A stretch of DNA of 64,000 bases from positions 2,108,001 to 2,172,000 of the forward strand of contig NZ_CP035300.1 in the NCBI RefSeq assembly GCF_004114615.1, given 5' to 3'. Position 1 is the first letter of the stretch, and each line of letters opens with the position of its first letter. The notes below the pieces were generated by a model. It was not told the origin of the DNA, did no database searches, and saw only the letters and a list, made by a program, of their open reading frames with translations. Shown piece after piece: positions 1 to 64,000 of this stretch. The DNA comes from Dyella sp. M7H15-1 (GTDB taxonomy: Bacteria > Pseudomonadota > Gammaproteobacteria > Xanthomonadales > Rhodanobacteraceae). The position numbers and the translations under genes were made by a program.

Positions 1-1
1 T

Positions 2-499
2 GAAGCACCCGAAGATATCGCGCCGGAATCGCCGGAGCAGGCCATCCACCGTTTGCAACAAGAACTAGCGACTGACCCGAGCCGCCCTGAACTGAAGCTC
101 GACCTGGCGGTTGCCCTGGCGCAGGCGGGTCACGCTTCCGCCGCGGAAATCGAACTCAACGCCCTGCCCGCCAACCTCGCGACCGACTCCCGCGTGGTTC
201 GACTGCGCAGCCAGCTCGATTTGGTGCGTTCGCTAGAAGGCCAGCCTTCGCTCAAGATCTTGCAGCAGCGCGTGCATGCCAATCCGCAGGATTGGGAAGC
301 ACACGATCTGCTGGGCGTACGTCTGCTGCTAGGCAACGACCCCACCGCGGGCCTCGAACACTGGTTGCTGTTGCTGGAAAAAGCGCGCGACTGGAACGAG
401 GGGCAGGCGAAAAAGCGTTTGTTGGCCGCGTTCAATACGCTTGACGATGCCGAACTGGTTGGCCGCTATCGTCGCCGGATGGCCTCGCTGTTGTTCTGA
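2..499 (+). CDS. C-terminal part of CnoX/YbbN-like thioredoxin-TPR co-chaperone (5' truncated by window edge)
   Basis: The frame is open from base 2 and ends with TGA at 497-499, so only the last 165 or so residues are in view. They form helical TPR-like repeats and end with the family's typical finish: a WNEG segment near residue 138 and a final RRRMASLLF. In CnoX/YbbN an N-terminal thioredoxin fold, here off the window, precedes these repeats; the protein protects unfolded substrates from oxidation and hands them to GroEL and DnaK. Assignment rests on the C-terminal repeats and closing motif only; a generic TPR protein is the alternative. Confidence 0.7.
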   Translation, partial: EAPEDIAPESPEQAIHRLQQELATDPSRPELKLDLAVALAQAGHASAAEIELNALPANLATDSRVVRLRSQLDLVRSLEGQPSLKILQQRVHANPQDWEAHDLLGVRLLLGNDPTAGLEHWLLLLEKARDWNEGQAKKRLLAAFNTLDDAELVGRYRRRMASLLF

Positions 500-576
500 T
501 CATGGTTGGACCACTGAACATAAGTCGTGCAAGGCTGGAATTCTTTTTCGAACGGTCGCCGTGGTACAGCCTGCAC

Positions 577-598
577 GGGCAGGCACAGGGGCCTGCCC
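577..598. repeat. Short inverted repeat between convergent genes
   Basis: GGGCAGGC (577-584) and GCCTGCCC (591-598) form a GC-rich hairpin with a 6-base loop. It lies between two converging genes, so it could act as a two-way terminator, though no T-run follows it. It resembles the intergenic REP-like sequences common in xanthomonads (inference). Confidence 0.45.
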
Positions 599-608
599 CT
601 ACGACCCG

Positions 609-2249
609 TCATGCGGGCACCACCTCAAACGGCCGCATCATTTCATTCGCCTCGTGTTCCAACAGGTGGCAATGCCACACATACTTGCCCACGTAACCGT
701 CGAAGCGCACGATGATGCGTGTGATCATTCCCGGCCACGCCTGCGCCACATCTTTCCATCCCGCCTCTTCCGGCCCTGGCGGCTGCGCCGGACCGGTGTA
801 GCGAATGGTTTTCGATTCCAGCCATTCGCCCTGATCGAACGGCCGGCGATCCAGAATCTGGAAACGCACCAGATGCAGATGGATCGGATGCGTATCGTCG
901 GTGAGGTTGATAAAGCTCCAGGTTTCGGTGCTACCCAACACCGGCTTTTCGGTGACGGGTTCGTGCCAACGCTTGCCGTTGAGCAACATCATCATGGGTT
1001 CGGCGACGCAGTCGTCATATTCGTCCAGCGTCATCAAGCGCTGGTGGGTTGCCACGGATTCGGGCATGCGCGGCACGTCGCGTAGTACGGCCGGCACAAC
1101 ACTGGCGTCGCGCACACGACTGCTGCCGACGCGAAACTGCATGATCGGCAGCGCGTCGTTGATTAGCTCGACCTGTTGCCCGGCCATGGAAGAAAAATCG
1201 ATCACCAGATCGACGCGTTCGGCCGGCGCCACCAGCGTGCTTTTCTGCGTCACCGGCGCAGCAAGCAGTCCCTGGTCGCTGCCAATCTGCTGGAACGGCC
1301 GGCCACCCGCCAGTTTCAAATGGAAGAAGCGCGCGTTGGCGGCATTGAGCACGCGGAAGCGATAACGGCGCGGCTCGACATCGAGATACGGCAGCAGCGT
1401 ACCGTTGATCAGCATGGCATCGCCGAACACTTCCGACACCCATGGCGCTTGACTGTTGCCGGATACGGGGTAGTAAAGTTGCGCATCTCTGGTGAGCAGG
1501 CGATCGCTTAGCGTCAACGGAATCTCGTATTCGCCATGGGGCAGGCCCAGCGATTGCTCGTGATCGTCACGCAGGATCAAGTTACCGAACATACCTGCAT
1601 AGATATTCAGGCGATTGATGCCCATTGCGTGATCGTGATACCAAAGCGCGGCCGCATCCTGCTTGTTCGGATAGGTGTGCAGGCGCGACTGGCCTGGCAC
1701 ATACCAGTCGTCCGGATAACCATCGCTTTCCGTTTGCACGCGTGCACCATGCACGTGCACAATGGCGCGCACTTCGGGCTGGTCTTTCTCGGCGCCATGG
1801 ATGTTATGGTCGATGGGCAGGAAATGTCTGGTCGGCAACGCGTTGCGCCACTCGATGCGCATAGGCTTGCCACTTAGCGCCTCGATCGTCGGCCCCGGCA
1901 TGCTGCCGCCGTAGGTCCACACACGTGTCGACGGCAAATCGCGATGCAGGCGCTGCTCCGTTTCCTTCATGTCGACGCGTACCCGCTTGCCCTGATCGGC
2001 TCGCAACACCGGCGGCAAGGGCAAGCGATCCACAAACGGTTTCAGCTTGGTGGGATCGAGCAGCAACGGCACCTTGGCCTCGTCCGCCACCCTGTGCTTG
2101 CACAAGGCGCCGCCACCCATCTTCGGCCTCGACATGGACGGCATGTCGTGCGCCGGCATGCACATCGGCCAGGCGCTTGCACCCAAGCCGAGCATGGACC
2201 ATTTCAGAAAATCGCGACGGGAAGAAGACACGATGGATTTGTCTCTCAA
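609..2249 (-). CDS. Tat-exported multicopper oxidase, CotA/bilirubin-oxidase type
   Basis: A periplasmic laccase-like enzyme that oxidises phenolics, bilirubin-type substrates or metals while reducing O2 to water. The N-terminus has a twin-arginine signal (SRRDFLKW, about residues 10-17). Copper ligands are all visible: HVH (165-167), HDH (204-206), HPIHLH near residue 470, and WHCHLLEHEANEMM (525-538) joining types 1 and 3 with an axial Met. WYHDHAM, HPIHLHLV and the HE..MMRP ending resemble Bacillus CotA. The TTG start at 2249 directly follows the upstream gene's TGA; an in-frame GTG at 2231 with GAGAGA ahead of it is an equally good start and keeps the Tat motif. It forms an operon with the phosphoesterase. 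Confidence 0.9.
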   Translation of the reverse strand: MRDKSIVSSSRRDFLKWSMLGLGASAWPMCMPAHDMPSMSRPKMGGGALCKHRVADEAKVPLLLDPTKLKPFVDRLPLPPVLRADQGKRVRVDMKETEQRLHRDLPSTRVWTYGGSMPGPTIEALSGKPMRIEWRNALPTRHFLPIDHNIHGAEKDQPEVRAIVHVHGARVQTESDGYPDDWYVPGQSRLHTYPNKQDAAALWYHDHAMGINRLNIYAGMFGNLILRDDHEQSLGLPHGEYEIPLTLSDRLLTRDAQLYYPVSGNSQAPWVSEVFGDAMLINGTLLPYLDVEPRRYRFRVLNAANARFFHLKLAGGRPFQQIGSDQGLLAAPVTQKSTLVAPAERVDLVIDFSSMAGQQVELINDALPIMQFRVGSSRVRDASVVPAVLRDVPRMPESVATHQRLMTLDEYDDCVAEPMMMLLNGKRWHEPVTEKPVLGSTETWSFINLTDDTHPIHLHLVRFQILDRRPFDQGEWLESKTIRYTGPAQPPGPEEAGWKDVAQAWPGMITRIIVRFDGYVGKYVWHCHLLEHEANEMMRPFEVVPA

Positions 2250-3881
2250 TCAGTTGGGGACAACCGGCTCGCCCGTCTGCTCATTCAGGAACAGGCGGCG
2301 ATTGACCGGGAACGGCAGGTTGAAATCGAACATGCCATTGATCGAGCCGGACACGGCATCGAAGGAACCGCCGCCTAGGCGCTGGCGATCCAGCCAGTTG
2401 TCTTCGATGAAGCGGGTGATCGAGGTTTGATCGGTCAGTGTGTGGTCGACGTAGTTATGCCGTGCCCACGGCGAGATCACCAGCAACGGCAAGCGCGGAC
2501 CGAAGCCGCAGCGGCCTTGCACAGGCTGGCCGTTGCTGTTCACGCCCGGCAGCGTACCGTGACCATTGCAGATGCCCGAACCGTTCAATGCGTCCTGGCT
2601 GGTCTGCGAGGCATTAGCATGCGGGGCAGCCTGATGGTCGTACCAGCCGTCGGAGTCGTCATACGCGATCACCACGGCGGTATCGCGCCACTCCGGTTGC
2701 TTCTGCAGGAAGTTGATCACGGTGGTGACGAAGGTCTGTTCATCGAGCGGATCGGAATAACCCGCATGACCATCCTGATAGCCCGGCGCCTTCAGGAAGC
2801 TCACCGCTGGCATGTTGTGCGCCTGCACCGCCGCGTAGAAGTCGTTGATGTCGTACTGGTGGTTGGCCACATCACCGTGGTGACCGATCATCGCCACCGA
2901 CGTCGGACGCACGTGGTTCGGGTTGGCGGTGCTGGTGTAGTACTGGAACGGCTGGTGATGCGGAATGTAGTCCGCCTTCACCGTTTGCGTCACGGTCGAC
3001 AGCGTGCTGCGCTTGCAACCAGTCGTGTTGTTGGCATTGACCGTACTCAGATCGAAGCCACCTTCGAAGAAGCCCCAGGTGATGCCCTTGGCGTTGAGCA
3101 GGTCACCGATGTTCTTGCCACTGAAGTGCACCCGAGCGCCGCTGGAGGTGGAGCACACGTCATCGGTCGGGTCCGCATCGCTCAGCAGCGTATAGCCACC
3201 CTGGCCATCCGCCACGATATCGCCACCGGCGGCAATCTGGTCGACTACACCGTTGGTCTGACCAGAGATCAGATTGATCGCCCCCGGCGTGGACGGGCCA
3301 AACGTGCTGCCATAACTGTTGTCATTCAGCGCGAAATGCTGCGCATAGTTCCAATAGGCGGTAACGGTGTTGCCGTCGTAATAACCCATCACCTGGCCAT
3401 TGCCTTCTTCGTCCATGGGAGCACCCGGCAGGGTCTCGCCCGAACCGGTGTATTCCGGAAACAGGTCCATCGCGCCGTTATCGAAAGCCTGCTGTTCCGG
3501 CTGGTAATCATGATCCTGGTCGGCTGTCGCGGCCTGCGTGCGATCCAGGCGGAACGGATTGATCGCGCCCGTGCCATTGCCCGTGTTGGAAGCGTTCGAG
3601 TTGTTGCTTAGCAGTTGCGACGTCAGCCCGTTGACTCTGGGCGTGAACGGCGCGGGGTAGAAGGCCGGCTCGCCCGGCAGGTTCTGGGCGTACGGGTAGG
3701 TGCCAAAGTAATGATCGAAGGAAACGTTTTCCTGGAAGATCACCACCAGATGCTTGATCGGGGTGGCAGCGCGCACATAGCCATCGTGATGGAAATCGGC
3801 GGAATCGGGCCCCTGAGCAGAGGATGCAACAGACAGCGTAAGCAAACTTGCGGCAAGACAGACAGCAAGACGAGTGCGCAT
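2250..3881 (-). CDS. Secreted phosphoesterase (phospholipase C / acid phosphatase AcpA family)
   Basis: A 543-residue member of the alkaline-phosphatase-superfamily phosphoesterases, which hydrolyse phosphomonoesters or phospholipids outside the cytoplasm. The start ATG at 3881 was chosen because a GGAG lies 7 bases ahead and a clean signal peptide follows (cleaved near residue 22, after SVASSA); the longer open frame upstream has no such signal. The family's N-terminal metal-site region is seen as IFQENVSFDHYFG, and a later VIAYDDSDGWYDH supplies more metal ligands. Its TGA is followed at once by the multicopper oxidase start, so the two are probably translated together. Substrate cannot be told from sequence. 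Confidence 0.85.
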   Translation of the reverse strand: MRTRLAVCLAASLLTLSVASSAQGPDSADFHHDGYVRAATPIKHLVVIFQENVSFDHYFGTYPYAQNLPGEPAFYPAPFTPRVNGLTSQLLSNNSNASNTGNGTGAINPFRLDRTQAATADQDHDYQPEQQAFDNGAMDLFPEYTGSGETLPGAPMDEEGNGQVMGYYDGNTVTAYWNYAQHFALNDNSYGSTFGPSTPGAINLISGQTNGVVDQIAAGGDIVADGQGGYTLLSDADPTDDVCSTSSGARVHFSGKNIGDLLNAKGITWGFFEGGFDLSTVNANNTTGCKRSTLSTVTQTVKADYIPHHQPFQYYTSTANPNHVRPTSVAMIGHHGDVANHQYDINDFYAAVQAHNMPAVSFLKAPGYQDGHAGYSDPLDEQTFVTTVINFLQKQPEWRDTAVVIAYDDSDGWYDHQAAPHANASQTSQDALNGSGICNGHGTLPGVNSNGQPVQGRCGFGPRLPLLVISPWARHNYVDHTLTDQTSITRFIEDNWLDRQRLGGGSFDAVSGSINGMFDFNLPFPVNRRLFLNEQTGEPVVPN

Positions 3882-4242
3882 GGCAGTCTCCGGTGACGGT
3901 CGATGGGCACGCTCCCCTAAGCGTGATAACCCGCGAACATACGCAGCTCGAATGACAGCCTTGTAACAACCAGAAGACGAACATGCCTTCCGATGTAACG
4001 CCCGCCGCCAAAGCGCATCAAACGCAAAGGCTTGCTGCCGACACAAACACCTCATCAGTGCCAACCCCATGAAGACGTTGGCACAGCCCTACATCCACCC
4101 CTGACCTTTGACACTATGTCCTTCCATGACCTTTGACCTAGCGTGGAGGGTCATGGCCGGAATCGGGGAGTGTCCACAAGAACGGCCAGCATGACCGGAA
4201 GCCACTCGCGGGCGATCCACTAAACACACAAGAGGGATATCC
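3882..4242. promoter_or_regulatory. Divergent intergenic region with repeated TGACCTTTGAC and a dyad
   Basis: This 361-base gap separates the divergent phosphoesterase and peptidase genes. TGACCTTTGAC occurs twice, at 4102-4112 and 4127-4137, about 2.4 helical turns apart. CCATGAC (4124-4130) also pairs with GTCATGG (4150-4156). Such direct plus inverted repeats are what an activator or repressor site looks like, but no known consensus matches. Otherwise nothing coding is seen. Confidence 0.3.
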
Positions 4243-6369
4243 ATGACCTACAAGCATTTGAAGCCGCTATTGCTCGCCGCGAGCGTCACGTTCGCCCTGG
4301 CCGCGTGCGGCAAGCAGGAACAGACGCCAGCACCAGCCCCGGCACCTGCCGCCAGCGCACCGGCTGCCGCCACCACAGCCAGTGCTGTCGCCAAGCCGAC
4401 CAGCATTTTCGACGTGAGCGAACTGGACAGCAGCATCAATGCCTGTCAAGACTTCAATGGCTTCGTGAATGCCAAGTGGATCGCCGCCAACCCGATTCCG
4501 AATGACCGCACGAGCTGGGGCGCCTTCAACGAACTGGCCGAGAAAAGCCTGAACATTCAGCACGACATCGCCGAAGCGGCCGCCAAGGACGCCGCGCAGG
4601 CCAAGCCGGGTTCGATCGAGCAGAAGATCGGTTGGTTGTACCAAGCTGGCATGGATCAGGACACCATCAACAAGCTTGGTTACGACCCGATTAAACCGAA
4701 GCTGGATCAGATCGCCGCGCTGAAGACGCCGGCCGACATCGCCAAGTTCATCACCGACCGCTTCGCCGATGGCGATCAGCAAGTGTTCCAGTTCGGCTCC
4801 GGCGCCGATTTCAAGGATGCCAAGCTGCAGATCGGCTTTGCCAACCAGAACGGCCTGGGCCTGCCCACACGCGACTACTACACCGATCCCAAGCAGGCGG
4901 GACTGCGCGACGCGTACAAGGCCTATATCGCCAAGTCGCTGGAATTGGCCGGCGTGGCCGAGGCCGATGCAAAGCAGCAGGCCGACGAGGTGCTGGCCTT
5001 CGAAACCCAGCTCGCCAAGGCTTCGCTCTCGCCCACCGAGATGCGCGACCTGGACAACCAGTATCACTTCATCACCGTCGACGCCGCCGACAAGATCACT
5101 CCACACTTCCATTGGCAGGAATTCTTCAAGGCGCAAGGCCTGACCATCGACAAGGGCTTCTCGCTGTCGCAGCCGAAGTTCTTCGCCGAATTCGACAAGC
5201 TGCTGGCCACCGCGCCGATCTCGCAGTGGCAGGCCTACCTGCGCTTCCACGCGATTGACGACGCCTCGCCCTACCTCAGCACCGTCTTCCAGGACAATCA
5301 CTTCGATTTCTACGGCAAGACGCTCTCTGGCCAGCCGGAACAGAAGCCGCTGTGGAAGCGCGTGCTGGGCGCCGTGAACGGATCAATGGGCGAAGCGCTG
5401 GGTCAGCTCTACGTCGCCAAGGAATTCACGCCTGACGCGAAGGAGCATGCGCAGGAACTCGTCACGAATGTGCGTGAGGCATTGAAGAACCGCATCGCGC
5501 ATCTGGACTGGATGAGCGAGGAGACCAAGCAGAAGGCCATCGACAAGTGGAACAAGTTCCTGCCCAAGATCGGCTATCCCGACCATTGGCGTAGCTGGGA
5601 TGGCCTGGACATCAAGCAAGGTGACTACTACGGCGACGTGCTGGCTGCCGCCAAGTTTAACTACCAGTACGACATCGACCATATCGGCAAGCCGACCGAC
5701 CGCACCGAATGGGGCATGACCCCGCAGACGGTTAACGCCTATTACGACCCGAGCACCAACACGATCAACTTCCCGGCCGCGATCCTTCAGCCACCGTTCT
5801 TCTATGCCAATGGCGATGACGCGATCAACTACGGCGGCATCGGTGCGGTGATCGGCCACGAATCCAGCCACGGCTTCGACGACCAGGGCGCGCAGTTCGA
5901 CGGTGACGGCAACAAGGCCGACTGGTGGAGCGCGAAAGACAAGGCGCAGTTCAAGGACCGTACCGGCAAGCTGGTCGCGCAGTTCAACACCTATGCACCG
6001 CTGAAGGACAAGCCGGACTTGCACGTCAACGGCCAACTCACCCTAGGCGAAAACATCGCCGACCTCGGCGGCCTGAACGTGGCTTACGACGCACTGCAGG
6101 AAGCACTGAAGAAGAACCCGACCGAAGCGCAGGAGAAGATCGACGGCTACACCCAGGATCAGCGCTACTTCCTGAGTTGGGCCCGCGTGTGGCGCAACAA
6201 CATCCGCGAGAAGCAGGCCGAGCTGTACCTCAACATCGACCCGCACGCTCCCGCCAAGCTGCGCGCGATCGGTGCGCCGTCGAACATGACAGCCTTCGCC
6301 GAAGCGTTCCAGTGTAAAGCCGGCGATCCGATGGTTCGCGACGACGACAAGCAGGTGAAGATTTGGTAA
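4243..6369 (+). CDS. M13 family zinc metallopeptidase, lipoprotein (PepO/neprilysin-like)
   Basis: A 708-residue zinc oligopeptidase. The N-terminus is a lipoprotein signal with a LAAC lipobox (Cys about residue 22) followed by an Ala/Pro-rich linker, so it is probably anchored in an envelope membrane facing the periplasm. The gluzincin motif HESSH (539-543) gives two zinc His and the catalytic Glu; the third ligand lies in ENIADLGG (Glu about 603). A NAYY-like substrate-binding stretch precedes the zinc motif as usual. An AGAGGG ribosome site precedes the ATG by about 6 bases. It is a single-gene unit closed by a strong terminator. Confidence 0.93.
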   Translation: MTYKHLKPLLLAASVTFALAACGKQEQTPAPAPAPAASAPAAATTASAVAKPTSIFDVSELDSSINACQDFNGFVNAKWIAANPIPNDRTSWGAFNELAEKSLNIQHDIAEAAAKDAAQAKPGSIEQKIGWLYQAGMDQDTINKLGYDPIKPKLDQIAALKTPADIAKFITDRFADGDQQVFQFGSGADFKDAKLQIGFANQNGLGLPTRDYYTDPKQAGLRDAYKAYIAKSLELAGVAEADAKQQADEVLAFETQLAKASLSPTEMRDLDNQYHFITVDAADKITPHFHWQEFFKAQGLTIDKGFSLSQPKFFAEFDKLLATAPISQWQAYLRFHAIDDASPYLSTVFQDNHFDFYGKTLSGQPEQKPLWKRVLGAVNGSMGEALGQLYVAKEFTPDAKEHAQELVTNVREALKNRIAHLDWMSEETKQKAIDKWNKFLPKIGYPDHWRSWDGLDIKQGDYYGDVLAAAKFNYQYDIDHIGKPTDRTEWGMTPQTVNAYYDPSTNTINFPAAILQPPFFYANGDDAINYGGIGAVIGHESSHGFDDQGAQFDGDGNKADWWSAKDKAQFKDRTGKLVAQFNTYAPLKDKPDLHVNGQLTLGENIADLGGLNVAYDALQEALKKNPTEAQEKIDGYTQDQRYFLSWARVWRNNIREKQAELYLNIDPHAPAKLRAIGAPSNMTAFAEAFQCKAGDPMVRDDDKQVKIW

Positions 6370-6415
6370 TCGATCGACACATCGCAACTTGAAAGCGTTG
6401 CGACATACAAAACCT

Positions 6416-6450
6416 AAAGGCCCAGCATGCCCATGCTGGGCCTTTCTTTT
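6416..6450 (+). terminator. Rho-independent terminator after M13 peptidase
   Basis: A perfect 13-bp stem (AAAGGCCCAGCAT pairing with ATGCTGGGCCTTT) with a 4-base loop is followed by CTTTT. It begins 46 bases after the stop codon. Confidence 0.9.
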
Positions 6451-6518
6451 GCGAGGCGTATCGCAAATTCCCCACGCGAAAAGCTGCCCATCCGCTTCAC
6501 AACCTCGTAACAAGATGT

Positions 6519-6541
6519 GATAATAAAAACGATTCGCATTT
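6519..6541 (+). promoter_or_regulatory. Probable Fur box upstream of TonB receptor
   Basis: The stretch GATAATAAAAACGATTCGCA and the bases just after it read on the reverse strand as AATGCGAATCG then an A/T-rich half, close to the xanthomonad and pseudomonad Fur-box pattern (AATGMGAATC...). It lies about 130 bases before a siderophore receptor, which would be repressed by Fe-loaded Fur. Confidence 0.6.
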
Positions 6542-6667
6542 ACTGAACTCGAAATAGGGGCAGCAAGCGGGATTGAGGCGCCGCCGCGGAGCACCGCTCC
6601 AGCAGCGCACTTAAGCAAGCCAACCACCTGTTCGGTATCACTTTTTCCTTTTGCTGACTTGGTTACC

Positions 6668-8872
6668 ATGCCCGCTAACTTCCGCATCTCTCCCCTGCAC
6701 GCCGCCCTGCTGGTTGCCCTGACCCTTCCCGCCGCCGCGCATGCGCAATCCGTCACTTCCGTCGATACCTCCAGCACCCCGCAAGCCACGCAAAACACAA
6801 ACTCCCAGAACACCCTCAAAAAGCCCCAAACCCTGGGCTCGGTGCACGTCACCGGCAGCATCGTCAGCAACGACTATGACACCGACACGTCCACCGTCGG
6901 CGCGAAGATGCCGACGTCACTGCGCGACATTCCGCAGTCCGTCGTGGTGGTGAACCGCGATCTGCTCGATGCACAGGGTGCTACCTCGCTGCAGGATGCG
7001 CTACACAACGTGCCCGGCATCACCATCGGCGGTGCGGAAGGTGGCCAGATCGGCAACAACATCAACCTGCGCGGCTTTACGGCGCGCACCGATATCTATC
7101 TGGATGGCTTCCGCGATCCGGGCCAGTACTACCGCGATGTGTTCGACCTGAATGCTGTCGAAGTGCTCAAGGGCCCGTCGTCCATGTTGTTCGGTCGTGG
7201 CTCCACGGGCGGCGTGATCAATCAGGTCACCAAAGAGCCGGAGCTGAAGTCCTTCGGTCAAGTGACCGCCACCGCCGGCAGCAGCGATCGCTATCGCGCT
7301 ACGGCCGATTTCAACCAGCCACTTTCCGACACCGCTGCCGTACGCGTGAATATCTACGGTCAGGACATGCACACTACACGCGATGTGCAAAAAAACCAGG
7401 ATGCTGGCATCGCCCCTTCGGTGCGCTTGGGTATCGGCACGCCCACGCAGATCACGCTATCGGCCTTGATCCAGCGCAACCACGACATGCCTGATTACGG
7501 TTTGCCGCCTATTAACGGCCGGCCGGCCGACGTGAGCTACAAGAACTGGTACGGCCTTACCGACGATCGCACCAACCAGAGCGTCAACGAATTCAACGGC
7601 CGCCTGGAGCATGCCTTCTCGGACAACGTGAAGCTGCGCACGCAGTTGATGTACAGCCACTACACCACCGATGCGCGCGAAACTGCTGCAAACAGTGTGG
7701 TGACCACCACCGGAGTGATACTCAACAAGACCCTGGGCAATCCCACCCCCCTGCCGCTGCAGGATCTGTATGTGCAGCTCGCCAGTCACGATCGCGTGAT
7801 CCACGACAAGATCCTCGACAGCCAGACTGACCTCTCCACCCAGTTCGACACCGGCAGCCTGCAACACACGCTGATCACCGGCGTGGAATTGGCGCGCGAA
7901 ACCTACAACAACCAGGGCTACACGCGTAACGGCCTGCCCTTGCTCTCACTGTTGAATCCGGTGCAGGAGTCGACACCTTCCAACGTCACCACCACGCTGG
8001 GCAATTACGCCCAATCCGTGGCTAAAACGGCAGCGATCTACGCCAACGATACGATCAAGTTCAACGATCAATGGATGGTCGTAGCCGGCGTGCGTCGCGA
8101 TGAATTCGATGCACATATCCGCAACACCATCTCCCTGCCCGGCTACGCACAACAAACGGTGTACTTCACCAGCGTGCGCGGCGGCCTGATCTATCAGCCG
8201 GATGAAAAGCAGTCGTACTACGTGTCGTATGGCACGTCATTCGATCCCTCATTGGAACAACTCACTCTGACCAACGGCACACAGAATCTGCAGCCCGAGA
8301 AAAACCGTTCCTACGAAATCGGCGGCAAGTGGAACCTGATGGACGACGCGCTGGCCATCAACGCTGCGCTCTACCATCTTGAGCAGACCAACGCTCGCAC
8401 GCAGACATCCTCCGGCGAATACACACTGGACGGCAACATCCGTGTGCGCGGCGCGGAGTTTGGCATGGTCGGCCACCTGACCAAAAACTGGCAAATCTTC
8501 TCCGGCTACAGCTATATGGATGGCAAGATCGTGAAAGCGCTGGACGGCACGCAGGGCAACATACCCGCCAATACCCCACGCAACACCTTCACCACCTGGA
8601 CCACCTACACCTTCGCCGAACACTGGGAAGCCGGCGGCGGCCCCACCTACATGTCGCAACGGTATGCCGCGAATACCAACAAGGTGAGCGTAGGTGGCTA
8701 TACCCGCTGGGATGCCACCGTGGCCTACCATCAACCCAGCTACGACATCCGCCTCAATGTGCTCAACCTGACCAACAAGCGTTACTTCGACGCCTTGATC
8801 CCGTCCGATGGCGGCCGTTCGGTGCCGGGTATCGGACGCACGGAAATGGTCACGTTTACCTATAAGTTCTAA
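6668..8872 (+). CDS. TonB-dependent siderophore receptor (Fiu/PiuA-like)
   Basis: A 734-residue outer-membrane receptor for ferric siderophores, driven by TonB-ExbBD. After a signal peptide (cleaved near AAAHAQ) comes the plug domain (about 50-200), with SLRDIPQSVVVV as the start of the plug fold and LQDALHNVPGI, INLRGF and VLKGPSS typical of catecholate receptors. A 22-strand barrel follows and ends in the outer-membrane signature phenylalanine (TFTYKF). ATG 6668 was preferred over TTG 6659. The Fur box upstream and the PiuC gene downstream support an iron role, matching piuA-piuC or fiu-ybiX pairs in other proteobacteria. Confidence 0.92.
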   Translation: MPANFRISPLHAALLVALTLPAAAHAQSVTSVDTSSTPQATQNTNSQNTLKKPQTLGSVHVTGSIVSNDYDTDTSTVGAKMPTSLRDIPQSVVVVNRDLLDAQGATSLQDALHNVPGITIGGAEGGQIGNNINLRGFTARTDIYLDGFRDPGQYYRDVFDLNAVEVLKGPSSMLFGRGSTGGVINQVTKEPELKSFGQVTATAGSSDRYRATADFNQPLSDTAAVRVNIYGQDMHTTRDVQKNQDAGIAPSVRLGIGTPTQITLSALIQRNHDMPDYGLPPINGRPADVSYKNWYGLTDDRTNQSVNEFNGRLEHAFSDNVKLRTQLMYSHYTTDARETAANSVVTTTGVILNKTLGNPTPLPLQDLYVQLASHDRVIHDKILDSQTDLSTQFDTGSLQHTLITGVELARETYNNQGYTRNGLPLLSLLNPVQESTPSNVTTTLGNYAQSVAKTAAIYANDTIKFNDQWMVVAGVRRDEFDAHIRNTISLPGYAQQTVYFTSVRGGLIYQPDEKQSYYVSYGTSFDPSLEQLTLTNGTQNLQPEKNRSYEIGGKWNLMDDALAINAALYHLEQTNARTQTSSGEYTLDGNIRVRGAEFGMVGHLTKNWQIFSGYSYMDGKIVKALDGTQGNIPANTPRNTFTTWTTYTFAEHWEAGGGPTYMSQRYAANTNKVSVGGYTRWDATVAYHQPSYDIRLNVLNLTNKRYFDALIPSDGGRSVPGIGRTEMVTFTYKF

Positions 8873-8887
8873 AGTTGCTCCACCGTC

Positions 8888-8932
8888 GCCCCGGCACAGG
8901 CCGGGGCCCAGCGTCTTTTTTCATAAAGACGC
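8888..8932. repeat. Two tandem hairpins between TonB receptor and PiuC genes
   Basis: GCCCCGGC (8888-8895) pairs with GCCGGGGC (8900-8907), then GCGTCTTT (8911-8918) pairs with AAAGACGC (8925-8932). The sequence resembles a dispersed xanthomonad intergenic repeat. Lying inside a likely operon, it may dampen read-through into or stabilise one part of the message (inference). Confidence 0.5.
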
Positions 8933-8976
8933 AGAGCCTTGCACGATGACGCCTGAAAACCATGTGAGACCTTTGC

Positions 8977-9663
8977 ATGCTGGTGCACACACCCTCTCTG
9001 CTCAATAGCGAACAAGTCGCGCATTTCCATCGGCAACTCAACACCGACAACGCGCCATGGGTAGATGGCCGTGTCACCGCAGGCCATCAGGGCATCCATG
9101 TCAAACAGAACCAGCAGATCGCCGAAGGCTCGGCCCTGGCGATCGAGCTGGGCAACATCGTGCTCGCCGCGCTGGAACGACATCCGCTGTTTATCAGCGC
9201 AGCGTTGCCGAACCACGTCTACCCACCGATGTTCAACCGCTACCAGGGTGGCATGCATTTTGGCAGCCACATCGACGGCTCCATCCGTTTGCTTCCCAGC
9301 ACCGGTCAGAAAATTCGCACCGATCTCTCTGCCACCCTCTTCCTCGCAACGCCCGACAGCTACGACGGCGGTGAGCTGCTGGTGGAAGACACCTACGGCA
9401 CCCAAAGCGTCAAGCTCCCCGCCGGCGATATGATCCTCTACCCCGCCAGTAGCCTGCATCGCGTGAACCCCGTCACACGCGGCACCCGCCTCGCCTGCTT
9501 CTTCTGGGTGCAAAGCATGGTGCGCGACGACGGGCAACGCACATTGTTGTTCGATCTGGACAATGCCATTCAACGACTGACAACAACGAATGCCGATGAG
9601 GCTTCGCGGGTGAAGCTCATGGGTTGCTATCACAACCTTTTGCGGATGTGGTCGGACGTTTGA
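8977..9663 (+). CDS. piuC: PKHD-type Fe(II)/2-oxoglutarate dioxygenase PiuC/YbiX
   Basis: A 228-residue hydroxylase of the PiuC/YbiX family, regularly found next to TonB siderophore receptors and thought to act in iron uptake or siderophore handling; its substrate is not settled. The iron-binding facial triad is visible as HFGSHIDG (His-X-Asp) and LHRVNPV (distal His), with the 2-oxoglutarate-binding Arg in TRGTRLACFFW. Length is the family norm. It starts 104 bases after the receptor stop, so it is probably co-transcribed and iron-regulated. Confidence 0.92.
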   Translation: MLVHTPSLLNSEQVAHFHRQLNTDNAPWVDGRVTAGHQGIHVKQNQQIAEGSALAIELGNIVLAALERHPLFISAALPNHVYPPMFNRYQGGMHFGSHIDGSIRLLPSTGQKIRTDLSATLFLATPDSYDGGELLVEDTYGTQSVKLPAGDMILYPASSLHRVNPVTRGTRLACFFWVQSMVRDDGQRTLLFDLDNAIQRLTTTNADEASRVKLMGCYHNLLRMWSDV

Positions 9664-9892
9664 GCGTCCCTCCATATTTTGACGACAAGTGGCGCGAATC
9701 TGCCGATAGGCGGTCGTTCCATCAAGGCATTCTCCTACAAGATAATTAGCCCGTCATCCGAGGGAATGCGTGGGTGAATGGGCGTGTTCCGGAGTATCGC
9801 CGGCGCAAAGCTGACCCGGATGAATAGAGGGGTTCCGGACACCGTCCGGCAGTGCGGTCAGTTGCTATTTTCAGGCACGACAGGGGCAATCC

Positions 9893-10510
9893 ATGAAACC
9901 GATGCATGTGCATCGCAGGCAGACGAAGGGATTCACGGTGGTGGAACTGGTGGTGGTGATTGCCATCATCGCCATCATTACGGTCTTTGGCATTCCCTCT
10001 TACAAGAGTGTCATCACCCAAAACCGCATGGCGGGCGAGATCAACGATCTGGCTACTGACGTCGAGTTGGCGCGTTCTGCCGCGGTCAAGCAAGGCTTGA
10101 CAGTGACCATCTGCCCATCGACCGATCCTACGGTCAGTCCTTCCGGTACAACACCGTCGTGCACCGCCAATACCGAGTGGAACACTGGATGGATCGTGTT
10201 TACCGACGTCAGCGGTAATCAAACTTTCAATACCAATACAGGCGACGTGCTGCTGCACGCCCACGGCCCTTTCACCGGTACCGACACACTGGTTTCTACC
10301 TCGACAAAGGTGACGTTGCAATTCGTTACCTTCAACCGCATGGGCGGCACGGGCAGCTTTAGTACATCGCCCACGGATGCCAACACCGGCACGCTGACCT
10401 TGCATGACGCCACCAACAACGTGAACTGGCGCCGCTGTGTGCAGTTGTCCGAAGCGGGCACCATCACCGTGAATTCACCGCAAAACAGCACCCAGAGTCA
10501 GTGCCCATGA
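9893..10510 (+). CDS. fimU: Type IV minor pilin, GspH/FimT family (FimU-like)
   Basis: First gene of the minor-pilin operon. A short basic leader (KG|FTVVELVVVIAII) has the prepilin peptidase site with Glu5 present, followed by the hydrophobic N-terminal helix and a GspH-type globular domain; paired Cys (SCTAN... and RRCVQL...QCP) may form disulfides. FimU with PilVWXE forms the priming tip complex that starts pilus assembly and connects PilY1. Its TGA at 10508-10510 overlaps the ATG of the next gene, so pilV translation is probably coupled to it. The 5' gap (9664-9892) shows nothing recognisable beyond promoter room. Confidence 0.88.
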   Translation: MKPMHVHRRQTKGFTVVELVVVIAIIAIITVFGIPSYKSVITQNRMAGEINDLATDVELARSAAVKQGLTVTICPSTDPTVSPSGTTPSCTANTEWNTGWIVFTDVSGNQTFNTNTGDVLLHAHGPFTGTDTLVSTSTKVTLQFVTFNRMGGTGSFSTSPTDANTGTLTLHDATNNVNWRRCVQLSEAGTITVNSPQNSTQSQCP

Positions 10511-11220
10511 TTAAGGCAACGCTGAATAAGTATCACCGCCGTCACCAGCCCTGTCTGTCCGCATCCCTTCGGTCCGCCGTCTCGATAGACAGCCAGTCTA
10601 CCTTCGCCGTCGGCCCTATGGCCTGCGAACAGACAGGGCTGGTGACGGCGGTGATACTTATTCAGCGTTGCCTTAATCTTGCCTCTCATCGGACGCGCGG
10701 CTTCACCTTGTTGGAAGTGCTGGTCGCACTAGTGATTCTTTCCATCGGCCTGCTTGGCTTGGCAGCGATGCAGGCTTCTGCGTTATCCAGTACGCACGGC
10801 TCGCAATTGGAATCGATGGTGGCGATTCAGGCGCGCAGCCTGGCCGATGCGATGAGCGCCAATCCCGACTATTGGGCCAACACCTCGCCGACGTTTACCG
10901 TTACCGGCACAGGAAGCGCCTCCGACTCATCCAGCGGCCTGACCTTTACGGGCAGCCCGCCTACCTACTCGGGAAGTTGTTTCAACACCATTTGCCCAAC
11001 CTCTGCCGACGTAGCGGGCTACGACGTGCAGCTATGGGCAAACCAATTGCTGCTGCAGGTGCCGGGCTCCAAGGCCAGTATCGTCTGTTCGGCAAGCGCC
11101 CCAGTGGGTTGCAGCATCACGATCACCTGGACAGAGAAGTCGGCCGCCGCCGTCAACCAGGGCACCACCAATGCATCGGCTACCACAAACATGTCCTACA
11201 CGCTGGTGAACCAGATCTGA
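10507..11220 (+). CDS. pilV: Type IV minor pilin PilV with an element-derived N-terminal extension
   Basis: The core after the cleavage site (RG|FTLLEVLVALVILSIGL) is a standard PilV: Glu5, long hydrophobic helix and a small disulfide-containing head (CFNTICP). From the coupled ATG at 10507 (ATGA with fimU) the leader would be about 66 residues, far longer than the usual 5-25, because a hairpin element (10509-10678) occupies it in frame. An in-frame GTG at 10651, inside the element's right arm, would give a normal leader of about 19 residues. The gene therefore seems intact only if initiation moved or long leaders are tolerated. No frameshift is present. Confidence 0.85.
   Translation: MIKATLNKYHRRHQPCLSASLRSAVSIDSQSTFAVGPMACEQTGLVTAVILIQRCLNLASHRTRGFTLLEVLVALVILSIGLLGLAAMQASALSSTHGSQLESMVAIQARSLADAMSANPDYWANTSPTFTVTGTGSASDSSSGLTFTGSPPTYSGSCFNTICPTSADVAGYDVQLWANQLLLQVPGSKASIVCSASAPVGCSITITWTEKSAAAVNQGTTNASATTNMSYTLVNQI
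10509..10678. mobile_element. Long-stem hairpin element (MITE-like), copy 1, at pilV start
   Basis: Arms at 10509-10558 and 10629-10678 are a perfect 50-bp inverted repeat around a 70-base loop. The termini read GATTAAGGCAACGCTGAATA. The loop contains CCTTCGG, CGTCTCGA, CAGCCAG, CCTTCGCCG and TGGCCTGC, which recur in the same order (on the opposite strand) in the loop of the 63789-63954 element, so they are one family although their arms differ. It has no coding capacity of its own, so any movement would be in trans. No target duplication is evident. Confidence 0.75.
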
Positions 11221-11223
11221 GCC

Positions 11224-11982
11224 ATGAACATGCATCGTCACAACCAGCGCGGCTTGAGTCTTATTTCATTGATGATCGCACTGCTCATCGGCAGCTTCCT
11301 GCTTGCCGGCCTGTTCGACGTCTGGTTCCAGACACGCACGACGTTCAAGACGCAAAATCAGATGTCACAAGTGCAGGACAACCAGCGCATGGCACTGATC
11401 GTCCTGGCTAACGCGGTGCAAACGGCGGGGTATTACCCATTGTCAGCGAACTATGGCACCAACCCACCCACTCCGCTCTATACCCAGCAGAACGTCTTCA
11501 ACGCCAGCTCGCCCTTCACCGTCGCAGGGCAAGCCGTTTACGGTACCCATTCGAGCACAACCCCGACCAACGATACGCTGCAAGTGCGTTTCATGGCCGA
11601 TACCGCCGCCAACGCAGGCAATACATTGGACTGCATGGGCCAGGTTGATACGGCGCAGACAGTGGTCACCGAAACCTTCGCGATCACCAACAGCAACTTG
11701 ACTTGCCAGCTCAGCACCCAGACCTCACCCGCAACGATCATAAGCGGTGTCGAAGGCTTGGAGGTGTTCTACGGCGTCGCTACTAACCATGACAATTCGG
11801 TCACCGAGTACCTGACGGCCGATCAGGTAACGAGCCATGCCATGTGGGCCTATGTGCAATCGGTCAACCTGCAACTCACGTTCGTCAATCCGCTCTACGG
11901 CCAGTCCGGCGTACCCGGCCAGACATCGGCAACCCTGTTACCGATTAGCCGAATCGTTTTGTTGACGCAGAACGCCAAGTGA
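11224..11982 (+). CDS. pilW: Type IV minor pilin PilW, lacking Glu5
   Basis: A 252-residue PilW-family minor pilin in the expected place between pilV and pilX. The leader ends at RG|LSLISLMIALLIGSF: Gly-1 is kept, but position +5 is Ser instead of the near-universal Glu that neutralises the neighbouring subunit's N-terminus during assembly. The rest (QTRTTFKTQNQMSQVQDNQRMA) is typical PilW, and Cys residues in the head may form disulfides. It starts 3 bases after pilV. Glu5 loss is known for tip-type pseudopilins (GspK, PilX), so PilW here may sit unusually high in the tip complex (inference). Confidence 0.86.
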   Translation: MNMHRHNQRGLSLISLMIALLIGSFLLAGLFDVWFQTRTTFKTQNQMSQVQDNQRMALIVLANAVQTAGYYPLSANYGTNPPTPLYTQQNVFNASSPFTVAGQAVYGTHSSTTPTNDTLQVRFMADTAANAGNTLDCMGQVDTAQTVVTETFAITNSNLTCQLSTQTSPATIISGVEGLEVFYGVATNHDNSVTEYLTADQVTSHAMWAYVQSVNLQLTFVNPLYGQSGVPGQTSATLLPISRIVLLTQNAK

Positions 11983-12013
11983 TGGCAGTGCAGTGATACT
12001 CAAGAGAACGTCC

Positions 12014-12595
12014 ATGACTACCGCATCTCCAACCCTAATTCGGAAAGAAGGCGGCTTCGTATTGATCGCGAGCCTGCTGATGCTGCTCGTAATGACCATA
12101 CTGGCCGTGAGCATGTATCACAGCTTCAACGAGCAGGAAAACATCGCCTCCAATACCAAAGAAAAAGGCCGTGCCTTCCAGCTTGCCCAGAGCACACTGC
12201 AGTATGCGGAATACATCTTGGTACATAACTCGGCAAGCCTTGCTGCTCCGATCAACTGCCCGGCCAGCACGCCACTGACCACGCTTACGATCTGCTCGAA
12301 CTCAGTCAACATTGCGAACCCCTCATCGTCCAGCAATCCCATGACGCTGAGCAACGGCATGGCGTACAGCAGCCTGGCTCCCGCGATCACCCTATCGACA
12401 ACGGGCGGCAACAATACGTATTACGCCGACCCTCAGTTCTACCTTGAGTATCTGGGCCCAGCAGCGGGTGGTCTTGGCGGCCAGGTCTATCAGGTGACGG
12501 CACTCAGTTATGGCAGCACGCCCAATGCAGTGGCTGTGGTACAGAGCACTTACGAGCTGTCATCCAGCACCAAATGCCTGTCTTGCACGGAATAA
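12014..12595 (+). CDS. pilX: Type IV pilus assembly protein PilX
   Basis: A 193-residue PilX-like minor pilin. Its leader ends in GG|FVLIASLLMLLVMTILAV and, as in other PilX proteins, has no Glu5, followed by a coil ending in NEQENIASNTKEKGRAFQLAQ. ATG 12014 was chosen over GTG 11993 because AAGAGA lies 9 bases ahead and it leaves a normal leader. It sits between pilW and pilY1, with which it forms the tip-priming complex. Confidence 0.82.
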   Translation: MTTASPTLIRKEGGFVLIASLLMLLVMTILAVSMYHSFNEQENIASNTKEKGRAFQLAQSTLQYAEYILVHNSASLAAPINCPASTPLTTLTICSNSVNIANPSSSSNPMTLSNGMAYSSLAPAITLSTTGGNNTYYADPQFYLEYLGPAAGGLGGQVYQVTALSYGSTPNAVAVVQSTYELSSSTKCLSCTE

Positions 12596-12613
12596 ATACG
12601 GAGCGCGAACAAG

Positions 12614-15600
12614 ATGAAACCCGTACGAATAGTTGCGAGCTGGCTGGCGCTTATCGGGCTTGCCGCATGGCTGCCTGCAACCCATGCGCAAACGTCCACC
12701 GTCAGTGTGCAAGACAGTTTCACCGGTACATCGGCCAACCTCAACTGGATCCCGTCCAGGGGGGCGTGCCTGACAGCCGGCAATGGCACCGGCAGCATTC
12801 CCGCCTGTAACGGTCTGGCCTATTACGGCAATCAGATCCAGGCCGGCCTGACCAATAATGCTGACCCGGTGGGCAGTGGTGCACTGCGCCTGACCAACGG
12901 CTGTGCCGGCGGCCCCACGGGCACGTGCTATGGCAACTTGAGCGGGTCCATCATTTCGAATACACCTTTTTCCTCGAACCAGGGCATCCAGGTGACCTTC
13001 ACCACTTACGCCTATAGCGGCAACGCAGGCGGTACGGCGGGTAACGGTGCGGACGGTATCGGCTTTTATTTGCTGGATGCCTCCAAGGTGTCATCCAGCA
13101 CCAGCGGCGGCACCACCACCTATGCCCCGCAAATTGGCGCATTTGGCGGTAGCCTTGGCTACAGTTGCTCGAACGTCAACAATCCCTATGACGGCATGGT
13201 GGGCGCATACATCGGCCTGGGCATGGACGAATACGGCAATTATCTCAATGGTGCGGTGACCGGCCTTGGTTATACCTATAACGGCGACAACACGGCGACC
13301 GGCCAGCAAGCTACGACCAGCAATGGCGGCAATGGTGTGCAGTATCAGCCGCAGCGCATCGGCTTGCGCGGTTACGGCGGCATTTACCTGAGTGAGCTAC
13401 AGGCGCTCAACTCCCAAGCCACGGAAAACGACGTAAAAAACACCTGTGAGAACGGCGGCAGTTACAGCTATACGACGAACGGCGTCAACCAGTACTCGTA
13501 CACCTATACCTATCCGCCCCACGGCAATTACACCACGCTGACCACGACCACCTACCAGTACACACCCACGCTTAGTTCAGGCTCACACAACTATCAAGCA
13601 AACAAAAATGCCTGCCAGTCGGCCCAGCCCGCCAATACCTCCAGCGGTGGCGCCGGCTCCAGCTCAGGGACAGCTATCAGCGTCCCCGGCGGAACAGCAC
13701 TCTTTCAGCAAACTCCCTCCACGACCAGCACAGTCACGAATGGCACGGTGCAAGCGGGCGGCTACACCTGCAATACAACAACGACCGTCGCCACCACCAC
13801 GTATAGCTATGCGGCTACGACGCCTACAGCAAGCGCAACGGTATTGGGCACGACAACCACCAACAATGACGGTTGGAATGGTTCAGGCACACCTTTTGTG
13901 ATGGTCAGTGGCATCTACTATCCGGTATCGATATCGACCTCGACATCGCATACGGCCGTCAAAATATTTCCCGACTACGCCGCCATCCCTAACGCGTATG
14001 TCAACCTTCCCAGCACCTCGCCCATCGCCGATGAAAATGCGTTGACACGCTCGGCGGCGATACCCATTGCCTACAAGCTGCAAATCACCCAGACCGGCCT
14101 GCTGAGCCTGTGGTACAGCTACAACGGTGGCAACTACGTGCCGGTACTGACCTCACAGGATATTTCTTCGTCCAACGGCACCATGCCGGCGAATTTCCTG
14201 CTCGGCTTCGGCGCCTCCACCGGCGGCAGCCAGAACGTCCACGAAATCACCTGCTTCCAGGCCACGCCCGCAAACCTGTCGGCCAGCTCGGCTGGCATCA
14301 ACACCCAGCAAACCGGTGAAGTGCAAACCGGTACGCAGGTGTACCTGGCGTACTACCACCCCAACAACTGGTGGGGTGAGTTGAATTCGCAGAACTTAGT
14401 CGTCAACAGCAGCGGCACGGTATCGATTTCCAGCACGGCCAATTGGGACGCTTCGTGCGTGCTTACCGGCGGCAACTGCACGGCAACGGGCATAAACAGC
14501 ATGACGGCGCAAGGACCGAGCAGCCGCACCATGGTCACTTGGACCGGTGGTCCAAATGACAATGCCAGCAGCCCGAGCGCGGCACTCTTTAGTTGGGGTA
14601 ACCTGACCTCGAATGAAAAGGTGTGGCTAGGATCCAACGACAGTGGTGTCACGAACGCCAGCACGGTGGCGCAGGATCGTGTCAACTATCTGGGCGGTGA
14701 TCGCACCAACGAGGTCACACAATCTGGTTCGTCGGTCGTCAACTCTGCCGGCTCCTATGATGATTTCCGTGCGCGCACCAGCGTGCTGGGTGACATCATC
14801 GATTCCAGCCCCACCTGGGTGGGAGCGCCCTCGGCACCGTATCCGAACACATGGTCGGATTTACTTTACTCTTCGATGACACCATCAGAGAACAGCACGG
14901 GTGCGACCACCTATGGGACGTTCACGAGCAACGAAGCCTCACGCCTGAACGTGGTCTACGCCGGCTCGAACGATGGCTTCATGCATGGTTTTGAATCGGG
15001 CTACTACGCCGCCAACGGCACTTACGCATGCTCGGGAACCACCAGTAACGGACTCGACAATCTCTGCACCAACGGCACCGCGAACGATGGCAAGGAAGTG
15101 CTTGCCTACATACCGGGAGCCGTGCTTTCGACCATTCACAACGCGACCACCTCGACCCTGGATTACTCCTCCGTCAACTACGCGCACAATTTCTTCGTGG
15201 ACGCCACACCGGGAACGGGTGACCTGTTCTACAACAATACCTGGCATACGTGGCTGGTGAGTGGCTTGGGCGCCGGCGGCAACGCCATTTTCGCGATCGA
15301 CATCACCGATCTTGGCACCAACCCCTTTGGCACCGGCAACGTGATCGGGGAGTGGAGTACGGCGGTTACCACCACCCCAGCCAACGGAAGCACGCCGGCA
15401 AGCACCTCCGTCGCCACCACGCTTGTGTGTGCCACCGACACCTCCACCAGCAAATGTGGCAAGGACCTTGGCCAAACCGTCAGCACCCCGGAGATCCGCC
15501 GCTTGCACAACGGGCTATGGGCGGTGATCTTCGGCAACGGCTTCAATAGCGTCACGGGCCATGCCGGCATCTATGTGATGATCGTCAACAGTAATGGTGT

Positions 15601-16885
15601 CATCAACACCAGCAGCGCAAGCACATCCACCGTGTATTTCCTGGATACCGGCGTGGGCAGTACCAGCAACCCCAATGGTATTGGCTCGGTCTCCGCGGTC
15701 GATCTCGACGATGATCACATCTCCGATTACGTTTACGCGGGTGATGCCTACGGCAACGTGTGGCGTTTCGACCTGACCGCCAATACCCCTTCGGGATGGG
15801 CGGTGTCCAACTTCGGCAACAGCTCGGCCACGCCCTTGTTCACCACGCCACCCACCAAGACGGTGTACACCGTCACGACCCATAGCAACGGCAGCACAAG
15901 TACATCCTCGCCAACGATCACAACCCTGTCGACGGTGCCCGTGTCGCAACAGTCAACCTACCCCTACGGTACCACCAGCACGACCAGTGGCAGCACGACA
16001 ACGTACACGGTCATCAGTCCACAGCCAATTACCACCCAAGTGGCCGTGGTGGCCACGGTGGAACCCAGCGCAAACTCCAGCATTCCTTACATATTGGCGG
16101 AATTCGGCACTGGTTCCGTTCAGTCTCAATCCGTGACGTCCAGCGCCGTCTATTCACCCGGACCGCAAACGCTGTATGGCATCTGGGATTGGGACATGGG
16201 CATCGCGGGCACCCCGGGCTCCAGTTATGCCGGCCTGACCACATCGACAGGCGTCCCCGCCAGCGGCGCGCCGACGGCATCTTCGCCCATCACGCAAAAC
16301 ACGTTGCAACAACAGACGGTCACCAGTACCACGATCGCCTCCGGCTCCACGACCATCCTGGGCTATCGCACGATCAGCGAAAACGTGGTGTGTATGGTCG
16401 GCATGACATGTACTACGGTCAATTCAAGCGGCAGTACCGTTACCGCAGCCGGTACCGACTACGGTTGGTATCTGCCTCTGCCCGGGTATAACGGCGTACC
16501 CTGGGTGGGTGGCAACAACCAGACCGAACAGGTTGTCTACAACCCCATCGTGGTCGAGGGCGCCTTCATCGTGAACACAACGATCCCGGCAAACAACTCG
16601 CCATTGACCTGTAACGTGGTCACGGCATCGGGCTGGACCATGGCCTTGAACCCAGCCACGGGTGGCGGCTTCACCCAATCGTTCTTCTCCGACACCACCG
16701 GCAATGTCATCAGCGGGTCCATCAGCGGCATCGCGCTCAATGCAGTGGGCAGTCCGTCGGTGGTCACGGCAAACGGCAAGCCTTACCTGGTCAACCAGAC
16801 CGTTAGCACCATCCCCACGATCAATCAGATCAACCCCCCAGGTGCGCAAAACGGGCAGCGCCTGACGTGGCTGCAACTGCATTGA
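12614..16885 (+). CDS. pilY1: PilY1-type pilus tip adhesin with lectin-like N-terminal domain
   Basis: A 1423-residue secreted tip protein. A signal peptide (cleaved after ATHAQ, about residue 27) is followed by a region (about 35-220) with GADGIGFYLLD and YIGLGMDEYGNY, resembling a bacterial L-type lectin sandwich rather than the von Willebrand A domain of Pseudomonas PilY1. A long Ser/Thr/Asn-rich middle follows. The C-terminal half is the PilC/PilY beta-propeller: NVVYAGSNDGFMHGF, EVLAYIPGAV, WAVIFGNGFNS, and an Asp-rich calcium loop DLDDDHISDYVYAGD (about 1030-1044) that in homologues controls pilus extension and retraction. It is encoded between pilX and pilE, as usual. Confidence 0.9.
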   Translation: MKPVRIVASWLALIGLAAWLPATHAQTSTVSVQDSFTGTSANLNWIPSRGACLTAGNGTGSIPACNGLAYYGNQIQAGLTNNADPVGSGALRLTNGCAGGPTGTCYGNLSGSIISNTPFSSNQGIQVTFTTYAYSGNAGGTAGNGADGIGFYLLDASKVSSSTSGGTTTYAPQIGAFGGSLGYSCSNVNNPYDGMVGAYIGLGMDEYGNYLNGAVTGLGYTYNGDNTATGQQATTSNGGNGVQYQPQRIGLRGYGGIYLSELQALNSQATENDVKNTCENGGSYSYTTNGVNQYSYTYTYPPHGNYTTLTTTTYQYTPTLSSGSHNYQANKNACQSAQPANTSSGGAGSSSGTAISVPGGTALFQQTPSTTSTVTNGTVQAGGYTCNTTTTVATTTYSYAATTPTASATVLGTTTTNNDGWNGSGTPFVMVSGIYYPVSISTSTSHTAVKIFPDYAAIPNAYVNLPSTSPIADENALTRSAAIPIAYKLQITQTGLLSLWYSYNGGNYVPVLTSQDISSSNGTMPANFLLGFGASTGGSQNVHEITCFQATPANLSASSAGINTQQTGEVQTGTQVYLAYYHPNNWWGELNSQNLVVNSSGTVSISSTANWDASCVLTGGNCTATGINSMTAQGPSSRTMVTWTGGPNDNASSPSAALFSWGNLTSNEKVWLGSNDSGVTNASTVAQDRVNYLGGDRTNEVTQSGSSVVNSAGSYDDFRARTSVLGDIIDSSPTWVGAPSAPYPNTWSDLLYSSMTPSENSTGATTYGTFTSNEASRLNVVYAGSNDGFMHGFESGYYAANGTYACSGTTSNGLDNLCTNGTANDGKEVLAYIPGAVLSTIHNATTSTLDYSSVNYAHNFFVDATPGTGDLFYNNTWHTWLVSGLGAGGNAIFAIDITDLGTNPFGTGNVIGEWSTAVTTTPANGSTPASTSVATTLVCATDTSTSKCGKDLGQTVSTPEIRRLHNGLWAVIFGNGFNSVTGHAGIYVMIVNSNGVINTSSASTSTVYFLDTGVGSTSNPNGIGSVSAVDLDDDHISDYVYAGDAYGNVWRFDLTANTPSGWAVSNFGNSSATPLFTTPPTKTVYTVTTHSNGSTSTSSPTITTLSTVPVSQQSTYPYGTTSTTSGSTTTYTVISPQPITTQVAVVATVEPSANSSIPYILAEFGTGSVQSQSVTSSAVYSPGPQTLYGIWDWDMGIAGTPGSSYAGLTTSTGVPASGAPTASSPITQNTLQQQTVTSTTIASGSTTILGYRTISENVVCMVGMTCTTVNSSGSTVTAAGTDYGWYLPLPGYNGVPWVGGNNQTEQVVYNPIVVEGAFIVNTTIPANNSPLTCNVVTASGWTMALNPATGGGFTQSFFSDTTGNVISGSISGIALNAVGSPSVVTANGKPYLVNQTVSTIPTINQINPPGAQNGQRLTWLQLH

Positions 16886-16902
16886 GACAAAGTGAAACTG
16901 TC

Positions 16903-17415
16903 ATGGCCAAGACATTCGACAAGGCAAACGTTTATCGCGGCTTGATAGGTGCTGCGAGGCGTCGTCCCGATGGCTTCACGCTGATCGAAATGATGATCGT
17001 GGTGTGCATCATCGCGATCCTCGCCGCCATTGCCATTCCTGCTTACAAGAAGCAGATCATGCAGTCGCGTGAATCATCCGCCAAGTCGGCACTGCTCGAT
17101 TTGGCGCGTCGCGAGGAAACGTTCTATTCCACCAATAACTACTACACCGCCGAGATGGCGACTCTTGGTTACGCCGGCGTGACCAGCAATGCCATTAAGG
17201 TTCCCAACAACAGCAACGAGGCCTATTACAGCGTGACGATCACCGCGCCAGCCTCCGGCGGCACCACGGCCGCGACCTTCACTGCCACCGCCGCTCCGGT
17301 TGCGGGCAGCACTCAAACCAGCGATCCATGCGGGACATACCAGATCGATTACCTTGGTAATCAAACGAACTCGGGAGGAACCGGGACGACCAGTGGCGGG
17401 CTCAGTTGCTGGTAA
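16903..17415 (+). CDS. pilE: Type IV minor pilin PilE
   Basis: Last gene of the minor-pilin operon. ATG 16903 was preferred to GTG 16867, which would overlap pilY1. A 33-residue basic leader ends at DG|FTLIEMMIVVCIIAILAAIAIPAY, a canonical type IV pilin helix with Glu5, then the conserved KQIMQSRESSAKSALLDLARREE segment and a small head with a C-terminal Cys pair (DPCGTY ... LSCW). Total length 170. It starts 17 bases after pilY1. The leader is longer than average for pilins. Confidence 0.9.
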   Translation: MAKTFDKANVYRGLIGAARRRPDGFTLIEMMIVVCIIAILAAIAIPAYKKQIMQSRESSAKSALLDLARREETFYSTNNYYTAEMATLGYAGVTSNAIKVPNNSNEAYYSVTITAPASGGTTAATFTATAAPVAGSTQTSDPCGTYQIDYLGNQTNSGGTGTTSGGLSCW

Positions 17416-17542
17416 CGGCAAAGCGTGAGCTTCATCCGTCAATGCCCACTGTGAATAGGTCAGCACAGCCTGCCATTCCGCGAAACAATCTTCACGCATC
17501 ACCTACTCGATGTAGCCGGCACTGTCCAGGACAAAACGGGGT

Positions 17543-17566
17543 GGAACAAAATAGGGCTGAACAGGC
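17543..17566 (-). repeat. 24-base motif just past lptG, shared with uvrB 3' end
   Basis: Bases 17543-17566 match 55463-55486 at 22 of 24 positions. Read along the minus strand, both lie within 45 bases downstream of a minus-strand stop codon (lptG, uvrB), around the core CAGCCCTATTT. No stem is obvious. The rest of 17416-17585 holds nothing recognisable. Confidence 0.55.
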
Positions 17567-17585
17567 GACATGGCGCCCACCTGCC

Positions 17586-18689
17586 TTAAGCATGCTTGCG
17601 GAAGTAGTACCAACCCATAGTCGCCAGCAACAATGCAGGCAGGATATTGGCCACCAGCGGCGGGATGCCGTACACCGTGCCAAAACTCACGATCGCCTTC
17701 TGCACGAAATACCAACTGATCGCCAGGATCATGCCCATGAAGATGCGCTTGCCCAGGCCACCCGAACGCAAAGCGCCGAAGGCAAACGGCATCGAGCACA
17801 ACACCAACGCCAACACATTGAACGGGTAGGTGATGCGACTCCACAGCGGAATTTCGTACGGTCGCGTGTTCTCGCCGTTTTTCTTCTTGTATTCGATGAT
17901 GTGCTGCAAATCGCGTATGGCTAGATATTGCGGCTGCACGAGTGACTGTTGCAGCACTTCCGGATCCAGCTTGGAATCCCAGCGTTCGCTGCTAGAGGTA
18001 GTGCTATATACGCCCTTGTCGTCGAGCGTGGTGGTGCGCACGTGATCCAACACCCATTCCTTGCCCACTTGCTCGGCCGTGTTGGCTTGGTCGAAGCGGC
18101 TCAACTGCTGGCCATCGGGCGTTAGGGTGAAAACACGCACGTCCATGAGCTGCACATAGGAGTGATCGCCCGCATTGCGCAAAGCGCTGTTCTTGGCATT
18201 GATGATGCGGTCACCATCACGCGCCCACAAACCGCTGCTGGTTAGTCCCAAATTGCCGCCGGACCGCAGGCGCAACTGCAACGCCTGGGCCTGCTGATCG
18301 CCCCATGGACCAATGGTTTCGCCCATGATCACCACACCGACAATCAACACCGCCACCACACCTACCGCCGACACCGCAATACGCAGGCGCGACATGCCGG
18401 CTGCACGCAATGCGGTCAGCTCGCCCGTGGAAGCCAGGCCACCGAGACCAAGCAATCCGCCAATCAGCGAAGCAAAGGTGAACATCTCGTACATGCGGCG
18501 CGGGATCGTCACTACGATGTAGAAGATCGCGTTGCTTAGCGTATAGCCATTGCGGCCGATGTAGCCGAGCTGGCGCACGAACTGGATCATCGCATCCAGG
18601 CCGATCAATACCAGCCACACCAGCAGCATCGAGCCGAGTACGGTCACGCCGATCAGCCAATCCACCCGCTTGATACGCACAACCGCCAT
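17586..18689 (-). CDS. lptG: LPS export ABC transporter permease LptG
   Basis: A 367-residue inner-membrane permease of the LptB2FG complex, which extracts lipopolysaccharide from the inner membrane and passes it to LptC/A. It has the YjgP/YjgQ layout: two helices near the N-terminus, the coupling-helix region (TGELTALRAAGMSRLRI, about 90-106), a large periplasmic beta-jellyroll, then helices ending near residue 360. It overlaps lptF by one base (TGATG), so translation is coupled. Confidence 0.95.
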   Translation of the reverse strand: MAVVRIKRVDWLIGVTVLGSMLLVWLVLIGLDAMIQFVRQLGYIGRNGYTLSNAIFYIVVTIPRRMYEMFTFASLIGGLLGLGGLASTGELTALRAAGMSRLRIAVSAVGVVAVLIVGVVIMGETIGPWGDQQAQALQLRLRSGGNLGLTSSGLWARDGDRIINAKNSALRNAGDHSYVQLMDVRVFTLTPDGQQLSRFDQANTAEQVGKEWVLDHVRTTTLDDKGVYSTTSSSERWDSKLDPEVLQQSLVQPQYLAIRDLQHIIEYKKKNGENTRPYEIPLWSRITYPFNVLALVLCSMPFAFGALRSGGLGKRIFMGMILAISWYFVQKAIVSFGTVYGIPPLVANILPALLLATMGWYYFRKHA

Positions 18690-19792
18690 CAGGCGCTCGG
18701 CTTACGCGGCTTACGCGCGACATAGTGGTTACGAAATGCGTTTGCGGCAATCACAAACAAGGCCAGGCTGAGCAGCCACATCGGCCAGGGATGATGCCAA
18801 TGACCTTTGGCGAGCTGCCCCCGACAAAGCGCCAGCAGGTTGTAATACAGGAAGAAACCGAGCACCGCGATCAGTATACGCCCATAACGCGGTTCACGCG
18901 GCGTTTGACGCGACAGCGGCATCGCCAGCATCAGCAGCGCCAGCGTCATCATCGGTACCACCGTACGCCAGGCGAACTCGGCGCGCGCATCCGGCGTGGG
19001 ATTCTTGATCAGGTCGATCATGCCCAGGTTGTGGATGGGATCGGTTTCGTCATCGGACTGGATCGCCGACAACGCGTTGTCATTACGCACATACCGCATG
19101 CGGCGCCAGTTGTCCGCACCCAGCTGAATTTCATACTGCCAACCGGTGTTCAAGGCGAGGTAGCGGTTGCTGGAGTCGCTGTTGGAATACAGGTGGCCAT
19201 TCTTGCCGGTGGCCATTTTCATGGTCAGGCTGCCGTCCTTGTTGGTACGTTCCTGGGCAATGAAGGTGTTACCAAGCTTCTGGCCATCACGGCTGAGGTA
19301 ATCCACCAGGATGATGCCACCTTTGCCCGGCAGCTCGGTAAAGCGGCCTGCATCCAGGCCAGCCGCAATGATGGAGCGGTTGGCGGCCGCGACCAGATTG
19401 TCTGACGTGTGCGACGCCAACGGCCCCAGCCACATCGCCACCGTGCTTACCGCCGCGATCATGAGCACGGCGATGATCGACATCGGACGCAACAGGCCAC
19501 CCATGCCCATGCCGGACGAGGCCAGCACGTGCATCTCGCTTTCGCGATACATGCGACCAAAGGACTGCAGCACGCCCAGGAAGCCGGCCAGCGGCAGCAT
19601 GGTGGACAAACTGTCCACCATGTTCAGGCCCAGCACCTGGAACATCACGCTGGCCGGAAAGCTACCTTTGGCCACCTGCTCAAGCACGTGCGCAAAGGAA
19701 GTGCCAGCCATGATCACCAGCAGCACGATGACTGTGGCGCCTACAGTCTGGCCCAGCTCGCGCAGGAAGTATCGGTCTAGGATGCTCAGCAT
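18689..19792 (-). CDS. lptF: LPS export ABC transporter permease LptF
   Basis: Partner permease of LptG, also 367 residues, with the same architecture: N-terminal helices, the coupling stretch RMYRESEMHVLASSGMGMGG, periplasmic jellyroll (about 130-260) and C-terminal helices. It starts at ATG 19792 and is divergent from pepA with a 97-base shared promoter gap, the common arrangement in gammaproteobacteria. Confidence 0.95.
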   Translation of the reverse strand: MLSILDRYFLRELGQTVGATVIVLLVIMAGTSFAHVLEQVAKGSFPASVMFQVLGLNMVDSLSTMLPLAGFLGVLQSFGRMYRESEMHVLASSGMGMGGLLRPMSIIAVLMIAAVSTVAMWLGPLASHTSDNLVAAANRSIIAAGLDAGRFTELPGKGGIILVDYLSRDGQKLGNTFIAQERTNKDGSLTMKMATGKNGHLYSNSDSSNRYLALNTGWQYEIQLGADNWRRMRYVRNDNALSAIQSDDETDPIHNLGMIDLIKNPTPDARAEFAWRTVVPMMTLALLMLAMPLSRQTPREPRYGRILIAVLGFFLYYNLLALCRGQLAKGHWHHPWPMWLLSLALFVIAANAFRNHYVARKPRKPSA

Positions 19793-19889
19793 GCGATAGA
19801 ATAGTGGGTTCCATGCCCCTTCCGTGTTGGAGAGGCAAACCTTAAGTCTAGCCGGTTCAGCGCGCGCCGGCTTCCCGCAGGAAATGACG

Positions 19890-21380
19890 ATGACGCTTCA
19901 ATTCAGCCTTGACACCGCCGCTCCCGAAACCGCCGAAACCCCTTGCATAGTGGTCGGCGTCTACGAAAACGGCCTGCTGACCAGCGCTGCAGCGCGCGTG
20001 GACAGTGCTACCGGCGGCGCCATCAAACGCCAGGTGGAAAGCGGCGATATCAACGGCAAGGCCGCCAGCACCACCGTGCTGTTCGCGCCAGAAGGCATCA
20101 AGGCCAAACGCGTGCTGGTAGTTGGCCTGGGTTCGCAGAAAACCTTCGACGCTGCCCGCTTCCAGAAGGTGAACCTGGAAGCCGCCCGTGCGCTGACACG
20201 CCTGCCGATCGGCAGCGCCATGTCGTTTCTGGCCGACGTGGACGTGCCCGGCCACGATGCCGCATGGCGCGTGCGCACCGCCGCGCTGGCCGCCGATCAC
20301 GCCGCCTACCGCTACACCGCCACGCTCAAACCGCGCGAGAAAAGCAGTCAGCCCGAACTGGGCAGCATTGCCTTCGCTAGCGCCGAGAACGCCCCAATGG
20401 GTATCGACCAAGCCGCCGCCATCGCCGAAGGCGTACGCTTTGCCCGGGAATTGGCGAACCTGCCGCCGAACATCTGCAACCCCGCCTACATCGCAGAACA
20501 AGCCGTGACATTTGCCGAGGCGCATGACAGCGTGAGCTGCACCGTGCTCGACCACGAGGAGATGGAAAAACTCCGCTTCGGCTCCCTGCTTGCCGTCGGT
20601 CGCGGCTCGGCCAACAAGCCCAAGCTGATCGCGCTTCAATACAAGGGCGGCGCGGCAGATGAAAAGCCCTACGCCTTCGTCGGCAAAGGCATCACCTTTG
20701 ACACCGGTGGCATCAGCCTCAAGCCCGGCCCGGGCATGGAAGAAATGAAGTTCGACATGGGTGGTGCCGCAGGCGTGCTGGGTGCCTTTGTCGCGGCCGT
20801 GAAGATGGGCCTGAAGCTCAATTTGGTATGCGTGGTGCCCGCCGTGGAAAACATGCCCGACGGCGACGCCTATCGTCCGAGCGACGTGCTTACCAGCCTG
20901 TCCGGCATCACCATTGAAGTACTCAACACCGATGCCGAAGGCCGCCTGATCCTGTGCGATGCCCTCACCTACACCGCCCAGACCTTCCAGCCGAAGGCGC
21001 TGATCGACGCTGCCACATTGACCGGTGCCTGCGTCATTGCCCTGGGCAAGCACGCCAGCGGCCTGATGAGCAAGCACGACGATCTGGCCGAAGAACTGCT
21101 CAGCGCCGGCGAAAACACGCTTGATCGCGCCTGGCGCCTGCCGCTATGGGATGACTATCAGGCCCAACTCGACTCCGGGTTCGCCGATGTCGCCAACATC
21201 GGTGGCAAGCATGCAGGCGCCATCACGGCGGGCTGCTTCCTGTCGCGCTTCACCGAGGGTCAACGCTGGGCACACCTGGATATTGCCGGTACCGCATGGG
21301 ACGAAGGCCGCAAAGGCCTGGCCACCGGCCGCCCGGTGCCGCTGCTGGCGCAGTGGCTGATCGACCGAAGCGAGAAGTGA
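19890..21380 (+). CDS. pepA: Leucyl aminopeptidase PepA
   Basis: A 496-residue M17 cytosolic aminopeptidase that removes N-terminal residues and in some bacteria doubles as a DNA-binding protein. ATG 19890 was chosen because AGGA lies 7 bases ahead; the ATG at 19884 is too close to that site. The C-terminal catalytic domain shows KGITFDTGGISLKPG with metal-binding Lys and Asp, FDMGGAA, and the signature NTDAEGRLIL with metal-binding Asp and Glu and catalytic Arg. An N-terminal macro-like domain occupies roughly 1-180. Confidence 0.96.
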   Translation: MTLQFSLDTAAPETAETPCIVVGVYENGLLTSAAARVDSATGGAIKRQVESGDINGKAASTTVLFAPEGIKAKRVLVVGLGSQKTFDAARFQKVNLEAARALTRLPIGSAMSFLADVDVPGHDAAWRVRTAALAADHAAYRYTATLKPREKSSQPELGSIAFASAENAPMGIDQAAAIAEGVRFARELANLPPNICNPAYIAEQAVTFAEAHDSVSCTVLDHEEMEKLRFGSLLAVGRGSANKPKLIALQYKGGAADEKPYAFVGKGITFDTGGISLKPGPGMEEMKFDMGGAAGVLGAFVAAVKMGLKLNLVCVVPAVENMPDGDAYRPSDVLTSLSGITIEVLNTDAEGRLILCDALTYTAQTFQPKALIDAATLTGACVIALGKHASGLMSKHDDLAEELLSAGENTLDRAWRLPLWDDYQAQLDSGFADVANIGGKHAGAITAGCFLSRFTEGQRWAHLDIAGTAWDEGRKGLATGRPVPLLAQWLIDRSEK

Positions 21381-21464
21381 GTGGTGAGGAGTGAGAGAAA
21401 AGCAGCCACGTACCGCTTTATCCTCTTCTCTTATTTCTCACTTCCTAGTCGATCTCTTTAAAAC
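21381..21464. repeat. Imperfect hairpin between pepA and holC
   Basis: AGTGAGAGAAAAG near 21392 pairs imperfectly with CTTCTCTTATTTCTCACT near 21425-21442. This AT-richer hairpin may end pepA transcription or be a dispersed repeat. Confidence 0.35.
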
Positions 21465-21887
21465 ATGCCTCGCGCCGACTTTTATCTGATCGCCAAACCA
21501 CGCTTCAGCGAACAACCCTTGTTGCTCGTGTGCGAACTCGCGCGCAAGGCGTATGTGGCGCAGCAGCCCACGCTGATCCTGACGCGCGATTTCGCCCAAG
21601 CCGAAGCACTCGACGAACTGCTGTGGTCGTTCGACGAAGACACCTTCATCCCGCATCAGCTTGCCGGTGATGACGACGACGAACACACCGCCGTGCTGAT
21701 CGTGCCACCCGGCGTGGATACGCCCACGCGTGCACTCTTGATCAACCTGCGCGAAGAATGCCCACGCAGTTGCGGCGACCGCGTGCTGGAAGTGGTGGCC
21801 GCCGACCCAGTGGAGCGCGATGGCTCGCGTGTACGCTGGCGGGAGTACCAACGGCTCGGATTCGACGTCAACAAATTCGACATGTAA
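21465..21887 (+). CDS. holC: DNA polymerase III chi subunit HolC
   Basis: A 140-residue clamp-loader accessory subunit that links the DnaX complex to SSB. It begins MPRADFYLI, as in other chi proteins, and has the family's DELLWSFDEDTFIPHQLAG segment and a C-terminal WREYQRLGFDV. It follows pepA as in many gammaproteobacteria; valS, often next, is absent here and replaced by cytochrome b561. Confidence 0.92.
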   Translation: MPRADFYLIAKPRFSEQPLLLVCELARKAYVAQQPTLILTRDFAQAEALDELLWSFDEDTFIPHQLAGDDDDEHTAVLIVPPGVDTPTRALLINLREECPRSCGDRVLEVVAADPVERDGSRVRWREYQRLGFDVNKFDM

Positions 21888-21896
21888 GGAACATCC

Positions 21897-22478
21897 ATGA
21901 GCCTGCGCAGTGACAACCGCCAATGGGGATCGGTGGCCAAGTTTTTCCATTGGATCGTTGCCTTGGGAATTCTAGGCAATGGCGTGTGGGGGCTGCTGAT
22001 GACCGGCATGTCGCCATCCATGAGCAAGATCAACATCTATGCCCTGCACAAGTCGATCGGCCTGACGGTGCTGGCGCTGTTCTTTCTGCGTGTGGCCTGG
22101 CGCCTGTTCGATCGCGCCCCGCCGGATGAACCCGCGCCGCGCTGGCAGCGTATCGCCGCGCATGCCACGCATGTCTTGCTGTATGGCTTCATCATCGCGT
22201 TACCGTTGAGCGGCTGGCTCTACAACTCGCTACATGGTTATCCGCTGCAATGGTTCAAGCTGTTCAACCTGCCGGCGCTGGCGGACAAGAATCCGGACAT
22301 GGCGCATACCATGCACGCCGTACATGAATACCTGTTCTACCTATTACTGTTAGTGTTGATCGGCCACGTCTGCGCAGCGCTGAAACATCATATTTTGGAC
22401 CGGGACAACGTATTGCGCCGCATGCTGCCGTTTGGTCGCGTACGCTCCGGCAAGCCTCCCTCAGGAGAAACCCCATGA
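21897..22478 (+). CDS. Cytochrome b561 family membrane protein
   Basis: A 193-residue four-helix diheme cytochrome b that would pass electrons between the quinone pool and periplasmic or membrane partners; E. coli CybB and CpoB-type relatives act as superoxide-quinone oxidoreductases. Likely heme ligands sit in FHWIVA (about 18), ALHKSIG (about 50), and VHEYLF plus LKHHIL near 140-165. It overlaps yceI by ATGA, and b561-YceI pairs recur in proteobacteria, suggesting joint work on isoprenoid quinones. Confidence 0.9.
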   Translation: MSLRSDNRQWGSVAKFFHWIVALGILGNGVWGLLMTGMSPSMSKINIYALHKSIGLTVLALFFLRVAWRLFDRAPPDEPAPRWQRIAAHATHVLLYGFIIALPLSGWLYNSLHGYPLQWFKLFNLPALADKNPDMAHTMHAVHEYLFYLLLLVLIGHVCAALKHHILDRDNVLRRMLPFGRVRSGKPPSGETP

Positions 22479-23035
22479 ACCGCAGCTATTCTCTTTTGCT
22501 TGTATTGTTGCTGGCACTTGCCCTTCCCTGCGCCGCCAAGGCGGCCGATTACGCGGTGCAGCCCTCGGGCAGCACATTGGGTTTCGCCAGTAGCTTCCAG
22601 GGCAGCAACTTCGATGGCCAGTTCGGCAAATGGACGGCCACCATCAACTATGACGCCGCCAAGCTCGCTACCTCGAAGTTCGATGTCACGGTTGACCTGT
22701 CCAGTGCCAAGACCGGTGACAGCGATCGCGACAATGCTCTGCCTGGGTCTGACTTCTTTGACGTAGCCAAATACCCACAAGCGCATTTCGTCACTACCGG
22801 CTTCCGCCAGCAGGGCGGTCAGGTGATCGCCGATGGCACGCTGACGCTGCGCGGCGTTACCAAGCCGCTGAGCCTGAATGTGACCTTCAAGCCGCAAGGT
22901 AGCGGCGCCACACTGGACGTCAGTGGCTCAGTGAATCGCCTTGACTTTGGTGTCGGTGGTGGGGAGTACAAGGACACATCGGTGATGGGTGCGGATGTAA
23001 AGGTGACCGCACACTTGATTCTCACTGCGAAGTAA
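22475..23035 (+). CDS. YceI-family periplasmic lipocalin-like protein
   Basis: A 186-residue exported protein with a signal peptide cut after AAKA (about residue 23). YceI proteins form a closed barrel that binds long isoprenoids such as ubiquinone-8. Family signatures seen: DYAVQPSGSTLGF, ATSKFDVTVDLSS, FFDVAKYPQAHFVTTGF, DGTLTLRGVTKPLSL. Translation is coupled to the b561 gene by ATGA, which supports a shared role in electron or quinone transfer. Confidence 0.93.
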   Translation: MNRSYSLLLVLLLALALPCAAKAADYAVQPSGSTLGFASSFQGSNFDGQFGKWTATINYDAAKLATSKFDVTVDLSSAKTGDSDRDNALPGSDFFDVAKYPQAHFVTTGFRQQGGQVIADGTLTLRGVTKPLSLNVTFKPQGSGATLDVSGSVNRLDFGVGGGEYKDTSVMGADVKVTAHLILTAK

Positions 23036-23078
23036 GCACCGGCCAGTACCCATAGATGGGGTTATACCCAACCCACTG

Positions 23079-23312
23079 CTACGGCTGCTCGATGAAATCG
23101 CGCACCGTGGTTTCGTCGAACGGCCAGTCCAGTTCCCTTCCGTCGCGCAGATCACGCAATACCGGCACCCGCGTGCCGTAGCGTTCCGCCAGCTCGGTGC
23201 TATCGTCCACCCAGACACTATCGAAATCCGGCGCGCGCGCCTGGGCCAGCACCTCCAAAGCCTGGTCGCACAGATGGCAATAGTCACGTTGATAGAGCAC
23301 CAGATAAACCAT
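23079..23312 (-). CDS. Small glutaredoxin-like protein (DUF836 type)
   Basis: A 77-residue thioredoxin-fold protein with the redox motif CHLC at residues 12-15, followed by the helix ALEVLAQA and the cis-Pro region TRVPVLRD (about 47-54). Such mini-glutaredoxins are widespread and mostly uncharacterised. It lies alone between convergent yceI and divergent sdaA. Confidence 0.85.
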   Translation of the reverse strand: MVYLVLYQRDYCHLCDQALEVLAQARAPDFDSVWVDDSTELAERYGTRVPVLRDLRDGRELDWPFDETTVRDFIEQP

Positions 23313-23388
23313 ACGTGCGCTTGCGGAATGCCCTTCAGGGAATGCCCGCGTAGAATACTGAATTCATCCCCGTCACCGCAGTGCACCC

Positions 23389-24771
23389 ATGGCCGTCAGC
23401 GCTTTCGACATCTTCAAGATCGGCATAGGCCCGTCGTCCTCCCACACCGTCGGTCCCATGCGCGCGGCAGCCCGTTTCTCCGAGCGCTGGCTGGAAGAGA
23501 AAGGCGTGCTTGACCGCGTTGCGCGGGTCCGTTCAGAGCTGTATGGATCGCTGGCCATGACCGGCCGTGGGCACGGCACGGACAAGGCGGTGCTGTTGGG
23601 CTTTGAAGGCGAACATCCCGATACGGTGGACCCGGACCGGATTCCAGAAATCCTCAGACGCGTGCGCACCAGCCAACGCATCCGCATCCTGGGCAAGCAC
23701 GAGATCGATTTCGAAGAGAAGCGCGACCTCATCTTCAACAAGCGCCAAAAGCTGCCCTTCCACACCAATGGCATGCGCTTCTCCGCCTACGATGCCGACG
23801 GCAACGAACTGGCCACGCGTGATTACTACTCCGTGGGCGGCGGGTTTGTGGTCAATCACGATGAAGCAGCGGAAGACCGCATCGTGGCCGATACCACCGA
23901 GCAACCTTATTCGTTCGGCACTGGCGAGCAATTGCTGGCGTTATGCGCACAGCACGGGCTGACCATTTCCCGGTTGATGATGGAGAACGAGAAGGTCTGG
24001 CGTACTGAAGCAGAAATCCGCGTGGGCCTGCTGAATATCTGGAAGGCCATGCAGAGTTGCGTCGAACGCGGCTTGCGCTCACCCGGTGTGTTGCCCGGCG
24101 GCTTGAAGGTCACGCGCCGCGCACCCGCCATGGCCGCCGAGCTGCGCAACCAACCGGAGGCATCTCTGAAAGATCCGCTGACCATTCTCGATTGGGTGAA
24201 TCTCTACGCGTTGGCAGTGAATGAAGAAAATGCCGCTGGCGGCAGGGTGGTCACCGCGCCAACCAACGGCGCGGCAGGCATCGTGCCGGCGGTGTTGCAT
24301 TACTACCACCGTTTCTGTCCCAAATCCGACGAAAACGGTGTGATCGACTTCCTGCTCACCGCCGCCGCGATCGGCATTCTTTACAAAGAAAATGCCTCCA
24401 TTTCCGGCGCCGAGGTCGGTTGTCAGGGCGAAGTCGGTGTGGCCTGCTCCATGGCCGCTGGTGGACTGACTGCCGCACTGGGCGGCAGTGTGCTGCAAAT
24501 CGAAAACGCTGCTGAAATCGGTATGGAACATAACCTGGGACTTACCTGCGATCCGATTGGCGGCCTAGTGCAGATTCCCTGCATCGAACGCAATGCCATG
24601 GGTTCGGTCAAAGCCATCAACGCCAGCCGCATGGCGCTGAAGAGCGACGGCAAGCACCGCGTTTCGCTCGACAAGGTGATCAAGACCATGCGCGATACCG
24701 GACGCGATATGAAAGATAAATATAAGGAAACGTCGCGCGGCGGTTTGGCGGTGAATGTAATCGAGTGTTGA
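23389..24771 (+). CDS. sdaA: L-serine ammonia-lyase, iron-sulfur type
   Basis: A 460-residue single-chain serine dehydratase that turns L-serine into pyruvate and ammonia. It has the N-terminal beta domain ([21 protein letters not shown]) and the alpha domain carrying the [4Fe-4S] cysteines: [30 protein letters not shown]. The substrate loop [10 protein letters not shown] is intact. It starts 76 bases from the divergent glutaredoxin gene. Its 3' end meets a decaying ParA gene on the other strand. Confidence 0.96.
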
Positions 24772-24774
24772 GAA

Positions 24775-25690
24775 GCTTTAGCACCCTCAATTGACCAACA
24801 TTTCCGCATTCGTTGCAATAGCTGCAAGAAATCGTCATAGCACGCGTGCACCGCCTCCATATGAGAGCCAATCGCACCGTCGGAGGACTTGAGAAAAAAC
24901 ATGGGCTTATGGGCATCCATCGCCATCGGCATAAGACTTCGATAATGCTTGAGCAATGCCAATGCATAGGGGTGCCGCTCAGGAGTTAAGAATTTAGACC
25001 CAGGGGACTCAATCTAATACCGACTCACGATAGACTGCGGGAATCCTATTTAGCCAACGCTGGTAGGCCTTGACTGGACGACTATCGCGAACGCCATGTT
25101 GCATAACCACATAACCGCCGGGCGCCATCTGTCCAGAAGGAGCCTGTATATTTGCAGCCTGTGGTAACTCGAACAGCCGTTTCTGCCAGCCTTTACGCCA
25201 CTCGCGCAGCGTGGGCCCCAGATTTTTCAAACCTTGTAGCGAAAACAAATCGGGGGCGAGCGGTAGAATCACTCGCTCTGCGGCAATGAGTGCCGAACGA
25301 TTGATGGCCCCCAAATTAGGGCCTACGTCGATCAACACCAGCTCCGCTTTTGTTGCATCTGCTGCATGAAGAATGATTCGGTAAAACGCAGTAATGACCC
25401 GGAACGCCGCCTCCTCACCATCCAAGCATTTGGGCCAATTCTCCGAGAGTAAATCTTCAAAACGTGACAGAGCGAGATTTCCCGGCAACAAGGCCAACCC
25501 CTCTCGAATGCGCTCGACTGCGGGTGGTGCTATGTCCCCGGTACGACCCATCAATGGTCGCAAGTTACCGGAAACTGTGCCTTCGCCATCATTGCTCCAG
25601 AGCTGCTCAAGACGCTCCTCGTCCAAGAACATCGCACTCAAATTGGCTTGAGGATCAAGATCAACCACTAGAGTCTCCATTCCCCGATCA
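24775..25690 (-). pseudogene. Broken ParA-family partition ATPase gene
   Basis: Two reading frames together resemble a ParA/Soj-like ATPase. The first (25680 to about 25012) starts mid-domain at METLVVDLDPQANLS, the Walker A' strand, and runs through LVLIDVGPNLG to YRESVLD, then hits TGA. The C-terminal part (LALLKHYRSLMPMAMDAHKP to about LLQRMR) continues one frame over, so a single-base shift lies near 25010. The Walker A loop (KGGVGKT) is missing altogether: an in-frame stop lies a few codons before the Met. The 3' end runs into sdaA without a normal stop. Probably inactive. Confidence 0.75.
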
Positions 25691-25774
25691 GCACTTTTTT
25701 ATGTCCGCGCAATGCGCTTACTGGCGCAAGCATATGACGTTATGTCGACACATCGTTTTGAAACGCGTTTCGCC

Positions 25775-27061
25775 CTATTTCTCAAACGTAATGCTGGCCA
25801 CCGCACCATTGGTATCCGTCCGTGGCCGCATCGATACATCCCAGCCATAGAGTTCGCACAATCGTCGCACGATGGCCAGGCCCAAGCCCGCACCGCTGCC
25901 ACCCGCGCCTTCGCCACGCACACCACGCTGAAACAGGCGCTCGGCATCTTCCGGCTTGATGCCCGGCCCTGTGTCAATGATGTCGACCCGGCCTTTTTCC
26001 ACTTGCACGGTAACGCGACCTTCCAGCGTGTACTTGATGGCATTGCCGATCAGGTTGGTCAGTGCCACGGACAGCACCGATGCGGGTGCGTTGACACTGA
26101 CGGGATTCTTTTCGATCAGCTCGATCTCGATCGGCTTGTCCCGCACTTGCGGACGCTGGCTTTCGATGACGTCGGAGGCAACTTTGACCACCTCCGTGAC
26201 TTCACCTCGCGTCGGACCGCGGCGTTCGGCTCGCGATAGCAACAACAACGCCTCGATCAACTCAGTCGCCTGACGCGACGCGCGTTCGATGCGCTTGAGG
26301 CGTTCACGCAGCTTGTCAGTGAGATCGGGCGATCCCTGCAACAACTCAGTGGTGCTGGAGATGACCGCCAATGGCGTGCGCAACTCGTGGCTCACGTCCG
26401 AATTGAATTCGCGATCGCGCTCGACTATCGCCGTAAGGCGAGTGGAATACTCATCCAGCACTTGGGCCAGCTCGCCGACTTCGTCGTCCGCGAAATGAGG
26501 CGCCAGCGGCTCCGCGCGACCTGTCCTGCGGAAATCGCGCAAACGGTTGGCCAACTCGCTGACCGGCTTGAGCACTTTGCGCGATAGCCATAGGCCGATC
26601 GCCAGCGACAGCAAACTAAACAGGATGACCGCTGAGACTAGCGAGGTAATGAGTTGCCGTTTGCCCAGATCTTCGCGGCTGATGTCGTAGCTGATGAAAC
26701 CGATCAGTCCATACTTGCGCGCAACGGCCAGCTTGTAATGACGTGGACGGCCATCCTTGCCCATGTCCTGCATGTCGTAGACACCGGACGCAAGGTTCTG
26801 CCAGTCAAGCCGCGCCTTGTAGATAGTGCGGTCACTAAACATCCATGCATCGATCAACCTGGATCCGACCGGTTTGCTCGGGTCGGCGTGCGTAGATTCA
26901 ACGGCTTGGTCAACGTCGCTTTGCAGGCTTGCATTGACCAACTGGTTTTCGACCTTGGCGCGCACATACAACGACGCGATAGCAAACAACGCACTGAGAC
27001 CGAATCCAAACAGCGCGAAGGAGACAATGAGGCGAAAGCGCAGCTTACGCCGGGACTGCAT
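25775..27061 (-). CDS. Sensor histidine kinase
   Basis: A 428-residue membrane kinase. Helices at about 11-33 and 139-159 bracket a 105-residue periplasmic sensor; a short HAMP follows, then the H-box FNSDVSHELRTP (phospho-His 225), N-box NLIGNAIKY, G1 DTGPGI and G2 GSGAGLGLAIV. ATG 27061 was chosen over an upstream one because it starts cleanly before the first helix; it overlaps the regulator gene by 17 bases. Signal unknown; ColS-like kinases of xanthomonads have similar openings (weak inference). Confidence 0.9.
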   Translation of the reverse strand: MQSRRKLRFRLIVSFALFGFGLSALFAIASLYVRAKVENQLVNASLQSDVDQAVESTHADPSKPVGSRLIDAWMFSDRTIYKARLDWQNLASGVYDMQDMGKDGRPRHYKLAVARKYGLIGFISYDISREDLGKRQLITSLVSAVILFSLLSLAIGLWLSRKVLKPVSELANRLRDFRRTGRAEPLAPHFADDEVGELAQVLDEYSTRLTAIVERDREFNSDVSHELRTPLAVISSTTELLQGSPDLTDKLRERLKRIERASRQATELIEALLLLSRAERRGPTRGEVTEVVKVASDVIESQRPQVRDKPIEIELIEKNPVSVNAPASVLSVALTNLIGNAIKYTLEGRVTVQVEKGRVDIIDTGPGIKPEDAERLFQRGVRGEGAGGSGAGLGLAIVRRLCELYGWDVSMRPRTDTNGAVASITFEK

Positions 27062-27731
27062 CCGGATCGACCATGCGGTAACCGATGCCATGTCTGGTGT
27101 GGATCAACGCCTTGTCGAACGGCTTGTCGATCGCGGCACGCAGGCCATGGATATGTACGCGAAGGCTGTCGCTATCGGGCAGTTCCTCACCCCACACCTT
27201 CTGCTCGAGGTCTTGGCGGGTCACCACCGAAGGGCTGGCTTCCATCAGCGCCTGCAGCAGCTTCAGGCCGATCGGGTTGAGCTGGATCGATTTGCCCTCG
27301 CGGCTCACCGTCAGAGTGTCCAGGTTGTAAGTGAGATCAGCTACCTTCAGCACTCGGCTCTGCGGGCCTTTGCCGCGGCGTGCCAGTACTTCGAGGCGGG
27401 CAGCCAGTTCCTGCAGGGCGAATGGCTTGGTCATGTAGTCGTCGGCACCGGACTCGAAGCCTGTGAGCTTCTGCTCTAGGGCATCACGGGCGGTCAACAT
27501 CAACACCGGGGTTTGTTTGTGGGCCTCATGGCGCAGCTTGCGGGCGACATCCAAGCCATCCATACCCGGCAGGGTGAGGTCTAGCACGATCACATCGAAA
27601 TCGTGCACCACCGCCAGATGCAGGCCGGTGACGCCATCTCCGGCGAAATCCACTACATGGTCCCGACCCTCCAGATAATCACCAATATTGGTCGCGATAT
27701 CGCTGTTGTCTTCAATCACCAGAACGCGCAT
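27045..27731 (-). CDS. OmpR-family response regulator
   Basis: A 228-residue transcription regulator. Receiver residues: acidic pocket ED at 7-8, phospho-Asp 51 (IVLDLTLPG), Thr in LMLTARD and Lys in YMTKPF. A winged-helix DNA-binding domain fills about 130-225 (LNPIGLKLLQALME, DSDSLRVHIHGLRAAID, GIGYRMV). It is the cognate partner of the overlapping kinase gene. Targets cannot be named. Confidence 0.93.
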   Translation of the reverse strand: MRVLVIEDNSDIATNIGDYLEGRDHVVDFAGDGVTGLHLAVVHDFDVIVLDLTLPGMDGLDVARKLRHEAHKQTPVLMLTARDALEQKLTGFESGADDYMTKPFALQELAARLEVLARRGKGPQSRVLKVADLTYNLDTLTVSREGKSIQLNPIGLKLLQALMEASPSVVTRQDLEQKVWGEELPDSDSLRVHIHGLRAAIDKPFDKALIHTRHGIGYRMVDPDAVPA

Positions 27732-27873
27732 GCGTCTCTCCCGCTACGCAACCGGCGCACAGGCCGGAGGAGGCACAAGCTTAACGAGTGCGGACGGCAA
27801 ATGTTAAGCCGGATACTGAACGAAGGTTGGCGACCTGCTCGCCGCCCGGACTCGCCGACTGGAAAGAGGCAAA

Positions 27874-27991
27874 GAAAAAGCCCGGACGCTACGACCGTAA
27901 GTCGCTGCATCCGGGCTGAAGCTACTGCCCCGATACCGTCGTCTGCTGTCACCGGACCTTACGATTGAAGTGGCGAGCAAACAAACAGTGC
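27874..27991 (-). ncRNA. Candidate small RNA or long 3' UTR ending in a strong terminator
   Basis: The 346-base gap 27732-28077 has no gene. On the minus strand a strong terminator (AGCCCGGA pairing with TCCGGGCT, inner GCGAC/GTCGT stem, then TTTTTC; 27917 to 27874) lies 160 bases past rimK. Upstream, TATAAA (28002-27997) could be a -10 box giving a transcript of about 115 nt. The alternative is simply a rimK 3' UTR. Confidence 0.35.
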
Positions 27992-28077
27992 GACCTTTAT
28001 AAGGGTGAGGGGGTTACGTGATAGTTAACCGGCGCTCATTGCTGAGTTAACGTCGAAAAAATCAAGGAAAGGCGAAC

Positions 28078-28995
28078 TCATTTCGCCCGATTCCCACTCT
28101 CCTTGCTGCGCTTTGCCGCTCTCCCGGCATGCCGTTCAAGATGCTTGATGATGTGCTCGGAAACGTTCACACCGGTTGCCGCCTCGATCCCTTCCAGTCC
28201 CGGGGAGGCATTCACTTCCAACACCAGCGGGCCACGGTTGGAACGCAACAGGTCGACACCCGCGATACCCAACCCAAGCGCCTGTGCGGCATTCACCGCG
28301 ATATGCTGTTCGTCAGCAGTCAACTTGGCCGCCACAGCCGTGCCGCCGCGATGCAAATTAGCGCGGAACTCGCCAGGAACCGCGTCGCGCTGCATGGCCG
28401 CCACCACGTGGCCACCGACCACGAAGCAGCGCAGGTCGGAGCCCTTGGCCTCGGCGATGAACTCCTGCACCAGAAAGTTGGCGTACAGGCCGCGAAACGC
28501 CTCGACCACACTTTGCGAAGCACTGCGTTTTTCCGCCAGCACCACGCCGGTCCCCTGGCTGCCTTCATTGAGCTTGATCACGTGCGGCGGCTCGCCCAGC
28601 ATGTCGAGCACATCGGTGGTGTCATCCGGGTTGTCACCAAAGACCGTCACCGGCATGTCCAGCCCTTTCGCGGCAAGAATTTGCAGACAGCGCAATTTGT
28701 CGCGCGCGCGCAGCACTGCATCGGAGGAGTTGGGCGTGTAAACACCCATCATCTCCAATTGACGCAATACGGCGGTACCGTAAAACGTGCTCGACGTGCC
28801 GATGCGCGGAATGGCGGCATCGATGTCGTGTAGGGTCTTGCCCTTGTAGCGAATCTTCACTTCACCCGGCGCAATGCGCACATAGCAGCGCAACGGATCG
28901 AGCACCCGCACGACATGGCCGCGCTCGCGCGCTACATCAACCAGGCGCTGCGTGGAGTAAAGCCGCGCATTACGCGACAGGATGGCGATTTTCAC
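28078..28995 (-). CDS. rimK: RimK-type alpha-L-glutamate ligase
   Basis: A 305-residue ATP-grasp ligase. RimK adds glutamates to the C-terminus of ribosomal protein S6 and makes poly-alpha-glutamate. Seen: N-terminal [12 protein letters not shown]-grasp segments [13 protein letters not shown] and [15 protein letters not shown], metal-binding [14 protein letters not shown], and the usual C-terminal [10 protein letters not shown] followed by a basic tail. The upstream zinc-protease-like gene overlaps its start by ATGA, so they are made together. Confidence 0.93.
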
Positions 28996-29444
28996 GGTTT
29001 GTCCACCATCGTGTGCGCAGGCCTGGGAAGGGTATAGGAAAGAGCAGGGTCGACTGTAAAGCGTCCGATCAAGGCGGTTCGCCCCAATAACATAGGAAAT
29101 AACATATGTCGGCGATCGGTCAGATTTATGTCAACGTCGAAACGTTGGCCGGCAAGCATCACCTCGGTACGAATGAACCACCGCTCGCTGCGGCCACCAC
29201 CGGTATCCACTACCACACGCCGGTCGCAGGCCGGGGCTTCGCACTGCACTTGATGCGCGGAACGCCGGCCAAGCCCCACCACAAAGCGCAGCCATGTATC
29301 ACCATCGCGCGTGAAGGTTTCCAATTGGTCCACATGCAGTGAACTGCTGCGCGCACCGGTATCAAGCTTGGCTTTGAGTACAGGTATGCCGAACTGAGGC
29401 AACGCCAGCCGCTCCCGCCAACCAAGGGTCATCACGTTCGCCAT
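28992..29444 (-). CDS. RimK-associated ATP-dependent zinc protease family protein
   Basis: A 150-residue member of the 'Zn_protease' family (retropepsin-like fold), often encoded beside rimK and sometimes called RimB. The aspartic-protease-like [10 protein letters not shown] (about 29-38) and a C-terminal [15 protein letters not shown] are family hallmarks. Partners are proposed to trim or regulate glutamylated S6. It overlaps rimK by ATGA. Confidence 0.85.
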
Positions 29445-31841
<2,397 letters not shown>

Positions 31842-31883
31842 GTGATGACCTGAACCGTGGTCTTTTGCGGTCTTCTGAGTAAA

Positions 31884-32029
31884 ACCTGATTCCGTGAGCT
31901 CCTGACTCGCACCCCGCATTGCCCGCTTGCTTTGCGTGAGATCACCCACTCACCCGCCGGGTGAGTCAAAGATCACTCGCAAACCCAGACTCCATGCGCA
32001 CTGTGCGTTAGGAGGTTACGGAATCAGGT
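31884..32029. mobile_element. 146-bp mini insertion element with 20-bp inverted ends
   Basis: The left end (31884-31904, ACCTGATTCCGTGAGCTCCT) and right end (32010-32029) are inverted repeats matching at 18 of 20 positions. The body is non-coding and holds a hairpin (CTCACCCGCCGGGTGAG, about 31950-31966). A third copy of the end lies at 29702-29722, 20 of 21 identical to the inverted left end. The CCTGATTC start is reminiscent of IS1380-family termini (inference), fitting the transposase scar near 29.8 kb. Confidence 0.55.
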
Positions 32030-32036
32030 AAAAATC

Positions 32037-32110
32037 TGGAGCGGGTGAAGGGAATCGAACCCTCGTCAGTAGCTTGGGAAGCTACAGCTCTACCATTGAG
32101 CTACACCCGC
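32037..32110 (-). tRNA. tRNA-Gly (anticodon CCC)
   Basis: The minus strand folds as a full cloverleaf: acceptor GCGGGTG with CACCCGC, D-arm GTAGCTCAATGGTAGAGC, anticodon stem GTAGC/GCTAC with loop TTCCCAA, T-arm GAGGGTTCGATTCCCTT, encoded CCA at 32037-32039. Its 3' end faces the cholesterol oxidase insert, the usual side for islands. The next 200 bases (32111-32313) before flhA show nothing recognisable. Confidence 0.97.
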
Positions 32111-32313
32111 AACGCGTCCGTCGATGGTAACCGGCGGATGCCGCTTTTGGAATCCTGGGCGCGCAGATGAACCGGAGACCTGATTAGTACTGAGCATTGG
32201 AGAGGGCCGATGTCACTTGGTCATACTGGGGTAACTGTCCTTGCGGGCCTGTAGCTCCAGAACAACTGTTGATCGGCACCGTTAACGGATGAACCAAGAA
32301 TGGTTGTGATGGG

Positions 32314-34407
32314 TTATCCCAGCGTGCCTACAATACTCACTTCCTTCGTCTCCGGAATTTCGTTGTACGACAACACATGCAAGCCCGCTGCAAACAGACG
32401 TGCGTAACGCGCAAGAATCGGGCGCAGACGCGGAATCACCAGCAGCAACGGCGAGATGCCCTGCTGCTTCAACTGCTCGCGTACAGCCGGCATGTTGAGT
32501 TGCATTTGGCCCAGTACATTCGGGTCGATCGGATAGTTGTCTAGCACGATGCGCCCGCCGCCCGCCTGTTCGGCACGACTGAGGTCGGCAAGCAACATGC
32601 GCTCCAGCTCCGGCGTCAGGCTGAAGCCCTTCACCTCTGGCTGCACGCCGGCAATGCCCGCGACGATTTGGCGGCGCAGCGCGCAACGCACCTCGGCCAC
32701 CAACAACACCGGTTCCTTGGTGGTTTCGGAGGCTTCCACCAGGGTCGCGGCAATCGCTCCGATATCTTTCAGCGACACATTTTCAGTCAGCAACAAACGG
32801 AACACCTTGCGCAACTGGCTGTGCGTCATACATTTGCCCAACGCATCGCTCAACGCAGGGGCCAGTGCCGTCAAACGCTCCAGCATCGCCGTGACATTGT
32901 CGAAACTGAAAAGCTCCGATAGATGATCGTGCACCACTTTGGAGACATGCGTGGCGATGACCGTGGCGCAATCCACCACCTGATAACCCAATCCCAGGGC
33001 GTGTGCCTTTTCGCTCGGCTCGATCCAGGTGACGCGCATGCCGTAAGCCGGGTCCACACCTGGCACGCCATCCAGATCACCGTAAACAGATGGTGATGGA
33101 ATCGCCATCAGGCGATCGGCATGCACCTGTGCCTGCTCGACCACCGTGCCGCTGAGGATGATGGAGTATTGCGCAGGCGGCTGACCGAGATCGTCACGTG
33201 CACCTATCGGGGGCACCAGAAAACCCAGGGTTTCGGACAGGCTCTGGCGCATGCCGCGCAAACGCTTGGTAAGCGGCGAACCTTGTGCCTCGTCGATCAT
33301 GCCCACTAGCTTGTAACCCAGCGACACGGATACCGACTCCACGTACGGCAAACTGGCCCAATCCAGCGCGGGCTGGTTGGGGGCGAGCGGCGCCGCCTCC
33401 ACCTCGCGCACCGAAGTGTCTTCGGGCTGTCCCTGCTTGCGCTGCAAGCGCCAGCCGATGAAGCCCAGCAGTGCGGCAAAACCAAGGAAGGTAAGCGCCG
33501 GCATGCCCGGCAGCAGCGCCAGCAGGAACAGCAGGCTCGCACCGCCGAACAGCACATTCGGCGAAGCCAGCAACTGCTTGCTGAGCTGCTGGTCGAGATC
33601 ACCATCCGAACTGATACGCGTGACGATGATCGCCGCGGCGGCCGACAACAGCAGCGCCGGAATCTGCGCCACCAGGCCGTCACCGATGGTGAGCAGGCCA
33701 AACAGGTGGAATGCTTCGGATGCACTCAGGCCGTGCATCAGCATGCCGATCGCCACACCGCCGATCAGGTTGATGATCAGCACCAGGATGCCGGCGATGG
33801 CATCACCACGCACGAACTTGGACGCACCGTCCATCGACCCGTAGAAATCCGCTTCGGTGGCGATTTCGGCGCGACGCTGCTGCGCCTGCTCCTGGGTGAT
33901 CAGGCCAGCGTTAAGATCGGCGTCGATCGCCATCTGCTTGCCGGGCAGCGCATCCAGGGTGAAACGCGCCGACACTTCGGAAATACGCTCCGACCCCTTG
34001 GTCACCACCACGAAGTTGATGATCATCAAAATGACGAACACCACCAGGCCGACCACGAAGTTGTTGCCGATCACTACGTTACCGAAGGCTTCGACCACGT
34101 GACCGGCCGCATCGGTGCCGTTATGGCCGTTGAGCAGCACCGCGCGCGTGGAGGCCACGTTGAGCATCAGGCGCATCAAGGTCGCACCCAGGATCACGGT
34201 GGGGAAAGCCGAAAAATCCAGCGGCTTCTTCACCGTCACGCTGACCAGGATCACCACCACCGCCAAGGCGATGTTGAACGTGAACAGCACGTCCAGCAAC
34301 ATCGGCGGCAACGGCAGGATCAGCATGCCGAGGATGATCAACAGCGCGATCGGTGCGCCGAATTTCTGCTTGCGCAGGTGGATCATGAAAGCGGTCATCA
34401 TATTCAT
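32314..34407 (-). CDS. flhA: Flagellar type III export gate protein FlhA (lateral-type)
   Basis: A 697-residue export-gate protein. Eight N-terminal membrane helices (to about residue 330) include the conserved PLPPMLLDVLFTFNIALA and the FHIPEP-type cytoplasmic loop (SARFTLDALPGKQMAIDADLNAG), which couples proton flow to secretion. The C-terminal cytoplasmic part forms the nonameric ring that docks chaperone-substrate pairs. It is the last gene of the block and overlaps flhB by ATGA. Confidence 0.95.
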   Translation of the reverse strand: MNMMTAFMIHLRKQKFGAPIALLIILGMLILPLPPMLLDVLFTFNIALAVVVILVSVTVKKPLDFSAFPTVILGATLMRLMLNVASTRAVLLNGHNGTDAAGHVVEAFGNVVIGNNFVVGLVVFVILMIINFVVVTKGSERISEVSARFTLDALPGKQMAIDADLNAGLITQEQAQQRRAEIATEADFYGSMDGASKFVRGDAIAGILVLIINLIGGVAIGMLMHGLSASEAFHLFGLLTIGDGLVAQIPALLLSAAAAIIVTRISSDGDLDQQLSKQLLASPNVLFGGASLLFLLALLPGMPALTFLGFAALLGFIGWRLQRKQGQPEDTSVREVEAAPLAPNQPALDWASLPYVESVSVSLGYKLVGMIDEAQGSPLTKRLRGMRQSLSETLGFLVPPIGARDDLGQPPAQYSIILSGTVVEQAQVHADRLMAIPSPSVYGDLDGVPGVDPAYGMRVTWIEPSEKAHALGLGYQVVDCATVIATHVSKVVHDHLSELFSFDNVTAMLERLTALAPALSDALGKCMTHSQLRKVFRLLLTENVSLKDIGAIAATLVEASETTKEPVLLVAEVRCALRRQIVAGIAGVQPEVKGFSLTPELERMLLADLSRAEQAGGGRIVLDNYPIDPNVLGQMQLNMPAVREQLKQQGISPLLLVIPRLRPILARYARLFAAGLHVLSYNEIPETKEVSIVGTLG

Positions 34408-35552
34408 GGCTGATGTGGATCGGATAGGTTTTGGGGAATGTCGAAATCAGTGGGCAACAACGGCTGGGCCGAACGCTGCCCCTTGCGGAACGCCTTGATC
34501 TGCAGCACGTAGGTCAACACCTGCGCCACCGCGCGATACAGCACCGCGGGAATCTGCTGGTTGACCTGGCTGCTGCGGTAGATGGCGCGTGCCAGCGGTG
34601 GCATCTCCAGCACCTCGACCTTGTGCTCGCGCGCCACCTGGCGGATGAACAACGCGGTCTCATCGATGCCCTTGGCCAGCACATAGGGCGCTTGCGCCTT
34701 GTTTTCGTCGTACTTCAGCGCCACGGCATAGTGGGTCGGATTGACTACCACCACATCCGCATCCGGCACCATCTTGCGGATGCTGCGGTGAGCCATCTGG
34801 CGCTGCAACTGACGAATGCGGCTCTTCACTTCCGGCCGGCCTTCGTTGTTCTTGTGTTCTTCCTTCACATCTTTCTTGCTCATGCGTTGTTCGCGCATGT
34901 ACAGCATTTTTTGCAGCGGCACGTCGATCAGCGAAAAAGCGATCAGGATCGCGCTGAGCACCAGCACCGAATCCATCAACAAGGTTGTGCCGCCGTGCAG
35001 CGCGTCGACCATGGGCACGCCCTGCAGGCGCGCGAAACCATCCAGATTGGCACGGCATAGGTACCACAGCACCGCACCGACAGCGATCACCTTCACAAGG
35101 GTGGTGCCAAGCTGCGCATAGTGCTTGCCCGACACCAGCCGCTTCAGATTGCTCAGCGGATTGAGCCGGTTGAACTTGGGCGCGAAATTCTTCGGCACGA
35201 ACATCCAGCCGCCCGGAATCATCGACGCCGCGATCACGCATAAAGGCACGGCCAGCAGCGGCAACACCATCTTCGCGACCAGGAATAGTACGCTCGGAAA
35301 CATCAGCGAGCTGGCGTTGTTCACGGCATCCAGCCCGTCATCCAACCCGTCGAAACGCGCCAGCGACAGCGCGAACAAGTGGCGTAAGTCAGCCAGCCAA
35401 CTCGGCATCAGCATGATCAGGATCTTCAGCGCGACAAACAGCCCCGCCGCCGTGCCGATATCCTTGGAACGTGCAACCTGCCCTTCTTCGCGTGCCTTGC
35501 GCAGCTTTTGCGGGGTGGCCTTTTCAGTCTTGTCGCCGGTGCTAGCCTGCAT
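34404..35552 (-). CDS. flhB: Flagellar export switch protein FlhB (lateral-type)
   Basis: A 382-residue gate protein with four helices (about 30-210) and a cytoplasmic tail that cleaves itself at NPTH (Asn 271) to switch export from rod/hook to filament. The start (TGDKTEKATPQKLRKAREEGQ) is typical. ATG 35552 is preceded by AAGGAG. That ribosome site and the first codons are duplicated in inverted form at 35701-35724 by a palindrome. Confidence 0.95.
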   Translation of the reverse strand: MQASTGDKTEKATPQKLRKAREEGQVARSKDIGTAAGLFVALKILIMLMPSWLADLRHLFALSLARFDGLDDGLDAVNNASSLMFPSVLFLVAKMVLPLLAVPLCVIAASMIPGGWMFVPKNFAPKFNRLNPLSNLKRLVSGKHYAQLGTTLVKVIAVGAVLWYLCRANLDGFARLQGVPMVDALHGGTTLLMDSVLVLSAILIAFSLIDVPLQKMLYMREQRMSKKDVKEEHKNNEGRPEVKSRIRQLQRQMAHRSIRKMVPDADVVVVNPTHYAVALKYDENKAQAPYVLAKGIDETALFIRQVAREHKVEVLEMPPLARAIYRSSQVNQQIPAVLYRAVAQVLTYVLQIKAFRKGQRSAQPLLPTDFDIPQNLSDPHQP

Positions 35553-35724
35553 TTCTTACACTCCTTCGTAGCGAGGGCGTCGAGCCGCCGGCCTGAGGCA
35601 CGATGCGGGCCGAGGGCGAGTGCAGGCGTACTCGACCGTACGTCAAGCTCGCCCTCGGTTCGCAGCGCGCCTCAGGCCGAGTGGATCGGCGGCCGCAGTA
35701 GAAGGAGTGTGAGAAATGCAGGCT
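35544..35724. repeat. 181-bp palindrome between fliR and flhB
   Basis: Outer arms 35544-35567 and 35701-35724 pair with one mismatch and contain the flhB ribosome site and start codon. Inner arms (about 35578-35622 and 35648-35692, with GCCTGAGGC and GAGGGCGAG) pair imperfectly around a loop holding GACCGTACG. Similar peptides result from both strands, but no gene is supported. It fills the fliR-flhB gap, where other junctions overlap. Confidence 0.7.
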
Positions 35725-35732
35725 CATCTGAC

Positions 35733-36518
35733 TCATACCTTGCCTCCCCGCGCGGCCATGCTATCGAGCAGGTCCAGTACGTGCGCCATCATGCGGCTGA
35801 AATGTTCGGGCACCGCCGGTACCAGCACGATCACCAGCAGCAAGCCAAACAGCGTGTAGATCGCAAAGCCAAGCGAAAACAGATTCAGCGTTGGCGCGAC
35901 ACGGCTGAGAAAGCCCATACCCACCTGCACCACCATGATCGCGAAGACGATCGGCAAGGCCATCATCAACGCCACCGCAAACACCCAGCCCACGGCGTGC
36001 GCCATGTGTTGCAACGATGCCGCGTCCACGCCACCGCTGCCGATCGGCCAGATGTGGAAGCTGCGCGACAACACCTGCGTCACCACCAGATGGCCGTCCA
36101 TCGAGAAGAACAACAGCATGAACAGTACATACAACAGGCTCGACATCGCATCGCTCTGTGTACCGTTGACCGGGTCGTTCAACATCGCCATCGATAGGCC
36201 CATCTGCGACGAGATCAAGGTACCCAGCACCATCAGTCCAGCCAGCACCAGATGGAAAGCGAAACCCAGCACCGCGCCGACCATGATTTGTTCGGCCATC
36301 GCCGCGATGCCCGGCACCGAAATCGGATCGACCTGTGGCATCTCCGGCAAGGCGGGTTGCGCCACGATCGCCAGCGCCAGCGCAATCAAAGCGCGGGCGC
36401 GCATCGGAATCATCGCTTCACCCAACACGGGCGCGGCGGCCAGCGTCGCCATGAAGCGGCAAAACGGCCACACAACAGCCGCGACCAGCGCAGGTAGCTG
36501 TTGTATGAGCTGTTCCAT
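35733..36518 (-). CDS. fliR: Flagellar export gate protein FliR
   Basis: A 261-residue membrane protein of the FliPQR core channel. About six hydrophobic helices, an N-terminal PALVAAVVWPFCRFMATLAAAPVL-like opening and the conserved FHLVLAGLM region near residue 105 fit the family. It starts 2 bases after the fliQ stop. Confidence 0.92.
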   Translation of the reverse strand: MEQLIQQLPALVAAVVWPFCRFMATLAAAPVLGEAMIPMRARALIALALAIVAQPALPEMPQVDPISVPGIAAMAEQIMVGAVLGFAFHLVLAGLMVLGTLISSQMGLSMAMLNDPVNGTQSDAMSSLLYVLFMLLFFSMDGHLVVTQVLSRSFHIWPIGSGGVDAASLQHMAHAVGWVFAVALMMALPIVFAIMVVQVGMGFLSRVAPTLNLFSLGFAIYTLFGLLLVIVLVPAVPEHFSRMMAHVLDLLDSMAARGGKV

Positions 36519-36520
36519 GG

Positions 36521-36790
36521 CTATCCCACCAACTGCGACGCTTTCTGGAAAATGGTCACGGTGTACTGCATCAGCTTGTCACTGACCCAGTACCCCGTCA
36601 GACCAATCGCCGTGAGCGTCACCATCAGGCGCGGCAGAAAGCTCATGGTCTGTTCGTTGATCTGCGTGGCGGCCTGGAACAGGCTGACCAGCACACCCAC
36701 CACCAGACCCGGCGCAATTAGCACCATCAGAATCAACATCACCAGGCGCAGGGCGTCGGCAATCAGCTCAGCGGCAATATCCGGCGTCAT
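36521..36790 (-). CDS. fliQ: Flagellar export gate protein FliQ
   Basis: An 89-residue two-helix protein, four copies of which wrap the FliPR core. PGLVVGVLVSLFQAATQINEQT is the family signature. Its ribosome site (AAAGAGG, 9 bases ahead) lies in the terminal arm of the 272-bp palindrome upstream, so the repeat probably supplies the translation signal. Confidence 0.94.
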   Translation of the reverse strand: MTPDIAAELIADALRLVMLILMVLIAPGLVVGVLVSLFQAATQINEQTMSFLPRLMVTLTAIGLTGYWVSDKLMQYTVTIFQKASQLVG

Positions 36791-37061
36791 GGTAAGAGCC
36801 TCTTTAGGGTCTCGGCGTAGCCCGCGTTGCTACGGTGCGTCCGCCAGGTGGTAGTGCGCGGCGCAGCGCTTGCCTGGCTGGCAAGCCAAGCCGCGCACTG
36901 CCGCATGGTGGATGCACCGTGGCAACCCGAAGGGCCGGGTCGGTTTGCCCGCCGGGCTGCGTCCTCACTCAGTTGTGTATCGACATACACGCCTTCGTTC
37001 CTCCTTGCCCGTCAGGCAAACAGATCCCGGCGCGGGCCACGCCGAGACCCTAAAGCGGCTC
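36790..37061. repeat. 272-bp palindromic repeat between fliP and fliQ
   Basis: Outer arms at about 36790-36822 and 37029-37061 pair with few mismatches (core TTTAGGGTCTCGGCGT). Inside, GTTGCTACGGTGCGTCC pairs with a matching arm near 36910-36932, and GTGTATCGACATACAC forms a small dyad. It fits exactly between the fliP stop and the fliQ start. The structure suggests a composite of dispersed repeats inserted at the junction. Confidence 0.7.
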
Positions 37062-37816
37062 TAAAAGCTCTTGATGCTGGTGATCAGCGTACTAACCGTG
37101 AGCGACCAACCGTCCACTAATACGAACAACAGCAGCTTCAGCGGCAGCGATATCACCAGTGGCGACAACATCATCATGCCCATCGCCATCAGAATCGACG
37201 CGACGATGATGTCGATTAGCAAAAAGGGGATGAACAGCATGCATCCGATCTGGAAGGCTGTCTTCAGTTCACTGAGCAGGAACGCTGACAGCTTCACCAC
37301 GAAGGAATGCTCCATCGGGTCTGCCACTTCCGGCGCATTGGCCAGCTTGGCAACGTGTGCCAAGGTGGCCTTGCTGGTCTGCGCCAGCATGAACTTGGAC
37401 AGCGGGTCTTCCGCTTCGCGCAAGGCGTCCTGCATGCTGATCTGATCCTGGTCGTAAGGCACCACGGCCTTGTCCCAAACCTGTTTGGCCACCGGCTGCA
37501 TGGTCAGCATGGTCAGTACCAGCGCGACGCCGGTGATGATGCGTGGCGGCAGTCCCTGCTGCAGGCCAAGGCCTTGGCGCAACAGCGACAACACAATCGT
37601 GTAACGCAGAAAGCTGGTCATGGTGAGCAACAGCGCGGGCACCAACCCGAGCAGCGTCATCAACACCAAAATCTGGGTCTTCACCGTAAACGGCTTGTCG
37701 CTGCCATCGTTGATGGAGATGCTCAGCGGTTCAGCCAGTGCAGGCTGCGCAATCAACAATCCAGGTACCAGCACAGCCAGAGTCACCTTGACGCTCTTGC
37801 GCAGCCAAATCTTCAT
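37061..37816 (-). CDS. fliP: Flagellar export gate protein FliP
   Basis: A 251-residue channel subunit with a cleavable signal peptide (to about QPALA, residue 28), as usual for FliP. TSFLRYTIVLSLLRQGLG and the C-terminal FQIGCMLFIPFLLIDIIVASILMAMGMMMLSP are signatures (quoted here in part as family landmarks). It overlaps fliN by ATGA; no fliO lies between them. Confidence 0.95.
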   Translation of the reverse strand: MKIWLRKSVKVTLAVLVPGLLIAQPALAEPLSISINDGSDKPFTVKTQILVLMTLLGLVPALLLTMTSFLRYTIVLSLLRQGLGLQQGLPPRIITGVALVLTMLTMQPVAKQVWDKAVVPYDQDQISMQDALREAEDPLSKFMLAQTSKATLAHVAKLANAPEVADPMEHSFVVKLSAFLLSELKTAFQIGCMLFIPFLLIDIIVASILMAMGMMMLSPLVISLPLKLLLFVLVDGWSLTVSTLITSIKSF

Positions 37817-38151
37817 GACGTGAGCGCCTCAAGATCTTCCAGCTCGACGATCTTCAGGCCGTAGTTCTCGCCCGAGACCACCACTTCGGCACGACCGATC
37901 TGCGCGCCATTCACCTTGATCGCCAGTGGCTCGCCGGCGAGGCGATCCAGTTCGACCACCGAACCCTGCTCCAACGCAGCCAGCTCGGATAGCGACATGC
38001 TAGCGGCGCCTACTTCCAGGGTCAGACGCACGGGAATCTTGCGCAGCATGCGCATGGAGGGGCGGCGCGGTGTTTCCAGCGCGGCGGGCGCTTCCAGCAT
38101 GTCCAACTCGTCCAGGTTCAGGTCAAGATCGTCCACGTGTTCAAGGCTCAT
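37813..38151 (-). CDS. fliN: Flagellar motor switch protein FliN
   Basis: A 112-residue C-ring protein. ATG 38151 was chosen because it follows the fliM stop by 7 bases with GAGTGA ahead; the longer frame would overlap fliM. An acidic N-terminal stretch precedes the SpoA fold: IPVRLTLEVG, LSELAALEQGSVVELDR, GEPLAIKVNG and GENYGLKIVEL. It forms the base of the switch complex and docks FliH. Confidence 0.92.
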   Translation of the reverse strand: MSLEHVDDLDLNLDELDMLEAPAALETPRRPSMRMLRKIPVRLTLEVGAASMSLSELAALEQGSVVELDRLAGEPLAIKVNGAQIGRAEVVVSGENYGLKIVELEDLEALTS

Positions 38152-38158
38152 ATCGGTT

Positions 38159-39004
38159 TCACTCAGCGTTTTCGAAAGAAGTAAGGCAAAGGGTGCCGCC
38201 ATGTTCGGCAACAGCGGCATGGAACAAACAGGTGTCGCCTACCATTACCTCGGCGGTATCAGGCATGCGCACCGGCAATACATCGCCGGGTGCCAGACGC
38301 ATCACGTCGTCCAGCAACCATTCTTTGGTCAGCATGCGTGCCGACAGCCTGATCGGCAGACGTTCGGCCAGTGGCGTTTCGTTTTTCGCCACGGGTGTGG
38401 CCGTAGCGCGGCGCGGTGCGGCAGCGGCAAAGATCAGACCCAACCAGGCGTCATCGACAGCGATTTCGAGCAGGCCGGCGATGCCAAGATGGCGTTCCTC
38501 CATCTCGATACGGATGATGCGATCACTCATCGCCGGCATACGCAGGGGTTCCGGTACAAAGCCGACATCCATCGACGGCATCACGCAGGTGCGCAATACA
38601 TCGAGCAGCGCCAAGCCCGTTGCGGCACCAAAGCGGCGCTCGGTTTCGATTTCAGGCGAGTTCTCGTCGATCTTCATCGCGCCTTTGTCGCCATAGTGAT
38701 AACCCAGCATGGCGAGCAACAGACGACGCTCCAACCGCACCGACAACGTGCCCGCCGGCGTGATGTAAGTACGCCATGACGCGTCACCCTGACCTGCCAC
38801 ATACGAACCGATAGCAACGTGGTTGATGACAAACCCCGCGCCATGGCGATGATTGAAGCGGCCCGCCAGATGGCGATCGAGCTGGCGCCCGAGGCGTTGA
38901 TTGAAATCTTCCAGCAGATGGAACGGCCGACCCAGCGTGCACGGGTCCAGTACCTGATGACGGCGCTCTGCCGTGGAAGAAGGATGGCGGCTGGACATCG
39001 ACAC
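38159..39004 (-). CDS. fliM: Short, divergent flagellar motor switch protein FliM
   Basis: A 281-residue switch protein, about 50 residues shorter than E. coli FliM. The middle CheC-like domain and C-terminal SpoA domain (LPIRLSARMLTKEWLLDDVMRLAPGDVLPV; partial landmarks) are recognisable and place it beside FliN. The usual N-terminal CheY-binding peptide (LSQxEIDALL) is not present: the protein opens SSRHPSSTAERRHQVLDPC. GGN-type FliG-binding signature is also hard to see. Its motor may not switch in answer to CheY, or may do so differently. Confidence 0.82.
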   Translation of the reverse strand: MSMSSRHPSSTAERRHQVLDPCTLGRPFHLLEDFNQRLGRQLDRHLAGRFNHRHGAGFVINHVAIGSYVAGQGDASWRTYITPAGTLSVRLERRLLLAMLGYHYGDKGAMKIDENSPEIETERRFGAATGLALLDVLRTCVMPSMDVGFVPEPLRMPAMSDRIIRIEMEERHLGIAGLLEIAVDDAWLGLIFAAAAPRRATATPVAKNETPLAERLPIRLSARMLTKEWLLDDVMRLAPGDVLPVRMPDTAEVMVGDTCLFHAAVAEHGGTLCLTSFENAE

Positions 39005-39109
39005 GGCGTGCTTACCCTCGATAGCTCGACTAGGACGCCATTCTCGGTGGCTCAGGGCGAGGGGCTAAGCAATCTCAAAGCAATCAAAATCAAAGCGTTC
39101 ACATCGCGT

Positions 39110-39182
39110 AGGTTGGGGTGCAAACCCCAACATCGTCATCCATCACGAATCTCGATGTTGGGGTTTGCACCCCAACCTACAC
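39110..39182. repeat. GTAGGTTGGGG-type inverted repeat, copy 1
   Basis: GTAGGTTGGGGTGCAAACCC (from 39113) and its near-complement ending at 39181 form a 26-bp stem with a short loop; each arm also folds on itself. Two further copies lie at 40236-40262 (one arm) and 41802-41877 (both arms). It sits between fliC and fliM. Confidence 0.85.
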
Positions 39183-39187
39183 AAGCT

Positions 39188-39214
39188 AAAAAAAGCCGGT
39201 TCTTGCGAACCGGC
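39188..39214 (-). terminator. Rho-independent terminator after fliC
   Basis: On the minus strand GCCGGTTC pairs with GAACCGGC around GCAA, followed by seven T. It lies 33 bases after the fliC stop, giving the flagellin its own transcript. Confidence 0.9.
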
Positions 39215-39247
39215 CCTGGCCTTCCATGGAACCTTGTTGCTCCCTGA

Positions 39248-40102
39248 TTACTGGATCAGCGACAGCACCATCTGGTTCATGCTCGAAGCCTGCTTGAGCA
39301 TCGCCGTGCTGGCCTGCAGCAAGATCTGCTGCGAGGACATGTTCGCGCTTTCCGAAGCGTAGTCCACGTCCATGATGCGGCCCGTGGCGTCGGTGGTGTT
39401 GCCCACCATGTTCGCCAAGTTGTTGAAGGTGTGCTCAAGGCGGTTCTGCACCGCACCCAGCGCGGAGCGGATGCCACCCACAGACGCCAGCGCGTCGTTG
39501 ATCAGGTCGATCTGCCCGTTCGCGTCATCGGTAAGCTCTGTACCCGCAATACCGCTGGTGTAGGAGGCCGAGATCGCGCCGAAAGATGTCTTGACGCCAG
39601 TCAGCTCGGTGCTGACGTCCACGTCCATCGTCTCATCGCTGGTGGCGCCGATCTGGAAGGTGATGGCAGCGGTCAGCTTGCCGGCGGTGTCAAATAACTT
39701 CTCGCCACCGTACGACGTGTTCTTCACAATGTTGGCCAGTTCCTTGCCCAATGCATCGTATTCGGCCTGCAGCGCGTCGACGTCGGCTTGTGTCGAAGAA
39801 CCGTCCGCCGCCTGCGTGGCAAGGTCCTTCATGCGGTACAGGATATTGGTCACTTCATTGAACGCACCTTCAGCCGTCTGCAGCATCGAGGTAGCGTTCT
39901 GGGTGTTCTGCATCGCGACCTTCATGCCGCTGGTCTGCGCCTGCAGACGGGTGGCGATCTGAAGACCGGCCGCGTCGTCCTTGGCGGAGTTGATGCGGTA
40001 ACCCGTACCCAGGCGGGTCATCGAGGTGGAAAGAGCGCTCTGCGTGTTCGCCAAGTTCTTCTGGATCGTCAGCGCGGAAGCGTTGGTATGCAAGCTCAAC
40101 AT
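39248..40102 (-). CDS. Flagellin, lateral (LafA) type
   Basis: A 284-residue flagellin with both conserved D0/D1 ends and almost no variable middle. The start (LSLHTNASALTIQKNL, then RLGTGYRINSAKDDAAGLQI) and ILYRMKDLATQAADG resemble lateral flagellins (LafA) of Vibrio and Aeromonas more than polar ones. The C-terminus (SASTAMLKQASSMNQMVLSLIQ in part) is standard. It starts at ATG 40102 with AGAGGA ahead and ends before its own terminator. FliS and FliD genes lie upstream in the block. Confidence 0.92.
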   Translation of the reverse strand: MLSLHTNASALTIQKNLANTQSALSTSMTRLGTGYRINSAKDDAAGLQIATRLQAQTSGMKVAMQNTQNATSMLQTAEGAFNEVTNILYRMKDLATQAADGSSTQADVDALQAEYDALGKELANIVKNTSYGGEKLFDTAGKLTAAITFQIGATSDETMDVDVSTELTGVKTSFGAISASYTSGIAGTELTDDANGQIDLINDALASVGGIRSALGAVQNRLEHTFNNLANMVGNTTDATGRIMDVDYASESANMSSQQILLQASTAMLKQASSMNQMVLSLIQ

Positions 40103-40176
40103 GGTCGTATGTTCCTCTAAGGGAGTGTTTGGTTCGATTAGGGGTTTGATGCGACCTCGGTGGGCCACGATGAGTA

Positions 40177-40203
40177 AAGACGACAGTTGAGGAGGAGGTT
40201 TTA
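40177..40203 (-). promoter_or_regulatory. Weak sigma-28-like promoter candidate for flagellin
   Basis: TAAA (40203-40200), 15 bases, then GTCGTCTT (40184-40177) has the spacing of a sigma-28 promoter (TAAA-N15-GCCGATAA), with a poor -10. It is about 75 bases ahead of fliC, downstream of the flgJ-like gene. Confidence 0.3.
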
Positions 40204-40235
40204 AGCGGTTCGAGAAAATTTTTTGCGAGCTTCTG

Positions 40236-40262
40236 ATGTTGGGGTTTGCACCCCAACCTACG
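40236..40262. repeat. GTAGGTTGGGG-type repeat, copy 2 (provides stop of flgJ-like gene)
   Basis: One self-complementary arm, 27 bases, of the family at 39110-39182. The TAG stop of the FlgJ-like gene (40260-40258) is part of the repeat's opening GTAGG. Confidence 0.8.
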
Positions 40263-41025
40263 AACCGCTTTGCACCATGCGTTGAATTTGCTTGGCCACG
40301 TTGACGAGTTTGTCCTCGTACGCGGCATCGGTGGCGTAACCGCCCTGCTTGAGACCACGACTGAATGCACGCGCATCGTGTCCGGCGTTCAACGCTGCCG
40401 CGTAGCGTGGGTTGTCTTTCAGCAATCGCGTGTAATCGTGGAAGGCGCTGTCGTAACTGGAGTAGGCACGAAAGTTCTGGGCAAGCCGGACATCCTGGCC
40501 ATCCAAGTGTTCGACCGTCATCGCGCTAACGGATTTACCTTGCCAACGCTTGCCGGCCTTGATACCAAACAAGTTGTAGACGCTACGGCCTTCCGACTTC
40601 ACCGGCTGCAGGCCCCAGTTGGATTCCAAGGCGGCATGCGCGGCGATGATGTGCGGCGAAGTGCCAAGCTGCGCGCCAGCCTGTTCGGCCCAGGGCGCGA
40701 TTTCTTCCAGGAAGGCCAGGCGCTGTGCTTCGTTGGTATACACGGATGCCGATCCTGCCTTATGCACGGAGGCCGAGTGATCGCCCGCCAGATATGCCGC
40801 CAACCATGCCTGCCCACCTGCATGGAGCTGCGAGGGAAGCGATGCCATCGCCAGGGTGGACGATGATGATTGAGCGAAACCGTTTTCGATGGTGTCGCGG
40901 ATCTCGGCATGCAAGCTGCCGTATGCAGACGAAAATCCGGCCCCGCTCGCAGCGGGCCGGATCGGCAAGGCCATGTCGTCAAAACGATGGCTGGCGGAAA
41001 AGGCCGCTGATTCAGCCCGGAGCAT
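40258..41025 (-). CDS. FlgJ-like flagellar peptidoglycan hydrolase (glucosaminidase domain)
   Basis: A 255-residue protein whose C-terminal half (about 115-255) is a glucosaminidase/muramidase domain: IIAAHAALESNWG with the catalytic Glu, YNLFGIKAG, and FRAYSSYDSAFHDY. It would open the cell wall for the rod. The N-terminal half does not clearly match the rod-cap domain of classic FlgJ. ATG 41025 overlaps the end of flgN and has GGGGAA upstream; ATG 40974 is possible. The stop codon lies in a repeat. Confidence 0.8.
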   Translation of the reverse strand: MLRAESAAFSASHRFDDMALPIRPAASGAGFSSAYGSLHAEIRDTIENGFAQSSSSTLAMASLPSQLHAGGQAWLAAYLAGDHSASVHKAGSASVYTNEAQRLAFLEEIAPWAEQAGAQLGTSPHIIAAHAALESNWGLQPVKSEGRSVYNLFGIKAGKRWQGKSVSAMTVEHLDGQDVRLAQNFRAYSSYDSAFHDYTRLLKDNPRYAAALNAGHDARAFSRGLKQGGYATDAAYEDKLVNVAKQIQRMVQSGS

Positions 41026-41407
41026 AAGTGTGCTGTTCCCCACGCAGTACGCGCTGCATGATGTCGTATTGGGAGGCCAGCAGCTGTCCATTGCGCAAGG
41101 TCGATGCCTTGCATTGCATAGCCAGTTGTTTCAATTCGGCGCAACGCTTTTCCAGCGCCTGACGCGCCAATTTGCTCTTGGCCGCCGGCAGGCGATTGGC
41201 AAGCGTGGTCGCTACGTGGAGCAGTTGCATGCGCGCGCGGCGGCGCTGATCAAGCCGCGCTACTTCCTGGGCGATGGCATCGCCAACCTGCACCAACGAC
41301 GTAGTGTCCAGCCGCTTGGCTGTCTGGAATTGCTCGTCGAGCATGCCGGACAGTTTGCGATAGGCGGCCAATTCGCTATCGAGATCTTCGAGCGCGCGCT
41401 TCAACAT
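41012..41407 (-). CDS. flgN: Flagellar chaperone FlgN
   Basis: A 131-residue, highly helical, charged protein with FlgN features: LKRALEDLDSELAAYRKLSG at the start and a C-terminal SQYDIMQRVLRGEQ. FlgN escorts the hook-filament junction proteins FlgK and FlgL, whose genes are not in the window. It follows flgM by 6 bases, the normal pairing. Confidence 0.8.
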   Translation of the reverse strand: MLKRALEDLDSELAAYRKLSGMLDEQFQTAKRLDTTSLVQVGDAIAQEVARLDQRRRARMQLLHVATTLANRLPAAKSKLARQALEKRCAELKQLAMQCKASTLRNGQLLASQYDIMQRVLRGEQHTYAPG

Positions 41408-41413
41408 GGTGGC

Positions 41414-41707
41414 TTACCTTTTGCCACCGTGGATAGACATGATCAGACTGGACAATTTGTCGGCGTCGAAACGAATCGCGCCGCTTTGCATGGCTGCCTT
41501 GATCTCGGCGATGCGGGTCACATCGAAGTCCGGCGCGGCTTGGCGCAGGGCATCGTGTGCCACCTGCAGCGTGGCGAAATCCTCGCCCGCGCGAATCTCA
41601 GGCTGCGCTGCGGTCGGAGTCGCCACCGGCATGCCAACCGGTGTCTCGGACGATCTGACCGAAGCATTCTGGATTGCTGCGATGTTGGGGATGTTGGTGA
41701 TTTGCAT
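41414..41707 (-). CDS. flgM: Anti-sigma-28 factor FlgM
   Basis: A 97-residue protein, disordered at the start and with a C-terminal sigma-binding helix pair (FDVTRIAEIKAAMQSGAIRF ... KLSSLIMSIH). FlgM holds sigma-28 until it is exported through the finished hook, delaying flagellin synthesis. ATG 41707 was chosen over GTG 41725 for its AAGG spacing. The sigma-28 gene lies 2 kb upstream in the same block. Confidence 0.83.
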   Translation of the reverse strand: MQITNIPNIAAIQNASVRSSETPVGMPVATPTAAQPEIRAGEDFATLQVAHDALRQAAPDFDVTRIAEIKAAMQSGAIRFDADKLSSLIMSIHGGKR

Positions 41708-41801
41708 GGTGATGACCTTGCCCACCGGGCATTGGAACAGGTAAAAAGTTGGTTGGTGACGGTAGTAGACGACCTTTCAGCGTGTTTCGTTAAATCCTTT
41801 T

Positions 41802-41877
41802 GTAGGTTGGGGTGCAAACCCCAACATCGCCATCTCTCACAAACCACGGTGTTGGGGTTTACACCCAACCTACGAGG
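41802..41877. repeat. GTAGGTTGGGG-type inverted repeat, copy 3 (provides stop of motB)
   Basis: Two arms (TAGGTTGGGGTGCAAACCCC from 41804, and a near-complement ending at 41876) flank a 20-odd-base loop. The TAG stop of motB (41872-41870) lies in the arm. The right arm has lost a base relative to the other copies. Confidence 0.85.
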
Positions 41878-42754
41878 CGGCATCGATCCCCTCCATCAAT
41901 GGGACGACCGACGTTGGCCTGCCGAACATCTGCTCCATCATCCGCGCCCGCTCCTGCGTCAGCACCAGGAACTCAATGCGGCGATTGAGTGCGCCACGGG
42001 GATCGACGGGATCCAGCGGAGCTCGGTCAGCCATGCCAACCACCTGCAACAGTTGATCGATGGATAACCCACCCTGCAGCAAGCTATTGCGAGCAGCCAT
42101 GGCACGCTCGCTGGATAAATGCCAATTGGAACGCAGCATGGGATGGGGATATTTCCGCGCGTCGGTGTGGCCGACCACCAGCATAGGATTCCCAACCTGG
42201 GTCAACAACTGTCCGATGCGCTGCATCAAATCATGGAAAACCGGGTCTGGCACCGCACTACCCAGTTCGAAGATGCCGCGCCGGTGGGTATCGTGCAGCA
42301 TAATGCGCAAGCCGGAAGGCGTGATGACAGCCTGCAGATTGGCCTGCAGATTGGCATCGCGCGCCGCCTGTTCCACAGCGGCTGCCAAGGCCCTCAATTC
42401 ATCGTCGGAGCCGTACTCCATCGGCACGCCATCGCCCTCGTGGCCATCTTGCGCCTGCGGCATGGCTACCAGCGGCTCCATCAGACTGGGCTGTTCCGGT
42501 CGCGGCACATCGGCCTCGAAAATGCCCGTGCCACCGTCATACATCGCGCTGATGTGAAGCTTGTGGATCGCTTCTTCCTTGTCACGCGTGGTGAGAATCC
42601 ACAGCACCATGAACAGGCACAGCAAGGCCAGGCAGAAATCGGCGAAAGCGACTTTCCAGTTACCGCCATGGTCCTCATGATGGGCACGGCGGGAAACCTT
42701 CTTGACGATAGTTTCCTCCTGGCGTCGTCCCGGCTTTGCGGCAGCGGTACTCAC
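41870..42754 (-). CDS. motB: Flagellar stator protein MotB (LafU type)
   Basis: A 294-residue stator subunit. One membrane helix (WKVAFADFCLALLCLFMVLW, about 33-52) carries the proton-accepting Asp in FADF. The C-terminal OmpA-like domain (about 150-265; VVGHTDARKYPHP, NWHLSSERAMAARN, NRRIEFLV) binds peptidoglycan. It overlaps motA by ATGA. Aromatic and hydrophobic residues near the Asp suggest proton rather than sodium drive (inference). Confidence 0.93.
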   Translation of the reverse strand: MSTAAAKPGRRQEETIVKKVSRRAHHEDHGGNWKVAFADFCLALLCLFMVLWILTTRDKEEAIHKLHISAMYDGGTGIFEADVPRPEQPSLMEPLVAMPQAQDGHEGDGVPMEYGSDDELRALAAAVEQAARDANLQANLQAVITPSGLRIMLHDTHRRGIFELGSAVPDPVFHDLMQRIGQLLTQVGNPMLVVGHTDARKYPHPMLRSNWHLSSERAMAARNSLLQGGLSIDQLLQVVGMADRAPLDPVDPRGALNRRIEFLVLTQERARMMEQMFGRPTSVVPLMEGIDAAS

Positions 42755-43623
42755 GCACGTGCTCCGTCAAGCTGATTGATCCAGCCTTCCATCTGCACGA
42801 AGCTCGGCTTGCTGCTCAGCGGCACCAGACGGCGACCTGCATCCACCGCCAGCAACGGCGGCTTGCCGCCCGCATAGGCCACCAGCACCACTTTGACGCA
42901 TTCCAGTTCGGACACTTCATTCTTGACCACCTGCTGGATCATGTTGCTGAGCGGATCCAACACGCCGTAGCACATGAACACACCCAGGAAGGTACCCATC
43001 ATCGCCGCACCGACCTTGTGCGCGATGATGCCGGCGGTGGCGCCATCGGCCACGCTGCTCATCGCCATCACCACGCCGAGCACGGCGGCGATGATGCCGA
43101 AGCCTGGCATGGCGTCGGAAATCTTGCGCAGGGATTTGGACGGCTGTTCCAGGTCGCCATGGATCGCTACCAGCTCCTGGTCCAGCACGCCTTCCAGTTC
43201 GTGCGCGTTGATCTTGCCCATCGCCATCAGGCGAAAATTGTCCACGATGAAGGCCAGCAGCTTGGGCGAAGCCAGCACCATGGGATAACGCTTGAACAAC
43301 GGGCTTTCGTGCGGCGCTTCGACGTGGGCGTCGAGTGCTTTCAGATCGCGACCGACCTGCAGCAGCTCATACATCAATGTCAGCAACTGACGTTCGAACG
43401 CCTGCTTGGCGGTGGACTTGCTGCCCGTCATGATCTTGCACAACTGGCCCATCAACTCTTTGAGTACATGGGGAGGATTACCCAGCACCAGCGCGCCGGT
43501 CGCCGCACCGATGATGATCAGGATTTCGATGGGCTGCCACAGGATGGCGAAGCTGCCGCCCATGAAAAGAAAGCCGCCGAAGACGCAAACCAACACGATA
43601 AAAATGCCGATGAGCTGCTGCAT
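42751..43623 (-). CDS. motA: Flagellar stator protein MotA (LafT type)
   Basis: A 290-residue four-helix stator subunit that forms the ion channel with MotB and pushes on FliG. Helices at about 1-20, 28-48, 170-190 and 200-220; DAMPGFGIIAAVLGVVMAM and GAAMMGTFLGVF are signatures. ATG 43623 starts at MQQLIGIF; a longer upstream frame has no support. Confidence 0.94.
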   Translation of the reverse strand: MQQLIGIFIVLVCVFGGFLFMGGSFAILWQPIEILIIIGAATGALVLGNPPHVLKELMGQLCKIMTGSKSTAKQAFERQLLTLMYELLQVGRDLKALDAHVEAPHESPLFKRYPMVLASPKLLAFIVDNFRLMAMGKINAHELEGVLDQELVAIHGDLEQPSKSLRKISDAMPGFGIIAAVLGVVMAMSSVADGATAGIIAHKVGAAMMGTFLGVFMCYGVLDPLSNMIQQVVKNEVSELECVKVVLVAYAGGKPPLLAVDAGRRLVPLSSKPSFVQMEGWINQLDGARA

Positions 43624-43649
43624 GGTTCTTTCCTTATCACACTGCGCGA

Positions 43650-44411
43650 TCAATCGCGCATCAGGAACGCCCGCATCTTGCCGAGCGCTTTCTTGTTGAT
43701 CTGGCAGATGCGGGCGGTTGTCAACTCAAGTACTTGCGCAATCTGACTCAAACTCAGTTCGTATTCGTAGTACAACTGGATCACTTGCTGCTCGCGCGTA
43801 TCCAGCATGCGCAGGGCTTCGGCCAGGCTTGATTGGTCGATCACGGCTTGCTCTGGACTAGCCTGCATACCTGCTACGTCACCTTGCGTAGCAACGATTT
43901 CATCGAAGCTGGCGAACGCCTGTGCGTTATCGGCCAACTCCAGTTCGTCGTATTGCTCAGCGGAAATGTCCAGCGCGGTGCAGACTTCCTCCCGCTTCGG
44001 TTCACGCCCCAGCTTGCGGCGCAATTCGCGCTCGGCCTGACGTAGCTTGTGCGCCGACTGGCGTGTCGCGCGTGAGCGCCAATCCAGACGGCGCAATTCG
44101 TCCAGCACCGCGCCACGCACGCGCAACGAGGCGTAACTACCGAAGCCTTCGTCCGGCTCGCCGTAACGGCGCAGTGCTTCAAGCAGTCCCATCAAACCGA
44201 TCTGCTCCATGTCTTCGGCATCAAACACGCCGCTGACCTGCGAGGAAAGGCTGCGCACTACACGCTTGACCAGCGGCGCATACGTCACCAGCCAACGCTG
44301 CTCCTGGGCCTTGCTCATCTTTTGCGCCGAACGCTGGACACGCGTGTAATCCGTGTCCGGAAAACCGGCCGGCGCCGATTCGGTGTTACTTAGCATCGCG
44401 TAAAATTCCAT
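43650..44411 (-). CDS. fliA: Flagellar sigma-28 factor (FliA/LafS)
   Basis: A 253-residue sigma factor for late flagellar genes. Region 2 (YAPLVKRVVRSL, DAEDMEQIGLMGLLEALRRY, YASLRVRGAVLDELR), region 3 (REPKREEVCTALDIS) and region 4 (LDTREQQVIQLYYEYELSLSQIAQVLEL as partial landmark, then TARICQINKKAL) are all present. Two Met codons (44411, 44396) could start it. It sits between fliL and motA as in laf operons. Confidence 0.92.
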   Translation of the reverse strand: MEFYAMLSNTESAPAGFPDTDYTRVQRSAQKMSKAQEQRWLVTYAPLVKRVVRSLSSQVSGVFDAEDMEQIGLMGLLEALRRYGEPDEGFGSYASLRVRGAVLDELRRLDWRSRATRQSAHKLRQAERELRRKLGREPKREEVCTALDISAEQYDELELADNAQAFASFDEIVATQGDVAGMQASPEQAVIDQSSLAEALRMLDTREQQVIQLYYEYELSLSQIAQVLELTTARICQINKKALGKMRAFLMRD

Positions 44412-44416
44412 AAGGC

Positions 44417-44890
44417 TTACTCAAGCATCTGTCTGCCGATTTGCACACTGGAGAACGGCACTTTGCCGACTTCGCCATATGCGTTGACATAGGCTTCCTG
44501 CAGTACGGAAGTAAGTTGGTCCACGTCCATGCCACGCATGTCATCCATGCTGTAATCGGAAAGCGCGCGGTAAGCCGTGCTGCGCAACAGCGGAAGCTGG
44601 TCTTTCACTTGCTTCTCACGCTTACCGTCTGTCTGAAAGATCAAATCCAACGCCAGGTAGCGCGAACGCGCTGCGTCAGGGGCATTCAGCATGACGATCA
44701 GCTTGTCCAGCGTCACGAAGCGCGAGTCCGGTGTGGCAGCCTGCGCCTGGCCTTCGATCTGCTTGGCTGGCGTGGTAGCGGCTGCATGATGTTTGGCGAA
44801 CGGACCAACACCCGACAGCCACGCGGTAACCCCGCCGCCCGCAACCACTGCAAACGCTATTGCGCCAAGAATGGCCAGTTTCGTTTTCAT
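44417..44890 (-). CDS. fliL: Flagellar basal-body protein FliL (LafF type)
   Basis: A 157-residue single-helix membrane protein (helix about 6-26) with a periplasmic domain (RFVTLDKLIVMLNAP, SRYLALDLIFQT) and a C-terminal VPFSSVQIGRQMLE. FliL ring encircles and strengthens stators. It overlaps fliK by ATGA. Confidence 0.88.
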   Translation of the reverse strand: MKTKLAILGAIAFAVVAGGGVTAWLSGVGPFAKHHAAATTPAKQIEGQAQAATPDSRFVTLDKLIVMLNAPDAARSRYLALDLIFQTDGKREKQVKDQLPLLRSTAYRALSDYSMDDMRGMDVDQLTSVLQEAYVNAYGEVGKVPFSSVQIGRQMLE

Positions 44891-45999
44891 GCTCTGTCAC
44901 CTCGTGATTCCGTGGCACGCTTCCACGCGGCATCAAATCCTTCGTCGGTGGCATCGGCGGCCAGGGCGCGCCCCGGCGTCTGCTGAGGGGACGAATCGCC
45001 ATCGCGGCCTTGCTGCTGTCCGCCGCGCTCACCGTGGTCGGCGTGGCGGCCATGACTGATCTGCACCGTCACATCATTGAATTGACGGCTGTTCAATTCC
45101 TGCCGCAGGCTGTCGCTGATAACCTGCAACTGTTGTGCAACCTCCGCCTGGCTTGCGCTGATACGCACATGCATAGCGCCGACTTCATGTCTCAATTCAA
45201 TGCGTACACTGCCGGATAAATGAGGATCCAAACGAATGACCGCGCTTTGGATGCCCTGACCCGCCTGCACGCTGATGCGTTCGCCGAGCGCGCCGAGCAG
45301 CTTTTGCTCGGGCGTATTCGCCACGGGTACCGGCATCTGTTTTGCGGACGCCGTTTCCAGCGATGTCGTTTGCGGCATGGCCTGCGTCAACGTGGCTGGC
45401 GTGGATGTGGCCGCGTCGGTGGATACTGCACGCGCCATCGGCGCCGCGAGTAGTGGTTCGGCGTGATCACCACCCTGCTGCGGCTGCGTCACCACACGTG
45501 CCGTCCATGCCTGCATCACGGGATACGCGGCTTGCTCCTGACGCGCCACCGTATCGACAAGCAACGACGGCGCCACGGCCAGCGGTGCATGATCGTTCGC
45601 CAATGCCACCCGTCTAACCATCGTCACGGGCTGAGACGGCTGCGCCGGCGAGGACAGCGCGAGCACGGATGGCACCGCCATGGACGGAGCACGCACCTCG
45701 CCAAAACCTTGCACCCACTCATCCATCAACGCTGCGTGCGACGGGCCCCACATCTGCGCAGCCACTTGTTGCGGATCGATATCAGCCAGCGCGGGCTCCG
45801 CCTCGGTCTGCTGATCCGGCAACCGCTCAAACAACTCTGCAAGATCAGCATTCGCAACAACTTCCTCCATCGGCCATGGCACCTGCGCATCGCGCCATGC
45901 GATGGCGTCGATCGGAAGATCACCGATGGGCGGTACGATGGCGTTGTCTGGCAACACAGCAACAGGGGTCGCAACCATGGAAGCCAACGACAGGTTCAT
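44887..45999 (-). CDS. fliK: Flagellar hook-length control protein FliK (LafE type)
   Basis: A 370-residue, Ala/Pro/Gln-rich ruler with a conserved C-terminal domain (about 255-335: LGERISVQAGQGIQSAVIRL, IELRHEVGAMHVRISA, LRQELNSRQF). The C-terminus meets FlhB to stop hook export. ATG 45999 overlaps the upstream gene by ATGA. Confidence 0.85.
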   Translation of the reverse strand: MNLSLASMVATPVAVLPDNAIVPPIGDLPIDAIAWRDAQVPWPMEEVVANADLAELFERLPDQQTEAEPALADIDPQQVAAQMWGPSHAALMDEWVQGFGEVRAPSMAVPSVLALSSPAQPSQPVTMVRRVALANDHAPLAVAPSLLVDTVARQEQAAYPVMQAWTARVVTQPQQGGDHAEPLLAAPMARAVSTDAATSTPATLTQAMPQTTSLETASAKQMPVPVANTPEQKLLGALGERISVQAGQGIQSAVIRLDPHLSGSVRIELRHEVGAMHVRISASQAEVAQQLQVISDSLRQELNSRQFNDVTVQISHGRHADHGERGGQQQGRDGDSSPQQTPGRALAADATDEGFDAAWKRATESRGDRA

Positions 46000-46316
46000 G
46001 ACGTCATGTCCTGCGCATCGTCGTACTTGGCATAGGCCACCCACGCCGAACGATGGCGGTTAAACTCCGCCATCTCGTCGGCAAGCTTCTGCTTTTCCTC
46101 GGCGATCATACCCAGCGTGGCGCGGATCTCCGCCTTGACGCCATCGAGCGCGCGGTATTCGGCAGCCTGCCAGTTGGCATGCGCGGTCAGTTGGTCGGCC
46201 AGTGCGCGAAGCTGGCGGTCTTCTCGGGCCAGGGCGACCCAATCGTGAGCTTTGCAAGCAGCGCGTAGACGCGCCGCGCTAAGATTCAGGCGGCTGGACA
46301 TCGATGTGTGCTTCAT
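45996..46316 (-). CDS. Small FliT/LafD-like flagellar protein
   Basis: A 106-residue helical, charged protein between fliS and fliK, the place of lafD/fliT (FliD chaperone) in lateral clusters. Sequence signatures are weak: SRLNLSAARLRAACKAHDWV and a helical EEKQKLADEMAEF. ATGA overlaps on both sides confirm it as a real operon member. Function is assigned by position only. Confidence 0.6.
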   Translation of the reverse strand: MKHTSMSSRLNLSAARLRAACKAHDWVALAREDRQLRALADQLTAHANWQAAEYRALDGVKAEIRATLGMIAEEKQKLADEMAEFNRHRSAWVAYAKYDDAQDMTS

Positions 46317-46705
46317 GCGGTGCGATCCTCTACTTTCTGCCATGCATCGCGCAGCGTGGTGACCAGTTCGATCACTTCATCCACGATGGTCGGATCCAAC
46401 GAGCAGCCGGCTTGATTGAGGCGTGCCGTACCGTAATCGTAAAGACGGCCAAGCTGTATCACGGCCTCGCCACCTAGCTCGAAATCGAGCGAACTGGTCA
46501 GCGCGGCGAACATGTCGATGCATTTGTTGATGCTGTGGCCCTTGGCCTCGAAACGCGAGTGCTCGATGTGCGCGCGGGCGCGCACCATTTCATCAAGCAA
46601 ACCATTCATCAGCACCAGTACCAGTTGTACCGGTGACGCGCCTGCAATCTGGGCATTCAGAGTGGCCGCGCGATAGGTTCCGTAGCCAACGTGATCCATG
46701 ATCAT
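46313..46705 (-). CDS. fliS: Flagellin export chaperone FliS (LafC type)
   Basis: A 130-residue helical-bundle chaperone that keeps flagellin unfolded. Family marks: YRAATLNAQIAGASPVQLVL, LLDEMVRARAHIE, and a C-terminal TLRDAWQKV. It overlaps fliD and the next gene by ATGA. Confidence 0.92.
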   Translation of the reverse strand: MIMDHVGYGTYRAATLNAQIAGASPVQLVLVLMNGLLDEMVRARAHIEHSRFEAKGHSINKCIDMFAALTSSLDFELGGEAVIQLGRLYDYGTARLNQAGCSLDPTIVDEVIELVTTLRDAWQKVEDRTA

Positions 46706-48063
46706 TTCTTTCCAGTATCGGGTTTCAGCGCCTCTAGCAAATCCAGCGTGTAGTTCATTTGCGCGTCGATCACGTAAAGGCGATTGAATTGATGGAGGTA
46801 ACGCTCATAAACACGAGTGTATTGAGCCTCCAGAGCGGTCTCGCGCTTGCTCAATTGATCCTGAATCTTTTCCATCGAATCCTGGCGAGACTGAATCTGA
46901 CCGTTGGTGGTGGACAGCCAGCTATCCAGATAGCCCTCGAATTTACCCAGCAAACCAGTGCTGCTGTCACCAAACAGCTTGTCCAGCGCGGCTGGGTCGG
47001 CCGCCAATGCTTCGTTGAACTTGACAGTATCGAACTTGAGCACGCCGGTGCGATCAGTGGAGATGCCGAAGTCCAGCAGCTTTTGGCCCTCTACGCTCTG
47101 GCGCAGCATGTCGCTCAAGCGTTGCTGCAAGGTGCGAATCCCCGCATCGCCCGCCATGGGGCCGGCCGAACCCGGTGTACCGTTACCGGCATAAGCCAGA
47201 TCATCCAGAATTTTCTTGAGCGCGTTGTAGGCGTCAACGAAGGACTTCACATTCTCTTCGGTTGAGCTTCCGTCGCGCGAAATGGTCAGCATCAGCGCGG
47301 GGTCGCCCGCATTCATCGCCTGAGTGAAGGTGACGCTGACACCCTGGATGCCGGTGAAGGTATTGGCGCTTTGCTCCACTCGCGTGCCGCCTTCGCCACC
47401 GATATAGAACACCGCATTGCGCGCCGCGGTCATTTCGTTGGCGCCATCCAACGCATTGCGTAGTCCGGCATGGCCAATGCCGTTGGTATTGAGGCTGATT
47501 TCGCCCTCTGTGCCGGCCTGGCCAGAACTGAGCACTAATTGCTGTTCGCCGTTGACCGTGACCACCGACGCACTGACCTTGCCACGGTTGCCCACCGCTT
47601 CATTGATGGCGCGCGCCATTTCGGCCGAGGTGAGGTTACCGTCGGCATCGGCCCTGGCGTCGGTCAGATCGACCTCGAAGCTCTCGCCATGACCCAGTTC
47701 GACGACCAGCGTCCCCGCCTCATCCACCGGCACCGCGGGAATGCCCTGCACGGAAAGCTGGTGCGATGTCGCTAATTGCTCGACAAAGAAGGCGTAGCTT
47801 CCTGGCTGTGCGCTGCTGCCGACGGACACGGTGCCCATGTTGGTATTCGACAGCACGCCCTGGTACTTGATCATGCCACCCGCCGAGGATAGGCCCGTCA
47901 AGGCGGCCTGAAAACCGCTCAGCGCGCTGCGCAGCTTGGTCAACGCATCGCTGGCACGGGTTGCGTTAGCCTTCTGCGCATCCAGCCGGTCAAACGCATT
48001 CATCATGAACAGCTCAGCGAAATACAGCGCGTTTTCAGTAGGTTTTTGTGGATTGACGATCAT
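46702..48063 (-). CDS. fliD: Flagellar filament cap protein FliD (LafB type)
   Basis: A 453-residue cap that folds flagellin at the filament tip. N- and C-terminal coiled coils (ARSDALTKLRSALSGF-like and SRQDSMEKIQDQLSKRETAL) bracket the beta-rich head (about 90-330). ATG 48063 overlaps fliJ by ATGA, chosen over a longer frame inside fliJ. As in lateral FliD proteins the N-terminal D0 segment is short. Confidence 0.9.
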   Translation of the reverse strand: MIVNPQKPTENALYFAELFMMNAFDRLDAQKANATRASDALTKLRSALSGFQAALTGLSSAGGMIKYQGVLSNTNMGTVSVGSSAQPGSYAFFVEQLATSHQLSVQGIPAVPVDEAGTLVVELGHGESFEVDLTDARADADGNLTSAEMARAINEAVGNRGKVSASVVTVNGEQQLVLSSGQAGTEGEISLNTNGIGHAGLRNALDGANEMTAARNAVFYIGGEGGTRVEQSANTFTGIQGVSVTFTQAMNAGDPALMLTISRDGSSTEENVKSFVDAYNALKKILDDLAYAGNGTPGSAGPMAGDAGIRTLQQRLSDMLRQSVEGQKLLDFGISTDRTGVLKFDTVKFNEALAADPAALDKLFGDSSTGLLGKFEGYLDSWLSTTNGQIQSRQDSMEKIQDQLSKRETALEAQYTRVYERYLHQFNRLYVIDAQMNYTLDLLEALKPDTGKK

Positions 48064-48536
48064 GACGTGCTTCCGTTTGCTGGATAGTGGATTCCATGTG
48101 CATGGAGACGGGCGCGGGACCATGCCTGCGTGGCAAGCTGATCTTGTTGCTTCTGTTCGCGCGTGTGCTGTTGTTGATGCAGCGCGTGGCGCTTGTTTTG
48201 CAGTACATGACCAAGGCTGCGATGCTTCAGGGCGGCCGTGATCAGAGCCTGCCGGCTGACCTCGATGTCCGCATCGTGGCAGGCCAGGTCGCGGCGATGG
48301 TGGCTGATCAAATCGATCAGCGATGCCTTGTAATGCGCACTGTTGCTGGACAACACCGGGCAGCCCATGTCCGAGGCGGCGGCGGTGGCCAGCAGGTGCT
48401 CCATGCGCTCCAGGTTATTCACATAGCGCACGCGCACGGCCTGCTGGCTCGCTAGCTCGCTGGTGAGCCGATCCACGTCGCGTTCGCGCAGTTCGACCAG
48501 CCGCGACAGACTGTTTACGGTGCGCTCCGTGTTCAT
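48060..48536 (-). CDS. fliJ: Flagellar export protein FliJ
   Basis: A 158-residue antiparallel coiled-coil protein that forms the stalk in the FliI ATPase ring and binds FlhA. Charged heptads (LVELRERDVDRLTSELASQQ; QNKRHALHQQQHTREQKQQD) and position right after fliI support it; sequence conservation is low as usual. Confidence 0.8.
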   Translation of the reverse strand: MNTERTVNSLSRLVELRERDVDRLTSELASQQAVRVRYVNNLERMEHLLATAAASDMGCPVLSSNSAHYKASLIDLISHHRRDLACHDADIEVSRQALITAALKHRSLGHVLQNKRHALHQQQHTREQKQQDQLATQAWSRARLHAHGIHYPANGSTS

Positions 48537-49888
48537 ATCAGCAGCGCTTCCATCTGCTCCATCGACGTGGCAAACGGCGCGGCTTCGTGCATGCCTTGCT
48601 GCAAATAGGCCGCCATCTGCGCGTGAAGTTCGACCGCGCGGTCGGTCCGTGGATCGGCGCCGGCCACGTAGCCGCCCAGCGGGATCAAGTCGCGCACCTG
48701 CGCGTACCGGCTGAGCAGGTCACGCCATTCGCGCATGCTGCCAAGATGTGATGCCGACACCACGTGCGTCATGCAGCGACTGACCGAACGCGTGACATCG
48801 ATCGCGGGATAGTGACCTTGCGCAGCAAGATCGCGCGATAACATGATGTGGCCGTCGAGAATCGCTCGCGCGGTATCGACCACCGGATCCTGCTCGTCAT
48901 CGCCTTCGGCCAGCACGGTGTAGATCGCACTCATACTGCCTGGTCCTTCGCCGTTGCCAGCGCTTTCCACCAGTGACGGCAACAGGCCGAACACCGACGG
49001 TGGATAGCCGCGTGTCGCAGGCGGCTCGCCCAAGGCCAGTGCCATTTCACGCTGCGCCATGGCGTAACGGGTCAGCGAATCGACCAGCAGCAACACATTG
49101 CTGCCATGGTCGCGGTAATGCGCGGCAACGGCATGACACAGTTCGGTGGCCATCAGGCGCATCAGCGGCGATTCGTCCGCCGGCGCCACCACGACCACCG
49201 CTTTCTTCAAACCTTCCGGACCGAGCGAATGTTCGATGAACTCGCGCACTTCGCGCCCACGCTCGCCGATCAATCCGACGACGACCACATCGGCTTCGGT
49301 CTGCCGCGTGATCATACCGAGCAAGACACTCTTGCCCACGCCACTGCCGGCGAACAGACCCACACGCTGCCCGCGACCCAGGGTAAGCATGCCGTTGATG
49401 GCGCGCACACCGACATCCAGCACACCCGATACAGGTTGCTTCTTCATCGGGTTGACGCGTGGCGGATGCAGGTTGAGCGGCTGATCGCCAAGCAATGGCC
49501 CCAGGCCATCGATCGGCTCGCCCAATCCGTCGATGACGCGACCGCGCCAGGTGGGGCCGATATGCAGACGGCGCTCATCCGAATCGGCCACCACGCGTGC
49601 GCCGGCCACTAGGCCGTGCTGCTTGCGGAAAGGCATGAGGTACGACACGTCGTTGCGGAAACCCACCACACGCGCATCCAGCCAGTCACCAGACGTGGTT
49701 TCGATACGCGTGCGCTGTCCGGTCTCGAATGCGTAACCAGTCGCTTCCAACAAGATACCGGATACGCCACTGAGCCTTCCTACTTCACGGGCGACCGGAA
49801 CGTCGTCGAGTTTAAACGCCTGCCCTAGCATGTCGCGCGGACTACGCGACATGCTAGGGCAGGCGTTTTGGTTCAGTGAACGGATCAT
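48533..49888 (-). CDS. fliI: Flagellar export ATPase FliI
   Basis: A 451-residue AAA-type ATPase related to F1-beta. Walker A GLFAGSGVGKS (about 172-182), VVGLIGERGREV, Walker B VLLLVDSLTRYA and the RGYPPSVF loop are present. The start overlaps fliH by ATGA. Codons 7-25 lie in a perfect 24-bp-arm palindrome (49814-49868), so the N-terminal 20 residues may be an inverted copy of later codons; Met 13 or Met 20 could be older starts. Confidence 0.93.
   Translation of the reverse strand: MIRSLNQNACPSMSRSPRDMLGQAFKLDDVPVAREVGRLSGVSGILLEATGYAFETGQRTRIETTSGDWLDARVVGFRNDVSYLMPFRKQHGLVAGARVVADSDERRLHIGPTWRGRVIDGLGEPIDGLGPLLGDQPLNLHPPRVNPMKKQPVSGVLDVGVRAINGMLTLGRGQRVGLFAGSGVGKSVLLGMITRQTEADVVVVGLIGERGREVREFIEHSLGPEGLKKAVVVVAPADESPLMRLMATELCHAVAAHYRDHGSNVLLLVDSLTRYAMAQREMALALGEPPATRGYPPSVFGLLPSLVESAGNGEGPGSMSAIYTVLAEGDDEQDPVVDTARAILDGHIMLSRDLAAQGHYPAIDVTRSVSRCMTHVVSASHLGSMREWRDLLSRYAQVRDLIPLGGYVAGADPRTDRAVELHAQMAAYLQQGMHEAAPFATSMEQMEALLI
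49814..49868. repeat. Perfect palindrome inside the 5' coding region of fliI
   Basis: Arms 49814-49837 and 49845-49868 are perfectly complementary over 24 bases (starting AAACGCCTGCCCTAGCATGT) with a 7-base loop. The arm nearer the gene body continues smoothly into fliI coding sequence (RDMLGQAFKLDD), so the outer arm looks like its inverted copy. In mRNA it would form a very stable hairpin about 20 bases after the start codon. Confidence 0.85.
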
Positions 49889-50526
49889 TCAACCCCCGTC
49901 TCCGCGAACATCACGGCGTGGATCTGTTCAATGCATGCGGCAAGGCGTTGCGCGCAACCGACATCCAGTTCGCGGTCGCCCGCGCTGATGCGGCATTCGC
50001 CGGCTTCCAGTTGCGGATCGGGAACGAGTCCGTAGCTTTTGGCGCGTCGTGGCGCAGCCTTCAACACGCGCTGATAGTCGTTCGGATGCAGGCGCACCTC
50101 GACCGTTTCCGCCGGCTTGGGGAGTTCGGCCAGCGCTTCGTCGATCAAAGCCAGGATTTGCTTCGGCGCGGTTTCCAATTCCGCACGAACGACCTGCCGA
50201 GCAACCTGCTCGACCAACGTAACTAACTGCTCCCGCGATGCGGCTTGAAAATCTTTCTGCATCTGGCCGAAACCAGCCACCACCGTTTCCAACGGTTCGC
50301 TGATAGCGTCGAACGCCGCACGCGCTTCACGCGAAGCACGTTCGCTGCCCATCTTACTGCCCTCGGCATAACCGGCCGTATGACCCTCGTCGTAGCCGGC
50401 CTTACGGTATTCCTCCAGCACCTCTTCCGTCAGTGCCGAATCGGCGGCTTCGGCCTCGACCAGCGCGTGCGGATCGGCTTGCAGACGTGCAAGCGACGGA
50501 AAGTGATGGGTGCGATAGGCTTTCAT
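49885..50526 (-). CDS. fliH: Flagellar export ATPase regulator FliH
   Basis: A 213-residue stator-like protein that dimerises and tethers FliI to FliN. Gly-spaced helix YRKAGYDEGHTAGYAEGSKMG (about 42-62; landmark) is characteristic, then EQVARQVVRAELE and the conserved VEVRLHPNDYQRV. ATG 50526 shares one base with the fliG stop (TGATG); the longer open frame lies inside fliG. Confidence 0.9.
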   Translation of the reverse strand: MKAYRTHHFPSLARLQADPHALVEAEAADSALTEEVLEEYRKAGYDEGHTAGYAEGSKMGSERASREARAAFDAISEPLETVVAGFGQMQKDFQAASREQLVTLVEQVARQVVRAELETAPKQILALIDEALAELPKPAETVEVRLHPNDYQRVLKAAPRRAKSYGLVPDPQLEAGECRISAGDRELDVGCAQRLAACIEQIHAVMFAETGVE

Positions 50527-51569
50527 CACACCACATCCTCCGCCAACAGTTGCAGGGTCACTTCGTCTTCGGCCGCCATGTCGCGCAGCCGCGCCATGAT
50601 CTCGCGGCGCGCTTGGTCGACGCGACTGAGCGGCATGGAAGGTGTACGACGCAGCATGTCTTCGAAGGCCTGCACCTGACGGCCCGGCATGGCGCGCATG
50701 AGCGCTCCTTGGATTTTCGGATCGGCACCCTTGAGCGCGACGCCCCACAGCTCGAAATCGGTCTGTTCGAGGATGGCGGCAATAGTGGCGTCGTTCTGGT
50801 AGGCGAGGATCGGGAATTGGTAGATGCGGTCTTCCACTTGCGACACCACCTCCGGATCGTGCGCGCGCAGCAGCTCCACCACCTGGGCGCGGTCGCCTGG
50901 CATGCGGTTGATAATGTCGGCGGCCTGGCGCACGCCTTCCACCGCCGTGCTCTGCGTGCCGAGGTTGTCGATGCAGTCATCGACCACGGCCTCCAGGTCA
51001 CGCAGCAGTTCGTGGTCGATTTCTTTCAACTTGGCAATCTGCAACAACACCAGATCGCAGCTTTCCGACGGGAGCGCATGGATGACCTGGCTAGCCTGTT
51101 CTGATGGCAGGAACGCCAGGAACATGGCCTGCATTCGCACGTGCTCGCGCGACAAGCGTTCAGCCAGCCATTGCGGTTGCGCCCACTGCAGGCGCGCCAT
51201 CTTGGGACCGATCACATCACCATAAATGTGGTTGAGCACGCTGTTGGCGATCACGCTGCCCAGCGCCATGTCCAGCGAACGTTGCAGGAATTGGCGGGAC
51301 GCGCCGCGCACGCTGCTCTGTTCGCGGAAGGCGTCGAAAAAGTTGCCGAGGGTGTCCTGCACCGCATCCACCTTCACGCCGTTCATGCGGGCCATCACCA
51401 AGGTGACATCCAGCAGTTCTTCGCGTGACAGGCAGCGCAGGACAGCGGATGCCGCTTCTTCACCCATGCTGAGCAAGGTGATCGCCGCACGCTCGACCGG
51501 ACTCAATGCCACGCCGCGGGCCGGCGCATCGAACAGATTGCCGAATTTGTGGTTGATCGAGTTATCCAT
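50526..51569 (-). CDS. fliG: Flagellar motor switch protein FliG
   Basis: A 347-residue switch protein with armadillo-like N, M and C domains. Family marks: LSPVERAAITLLSMGEEAAS, the EHVRMQAMFLAFLPSEQASQ middle hinge (EHPQ-like motif altered to REHVRMQ) and the torque helix near DFELWGVALKGADPKIQGAL. ATG 51569 overlaps fliF by 8 bases. Confidence 0.93.
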   Translation of the reverse strand: MDNSINHKFGNLFDAPARGVALSPVERAAITLLSMGEEAASAVLRCLSREELLDVTLVMARMNGVKVDAVQDTLGNFFDAFREQSSVRGASRQFLQRSLDMALGSVIANSVLNHIYGDVIGPKMARLQWAQPQWLAERLSREHVRMQAMFLAFLPSEQASQVIHALPSESCDLVLLQIAKLKEIDHELLRDLEAVVDDCIDNLGTQSTAVEGVRQAADIINRMPGDRAQVVELLRAHDPEVVSQVEDRIYQFPILAYQNDATIAAILEQTDFELWGVALKGADPKIQGALMRAMPGRQVQAFEDMLRRTPSMPLSRVDQARREIMARLRDMAAEDEVTLQLLAEDVV

Positions 51570-53184
51570 GTTTGCGAATCCACGGTTTGATGACGTCAGC
51601 GACACGCTCGGGGGCCTGCGCGGCGAGTACCTTCAGATGCTCGACCAGCACGTCGGCGCTGGAACCAACCGGCGGCAATGGGATCTCGTCTTCGGTCAAC
51701 AGCGAGGACGTCTGTGCAGTCGTCGCTATGTCGGTCTTGAGCGCGTCGCCCTCAGCCACGTCTACGGAGTTGTCGTGGATTTGTGGGTTCTGATTCACCA
51801 CCCATTGACGCAGGATCTTGATCAGCGGACGCAGCACCAGCAGGAAGATCAGCAAGGCGAGCAGCGCATAACCCGTGTAACCACCCATGGTCAGCATGTG
51901 CTCGGGCTGCTTCCACCACGGCAAAGGCGCATCCACGGCGGGCATGTGGAAATCGAGCGCGGAGACGGTGAGTTGGTCTTCGCGTGCTTCGTCCCTGCCG
52001 ATACCGCTTTGCAGGATGCTTTCGATCTTGCCGAGCTGCTCGGACGTCCACACCTTGCCATCCGGCGAAGCCGCATTATTCAACACCACGGCGACGCTGA
52101 CACGCTTCACACGGGTCGGTGCACGCTTGATCTGCACCACGTTGCGGTCATACACATATTGGCGCGTGATGGCATTGCGCTTGGAAGTCGGCTCTTTCTT
52201 GTCGTCCGCCGCTTGCACGTTGTTGCTGGTCGGATTGGGGCGATTGGAAAGCGAACCGGGCACCCCCAAGGCCATCTGGCTGTTGTCCTGTTCGTCGCGT
52301 GTGGCTTCGTTGGTGATGCGCGGATCTTCGCCGTACTGCTCGTGCATTTCCTCAATGCGGTCGTTATCGGTTTCCACCATCACGCTGGCTTTGAAATTGC
52401 CTTCGCCCAAGCTCTGGGCGAGCAGGTCGCGGATATTGCGCAAGGTCTCTTCGCGCACGCGCGCGCCGACTTCACCATCCATCACGGACAAGTCGTTGGG
52501 ATCGATGGTGGAAGAAAGGTAATTGCCATGCTGGTCGATCACTGCCACTTTCGCGGGATCGAGATTGGCCACGCTGCCCGATACCATGCCGATGATGGCA
52601 CCGATCTGCTCTTTGCTAAGCTTGCGCCCCGGCTTGAGTGTCAGCACGACCGACGCCGAACTCTTGTCGCCGTCGCTGAAAATGAAAGAAGAAGACTTGG
52701 CGATCGACAGATGCACGCGCGCCGATTCCACCGGATCCAGGCTCATGATGCTCTTGATCAGCTCACCTTCCAGGCCGCGGCGAAAGCGCACGTCCTGCAC
52801 GAACTGACTTACGCCGAGCGGATCACTCTTGTCGACCTGCTCAAGCCCTTCCGGCAAGCGCGCCACGACACCCTTAGCGGCGAGCAGCATGCGCGCACGG
52901 CTGAGCTTGGATTCAGGCACCAACACCTGGCCGCTTTGCGGGTGAAGGCGAAAGGGAATGTTTTCCGATTCCAGCACCGACATGGTTTCCGACGCGGACA
53001 CATCTTCACGCGCACCGAACAGCGGCTTGTAGCTGGCATCGCTACGCCACATGAACATCATGGCAAGCGCGGTAAGACCCATCGCCAGCACGAAAATCGG
53101 CAGCAGCTTCACCAGCGTGGCGGAAGAAGGCAGCTTGACGCCCTTGCCAAACCCGGAAGCCATGGTTTTGAGTTTCGCGATCAT
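51562..53184 (-). CDS. fliF: Flagellar MS-ring protein FliF
   Basis: A 540-residue ring protein. Helix about 28-48, ring-building motifs (YKPLFGAREDVSASETMSVL, VPESKLSRARMLLAAKG, FVQDVRFRRGLEGELIKSIM; short landmarks), a periplasmic domain, second helix about 425-447, and a cytoplasmic tail (LKVLAAQAPERVADVIKPWI) that binds FliG. Confidence 0.95.
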   Translation of the reverse strand: MIAKLKTMASGFGKGVKLPSSATLVKLLPIFVLAMGLTALAMMFMWRSDASYKPLFGAREDVSASETMSVLESENIPFRLHPQSGQVLVPESKLSRARMLLAAKGVVARLPEGLEQVDKSDPLGVSQFVQDVRFRRGLEGELIKSIMSLDPVESARVHLSIAKSSSFIFSDGDKSSASVVLTLKPGRKLSKEQIGAIIGMVSGSVANLDPAKVAVIDQHGNYLSSTIDPNDLSVMDGEVGARVREETLRNIRDLLAQSLGEGNFKASVMVETDNDRIEEMHEQYGEDPRITNEATRDEQDNSQMALGVPGSLSNRPNPTSNNVQAADDKKEPTSKRNAITRQYVYDRNVVQIKRAPTRVKRVSVAVVLNNAASPDGKVWTSEQLGKIESILQSGIGRDEAREDQLTVSALDFHMPAVDAPLPWWKQPEHMLTMGGYTGYALLALLIFLLVLRPLIKILRQWVVNQNPQIHDNSVDVAEGDALKTDIATTAQTSSLLTEDEIPLPPVGSSADVLVEHLKVLAAQAPERVADVIKPWIRKHG

Positions 53185-53199
53185 GCTTCAGGCCGCCCC

Positions 53200-53517
53200 T
53201 TAGACCTGCATCTTGATGATGTCATCGAAAGCAGCCATCAGCTTGTTGCGCACCTGCATCATCATCGAGAAGGACAAGTTCGCTTCCTGGCTGGCCAGCA
53301 TGGCTCCGATCAGGTCGTCACTTTGTCCGGATTCGACCGCCGAAACCTTGAGATGGGCCGCGTGCTGCTGGCCATCCATATGCGAAACGGCATGCTTCAT
53401 CGCCTGCGCGAAACCCACACCCGACTCACCGTTGACGCCCGGCGTAAAACCCGAGGTCAAGCTCATACGCGAGGCGGTAATGGCTTCCAGCATCGGACTG
53501 GACAGTTCGATCTTCAT
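53200..53517 (-). CDS. fliE: Flagellar hook-basal body protein FliE
   Basis: A 105-residue rod adaptor joining the MS ring to the rod. The conserved end ANLSFSMMMQVRNKLMAAFD followed by IIKMQV is diagnostic. It is the first gene of the block; about 100 bases separate it from the divergent HTH gene. No sigma-54 or sigma-28 promoter consensus is seen there. Confidence 0.92.
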   Translation of the reverse strand: MKIELSSPMLEAITASRMSLTSGFTPGVNGESGVGFAQAMKHAVSHMDGQQHAAHLKVSAVESGQSDDLIGAMLASQEANLSFSMMMQVRNKLMAAFDDIIKMQV

Positions 53518-53618
53518 GAGGAATCCCGGCGAAAAATAGGCGATTTGAGGTAACGGAGCGCATTGTCCCGGCCGGGATACCGGGTCGTTAGCAATCTCAA
53601 ACGAATTTCAACCCTGAT

Positions 53619-53822
53619 ATGCGGGCTGATCTGATGATCGCGCTCGAGAAACAGATGAAGGCCCAAGGATTGACGCAAACCGCAGCAGCCAAGGTTCTCG
53701 GCGTCAGCCAGTCGCGGGTATCCGACATTGTGCGTGGCAAGGCTGAAAATTTCAGCCTGGACATGCTGGTCACCTTCGCCGCTCGCATGGGCAAACCCGC
53801 ACGGATCGTGCTGTCACCCTAA
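53619..53822 (+). CDS. Short HTH protein, antitoxin-like (N-terminally shortened)
   Basis: A 67-residue Xre/HigA-like DNA-binding protein: RADLMIALEKQMKAQGLTQT, AAKVLGVSQSRVSDIVRGK, FSLDMLVTFAARMG. Full-length relatives, antitoxins paired with RelE/HigB toxins, have about 25-30 more residues before RADLM; here a stop lies 11 codons upstream with no start between. No toxin gene adjoins, so it is probably an orphan remnant. Confidence 0.65.
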   Translation: MRADLMIALEKQMKAQGLTQTAAAKVLGVSQSRVSDIVRGKAENFSLDMLVTFAARMGKPARIVLSP

Positions 53823-53869
53823 TCGAATCGCTTAAGCGAGTGACACACGCGTGACTGTGGTGTTGTTTG

Positions 53870-54060
53870 GCCTTGCGCGTCACGCCGAGCCTCGCGTTGA
53901 GAAAGAATCGCCCGTTGCGCCCTTCCTCGATTGGGGTGCACTCACTTCACCGGCGCCATCCATGAACGGCTTGGAGATTCGCCTCGATCTGGGTGCCGGT
54001 CTGGCGTTGACGATCGCGAGGCGCTGATGTTTTTCCCCGAAGGTCAGATCCGGATCACTT
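53870..54060 (+). pseudogene. IS66-family insertion sequence scar (end of tnpA, start of tnpB)
   Basis: A frame ending NGLEIRLDLGAGLALTIARR then TGA resembles the tail of the IS66 accessory protein TnpA, and the following ATGTTTTTCCCCGAAGGTCA opens as MFFPEGQIRI, the usual start of IS66 TnpB. After ten codons similarity stops. No transposase (tnpC) or terminal repeats are present. Confidence 0.6.
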
Positions 54061-54232
54061 TCCACATCGCCGACTTTGAATGGCAGACAACGTCCGTAGG
54101 AAGCTTATATGTGTCCTGTTGGGACTCCGTCTTTGCCATGCTCTGTGCGCGGACACCACATGCCACACTGCACAGAGCCAAGCCAAAAATTTGAATGAAG
54201 CGGTGCATATCAATTTCCTCGCATCCTATAGG

Positions 54233-54249
54233 GCATCCGATTACACACA
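54233..54249. repeat. GCATCCGATTACACACA repeat
   Basis: This 17-base word is identical to the outer arm of the palindrome at 58189-58205, 4 kb away, with a one-mismatch inverted copy at 58400-58416. Here it occurs as a single arm next to the BP74 gene's terminator. Confidence 0.55.
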
Positions 54250-54265
54250 GGAGGCGAGTGCCTCT

Positions 54266-54292
54266 TAAAAAGGCCCCGCTTCGCGGGGCCTT
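54266..54292 (-). terminator. Rho-independent terminator after the BP74-domain gene
   Basis: On the minus strand GGCCCCGC pairs with GCGGGGCC around GAA, followed by TTTTT. It lies 63 bases past the stop at 54355. Confidence 0.88.
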
Positions 54293-54354
54293 CGCTTGGT
54301 GTAAGCGAATATTCAAGACCTTCGCCCGTCACCGCGAACATGTGCCCTGCTTCT

Positions 54355-54834
54355 TCATTGCGCCGGGTACGGATATCTAATTTCCCGAACGAAACGAGAA
54401 TCCCACGGACACCAAATACCCTTCTGCAGAAAACCGCTACCGGGAACACCTACAAGGTCCAAATGCTCTTCGACTTCAAACGCTGTCGCGCTACAGTGTT
54501 CAATATTATTACTGAAAAGCTTGAGAGAGTCTGGATTGAGGTGAAAAGGGTATTCCTCATTGTAAGCAACCCTTCCTCTTACAATCTTCCCTTCTATATG
54601 CACCGGATCACCATGCCAAGTGTTACCTTCAATAATGCTTGCAATTTGATCCGCCAAAACCGGATTGTTGACAGCCACGACAAATTCATGAGGACCAAAT
54701 GCAGTCGATGCGGAATTCGTGGCGTTAGGAGTTACAAAAGAAAAATAGCGCGTCTGCGCCTGTGTGATACCCGAAAAACTCGTCGCTGCTATAGCTGATG
54801 CCAATGCTACCAGTAGCATTTTCTTCGCTTTCAT
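54355..54834 (-). CDS. Secreted BP74-domain protein
   Basis: A 159-residue protein with a signal peptide (cut after ITQAQ, about residue 27). The mature part resembles the BP74 N-terminal domain, known from eukaryotic (Hydra, Dictyostelium) and scattered bacterial proteins: EFVVAVNNPVLADQIASII, HIEGKIVRGRVAYN, FHLNPDSLKLF, VEEHLDLVG and a closing WCPWDSRFVREI. Role unknown. A strong AAGGAGGA lies 5 bases ahead of ATG. Flanked by mobile-DNA scars, it may be cargo of a former island. Confidence 0.7.
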   Translation of the reverse strand: MKAKKMLLVALASAIAATSFSGITQAQTRYFSFVTPNATNSASTAFGPHEFVVAVNNPVLADQIASIIEGNTWHGDPVHIEGKIVRGRVAYNEEYPFHLNPDSLKLFSNNIEHCSATAFEVEEHLDLVGVPGSGFLQKGIWCPWDSRFVREIRYPYPAQ

Positions 54835-54966
54835 ACATTCCTCCTTGGAGAGAGCACAAAGTTTTCGTCACTACTCGTAGGTCTACGAGCCGCCTTAGGC
54901 TAGGATGCACGACGTAGTCACATCGTGATCGATCGCACGCATTTTTTAAGAGCACGCGCATCAAGC

Positions 54967-55350
54967 CGTCCTAAAAGCAGAGAGCCCGACCGGAACATAT
55001 GTCCACTGGTGTGGCAAATGGGTGAAGTCGGTCAAGACGAGCTGGAGGAAACTCAGGGATGTGGCAGGGCTGTCCAGATGGTTCGCGCCAAAGGTGATCC
55101 GCCATACGATGGCCACCGAGATGAGGCGCCGTGGCGTGCCTTCTTGGGAGGTCTCGGGCCAGATATCAGCCACAAGCGCGCCGGCACTTCGGAGATCCAT
55201 GCCAAGTTCGATCCGGATTATTTAGGGAAAGCGGCGACGGCGCTGGAAGCGATGATGCAAGACCTTGCCGCGCTTGTACCCAAATTAGCCTGGGTCATAG
55301 CGGGGCCAGTAAAAAAAGCCAGCTTCCCAAGCGTTGACACAACCTCTTGA
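54967..55350 (+). pseudogene. Dead tyrosine-recombinase (phage/island integrase) C-terminal remnant
   Basis: A frame from 54967 reads YVHWCGKWVKSVKTSWRKLR then VIRHTMATEMRRRGVPSWEV, the catalytic R-H box of tyrosine integrases. After SGQ (about 55160) the frame shifts; the continuation SHKRAGTSEIHAKFDPDYLG lies one frame over to 55350. The catalytic Tyr (normally EIYAKYD) is His. The N-terminal half is gone. It ends 18 bases from the tRNA-Val 3' end, the normal home of such integrases. Confidence 0.8.
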
Positions 55351-55368
55351 AAAGACTGGCTTTGAATA

Positions 55369-55443
55369 TGGTGGGCGGTACAAGGATCGAACTTGTGACC
55401 CCTTCCATGTCAAGGAAGTGCTCTACCGCTGAGCTAACCGCCC
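55369..55443 (-). tRNA. tRNA-Val (anticodon GAC)
   Basis: The minus strand folds as a cloverleaf: acceptor GGGCGGT with ACCGCCC, D-arm TAGCTCAGCGGTAGAGC, anticodon stem CTTCC/GGAAG with loop TTGACAT, T-arm GTCACAAGTTCGATCCTTGT, and an encoded CCA at 55369-55371. Its 3' end points at the integrase remnant. Confidence 0.97.
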
Positions 55444-55462
55444 GGGAGCCGCGAAGTATACG

Positions 55463-55486
55463 GGAACGAAATAGGGCTGAAAAGGC
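55463..55486 (-). repeat. 24-base motif just past uvrB, shared with lptG 3' end
   Basis: This is the second copy of the motif at 17543-17566 (22 of 24 identical), 3 bases beyond the uvrB stop codon on the minus strand. Confidence 0.55.
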
Positions 55487-55489
55487 TGC

Positions 55490-57523
55490 TCACCGCGCCG
55501 CCCGTTCCCGCAACTGATGGATCTGATCGCGCAGACGCGCAGCCTCCTCGAATTCCAGATTTTCTGCATGCTTGCGCATATCGGCCTCCAGCCGCTTGAT
55601 CATGGCCGAAGCCTGATCGGCACTGAGTCTGGCGTAATCGGCGGCTTCCTCGGCCACGGCCAGGGCCGCACGGCCGCGAGTGGATTTGCCCCGGCCACGG
55701 CCAGTGACTTCGCTGCGGGCACCTTCCATGATGTCGGCGATCCGCCGCACCACCGATTTCGGGGTGATGCCGTGGGTTTCATTCCAGGCTTGTTGCTTCT
55801 CGCGGCGACGCTGGGTTTCCTCCATCGCCGCCTTCATCGAGCGGGTCATTTCATCCGCGTAGAGAATCGCTTTGCCACGCACATGACGAGCGGCACGACC
55901 GATGGTTTGAATGAGCGAGCCGGTGGAACGCAGGAAGCCTTCCTTGTCGGCGTCAAGGATGGCAACCAGCGAGACTTCAGGCATGTCCAAACCCTCGCGC
56001 AACAGGTTGATGCCAACCAGCACGTCGAATTCGCCCAGGCGCAGATCGCGGATGATTTCCACGCGTTCGACGGTTTCGATGTCCGAGTGCAGGTAGCGCA
56101 CTTTCACATCGTGCTCGCTGAGGTATTCGGTGAGGTTTTCCGCCATGCGCTTGGTGAGCGTGGTAACCAACACGCGGTCGCCCATCGCAACGCGTTTTTT
56201 CGCTTCGCCGAGCAGATCGTCGACCTGGGTGCGCACCGGACGCACTTCCACTTCCGGATCGATCAGTCCGGTGGGACGCACCACCAGCTCGATCACGGCA
56301 TCACCGGATTTTTCCATCTCGTACTTGCTCGGCGTGGCAGAGACGAAAATGGTGCGTGGTATGCGTCGCTCGAATTCCTCGAAACGCAGTGGCCGGTTAT
56401 CCATCGCAGACGGCAGGCGGAAACCGAATTCGACCAAGGTTTCCTTGCGTGAGCGATCGCCTTTGTACATGGCGCCGAGCTGCGGCATGGTGACGTGGGA
56501 TTCGTCTATCACCAGCAGCGCATCGGCCGGCAGGTAATCGAACAGGGTCGGCGGCGGCTCGCCCGGCGCGCGGCGCGTGAGGTGACGCGAGTAATTTTCG
56601 ATGCCCTGGCAATAGCCGACTTCGGCCATCATTTCCACGTCGAAGCGGGTGCGCTGATCCAAGCGCTGCGCCTCGACCAGACGGTTTTCCTTGTAGAGAT
56701 ATTCCAGGCGATCTTTCAGTTCTTCCTTGATCGTATCGATCGCATTGAGAACACTTTCGCGTGTGCTGGCGTAATGGGTCCTCGGATAGACGGTGTAGCG
56801 CGGCACCTTGCGGATGGTTTCACCGGTCAGCGGATCGAACAACGCGAGATTTTCCACTTCACCATCGAACAACTCGATGCGCAATGCTTCGGCTTCCGAT
56901 TCGGCCGGGAACACGTCGATGATTTCGCCGCGCACGCGGTAGCTGCCGCGGCGCAGTTCCATTTCGTTGCGGGTGTACTGCAGTTCGGTCAGTTGGCGGA
57001 TCAGTGCACGCTGGTCGATGCGCTCGCCACGCGCCAGGATCAAGCGCAGCGAAAGATAATCCTCCGGGTCGCCCAGACCGTAGATGGCCGACACCGTGGC
57101 AACAATCAGCGCATCCTTGCGCGACAGCAGCGCCTTGGTCGCGGCGAGTCGCATCTGCTCGATGTGATCGTTGATCGAGGCGTCTTTCTCGATATAGGTA
57201 TCGGACGCGACGACATAGGCTTCCGGCTGGTAGTAGTCGTAATAGCTGACGAAGTATTCCACCGCATTACGCGGAAAGAACTCCTTGAATTCGCCATACA
57301 ACTGTGCCGCCAGGGTCTTGTTCGGCGCCAACACAATGGTAGGGCGCTGCACCTTCTCAATCATGTTGGCGATGGTGAAAGTCTTGCCCGAACCGGTGAC
57401 ACCGAGCAGGGTTTGCGCGGCCAGTCCCGCATCGAAGCCTTCGACGAGACGCTTGATGGCCTCGGGCTGGTCACCGGAGGGTTGGTAGTCGGAGACGAGT
57501 TCGAAGCGGTCGCGGTCGGTCAT
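55490..57523 (-). CDS. uvrB: Excinuclease ABC subunit B
   Basis: A 677-residue nucleotide-excision-repair helicase that loads onto damage with UvrA and recruits UvrC. Walker [11 protein letters not shown] (about 42-51), damage-probing beta-hairpin [12 protein letters not shown], helicase motifs [23 protein letters not shown] and QTIGRAARH, and the C-terminal UvrC-binding coiled coil ([20 protein letters not shown]; landmark) are all intact. Confidence 0.98.
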
Positions 57524-57555
57524 AGGCTTACTCTGCGGGCGCGGAGGGGCATTTT

Positions 57556-57586
57556 AAATACTGGATGCTGACAGGAGCTGTCAGCA
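57556..57586 (-). promoter_or_regulatory. Possible uvrB promoter with overlapping dyad
   Basis: TGCTGACAG-GAG-CTGTCAGCA (57566-57586) is a perfect 9-bp dyad. On the minus strand CTGACA in it could serve as -35, 18 bases from TATTTA. Position suits a repressor such as LexA, but spacing is not the E. coli CTG-N10-CAG box nor the known xanthomonad LexA box. Confidence 0.35.
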
Positions 57587-57643
57587 AGGGCTCACCCGGC
57601 TGGTGGCCAGTGATGACTGGCATCCGGAGAATGGCGGTCTAGC

Positions 57644-58186
57644 ATGGCCCGTATGACGTTAAAGAAGGGCTTTGGACTGATCGAACAGATCGTGGCACTG
57701 GTCGTGCTTGCAGTGCTCACGGCCATCGCCATTCCGGCCTTTCACGACCTCGTTGGCCGGCATGAACTGCACGTAGCGCAAACCGACTACATCGCCGCGC
57801 TTCAGCACGCGCACGATCTGGCCGTGAATGATCAGATGCGCATTGTTTTTTGCCCGAGCAGCAATGCGCTTACCTGCAATAACGACAGCGTATGGATCAG
57901 CGGCTGGTTGATCGGTCGCGATCCGCAGAACAACGGGCAACCCGATGGGGTGCCGCTATACGCAGGCGGCAGATATTCCAGCAGACTCAACATAGTAGGG
58001 AGCGACAGCAAGAAGAGTATCCGCTTCCAACCGGATGGTACCGTGGGCAGCAGCAATCAGACGCTGACAATCTGTCTGCGCAACGATGCATCGCAGGCGC
58101 TGAGTGTAGTGATCGCACGGCGTGGACGTGTGCGCGGCGAAGTGGCGACAGCGGCTAATGCGGAAAAATGTGTCGGCGTTGATTAA
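57644..58186 (+). CDS. fimT: Orphan GspH/FimT-like pseudopilin
   Basis: A 180-residue prepilin with a short leader KKG|FGLIEQIVALVVLAVLTA (Glu5 present) and GspH-type head with a likely disulfide (CPSSNALTC). It resembles FimT, a minor pilin linked to DNA uptake in competent gammaproteobacteria. It is separate from the pilus operon 40 kb away and divergent from uvrB. Confidence 0.83.
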   Translation: MARMTLKKGFGLIEQIVALVVLAVLTAIAIPAFHDLVGRHELHVAQTDYIAALQHAHDLAVNDQMRIVFCPSSNALTCNNDSVWISGWLIGRDPQNNGQPDGVPLYAGGRYSSRLNIVGSDSKKSIRFQPDGTVGSSNQTLTICLRNDASQALSVVIARRGRVRGEVATAANAEKCVGVD

Positions 58187-58188
58187 AA

Positions 58189-58416
58189 GCATCCGATTAC
58201 ACACATCCGAAACATCAGATGAGTGATCCCTCTCCCTCCGGGAGAGGGTGTCGGCAGGCGGGTGAGGGTCCGGACGAAGCGAGCGATTCAGTTCTCGCAC
58301 AAGTCTTTGTTTTCGCGCCCTGGCCGCACCCTCACCCCAACCCTCTCCCGGAGGGAGAGGGGCTCACGCCCACTCATCCAGCCTGACATCGAAAAAAGAT
58401 GTGTGTGATCGGATGC
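58189..58416. repeat. 228-bp nested palindrome downstream of fimT
   Basis: Outer arms GCATCCGATTACACACATC (58189-58207) and its complement (58398-58416) pair with one mismatch. Inside, two copies of the hairpin CCCTCTCCCTCCGGGAGAGG (58228-58247 and, inverted, 58341-58361) and inverted GTGAGGGT/ACCCTCAC words make a second layer. The inner part is like the GGGAGAGGG repeats widely dispersed in gammaproteobacteria. No gene lies in 58187-58550. Confidence 0.75.
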
Positions 58417-58550
58417 CCATGGGTCCGGGCACTATTCATTTTTTGCAAGGCCCTTCACCGCTTCCATTATCAGAATGAAATAACCAAGGCGATGATCGAG
58501 ATATTTGACATGAACGGTCGCGCCAGCACGACCGACGTCAAACTAACCAC

Positions 58551-58892
58551 TCAACCAATTGGCCATTTGAAATCTACGAGCGTATCGTTGTAATCGTTAT
58601 CGGTTCCATCTTCAGCGCCAACCGTGATGAAATTTGTGTCACTCGCGATCATTGATCGCGCCATCTGCATATCACATGGCTTTCCATTGGCAGTGACCGT
58701 AACCTTGATTTTTCCGCTCCCGGAGTTCAGGGTCTGATCGCCTATCAACTTGTAAATGCCTGACCCGGTGAATTGGGCCTTTTGACTGCCGTCCACATAG
58801 ATGGTCGCCAATTGATTGCCTGACGAACAGGCATGCGCAGTCACACCAAACTGGGTATTCGGCGGAATGCTGAATTCATATTGCTGAGGCAT
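58551..58892 (-). CDS. LecB (PA-IIL)-type calcium-dependent fucose-binding lectin
   Basis: A 113-residue soluble lectin aligning end to end with Pseudomonas LecB. FSIPPNTQFGVTA opens it, and the calcium loop EDGTDNDYND with the C-terminal KWPIG (terminal Gly carboxylate binds calcium in the partner subunit) is kept. The sugar-specificity loop is SSG (22-24), as in fucose-preferring PA-IIL; residue 21 is Cys rather than Asn. LecB lectins are tetrameric and bind fucose or mannose on hosts or in biofilm. There is no signal peptide, as in LecB. AAGGAG lies 8 bases ahead of ATG. Confidence 0.93.
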   Translation of the reverse strand: MPQQYEFSIPPNTQFGVTAHACSSGNQLATIYVDGSQKAQFTGSGIYKLIGDQTLNSGSGKIKVTVTANGKPCDMQMARSMIASDTNFITVGAEDGTDNDYNDTLVDFKWPIG

Positions 58893-59361
58893 GGCTCAAT
58901 CTCCTTAAAGTTAGCGTCATCTGCCCTTCTCCACGGACTCAAACTCTCCACACTCGCCCGCGAAAAACCCTGCAGAAAAGGGCCATCGCAGTTGCCGATT
59001 TGATGCTGCACTGCGGGGATATTTAGTGTATGGATCTATTCGTCTAGCGGTGGTGACGAATCTGTTTGCGCACTTTTCACGAAACAGGCATGCCTAGTCA
59101 CTTGCGCGGAAGGAAGTTCCTCTAGCTGCCAAGCTCGATTTAGAGATGCTCTGATTTATTTGTATTACACGTCTGCAAGACGGACATATCCTGTCAATGG
59201 CAACATCGCGCGCCGTACCATCCACACCTTCGATAGCGCAAACAGTGTCAGTACCTGCGCGGTGTTCTTGATCCATCCCTTCCCCTTTTTCGCCGCTACC
59301 GGCAGGCGACACACCCACCTCGATAAGGCAGAATGGATGCATCCACGGCATCGTTCCCGCC
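58893..59361. other. Intergenic region between lectin and FUSC transporter genes
   Basis: No gene is supported in these 469 bases. At 59145-59163 GATGCTCTGATTTATTTGT matches the terminus of the long-stem element at 63789 in its first 11 bases and partly after, so it may be a decayed end. Otherwise only promoter space is seen. Confidence 0.4.
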
Positions 59362-61482
59362 ATGTCCACCCAACCCTATTCGCTACGCGCCAGCGTGCTG
59401 CAAAGCCTCACCGCAACCAAGCGTCCGGATGTGCCGCTGTGGGTGGTGATACGCAATACCACAGCCGTGGTGTTGCCCCTGGCGATCGGCATGCTCACCG
59501 AGCATCCCGAAGCCGGGCTGGCGGTTGCCGCCGGCGCACTGAACACCATGTTCTCCGACCAGCCCGGCCCTTATCGCCAGCGGCTATGGCAGCTTTTCCT
59601 CGCATCACTGGCAGCAGGGCTTGCCTCGTTGTGCGGATTCTTGATCGGTGGAGATCTGATTCCGATCACCCTAGCTACGGCGGCCTTCGGTTTCTTCGGC
59701 GGTTTGCTGGTGATGTTTGGTACCGACATCGCGCGCGTGGGTATGACCAGCATGATCTTGCTGGTCGTGACTGCGGCATCCCCATCCTCGTTTCATGAAG
59801 CGCTGACCGGCGCGGCGCTGATCTTCACGGGTGGTTTGTTGCTGGCCTTGTTCTCGGTTGCCGCATGGCCATTGCAACGTTATCGCCCGGAACGTTACGC
59901 ATTGGCCACCGTTTATCGCGGCCTGGCTACTTTCGCCAAAGAACCTTCGCAGGATGATGGCGACGTACCAGCATTGACCGACGCCATGACTACGCTGCAA
60001 CAGACCTTGCTCGGCCGGCATCACGCACGCGGCCGTGCGATGGAAGCCTTTGCCGTGTTGCTGGAACTGGCCGAACGCATCCGGCTTGAACTCATTGCGA
60101 TGACCGACATGCATGGCGCTACCCACATCATCGCGATGTTCCGCGCCGATGCCGCACGCGTGCTGGTCGCGATTGCCGAAGCACTGGAAGCCGGCGAGTC
60201 ACCTGAACAAGCAGCGCGCGCCTTGCAGACACTGCAAACCAGCGAGCGCGCCCTGCTCGACCATCACACGCGCAACGACAGTGTCGCCACGCATATCCAT
60301 GCCCTGTCCGGACAGTTGGCCGCGGCGGTGCGCAATGCGAACTGGGCCGGTTCGCGCGGTGAAATACGCGCCGCCGCGGCAGAAACACGTTTGCCCAGTG
60401 CACTGCGCGGCAACTCGGCACTCGGCGCCTTGCGCGCCAACCTCACCACGCATTCGATGGCTTTCCGCCACGCGATGCGCTGCGCGGTATGTCTGAGCAT
60501 GGCGCTGCTTGTTTCACGCATCTGGCAACTGCCGCACGGCTATTGGTTGCCCATGACCACCGCCATCGTGCTGCGCCCGGATTTTGCCGCCACCTTCAAC
60601 TTCGGCTTGCTACGCGTACTGGGCACCATCCTCGGCCTGGTGATAACGACGACACTGCTGCGCGTCACGCCGCATGATGTCTGGACGCATCTGGCCTTGA
60701 TGGCTGTGTTGTGCATGGCATTTCGCTATCTCGCCACTGCACACTACGGTATCGCCGTGGCGGCACTGACTGGCACGGTCGTGATTTTCCTTTCCTTCGA
60801 GGGTGTGAACTCCGACACCGCCATGCTGGACCGTGTGCTCAACACGGCACTTGGCAGCGGCATGGCTCTGCTTGCCTACGTGATATGGCCTACGTGGGAA
60901 CGCCGGCGCGCACGCGCCGCACTGTCCGTCATGCTGGAAGCCTACGCCGGATACCTGCATGCACTGGCCCAACCGGAACGTCGCGACAGCCATCGCGAAA
61001 CTCGCACCGGCGCGCGCACCGCACGCACCAACGCCCAGGCATCACTCGATCGCATGGCGGCTGAACCGGGCACGCCGCTGTCATTACTGGAGCTGGCCAA
61101 CGCGCTGTTCCTCAACGGCAACCGGTTGGCGCGTACCGCAATGACCCTTGAAGCCTTGCTGCACGATTGCGACAACCTGCCCGAACAGGCGGAAGTCACC
61201 CACTTCGTCGATCGATCCGCTGCGCAGCTGCGCGCCCTGGCCGTTGCTCTGCGTGACAACCAGTTGCCGCCACCCGCACCGGAGCTGCGCCAGCTTCAGC
61301 GCAGCCTTTCCACGTTGCTGACGATGGCCGATGACAAGCCGCGTGCGGAGCAACTAGTGCGCATCAGTGATCGACTGGCCGACAACATCAACACGCTTGC
61401 CTATGTGGTGGGACGCGGGCCGCAGGAAGCGGCTGCGGCGCGGGGTAGCAAGCACGTGCATCCGTGCCCCCCTCAGGGGTGA
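59362..61482 (+). CDS. FUSC-family inner-membrane transporter (YccS/AaeB-like)
   Basis: A 706-residue membrane protein with two clusters of helices (about 28-175 and 380-530) separated and followed by cytoplasmic helical domains, the two-block plan of the FUSC family. YccS and AaeB relatives export aromatic acids or fusaric acid. PHGYWLPMTTAIVLRPDF in the second block is the family's conserved segment. There is no adjoining membrane-fusion protein gene, so substrate is unknown. Confidence 0.85.
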   Translation: MSTQPYSLRASVLQSLTATKRPDVPLWVVIRNTTAVVLPLAIGMLTEHPEAGLAVAAGALNTMFSDQPGPYRQRLWQLFLASLAAGLASLCGFLIGGDLIPITLATAAFGFFGGLLVMFGTDIARVGMTSMILLVVTAASPSSFHEALTGAALIFTGGLLLALFSVAAWPLQRYRPERYALATVYRGLATFAKEPSQDDGDVPALTDAMTTLQQTLLGRHHARGRAMEAFAVLLELAERIRLELIAMTDMHGATHIIAMFRADAARVLVAIAEALEAGESPEQAARALQTLQTSERALLDHHTRNDSVATHIHALSGQLAAAVRNANWAGSRGEIRAAAAETRLPSALRGNSALGALRANLTTHSMAFRHAMRCAVCLSMALLVSRIWQLPHGYWLPMTTAIVLRPDFAATFNFGLLRVLGTILGLVITTTLLRVTPHDVWTHLALMAVLCMAFRYLATAHYGIAVAALTGTVVIFLSFEGVNSDTAMLDRVLNTALGSGMALLAYVIWPTWERRRARAALSVMLEAYAGYLHALAQPERRDSHRETRTGARTARTNAQASLDRMAAEPGTPLSLLELANALFLNGNRLARTAMTLEALLHDCDNLPEQAEVTHFVDRSAAQLRALAVALRDNQLPPPAPELRQLQRSLSTLLTMADDKPRAEQLVRISDRLADNINTLAYVVGRGPQEAAAARGSKHVHPCPPQG

Positions 61483-61562
61483 GCGCAGCGAATCATCCCA
61501 TGTCTTCGATGCACTAAAGGCACGGGACGAATCAGGATGAGTGCGTGTTTCATGGCAACCTA

Positions 61563-61598
61563 CAAAAGCAGAAAGGGCCGTGTTACCACAGCCCTTTC
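61563..61598 (-). terminator. Rho-independent terminator after sucD
   Basis: On the minus strand AAAGGGCTGTG pairs with CACGGCCCTTT, followed by CTGCTTTTG. It lies 24 bases past the sucD stop. Confidence 0.75.
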
Positions 61599-61621
61599 CA
61601 TGATCACTGCAACGCAGCCGA

Positions 61622-62497
61622 TTACTTCTTCAACAAACCAGACAGCGTCTTGCCGAGATCCGCCGGCGACTTCACCGTGGTGACGCCTGCCTTCTCCAGC
61701 GCCGCGAACTTGGCCGCGGCCGTGCCCTTGCCGCCAGAGATGATCGCACCGGCGTGACCCATGCGCTTGCCGGCCGGAGCCGAGGCGCCGGCGATGAAGG
61801 AGACCACCGGCTTCTTGACGTATTCGCCGATGAATTCAGCGGCTTCTTCTTCGGCGCTGCCGCCGATTTCGCCGACCATGATGATGCCTTCGGTCTGCGG
61901 ATCGTCCTGGAACAGCTTCAGGCAGTCGATGAAGTTCAGGCCGTTGATCGGGTCGCCGCCGATGCCGATGCAGGTGGACTGGCCCAGGCCTTCGTGGGTG
62001 GTCTGGAACACGGCTTCATAGGTCAGCGTGCCGGAGCGCGACACGATGCCGACCTTGCCCGGCTTGTGGATGTGACCGGGCATGATGCCGATCTTGCATT
62101 CGCCCGGGGTGATGATGCCGGGGCAGTTCGGGCCGATCAGCACGGTTTCCGGATGCTGCGCCAGCACGTTCTTCACGCGCAGCATGTCGAGCACCGGGAT
62201 GCCTTCGGTGATGGTGACGATCACGCGCACGCCCGCGTCGATCGCTTCGAGGATCGAATCGGCAGCGAACGGCGGCGGCACGAAGATCACCGATGCGTCG
62301 GCGCCGGTGCCTTCGACGGCTTCGGCCACGCTGTTGAAGACCGGCAGACCGATATGCTCGGTGCCGCCCTTGCCCGGGGTGACGCCACCGACCACCTTGG
62401 TGCCGTAGTCGATCGCCTGTTCGGCGTGGAAGGTGCCCTGCTGGCCGGTGAAGCCCTGCACGATCACCTTGGTGTTCTTGTTGACCAAAACGCTCAT
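61622..62497 (-). CDS. sucD: Succinyl-CoA ligase alpha subunit
   Basis: A 291-residue TCA-cycle subunit that binds CoA and carries the phospho-histidine. CoA site [26 protein letters not shown], and active-site [13 protein letters not shown] with the phosphorylated His are present. It follows sucC by 14 bases. Confidence 0.98.
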
Positions 62498-62511
62498 GGT
62501 TTACTCGCTCC

Positions 62512-63672
62512 TCACTTCGCGGCGGCCACGGCTTTCTTCGCCGCGTCGTTGAGATCGTCAGCCGGCGTAATGGCCAGGCCGGAGTTGGCCAGCAGCTCGC
62601 GGCCCTTCTCGACGTTGGTGCCCTGCAGGCGCACCACCACCGGAATCTTCAGGCCCACTTCCTTCACTGCGGCGATGATGCCCTCGGCGATCATGTCGCA
62701 GCGGACGATGCCGCCGAAGATGTTGACCAGGATGGCCTTCACCTTGTCGGAAGAGGTGATGAGCTTGAATGCCTCGGTCACGCGTTCCTTGGTGGCGCCG
62801 CCGCCGACGTCGAGGAAGTTGGCCGGCTCGCCGCCCGCCAGCTTGATCACGTCCATGGTGGCCATGGCCAGGCCCGCGCCGTTGACCATGCAGCCGATGT
62901 TGCCGTCCATGGTCACGTAGTTGAGGTTGTGCTGCACGGCCGCCGCTTCGGCGGCGTCTTCCTGGGTGAGGTCGCGCATCTTGGCCAGGTCCGCATGACG
63001 GAACTCGGCGTTGTCGTCGGAATTGACCTTGCCGTCGAGCGCGGCGAGGTTGCCGTCTTCGAGAATGGCGAGCGGGTTCAGCTCGACCAGCGACAGGTCT
63101 TTCTCGTTGAACAGCTTGTACAAGCCCAGCATGATCTTGGTGAGCTGGGTGACCTGCTTGGGGTTCAGGTCCATCGCGAAGCCGAGTTGGCGGCACTGGT
63201 ACGGCTGCAGACCTTCGACGAAATCCACCACGATGGTGTGGATATCATCCGGCGTTTCTTTGGCAACCTGCTCGATGTCCACGCCACCGTGTTTGGAGGC
63301 GATGAAGGTGACGGCCTTGCTGTCGCGGTCGACCAGGATCGACAGGTACAGCTCTTTAGCGATATTGGTGGCATCGGTCACCAGCACCAGATTCACCGGC
63401 AGCGCACGGCCAGCCGACTGGTAGGTTTCCATGTTTTTGCCCAGCATGCCCTTGGCGGCGGCATGGACATCGTCCAGGCTCTTGCAGAACTTGACGCCAC
63501 CGGCCTTGCCGCGGCCACCTGCGTGGATCTGGGCCTTGACCATCCATTGCGAACCGCCAAGGTGCTTGGCGGCGTCGACAGCGGCGTCGGGGGAGTTGGC
63601 GACTTTGCCCGGCGGCACGGCGATGCCGTAATGCGCGAACAGCTCTTTGGCCTGGTACTCGTGGAAATTCAT
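62512..63672 (-). CDS. sucC: Succinyl-CoA ligase beta subunit
   Basis: A 386-residue ATP-grasp subunit making ATP or GTP from succinyl-CoA with SucD. It opens [17 protein letters not shown], has [17 protein letters not shown] for nucleotide binding, ELNPLAIL for magnesium, and [14 protein letters not shown] with [10 protein letters not shown] near the C-terminus. The long-stem element lies 117 bases upstream of its ATG. Confidence 0.98.
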
Positions 63673-63788
63673 TCGATACCTCGAGTGAATGGGGAAGAAT
63701 CGAGCCTATACGGTAGCCACAGCACAGGCTTGGGAGGGCGGACGGCGGTGAAACGGCACTGCCGGCGTGCAGTGCGCTGAAGCCATGG

Positions 63789-63954
63789 GGGATGCTCTGA
63801 TCAATTTTTTGTGGGTGCCACCGCTGCTGTCCGATTGCAGACCACAGGACCATCGGCGAAGGCAGGCTGGCTGGCTGGCTGTCGAGACGATAGTCCGAAG
63901 GCATGCAGTCGGACAGCAGCGGTGGCACCCACAAAAAATTGATCAGAGCATCCC
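63789..63954. mobile_element. Long-stem hairpin element (MITE-like), copy 2, upstream of sucC
   Basis: Arms at 63789-63834 and 63909-63954 form a perfect 46-bp inverted repeat (ends GGGATGCTCTGATCAATTTT) around a 74-base loop. The loop, read on the minus strand, shares CCTTCGG, CGTCTCGA, CAGCCAG, CCTTCGCCG and TGG-CTGC in order with copy 1 at pilV. Arms share only CTGA-AA and CACC...CTGTCCG with copy 1. Its place ahead of sucC means it could alter the operon's leader or promoter. Nothing else is seen from 63955 to 64000. Confidence 0.75.
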
Positions 63955-64000
63955 TCGCATGGCGAAAACCGCGCAATACGGCTAGGTATTTTCGCGGAAG

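Follow-up and report, generated by a model that had tools for sequence, protein, structure and literature searches.

The locus studied here raises the question of how two hairpins of one genome can share a loop, differ in their stems and still be perfectly paired, each within itself. The window, i.e. the whole stretch of 64,000 nucleotides that was analysed, belongs to the genome of Dyella sp. M7H15-1 (3.52 Mb, single contig). Its two longest hairpins, with arms within 400 bp, were found to be copy 1, with perfect 50-bp arms (10509..10558 and 10629..10678), and copy 2, with perfect 46-bp arms (63789..63834 and 63909..63954); the next has arms of 28 bp. Further perfect hairpins, with arms of 24 and 22 bp, were seen at 49814-49868 and 58228-58361. 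The folding energies were -128.9 kcal/mol (z = -18.4) for copy 1 and -144.2 kcal/mol (z = -17.3) for copy 2, and none of 200 dinucleotide shuffles was as stable in either case. Both copies carry the same hairpin module of about 100 bp, named B, located at 10543..10644 in copy 1, where the family orientation is that of the minus strand, and at 63819..63924 in copy 2 (plus strand); a second hairpin, named C, is absent from both. The perfect arms and related loops described in the initial annotation were thus confirmed, and the similarity of the loops is real.

The same annotation had stressed the strong difference between the arms of the two copies, and this can be retained only in part. Mirrored, copy-specific changes within subfamilies are real. 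A good part of the difference, on the other hand, reflects subfamily membership: copy 1 belongs to the TTAA subfamily and copy 2 to the GGATGCTCTGA subfamily, so that a comparison of these two alone overstates the divergence.

Identity and distribution of the element

The window hairpins are non-autonomous IS5-type transposable elements (MITEs) of Dyella and its relatives, bacteria of the soil. The initial annotation had set them apart from ordinary MITEs, a view that has to be given up given the TTAA duplication, the empty site and the transposase-bearing IS5-type relatives described below. The IS5 family is defined by an IS5-type DDE transposase together with a 4-bp YTAR duplication. Copy 1 (10511..10676, no strand assigned, hairpin B only) consists of an element at 10515-10672 between two TTAA sequences (10511-10514 and 10673-10676), and its palindrome extends 2 bp beyond each TTAA (10509-10678) through chance GA/TC flanks. 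It sits in the first codons of a pilV-like prepilin gene (10501..11220, plus strand), which was named from its content and neighbours and in which Pfam recognises only N_methyl, the N-terminal methylation motif. The stop codon of the upstream prepilin-like gene (9893..10510, plus strand), which we take to be fimT-like, overlaps the pilV start. Copy 1 separates the ATG at 10507 from the motif GFTLLEVL; it adds 162 bp, or 54 codons, and stays open in the pilV frame by happenstance. Without copy 1 the start of the gene reads MINLASHRTRGFTLLEVL. The empty site, which the initial annotation had proposed to look for in sister strains, was found in a relative (L299, genome G002), where it reads ATGATCAATCTTGCC; excision of the insert predicts ATGATTAATCTTGCC. 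The insert is also absent from L298 and L302, which completes the three relatives read at the pilV site. An internal GTG (GTGATACTTATTCAG...) within 10501-10680 is a possible new start, with a short prepilin leader.

Copy 2 (63789..63954, likewise with no strand assigned and hairpin B only) is situated upstream of an adjoining gene that, from its sequence, is presumably sucC-like (62512..63672, minus strand) and that served as the anchor for the ortholog and empty-site comparison. Module B was absent from this locus in 14 of the 15 other genomes of the genus (L340 being partly masked), and a clean 4-bp target duplication, looked for at the flanks of copy 2, was not found. The ortholog in G002 (L343) has the full form, with B and C, at the same site, and the flanks match up to the element ends within 2 bp. 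Past the terminal repeat the arm of L343 runs into C, while that of window copy 2 continues, perfectly complementary, into B. Copy 2 may have lost C, leaving the perfect 46-bp stem; alternatively, the other lineage may have gained it. In the case of a loss, an arm rewritten from its partner would yield such a perfect stem, and exact deletion may also have been the route.

The full element, of about 290 bp, is composed of a terminal repeat of about 27 bp, the sequence GTCACC, hairpin B (about 100 bp), a linker, hairpin C (about 98 bp) and the second terminal repeat, and would fold as a three-way junction. Sizes range from 158 bp (copy 1 minus its duplications) to this full length, and the elements are non-coding, shorter than about 500 bp and multicopy. 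As module B is quasi-palindromic, it was first counted on both strands, and the 329 matches were collapsed to 181 non-redundant loci, gathered from 80 places among the search matches listed and from further searches. These 181 loci are a sample of collected sequences and no census, and decayed copies are under-represented among them because they were fetched from a sample of the matches. Hairpin C was located to the right of B in 135 loci and to its left in 2, and was undetected in 44. A recognisable second end was present in 156 of the 181 loci (126 with C and 30 without).

A search of the host genome with copy 1 returned 82 matches, many of them one place seen on both strands. Across the genus, copy 1 had a match in all 16 genomes and module B was clear in 14; G001 and G006 gave only weak best matches to copy 1, of 27 and 31 bases. 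With a 29-letter degenerate pattern of the core, 86 stretches were recovered, whose titles name Dyella, Rhodanobacter, a Lysobacterales MAG and one Eremiobacteraeota MAG. The last of these (L148, CAJCJD010000239.1, titled Candidatus Eremiobacteraeota) is probably a mislabelled MAG (compare contig C239 of G015, which belongs to this genus).

Two terminal-repeat subfamilies were distinguished in the window genome, TTAA-GGCAACGCTGAATAAGT with 49 ends (up to 3 mismatches) and GGATGCTCTGATCAATT with 44 ends. The element flanks are often TTAA, CTAG or TTAG, i.e. of the YTAR type. Ends of the GGATGCTCTGA type bound both sides of three longer copies of 0.9-1.2 kb (L052, L055 and L074), and L052 and L055 have matching TTAG flanks on both sides. 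Positions 872-1735 of L074 contain a 287-aa transposase frame with the Pfam domains DUF772 and DDE_Tnp_1; the transposase frame of L052 is broken. The link to a transposase concerns the subfamily of copy 2; an autonomous member of the TTAA subfamily, to which copy 1 belongs, was not identified. Relatives of the L074 transposase were found in 8 of the 16 genomes of the genus. The element ends presumably resemble those of IS5 itself; between copies, the outermost bases are kept and much of the 27-bp repeat is copy-specific.

Solo arms made up 33 of the 49 TTAA-subfamily ends (genome G000, loci L033-L102). At L065, L091 and L093, target sequence was observed on both sides of a remnant of 23-26 bp, such as a deletion of the hairpin between short repeats would leave. 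Four further loci (L062, L082, L057 and L072) are palindromic relatives that measure only about 20-57 bp; they share the ends of the element, and the flanks of three are YTAR-like. When the window was compared with Rfam at gathering scores, only two tRNAs were matched; no described RNA family matches the element, and a known RNA family was accordingly rejected as its identity.

Change of the arms within and between copies

In the 105 copies of the GGATGC subfamily that contain C, the arms within a copy were identical at 25.79 of 27 positions on average, against a permuted mean of 20.0, and never more than 20.58, when right arms were exchanged among these copies (2000 shuffles). Deviations from the consensus were mirrored in 419 cases, including 156 transversions, restricted to one arm in 119, and present in both arms but different in 8. 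If the arms were independent, 93 mirrored deviations would be expected from the column frequencies; since the copies are related by descent, these paralog counts are not independent events. The one-arm differences cluster at repeat positions 23-24 (51 of 119).

The initial annotation had regarded identical arms in other copies, and imperfect pairing, as damaging to its reading. Near-identical arms do exist, in eight two-ended TTAA-subfamily copies of the window genome, and these showed four mirrored and no one-arm substitutions (first 26 bases, compared by eye). Imperfect pairing was also found in many copies, the mean number of arm mismatches per 27 being 1.3 in copies with C and 3.1 in those without detected C, values far below the expectation for independent mutation.

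The stem columns of module B likewise switch between pair types with few intermediates (97 unique sequences, aligned on sequence alone). At column pair 7-100, for example, GC was found in 45 sequences, CG in 25, AT in 24 and other combinations in 3. In the outer stem of B, the share of two-sided changes was 1 of 10 in the closest copies (up to 3 differences) and rose to 0.77. One-sided differences per pair reached a plateau of 0.05-0.08 between copies and fell to 0.02 in the most diverged bin; two-sided differences kept growing with divergence, to 0.25-0.33. The interior of hairpin B was inverted between unchanged arms in 2 of 137 copies with C (L112 and L270). These two copies share a short linker, and the inversion is possibly one event that was spread by transposition.

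In order to read changes at a fixed site, ortholog pairs were defined as insertions whose flanks are collinear on either side between two species. Three pairs (L105/L281, L214/L124 and L214/L295) were excluded as orthologs because the two copies differ in terminal-repeat subfamily. A seven-pair set, which includes L123/L130 and excludes L267/L139, gave 23 two-sided and 16 one-sided changes, with 6.85 two-sided expected. As the flanks of both these pairs show a gap of about 22 bp, the count was repeated with three other sets. The strict set of six pairs (flanks within 3 bp; left side of the L285/L296 alignment judged by eye) comprises 162 stem pairs, of which 15 were changed on two sides and 16 on one; 4.07 two-sided changes were expected and none of 20000 simulations reached 15. 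Nine loci with one pair each gave 35 two-sided and 28 one-sided changes in 243 stem pairs (13.7 two-sided expected, 0 of 20000 simulations). All eleven pairs, in which the trio L123/L130/L232 is non-independent, gave 46 and 41, respectively, in 297 stem pairs (19.2 two-sided expected).

Window copy 2 differs from its ortholog L343 by five mirrored changes and one one-arm change. The arms of L285/L296 have no close counterpart among the other copies collected, the best of which agrees at 33 of 54 letters, and differ between the two species by two mirrored changes, one of them a transversion. No mirrored terminal-repeat change was observed in L111/L165 and L253/L257, which have two and four one-arm changes, respectively; hairpin B of L111/L165 has five one-arm and no mirrored changes. 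The divergence of the terminal repeats was 0.173, and that of the 100-bp flanks, which are partly coding, was 0.170 (nine aligned pairs, three of them from one locus; L253/L257, L232/L130 and L123/L232 were out of register owing to indels). The ortholog comparison shows that the covariation arises after insertion. The earlier proposal, that the arms covary across copies and that either arm copying or selection for pairing is needed, is upheld.

Another family of hairpins in the same genomes was compared. A GTAG-type REP pair was found at 39108-39180 of the window, with 28-bp arms and a loop of about 17 bp; it has very many copies, with matches in 6 of the 16 genomes of the genus. The family was named after its GTAG start and the literature entry PMC3733652. 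Among 15 well-aligned copies, one clear mirrored change was seen and the differences were otherwise one-armed; L356, L361 and L368 are misaligned or strongly diverged. L368 shows eight mirrored and five one-arm departures from the reference, and is either misaligned or a diverged copy with mirrored arms. The REP-pair family does not behave as general hairpin correction would predict, and it is a poor control, since its arms may be separately mobile. A general, genome-wide correction of hairpins was rejected, as this family is mostly without mirrored change; the family is not counted as a clean control, its arms being probably separately mobile.

Origin of the matched arms

The explanation that we favour, with a probability of roughly two in three (0.68), is that these MITE copies are for the most part neutral and that template switching within the hairpin homogenises their arms. 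The elements move as MITEs into YTAR-type sites, as the flanks, a target duplication and an empty site show. A terminal-repeat stem of at least 27 bp closes hairpins B and C; with B alone retained, as in the window copies, one long perfect hairpin is left. After insertion, a copy would mutate largely freely. Its strands would fold back, and one arm would repeatedly template the resynthesis of the other, by the template switching during replication that is called quasipalindrome correction. A new mutation in one arm would usually be erased or copied onto the partner arm, so that the arms would stay paired while drifting to copy-specific sequences. We infer that polymerase template switching, rather than another form of arm-to-arm conversion, does the copying.

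When a two-site copying model was fitted, the best ratios of copying to mutation (c/mu) were 40 and 80 among the values 0, 5, 10, 20, 40, 80 and 160, and c = 0 fitted badly. The model under-predicts the two-sided changes at low divergence and the one-sided fall in the most diverged bin. Three features of quasipalindrome correction were looked for. The mirroring of an arm change on the partner, transversions included, is present as a pattern, and the inversion of the spacer is present in the two copies mentioned above; action on hairpins generally was not seen in the REP-pair family, poor control though it is.

Selection for pairing is the main rival. According to this explanation the folded RNA or DNA has a host function, e.g. 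in transcript stability or termination, and the mirrored changes are compensatory substitutions. We consider it unlikely on balance, and the evidence is divided. Unpaired internal columns recur in the consensus fold of module B (e.g. 24/83 and 28-30/77-79). Strong covariation alongside such consensus bulges in hairpin B favours selection, and recurrent unpaired columns such as 24/83 speak against copying, since correction should remove them. The low two-sided share among the closest B copies (1 of 10) counts on the same two sides, its rise with divergence being as selection would have it; further points against copying are the pairs L111/L165 and L253/L257, with their one-arm changes only, the clustering of mismatches at repeat positions 23-24 and the two under-predictions of the model. 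Selection could imitate the observed one- and two-sided kinetics; under it, however, the arms should change more slowly than the flanks, and no such slowdown is seen, as the terminal-repeat arms diverge as fast as the partly coding flanks.

The mismatches that are tolerated also bear on this rival. Across 125 copies with C, the terminal-repeat stem contained 66 G·T and 63 A·C mismatches. Such equality is evidence against selection that acts on a single defined RNA strand, and the idea that an RNA strand constrains this stem in copies with C was rejected for this reason. The strand argument does not cover the 30 copies without detected C, where G·T exceeds A·C by 55 to 12, or the aligned outer stem of B, where the counts are 30 and 17 (without the wobble column pair 19-88); both excesses favour selection and argue against copying. 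For the 156 transversions among the 419 mirrored deviations, no G·U intermediate is possible, which counts against this rival. Selection would moreover need to act on most of many copies across many genomes. In its favour, the REP-pair hairpins are mostly without mirrored change, and the absence of an Rfam match at gathering scores leaves room for an undescribed RNA.

A much less probable explanation is that of ordinary MITE subfamilies, in which young copies carry the arms of a progenitor fitted to its own transposase and undergo no change after insertion. It agrees with the two clear subfamilies of the window genome and their many near-identical ends, and the arm variants of copy 1 recur elsewhere, so that its two mirrored differences may be inherited. 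It is contradicted by the mirrored changes that separate orthologous insertions, among them the two of L285/L296, whose arm sequence is unlike that of the other copies collected. Where no relative of the one transposase searched was detected (46 copies, 6 genomes), the arms were also matched, with 1.24 mismatches on average; the value was 2.04 in 49 copies from 8 genomes with such a relative, and this comparison leaves out 60 two-ended copies from named contigs. As the whole explanation, inherited subfamily differences are ruled out by the ortholog comparisons.

Ectopic gene conversion, by which both arms of a locus would be replaced at once by those of another copy, is the least probable of all. 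In its favour, recombination could start from modules B and C, which numerous copies within a genome share; the arms of some orthologs are of a common type (the copy nearest to L271 agrees at 51 of 54), and the neighbours of window copy 2 agree with it at 48 of 54. Conversion, however, moves mirrored arms without creating them, and no close donor was found among the sampled copies for L285/L296 (33 of 54) or L123 (41 of 54).

Whether two selected mutations or one copying event gives rise to paired changes in hairpins is an old question. A multicopy mobile hairpin with orthologs and flank-like arm divergence allows the rate of copying to be estimated with little selection, and its mirrored arms provide a naturally occurring record, open to counting, of a mutation process that as a rule is not easily separated from selection. 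We would give even odds to the wider statement that the long hairpins of mobile elements act here as self-copying inverted repeats, with arm rewriting some 40-80 times as frequent as point mutation, and that neutral loci thereby yield compensatory covariation without structural selection. If this is true, a test of covariation, the gold standard in the search for functional RNA, would wrongly call these elements functional structured RNAs, and covariation alone may not prove a functional RNA structure. Arm copying also offers a reason why a MITE keeps long matched arms of its own sequence.

Relation to known systems

IS5-type MITEs and homogenisation by template switching are each already known (PMC8604942, PMC8794818 and PMC10969869). 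In the open-access literature searched, neither this element nor a bacterial MITE with mirrored arms was found described. With bacterial IS5-derived MITEs the present elements share their short length, the lack of coding sequence, terminal repeats as in a transposase-bearing element, YTAR-type flanks, multiple copies and strong hairpins. They differ in their arms of 27-50 bp, which are copy-specific and evolve in step, and in having two internal hairpins that covary. In a 2024 review of prokaryotic MITEs (PMC10969869) the words "compensatory" and "hairpin" do not occur, and its extracts describe only stable stem-loop transcripts. GTAG-type REP/BIME sequences are likewise abundant palindromes in these genomes, but their arms are conserved between copies, their differences are mostly one-armed and their mobility system is another one.

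Quasipalindrome correction has been reported in phage, E. coli, yeast and humans, and spacer inversion is a known by-product of template switching (PMC8604942, in its extracted passages). The homogenisation of arms and the inversion of a spacer are shared with the present case. In contrast to those reports, many copies of one element and orthologous insertions are available here, which provide a rough rate relative to point mutation, and the arms are 27-50 bp long and about 230 bp apart in the full form. Template switching in the hairpins of rRNA genes has been described, in the portion of PMC8794818 consulted, as producing compensatory changes in single events as well as loop inversions; those stems belong to a functional RNA under selection, whereas the arms studied here diverge like their flanks. 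Finally, the excerpt of PMC6649704 on the mitochondria of Nematomorpha reports coding palindromes, i.e. long perfect inverted repeats with matched arms. Those palindromes are found in mitochondrial protein genes, while ours are those of a transposable element.
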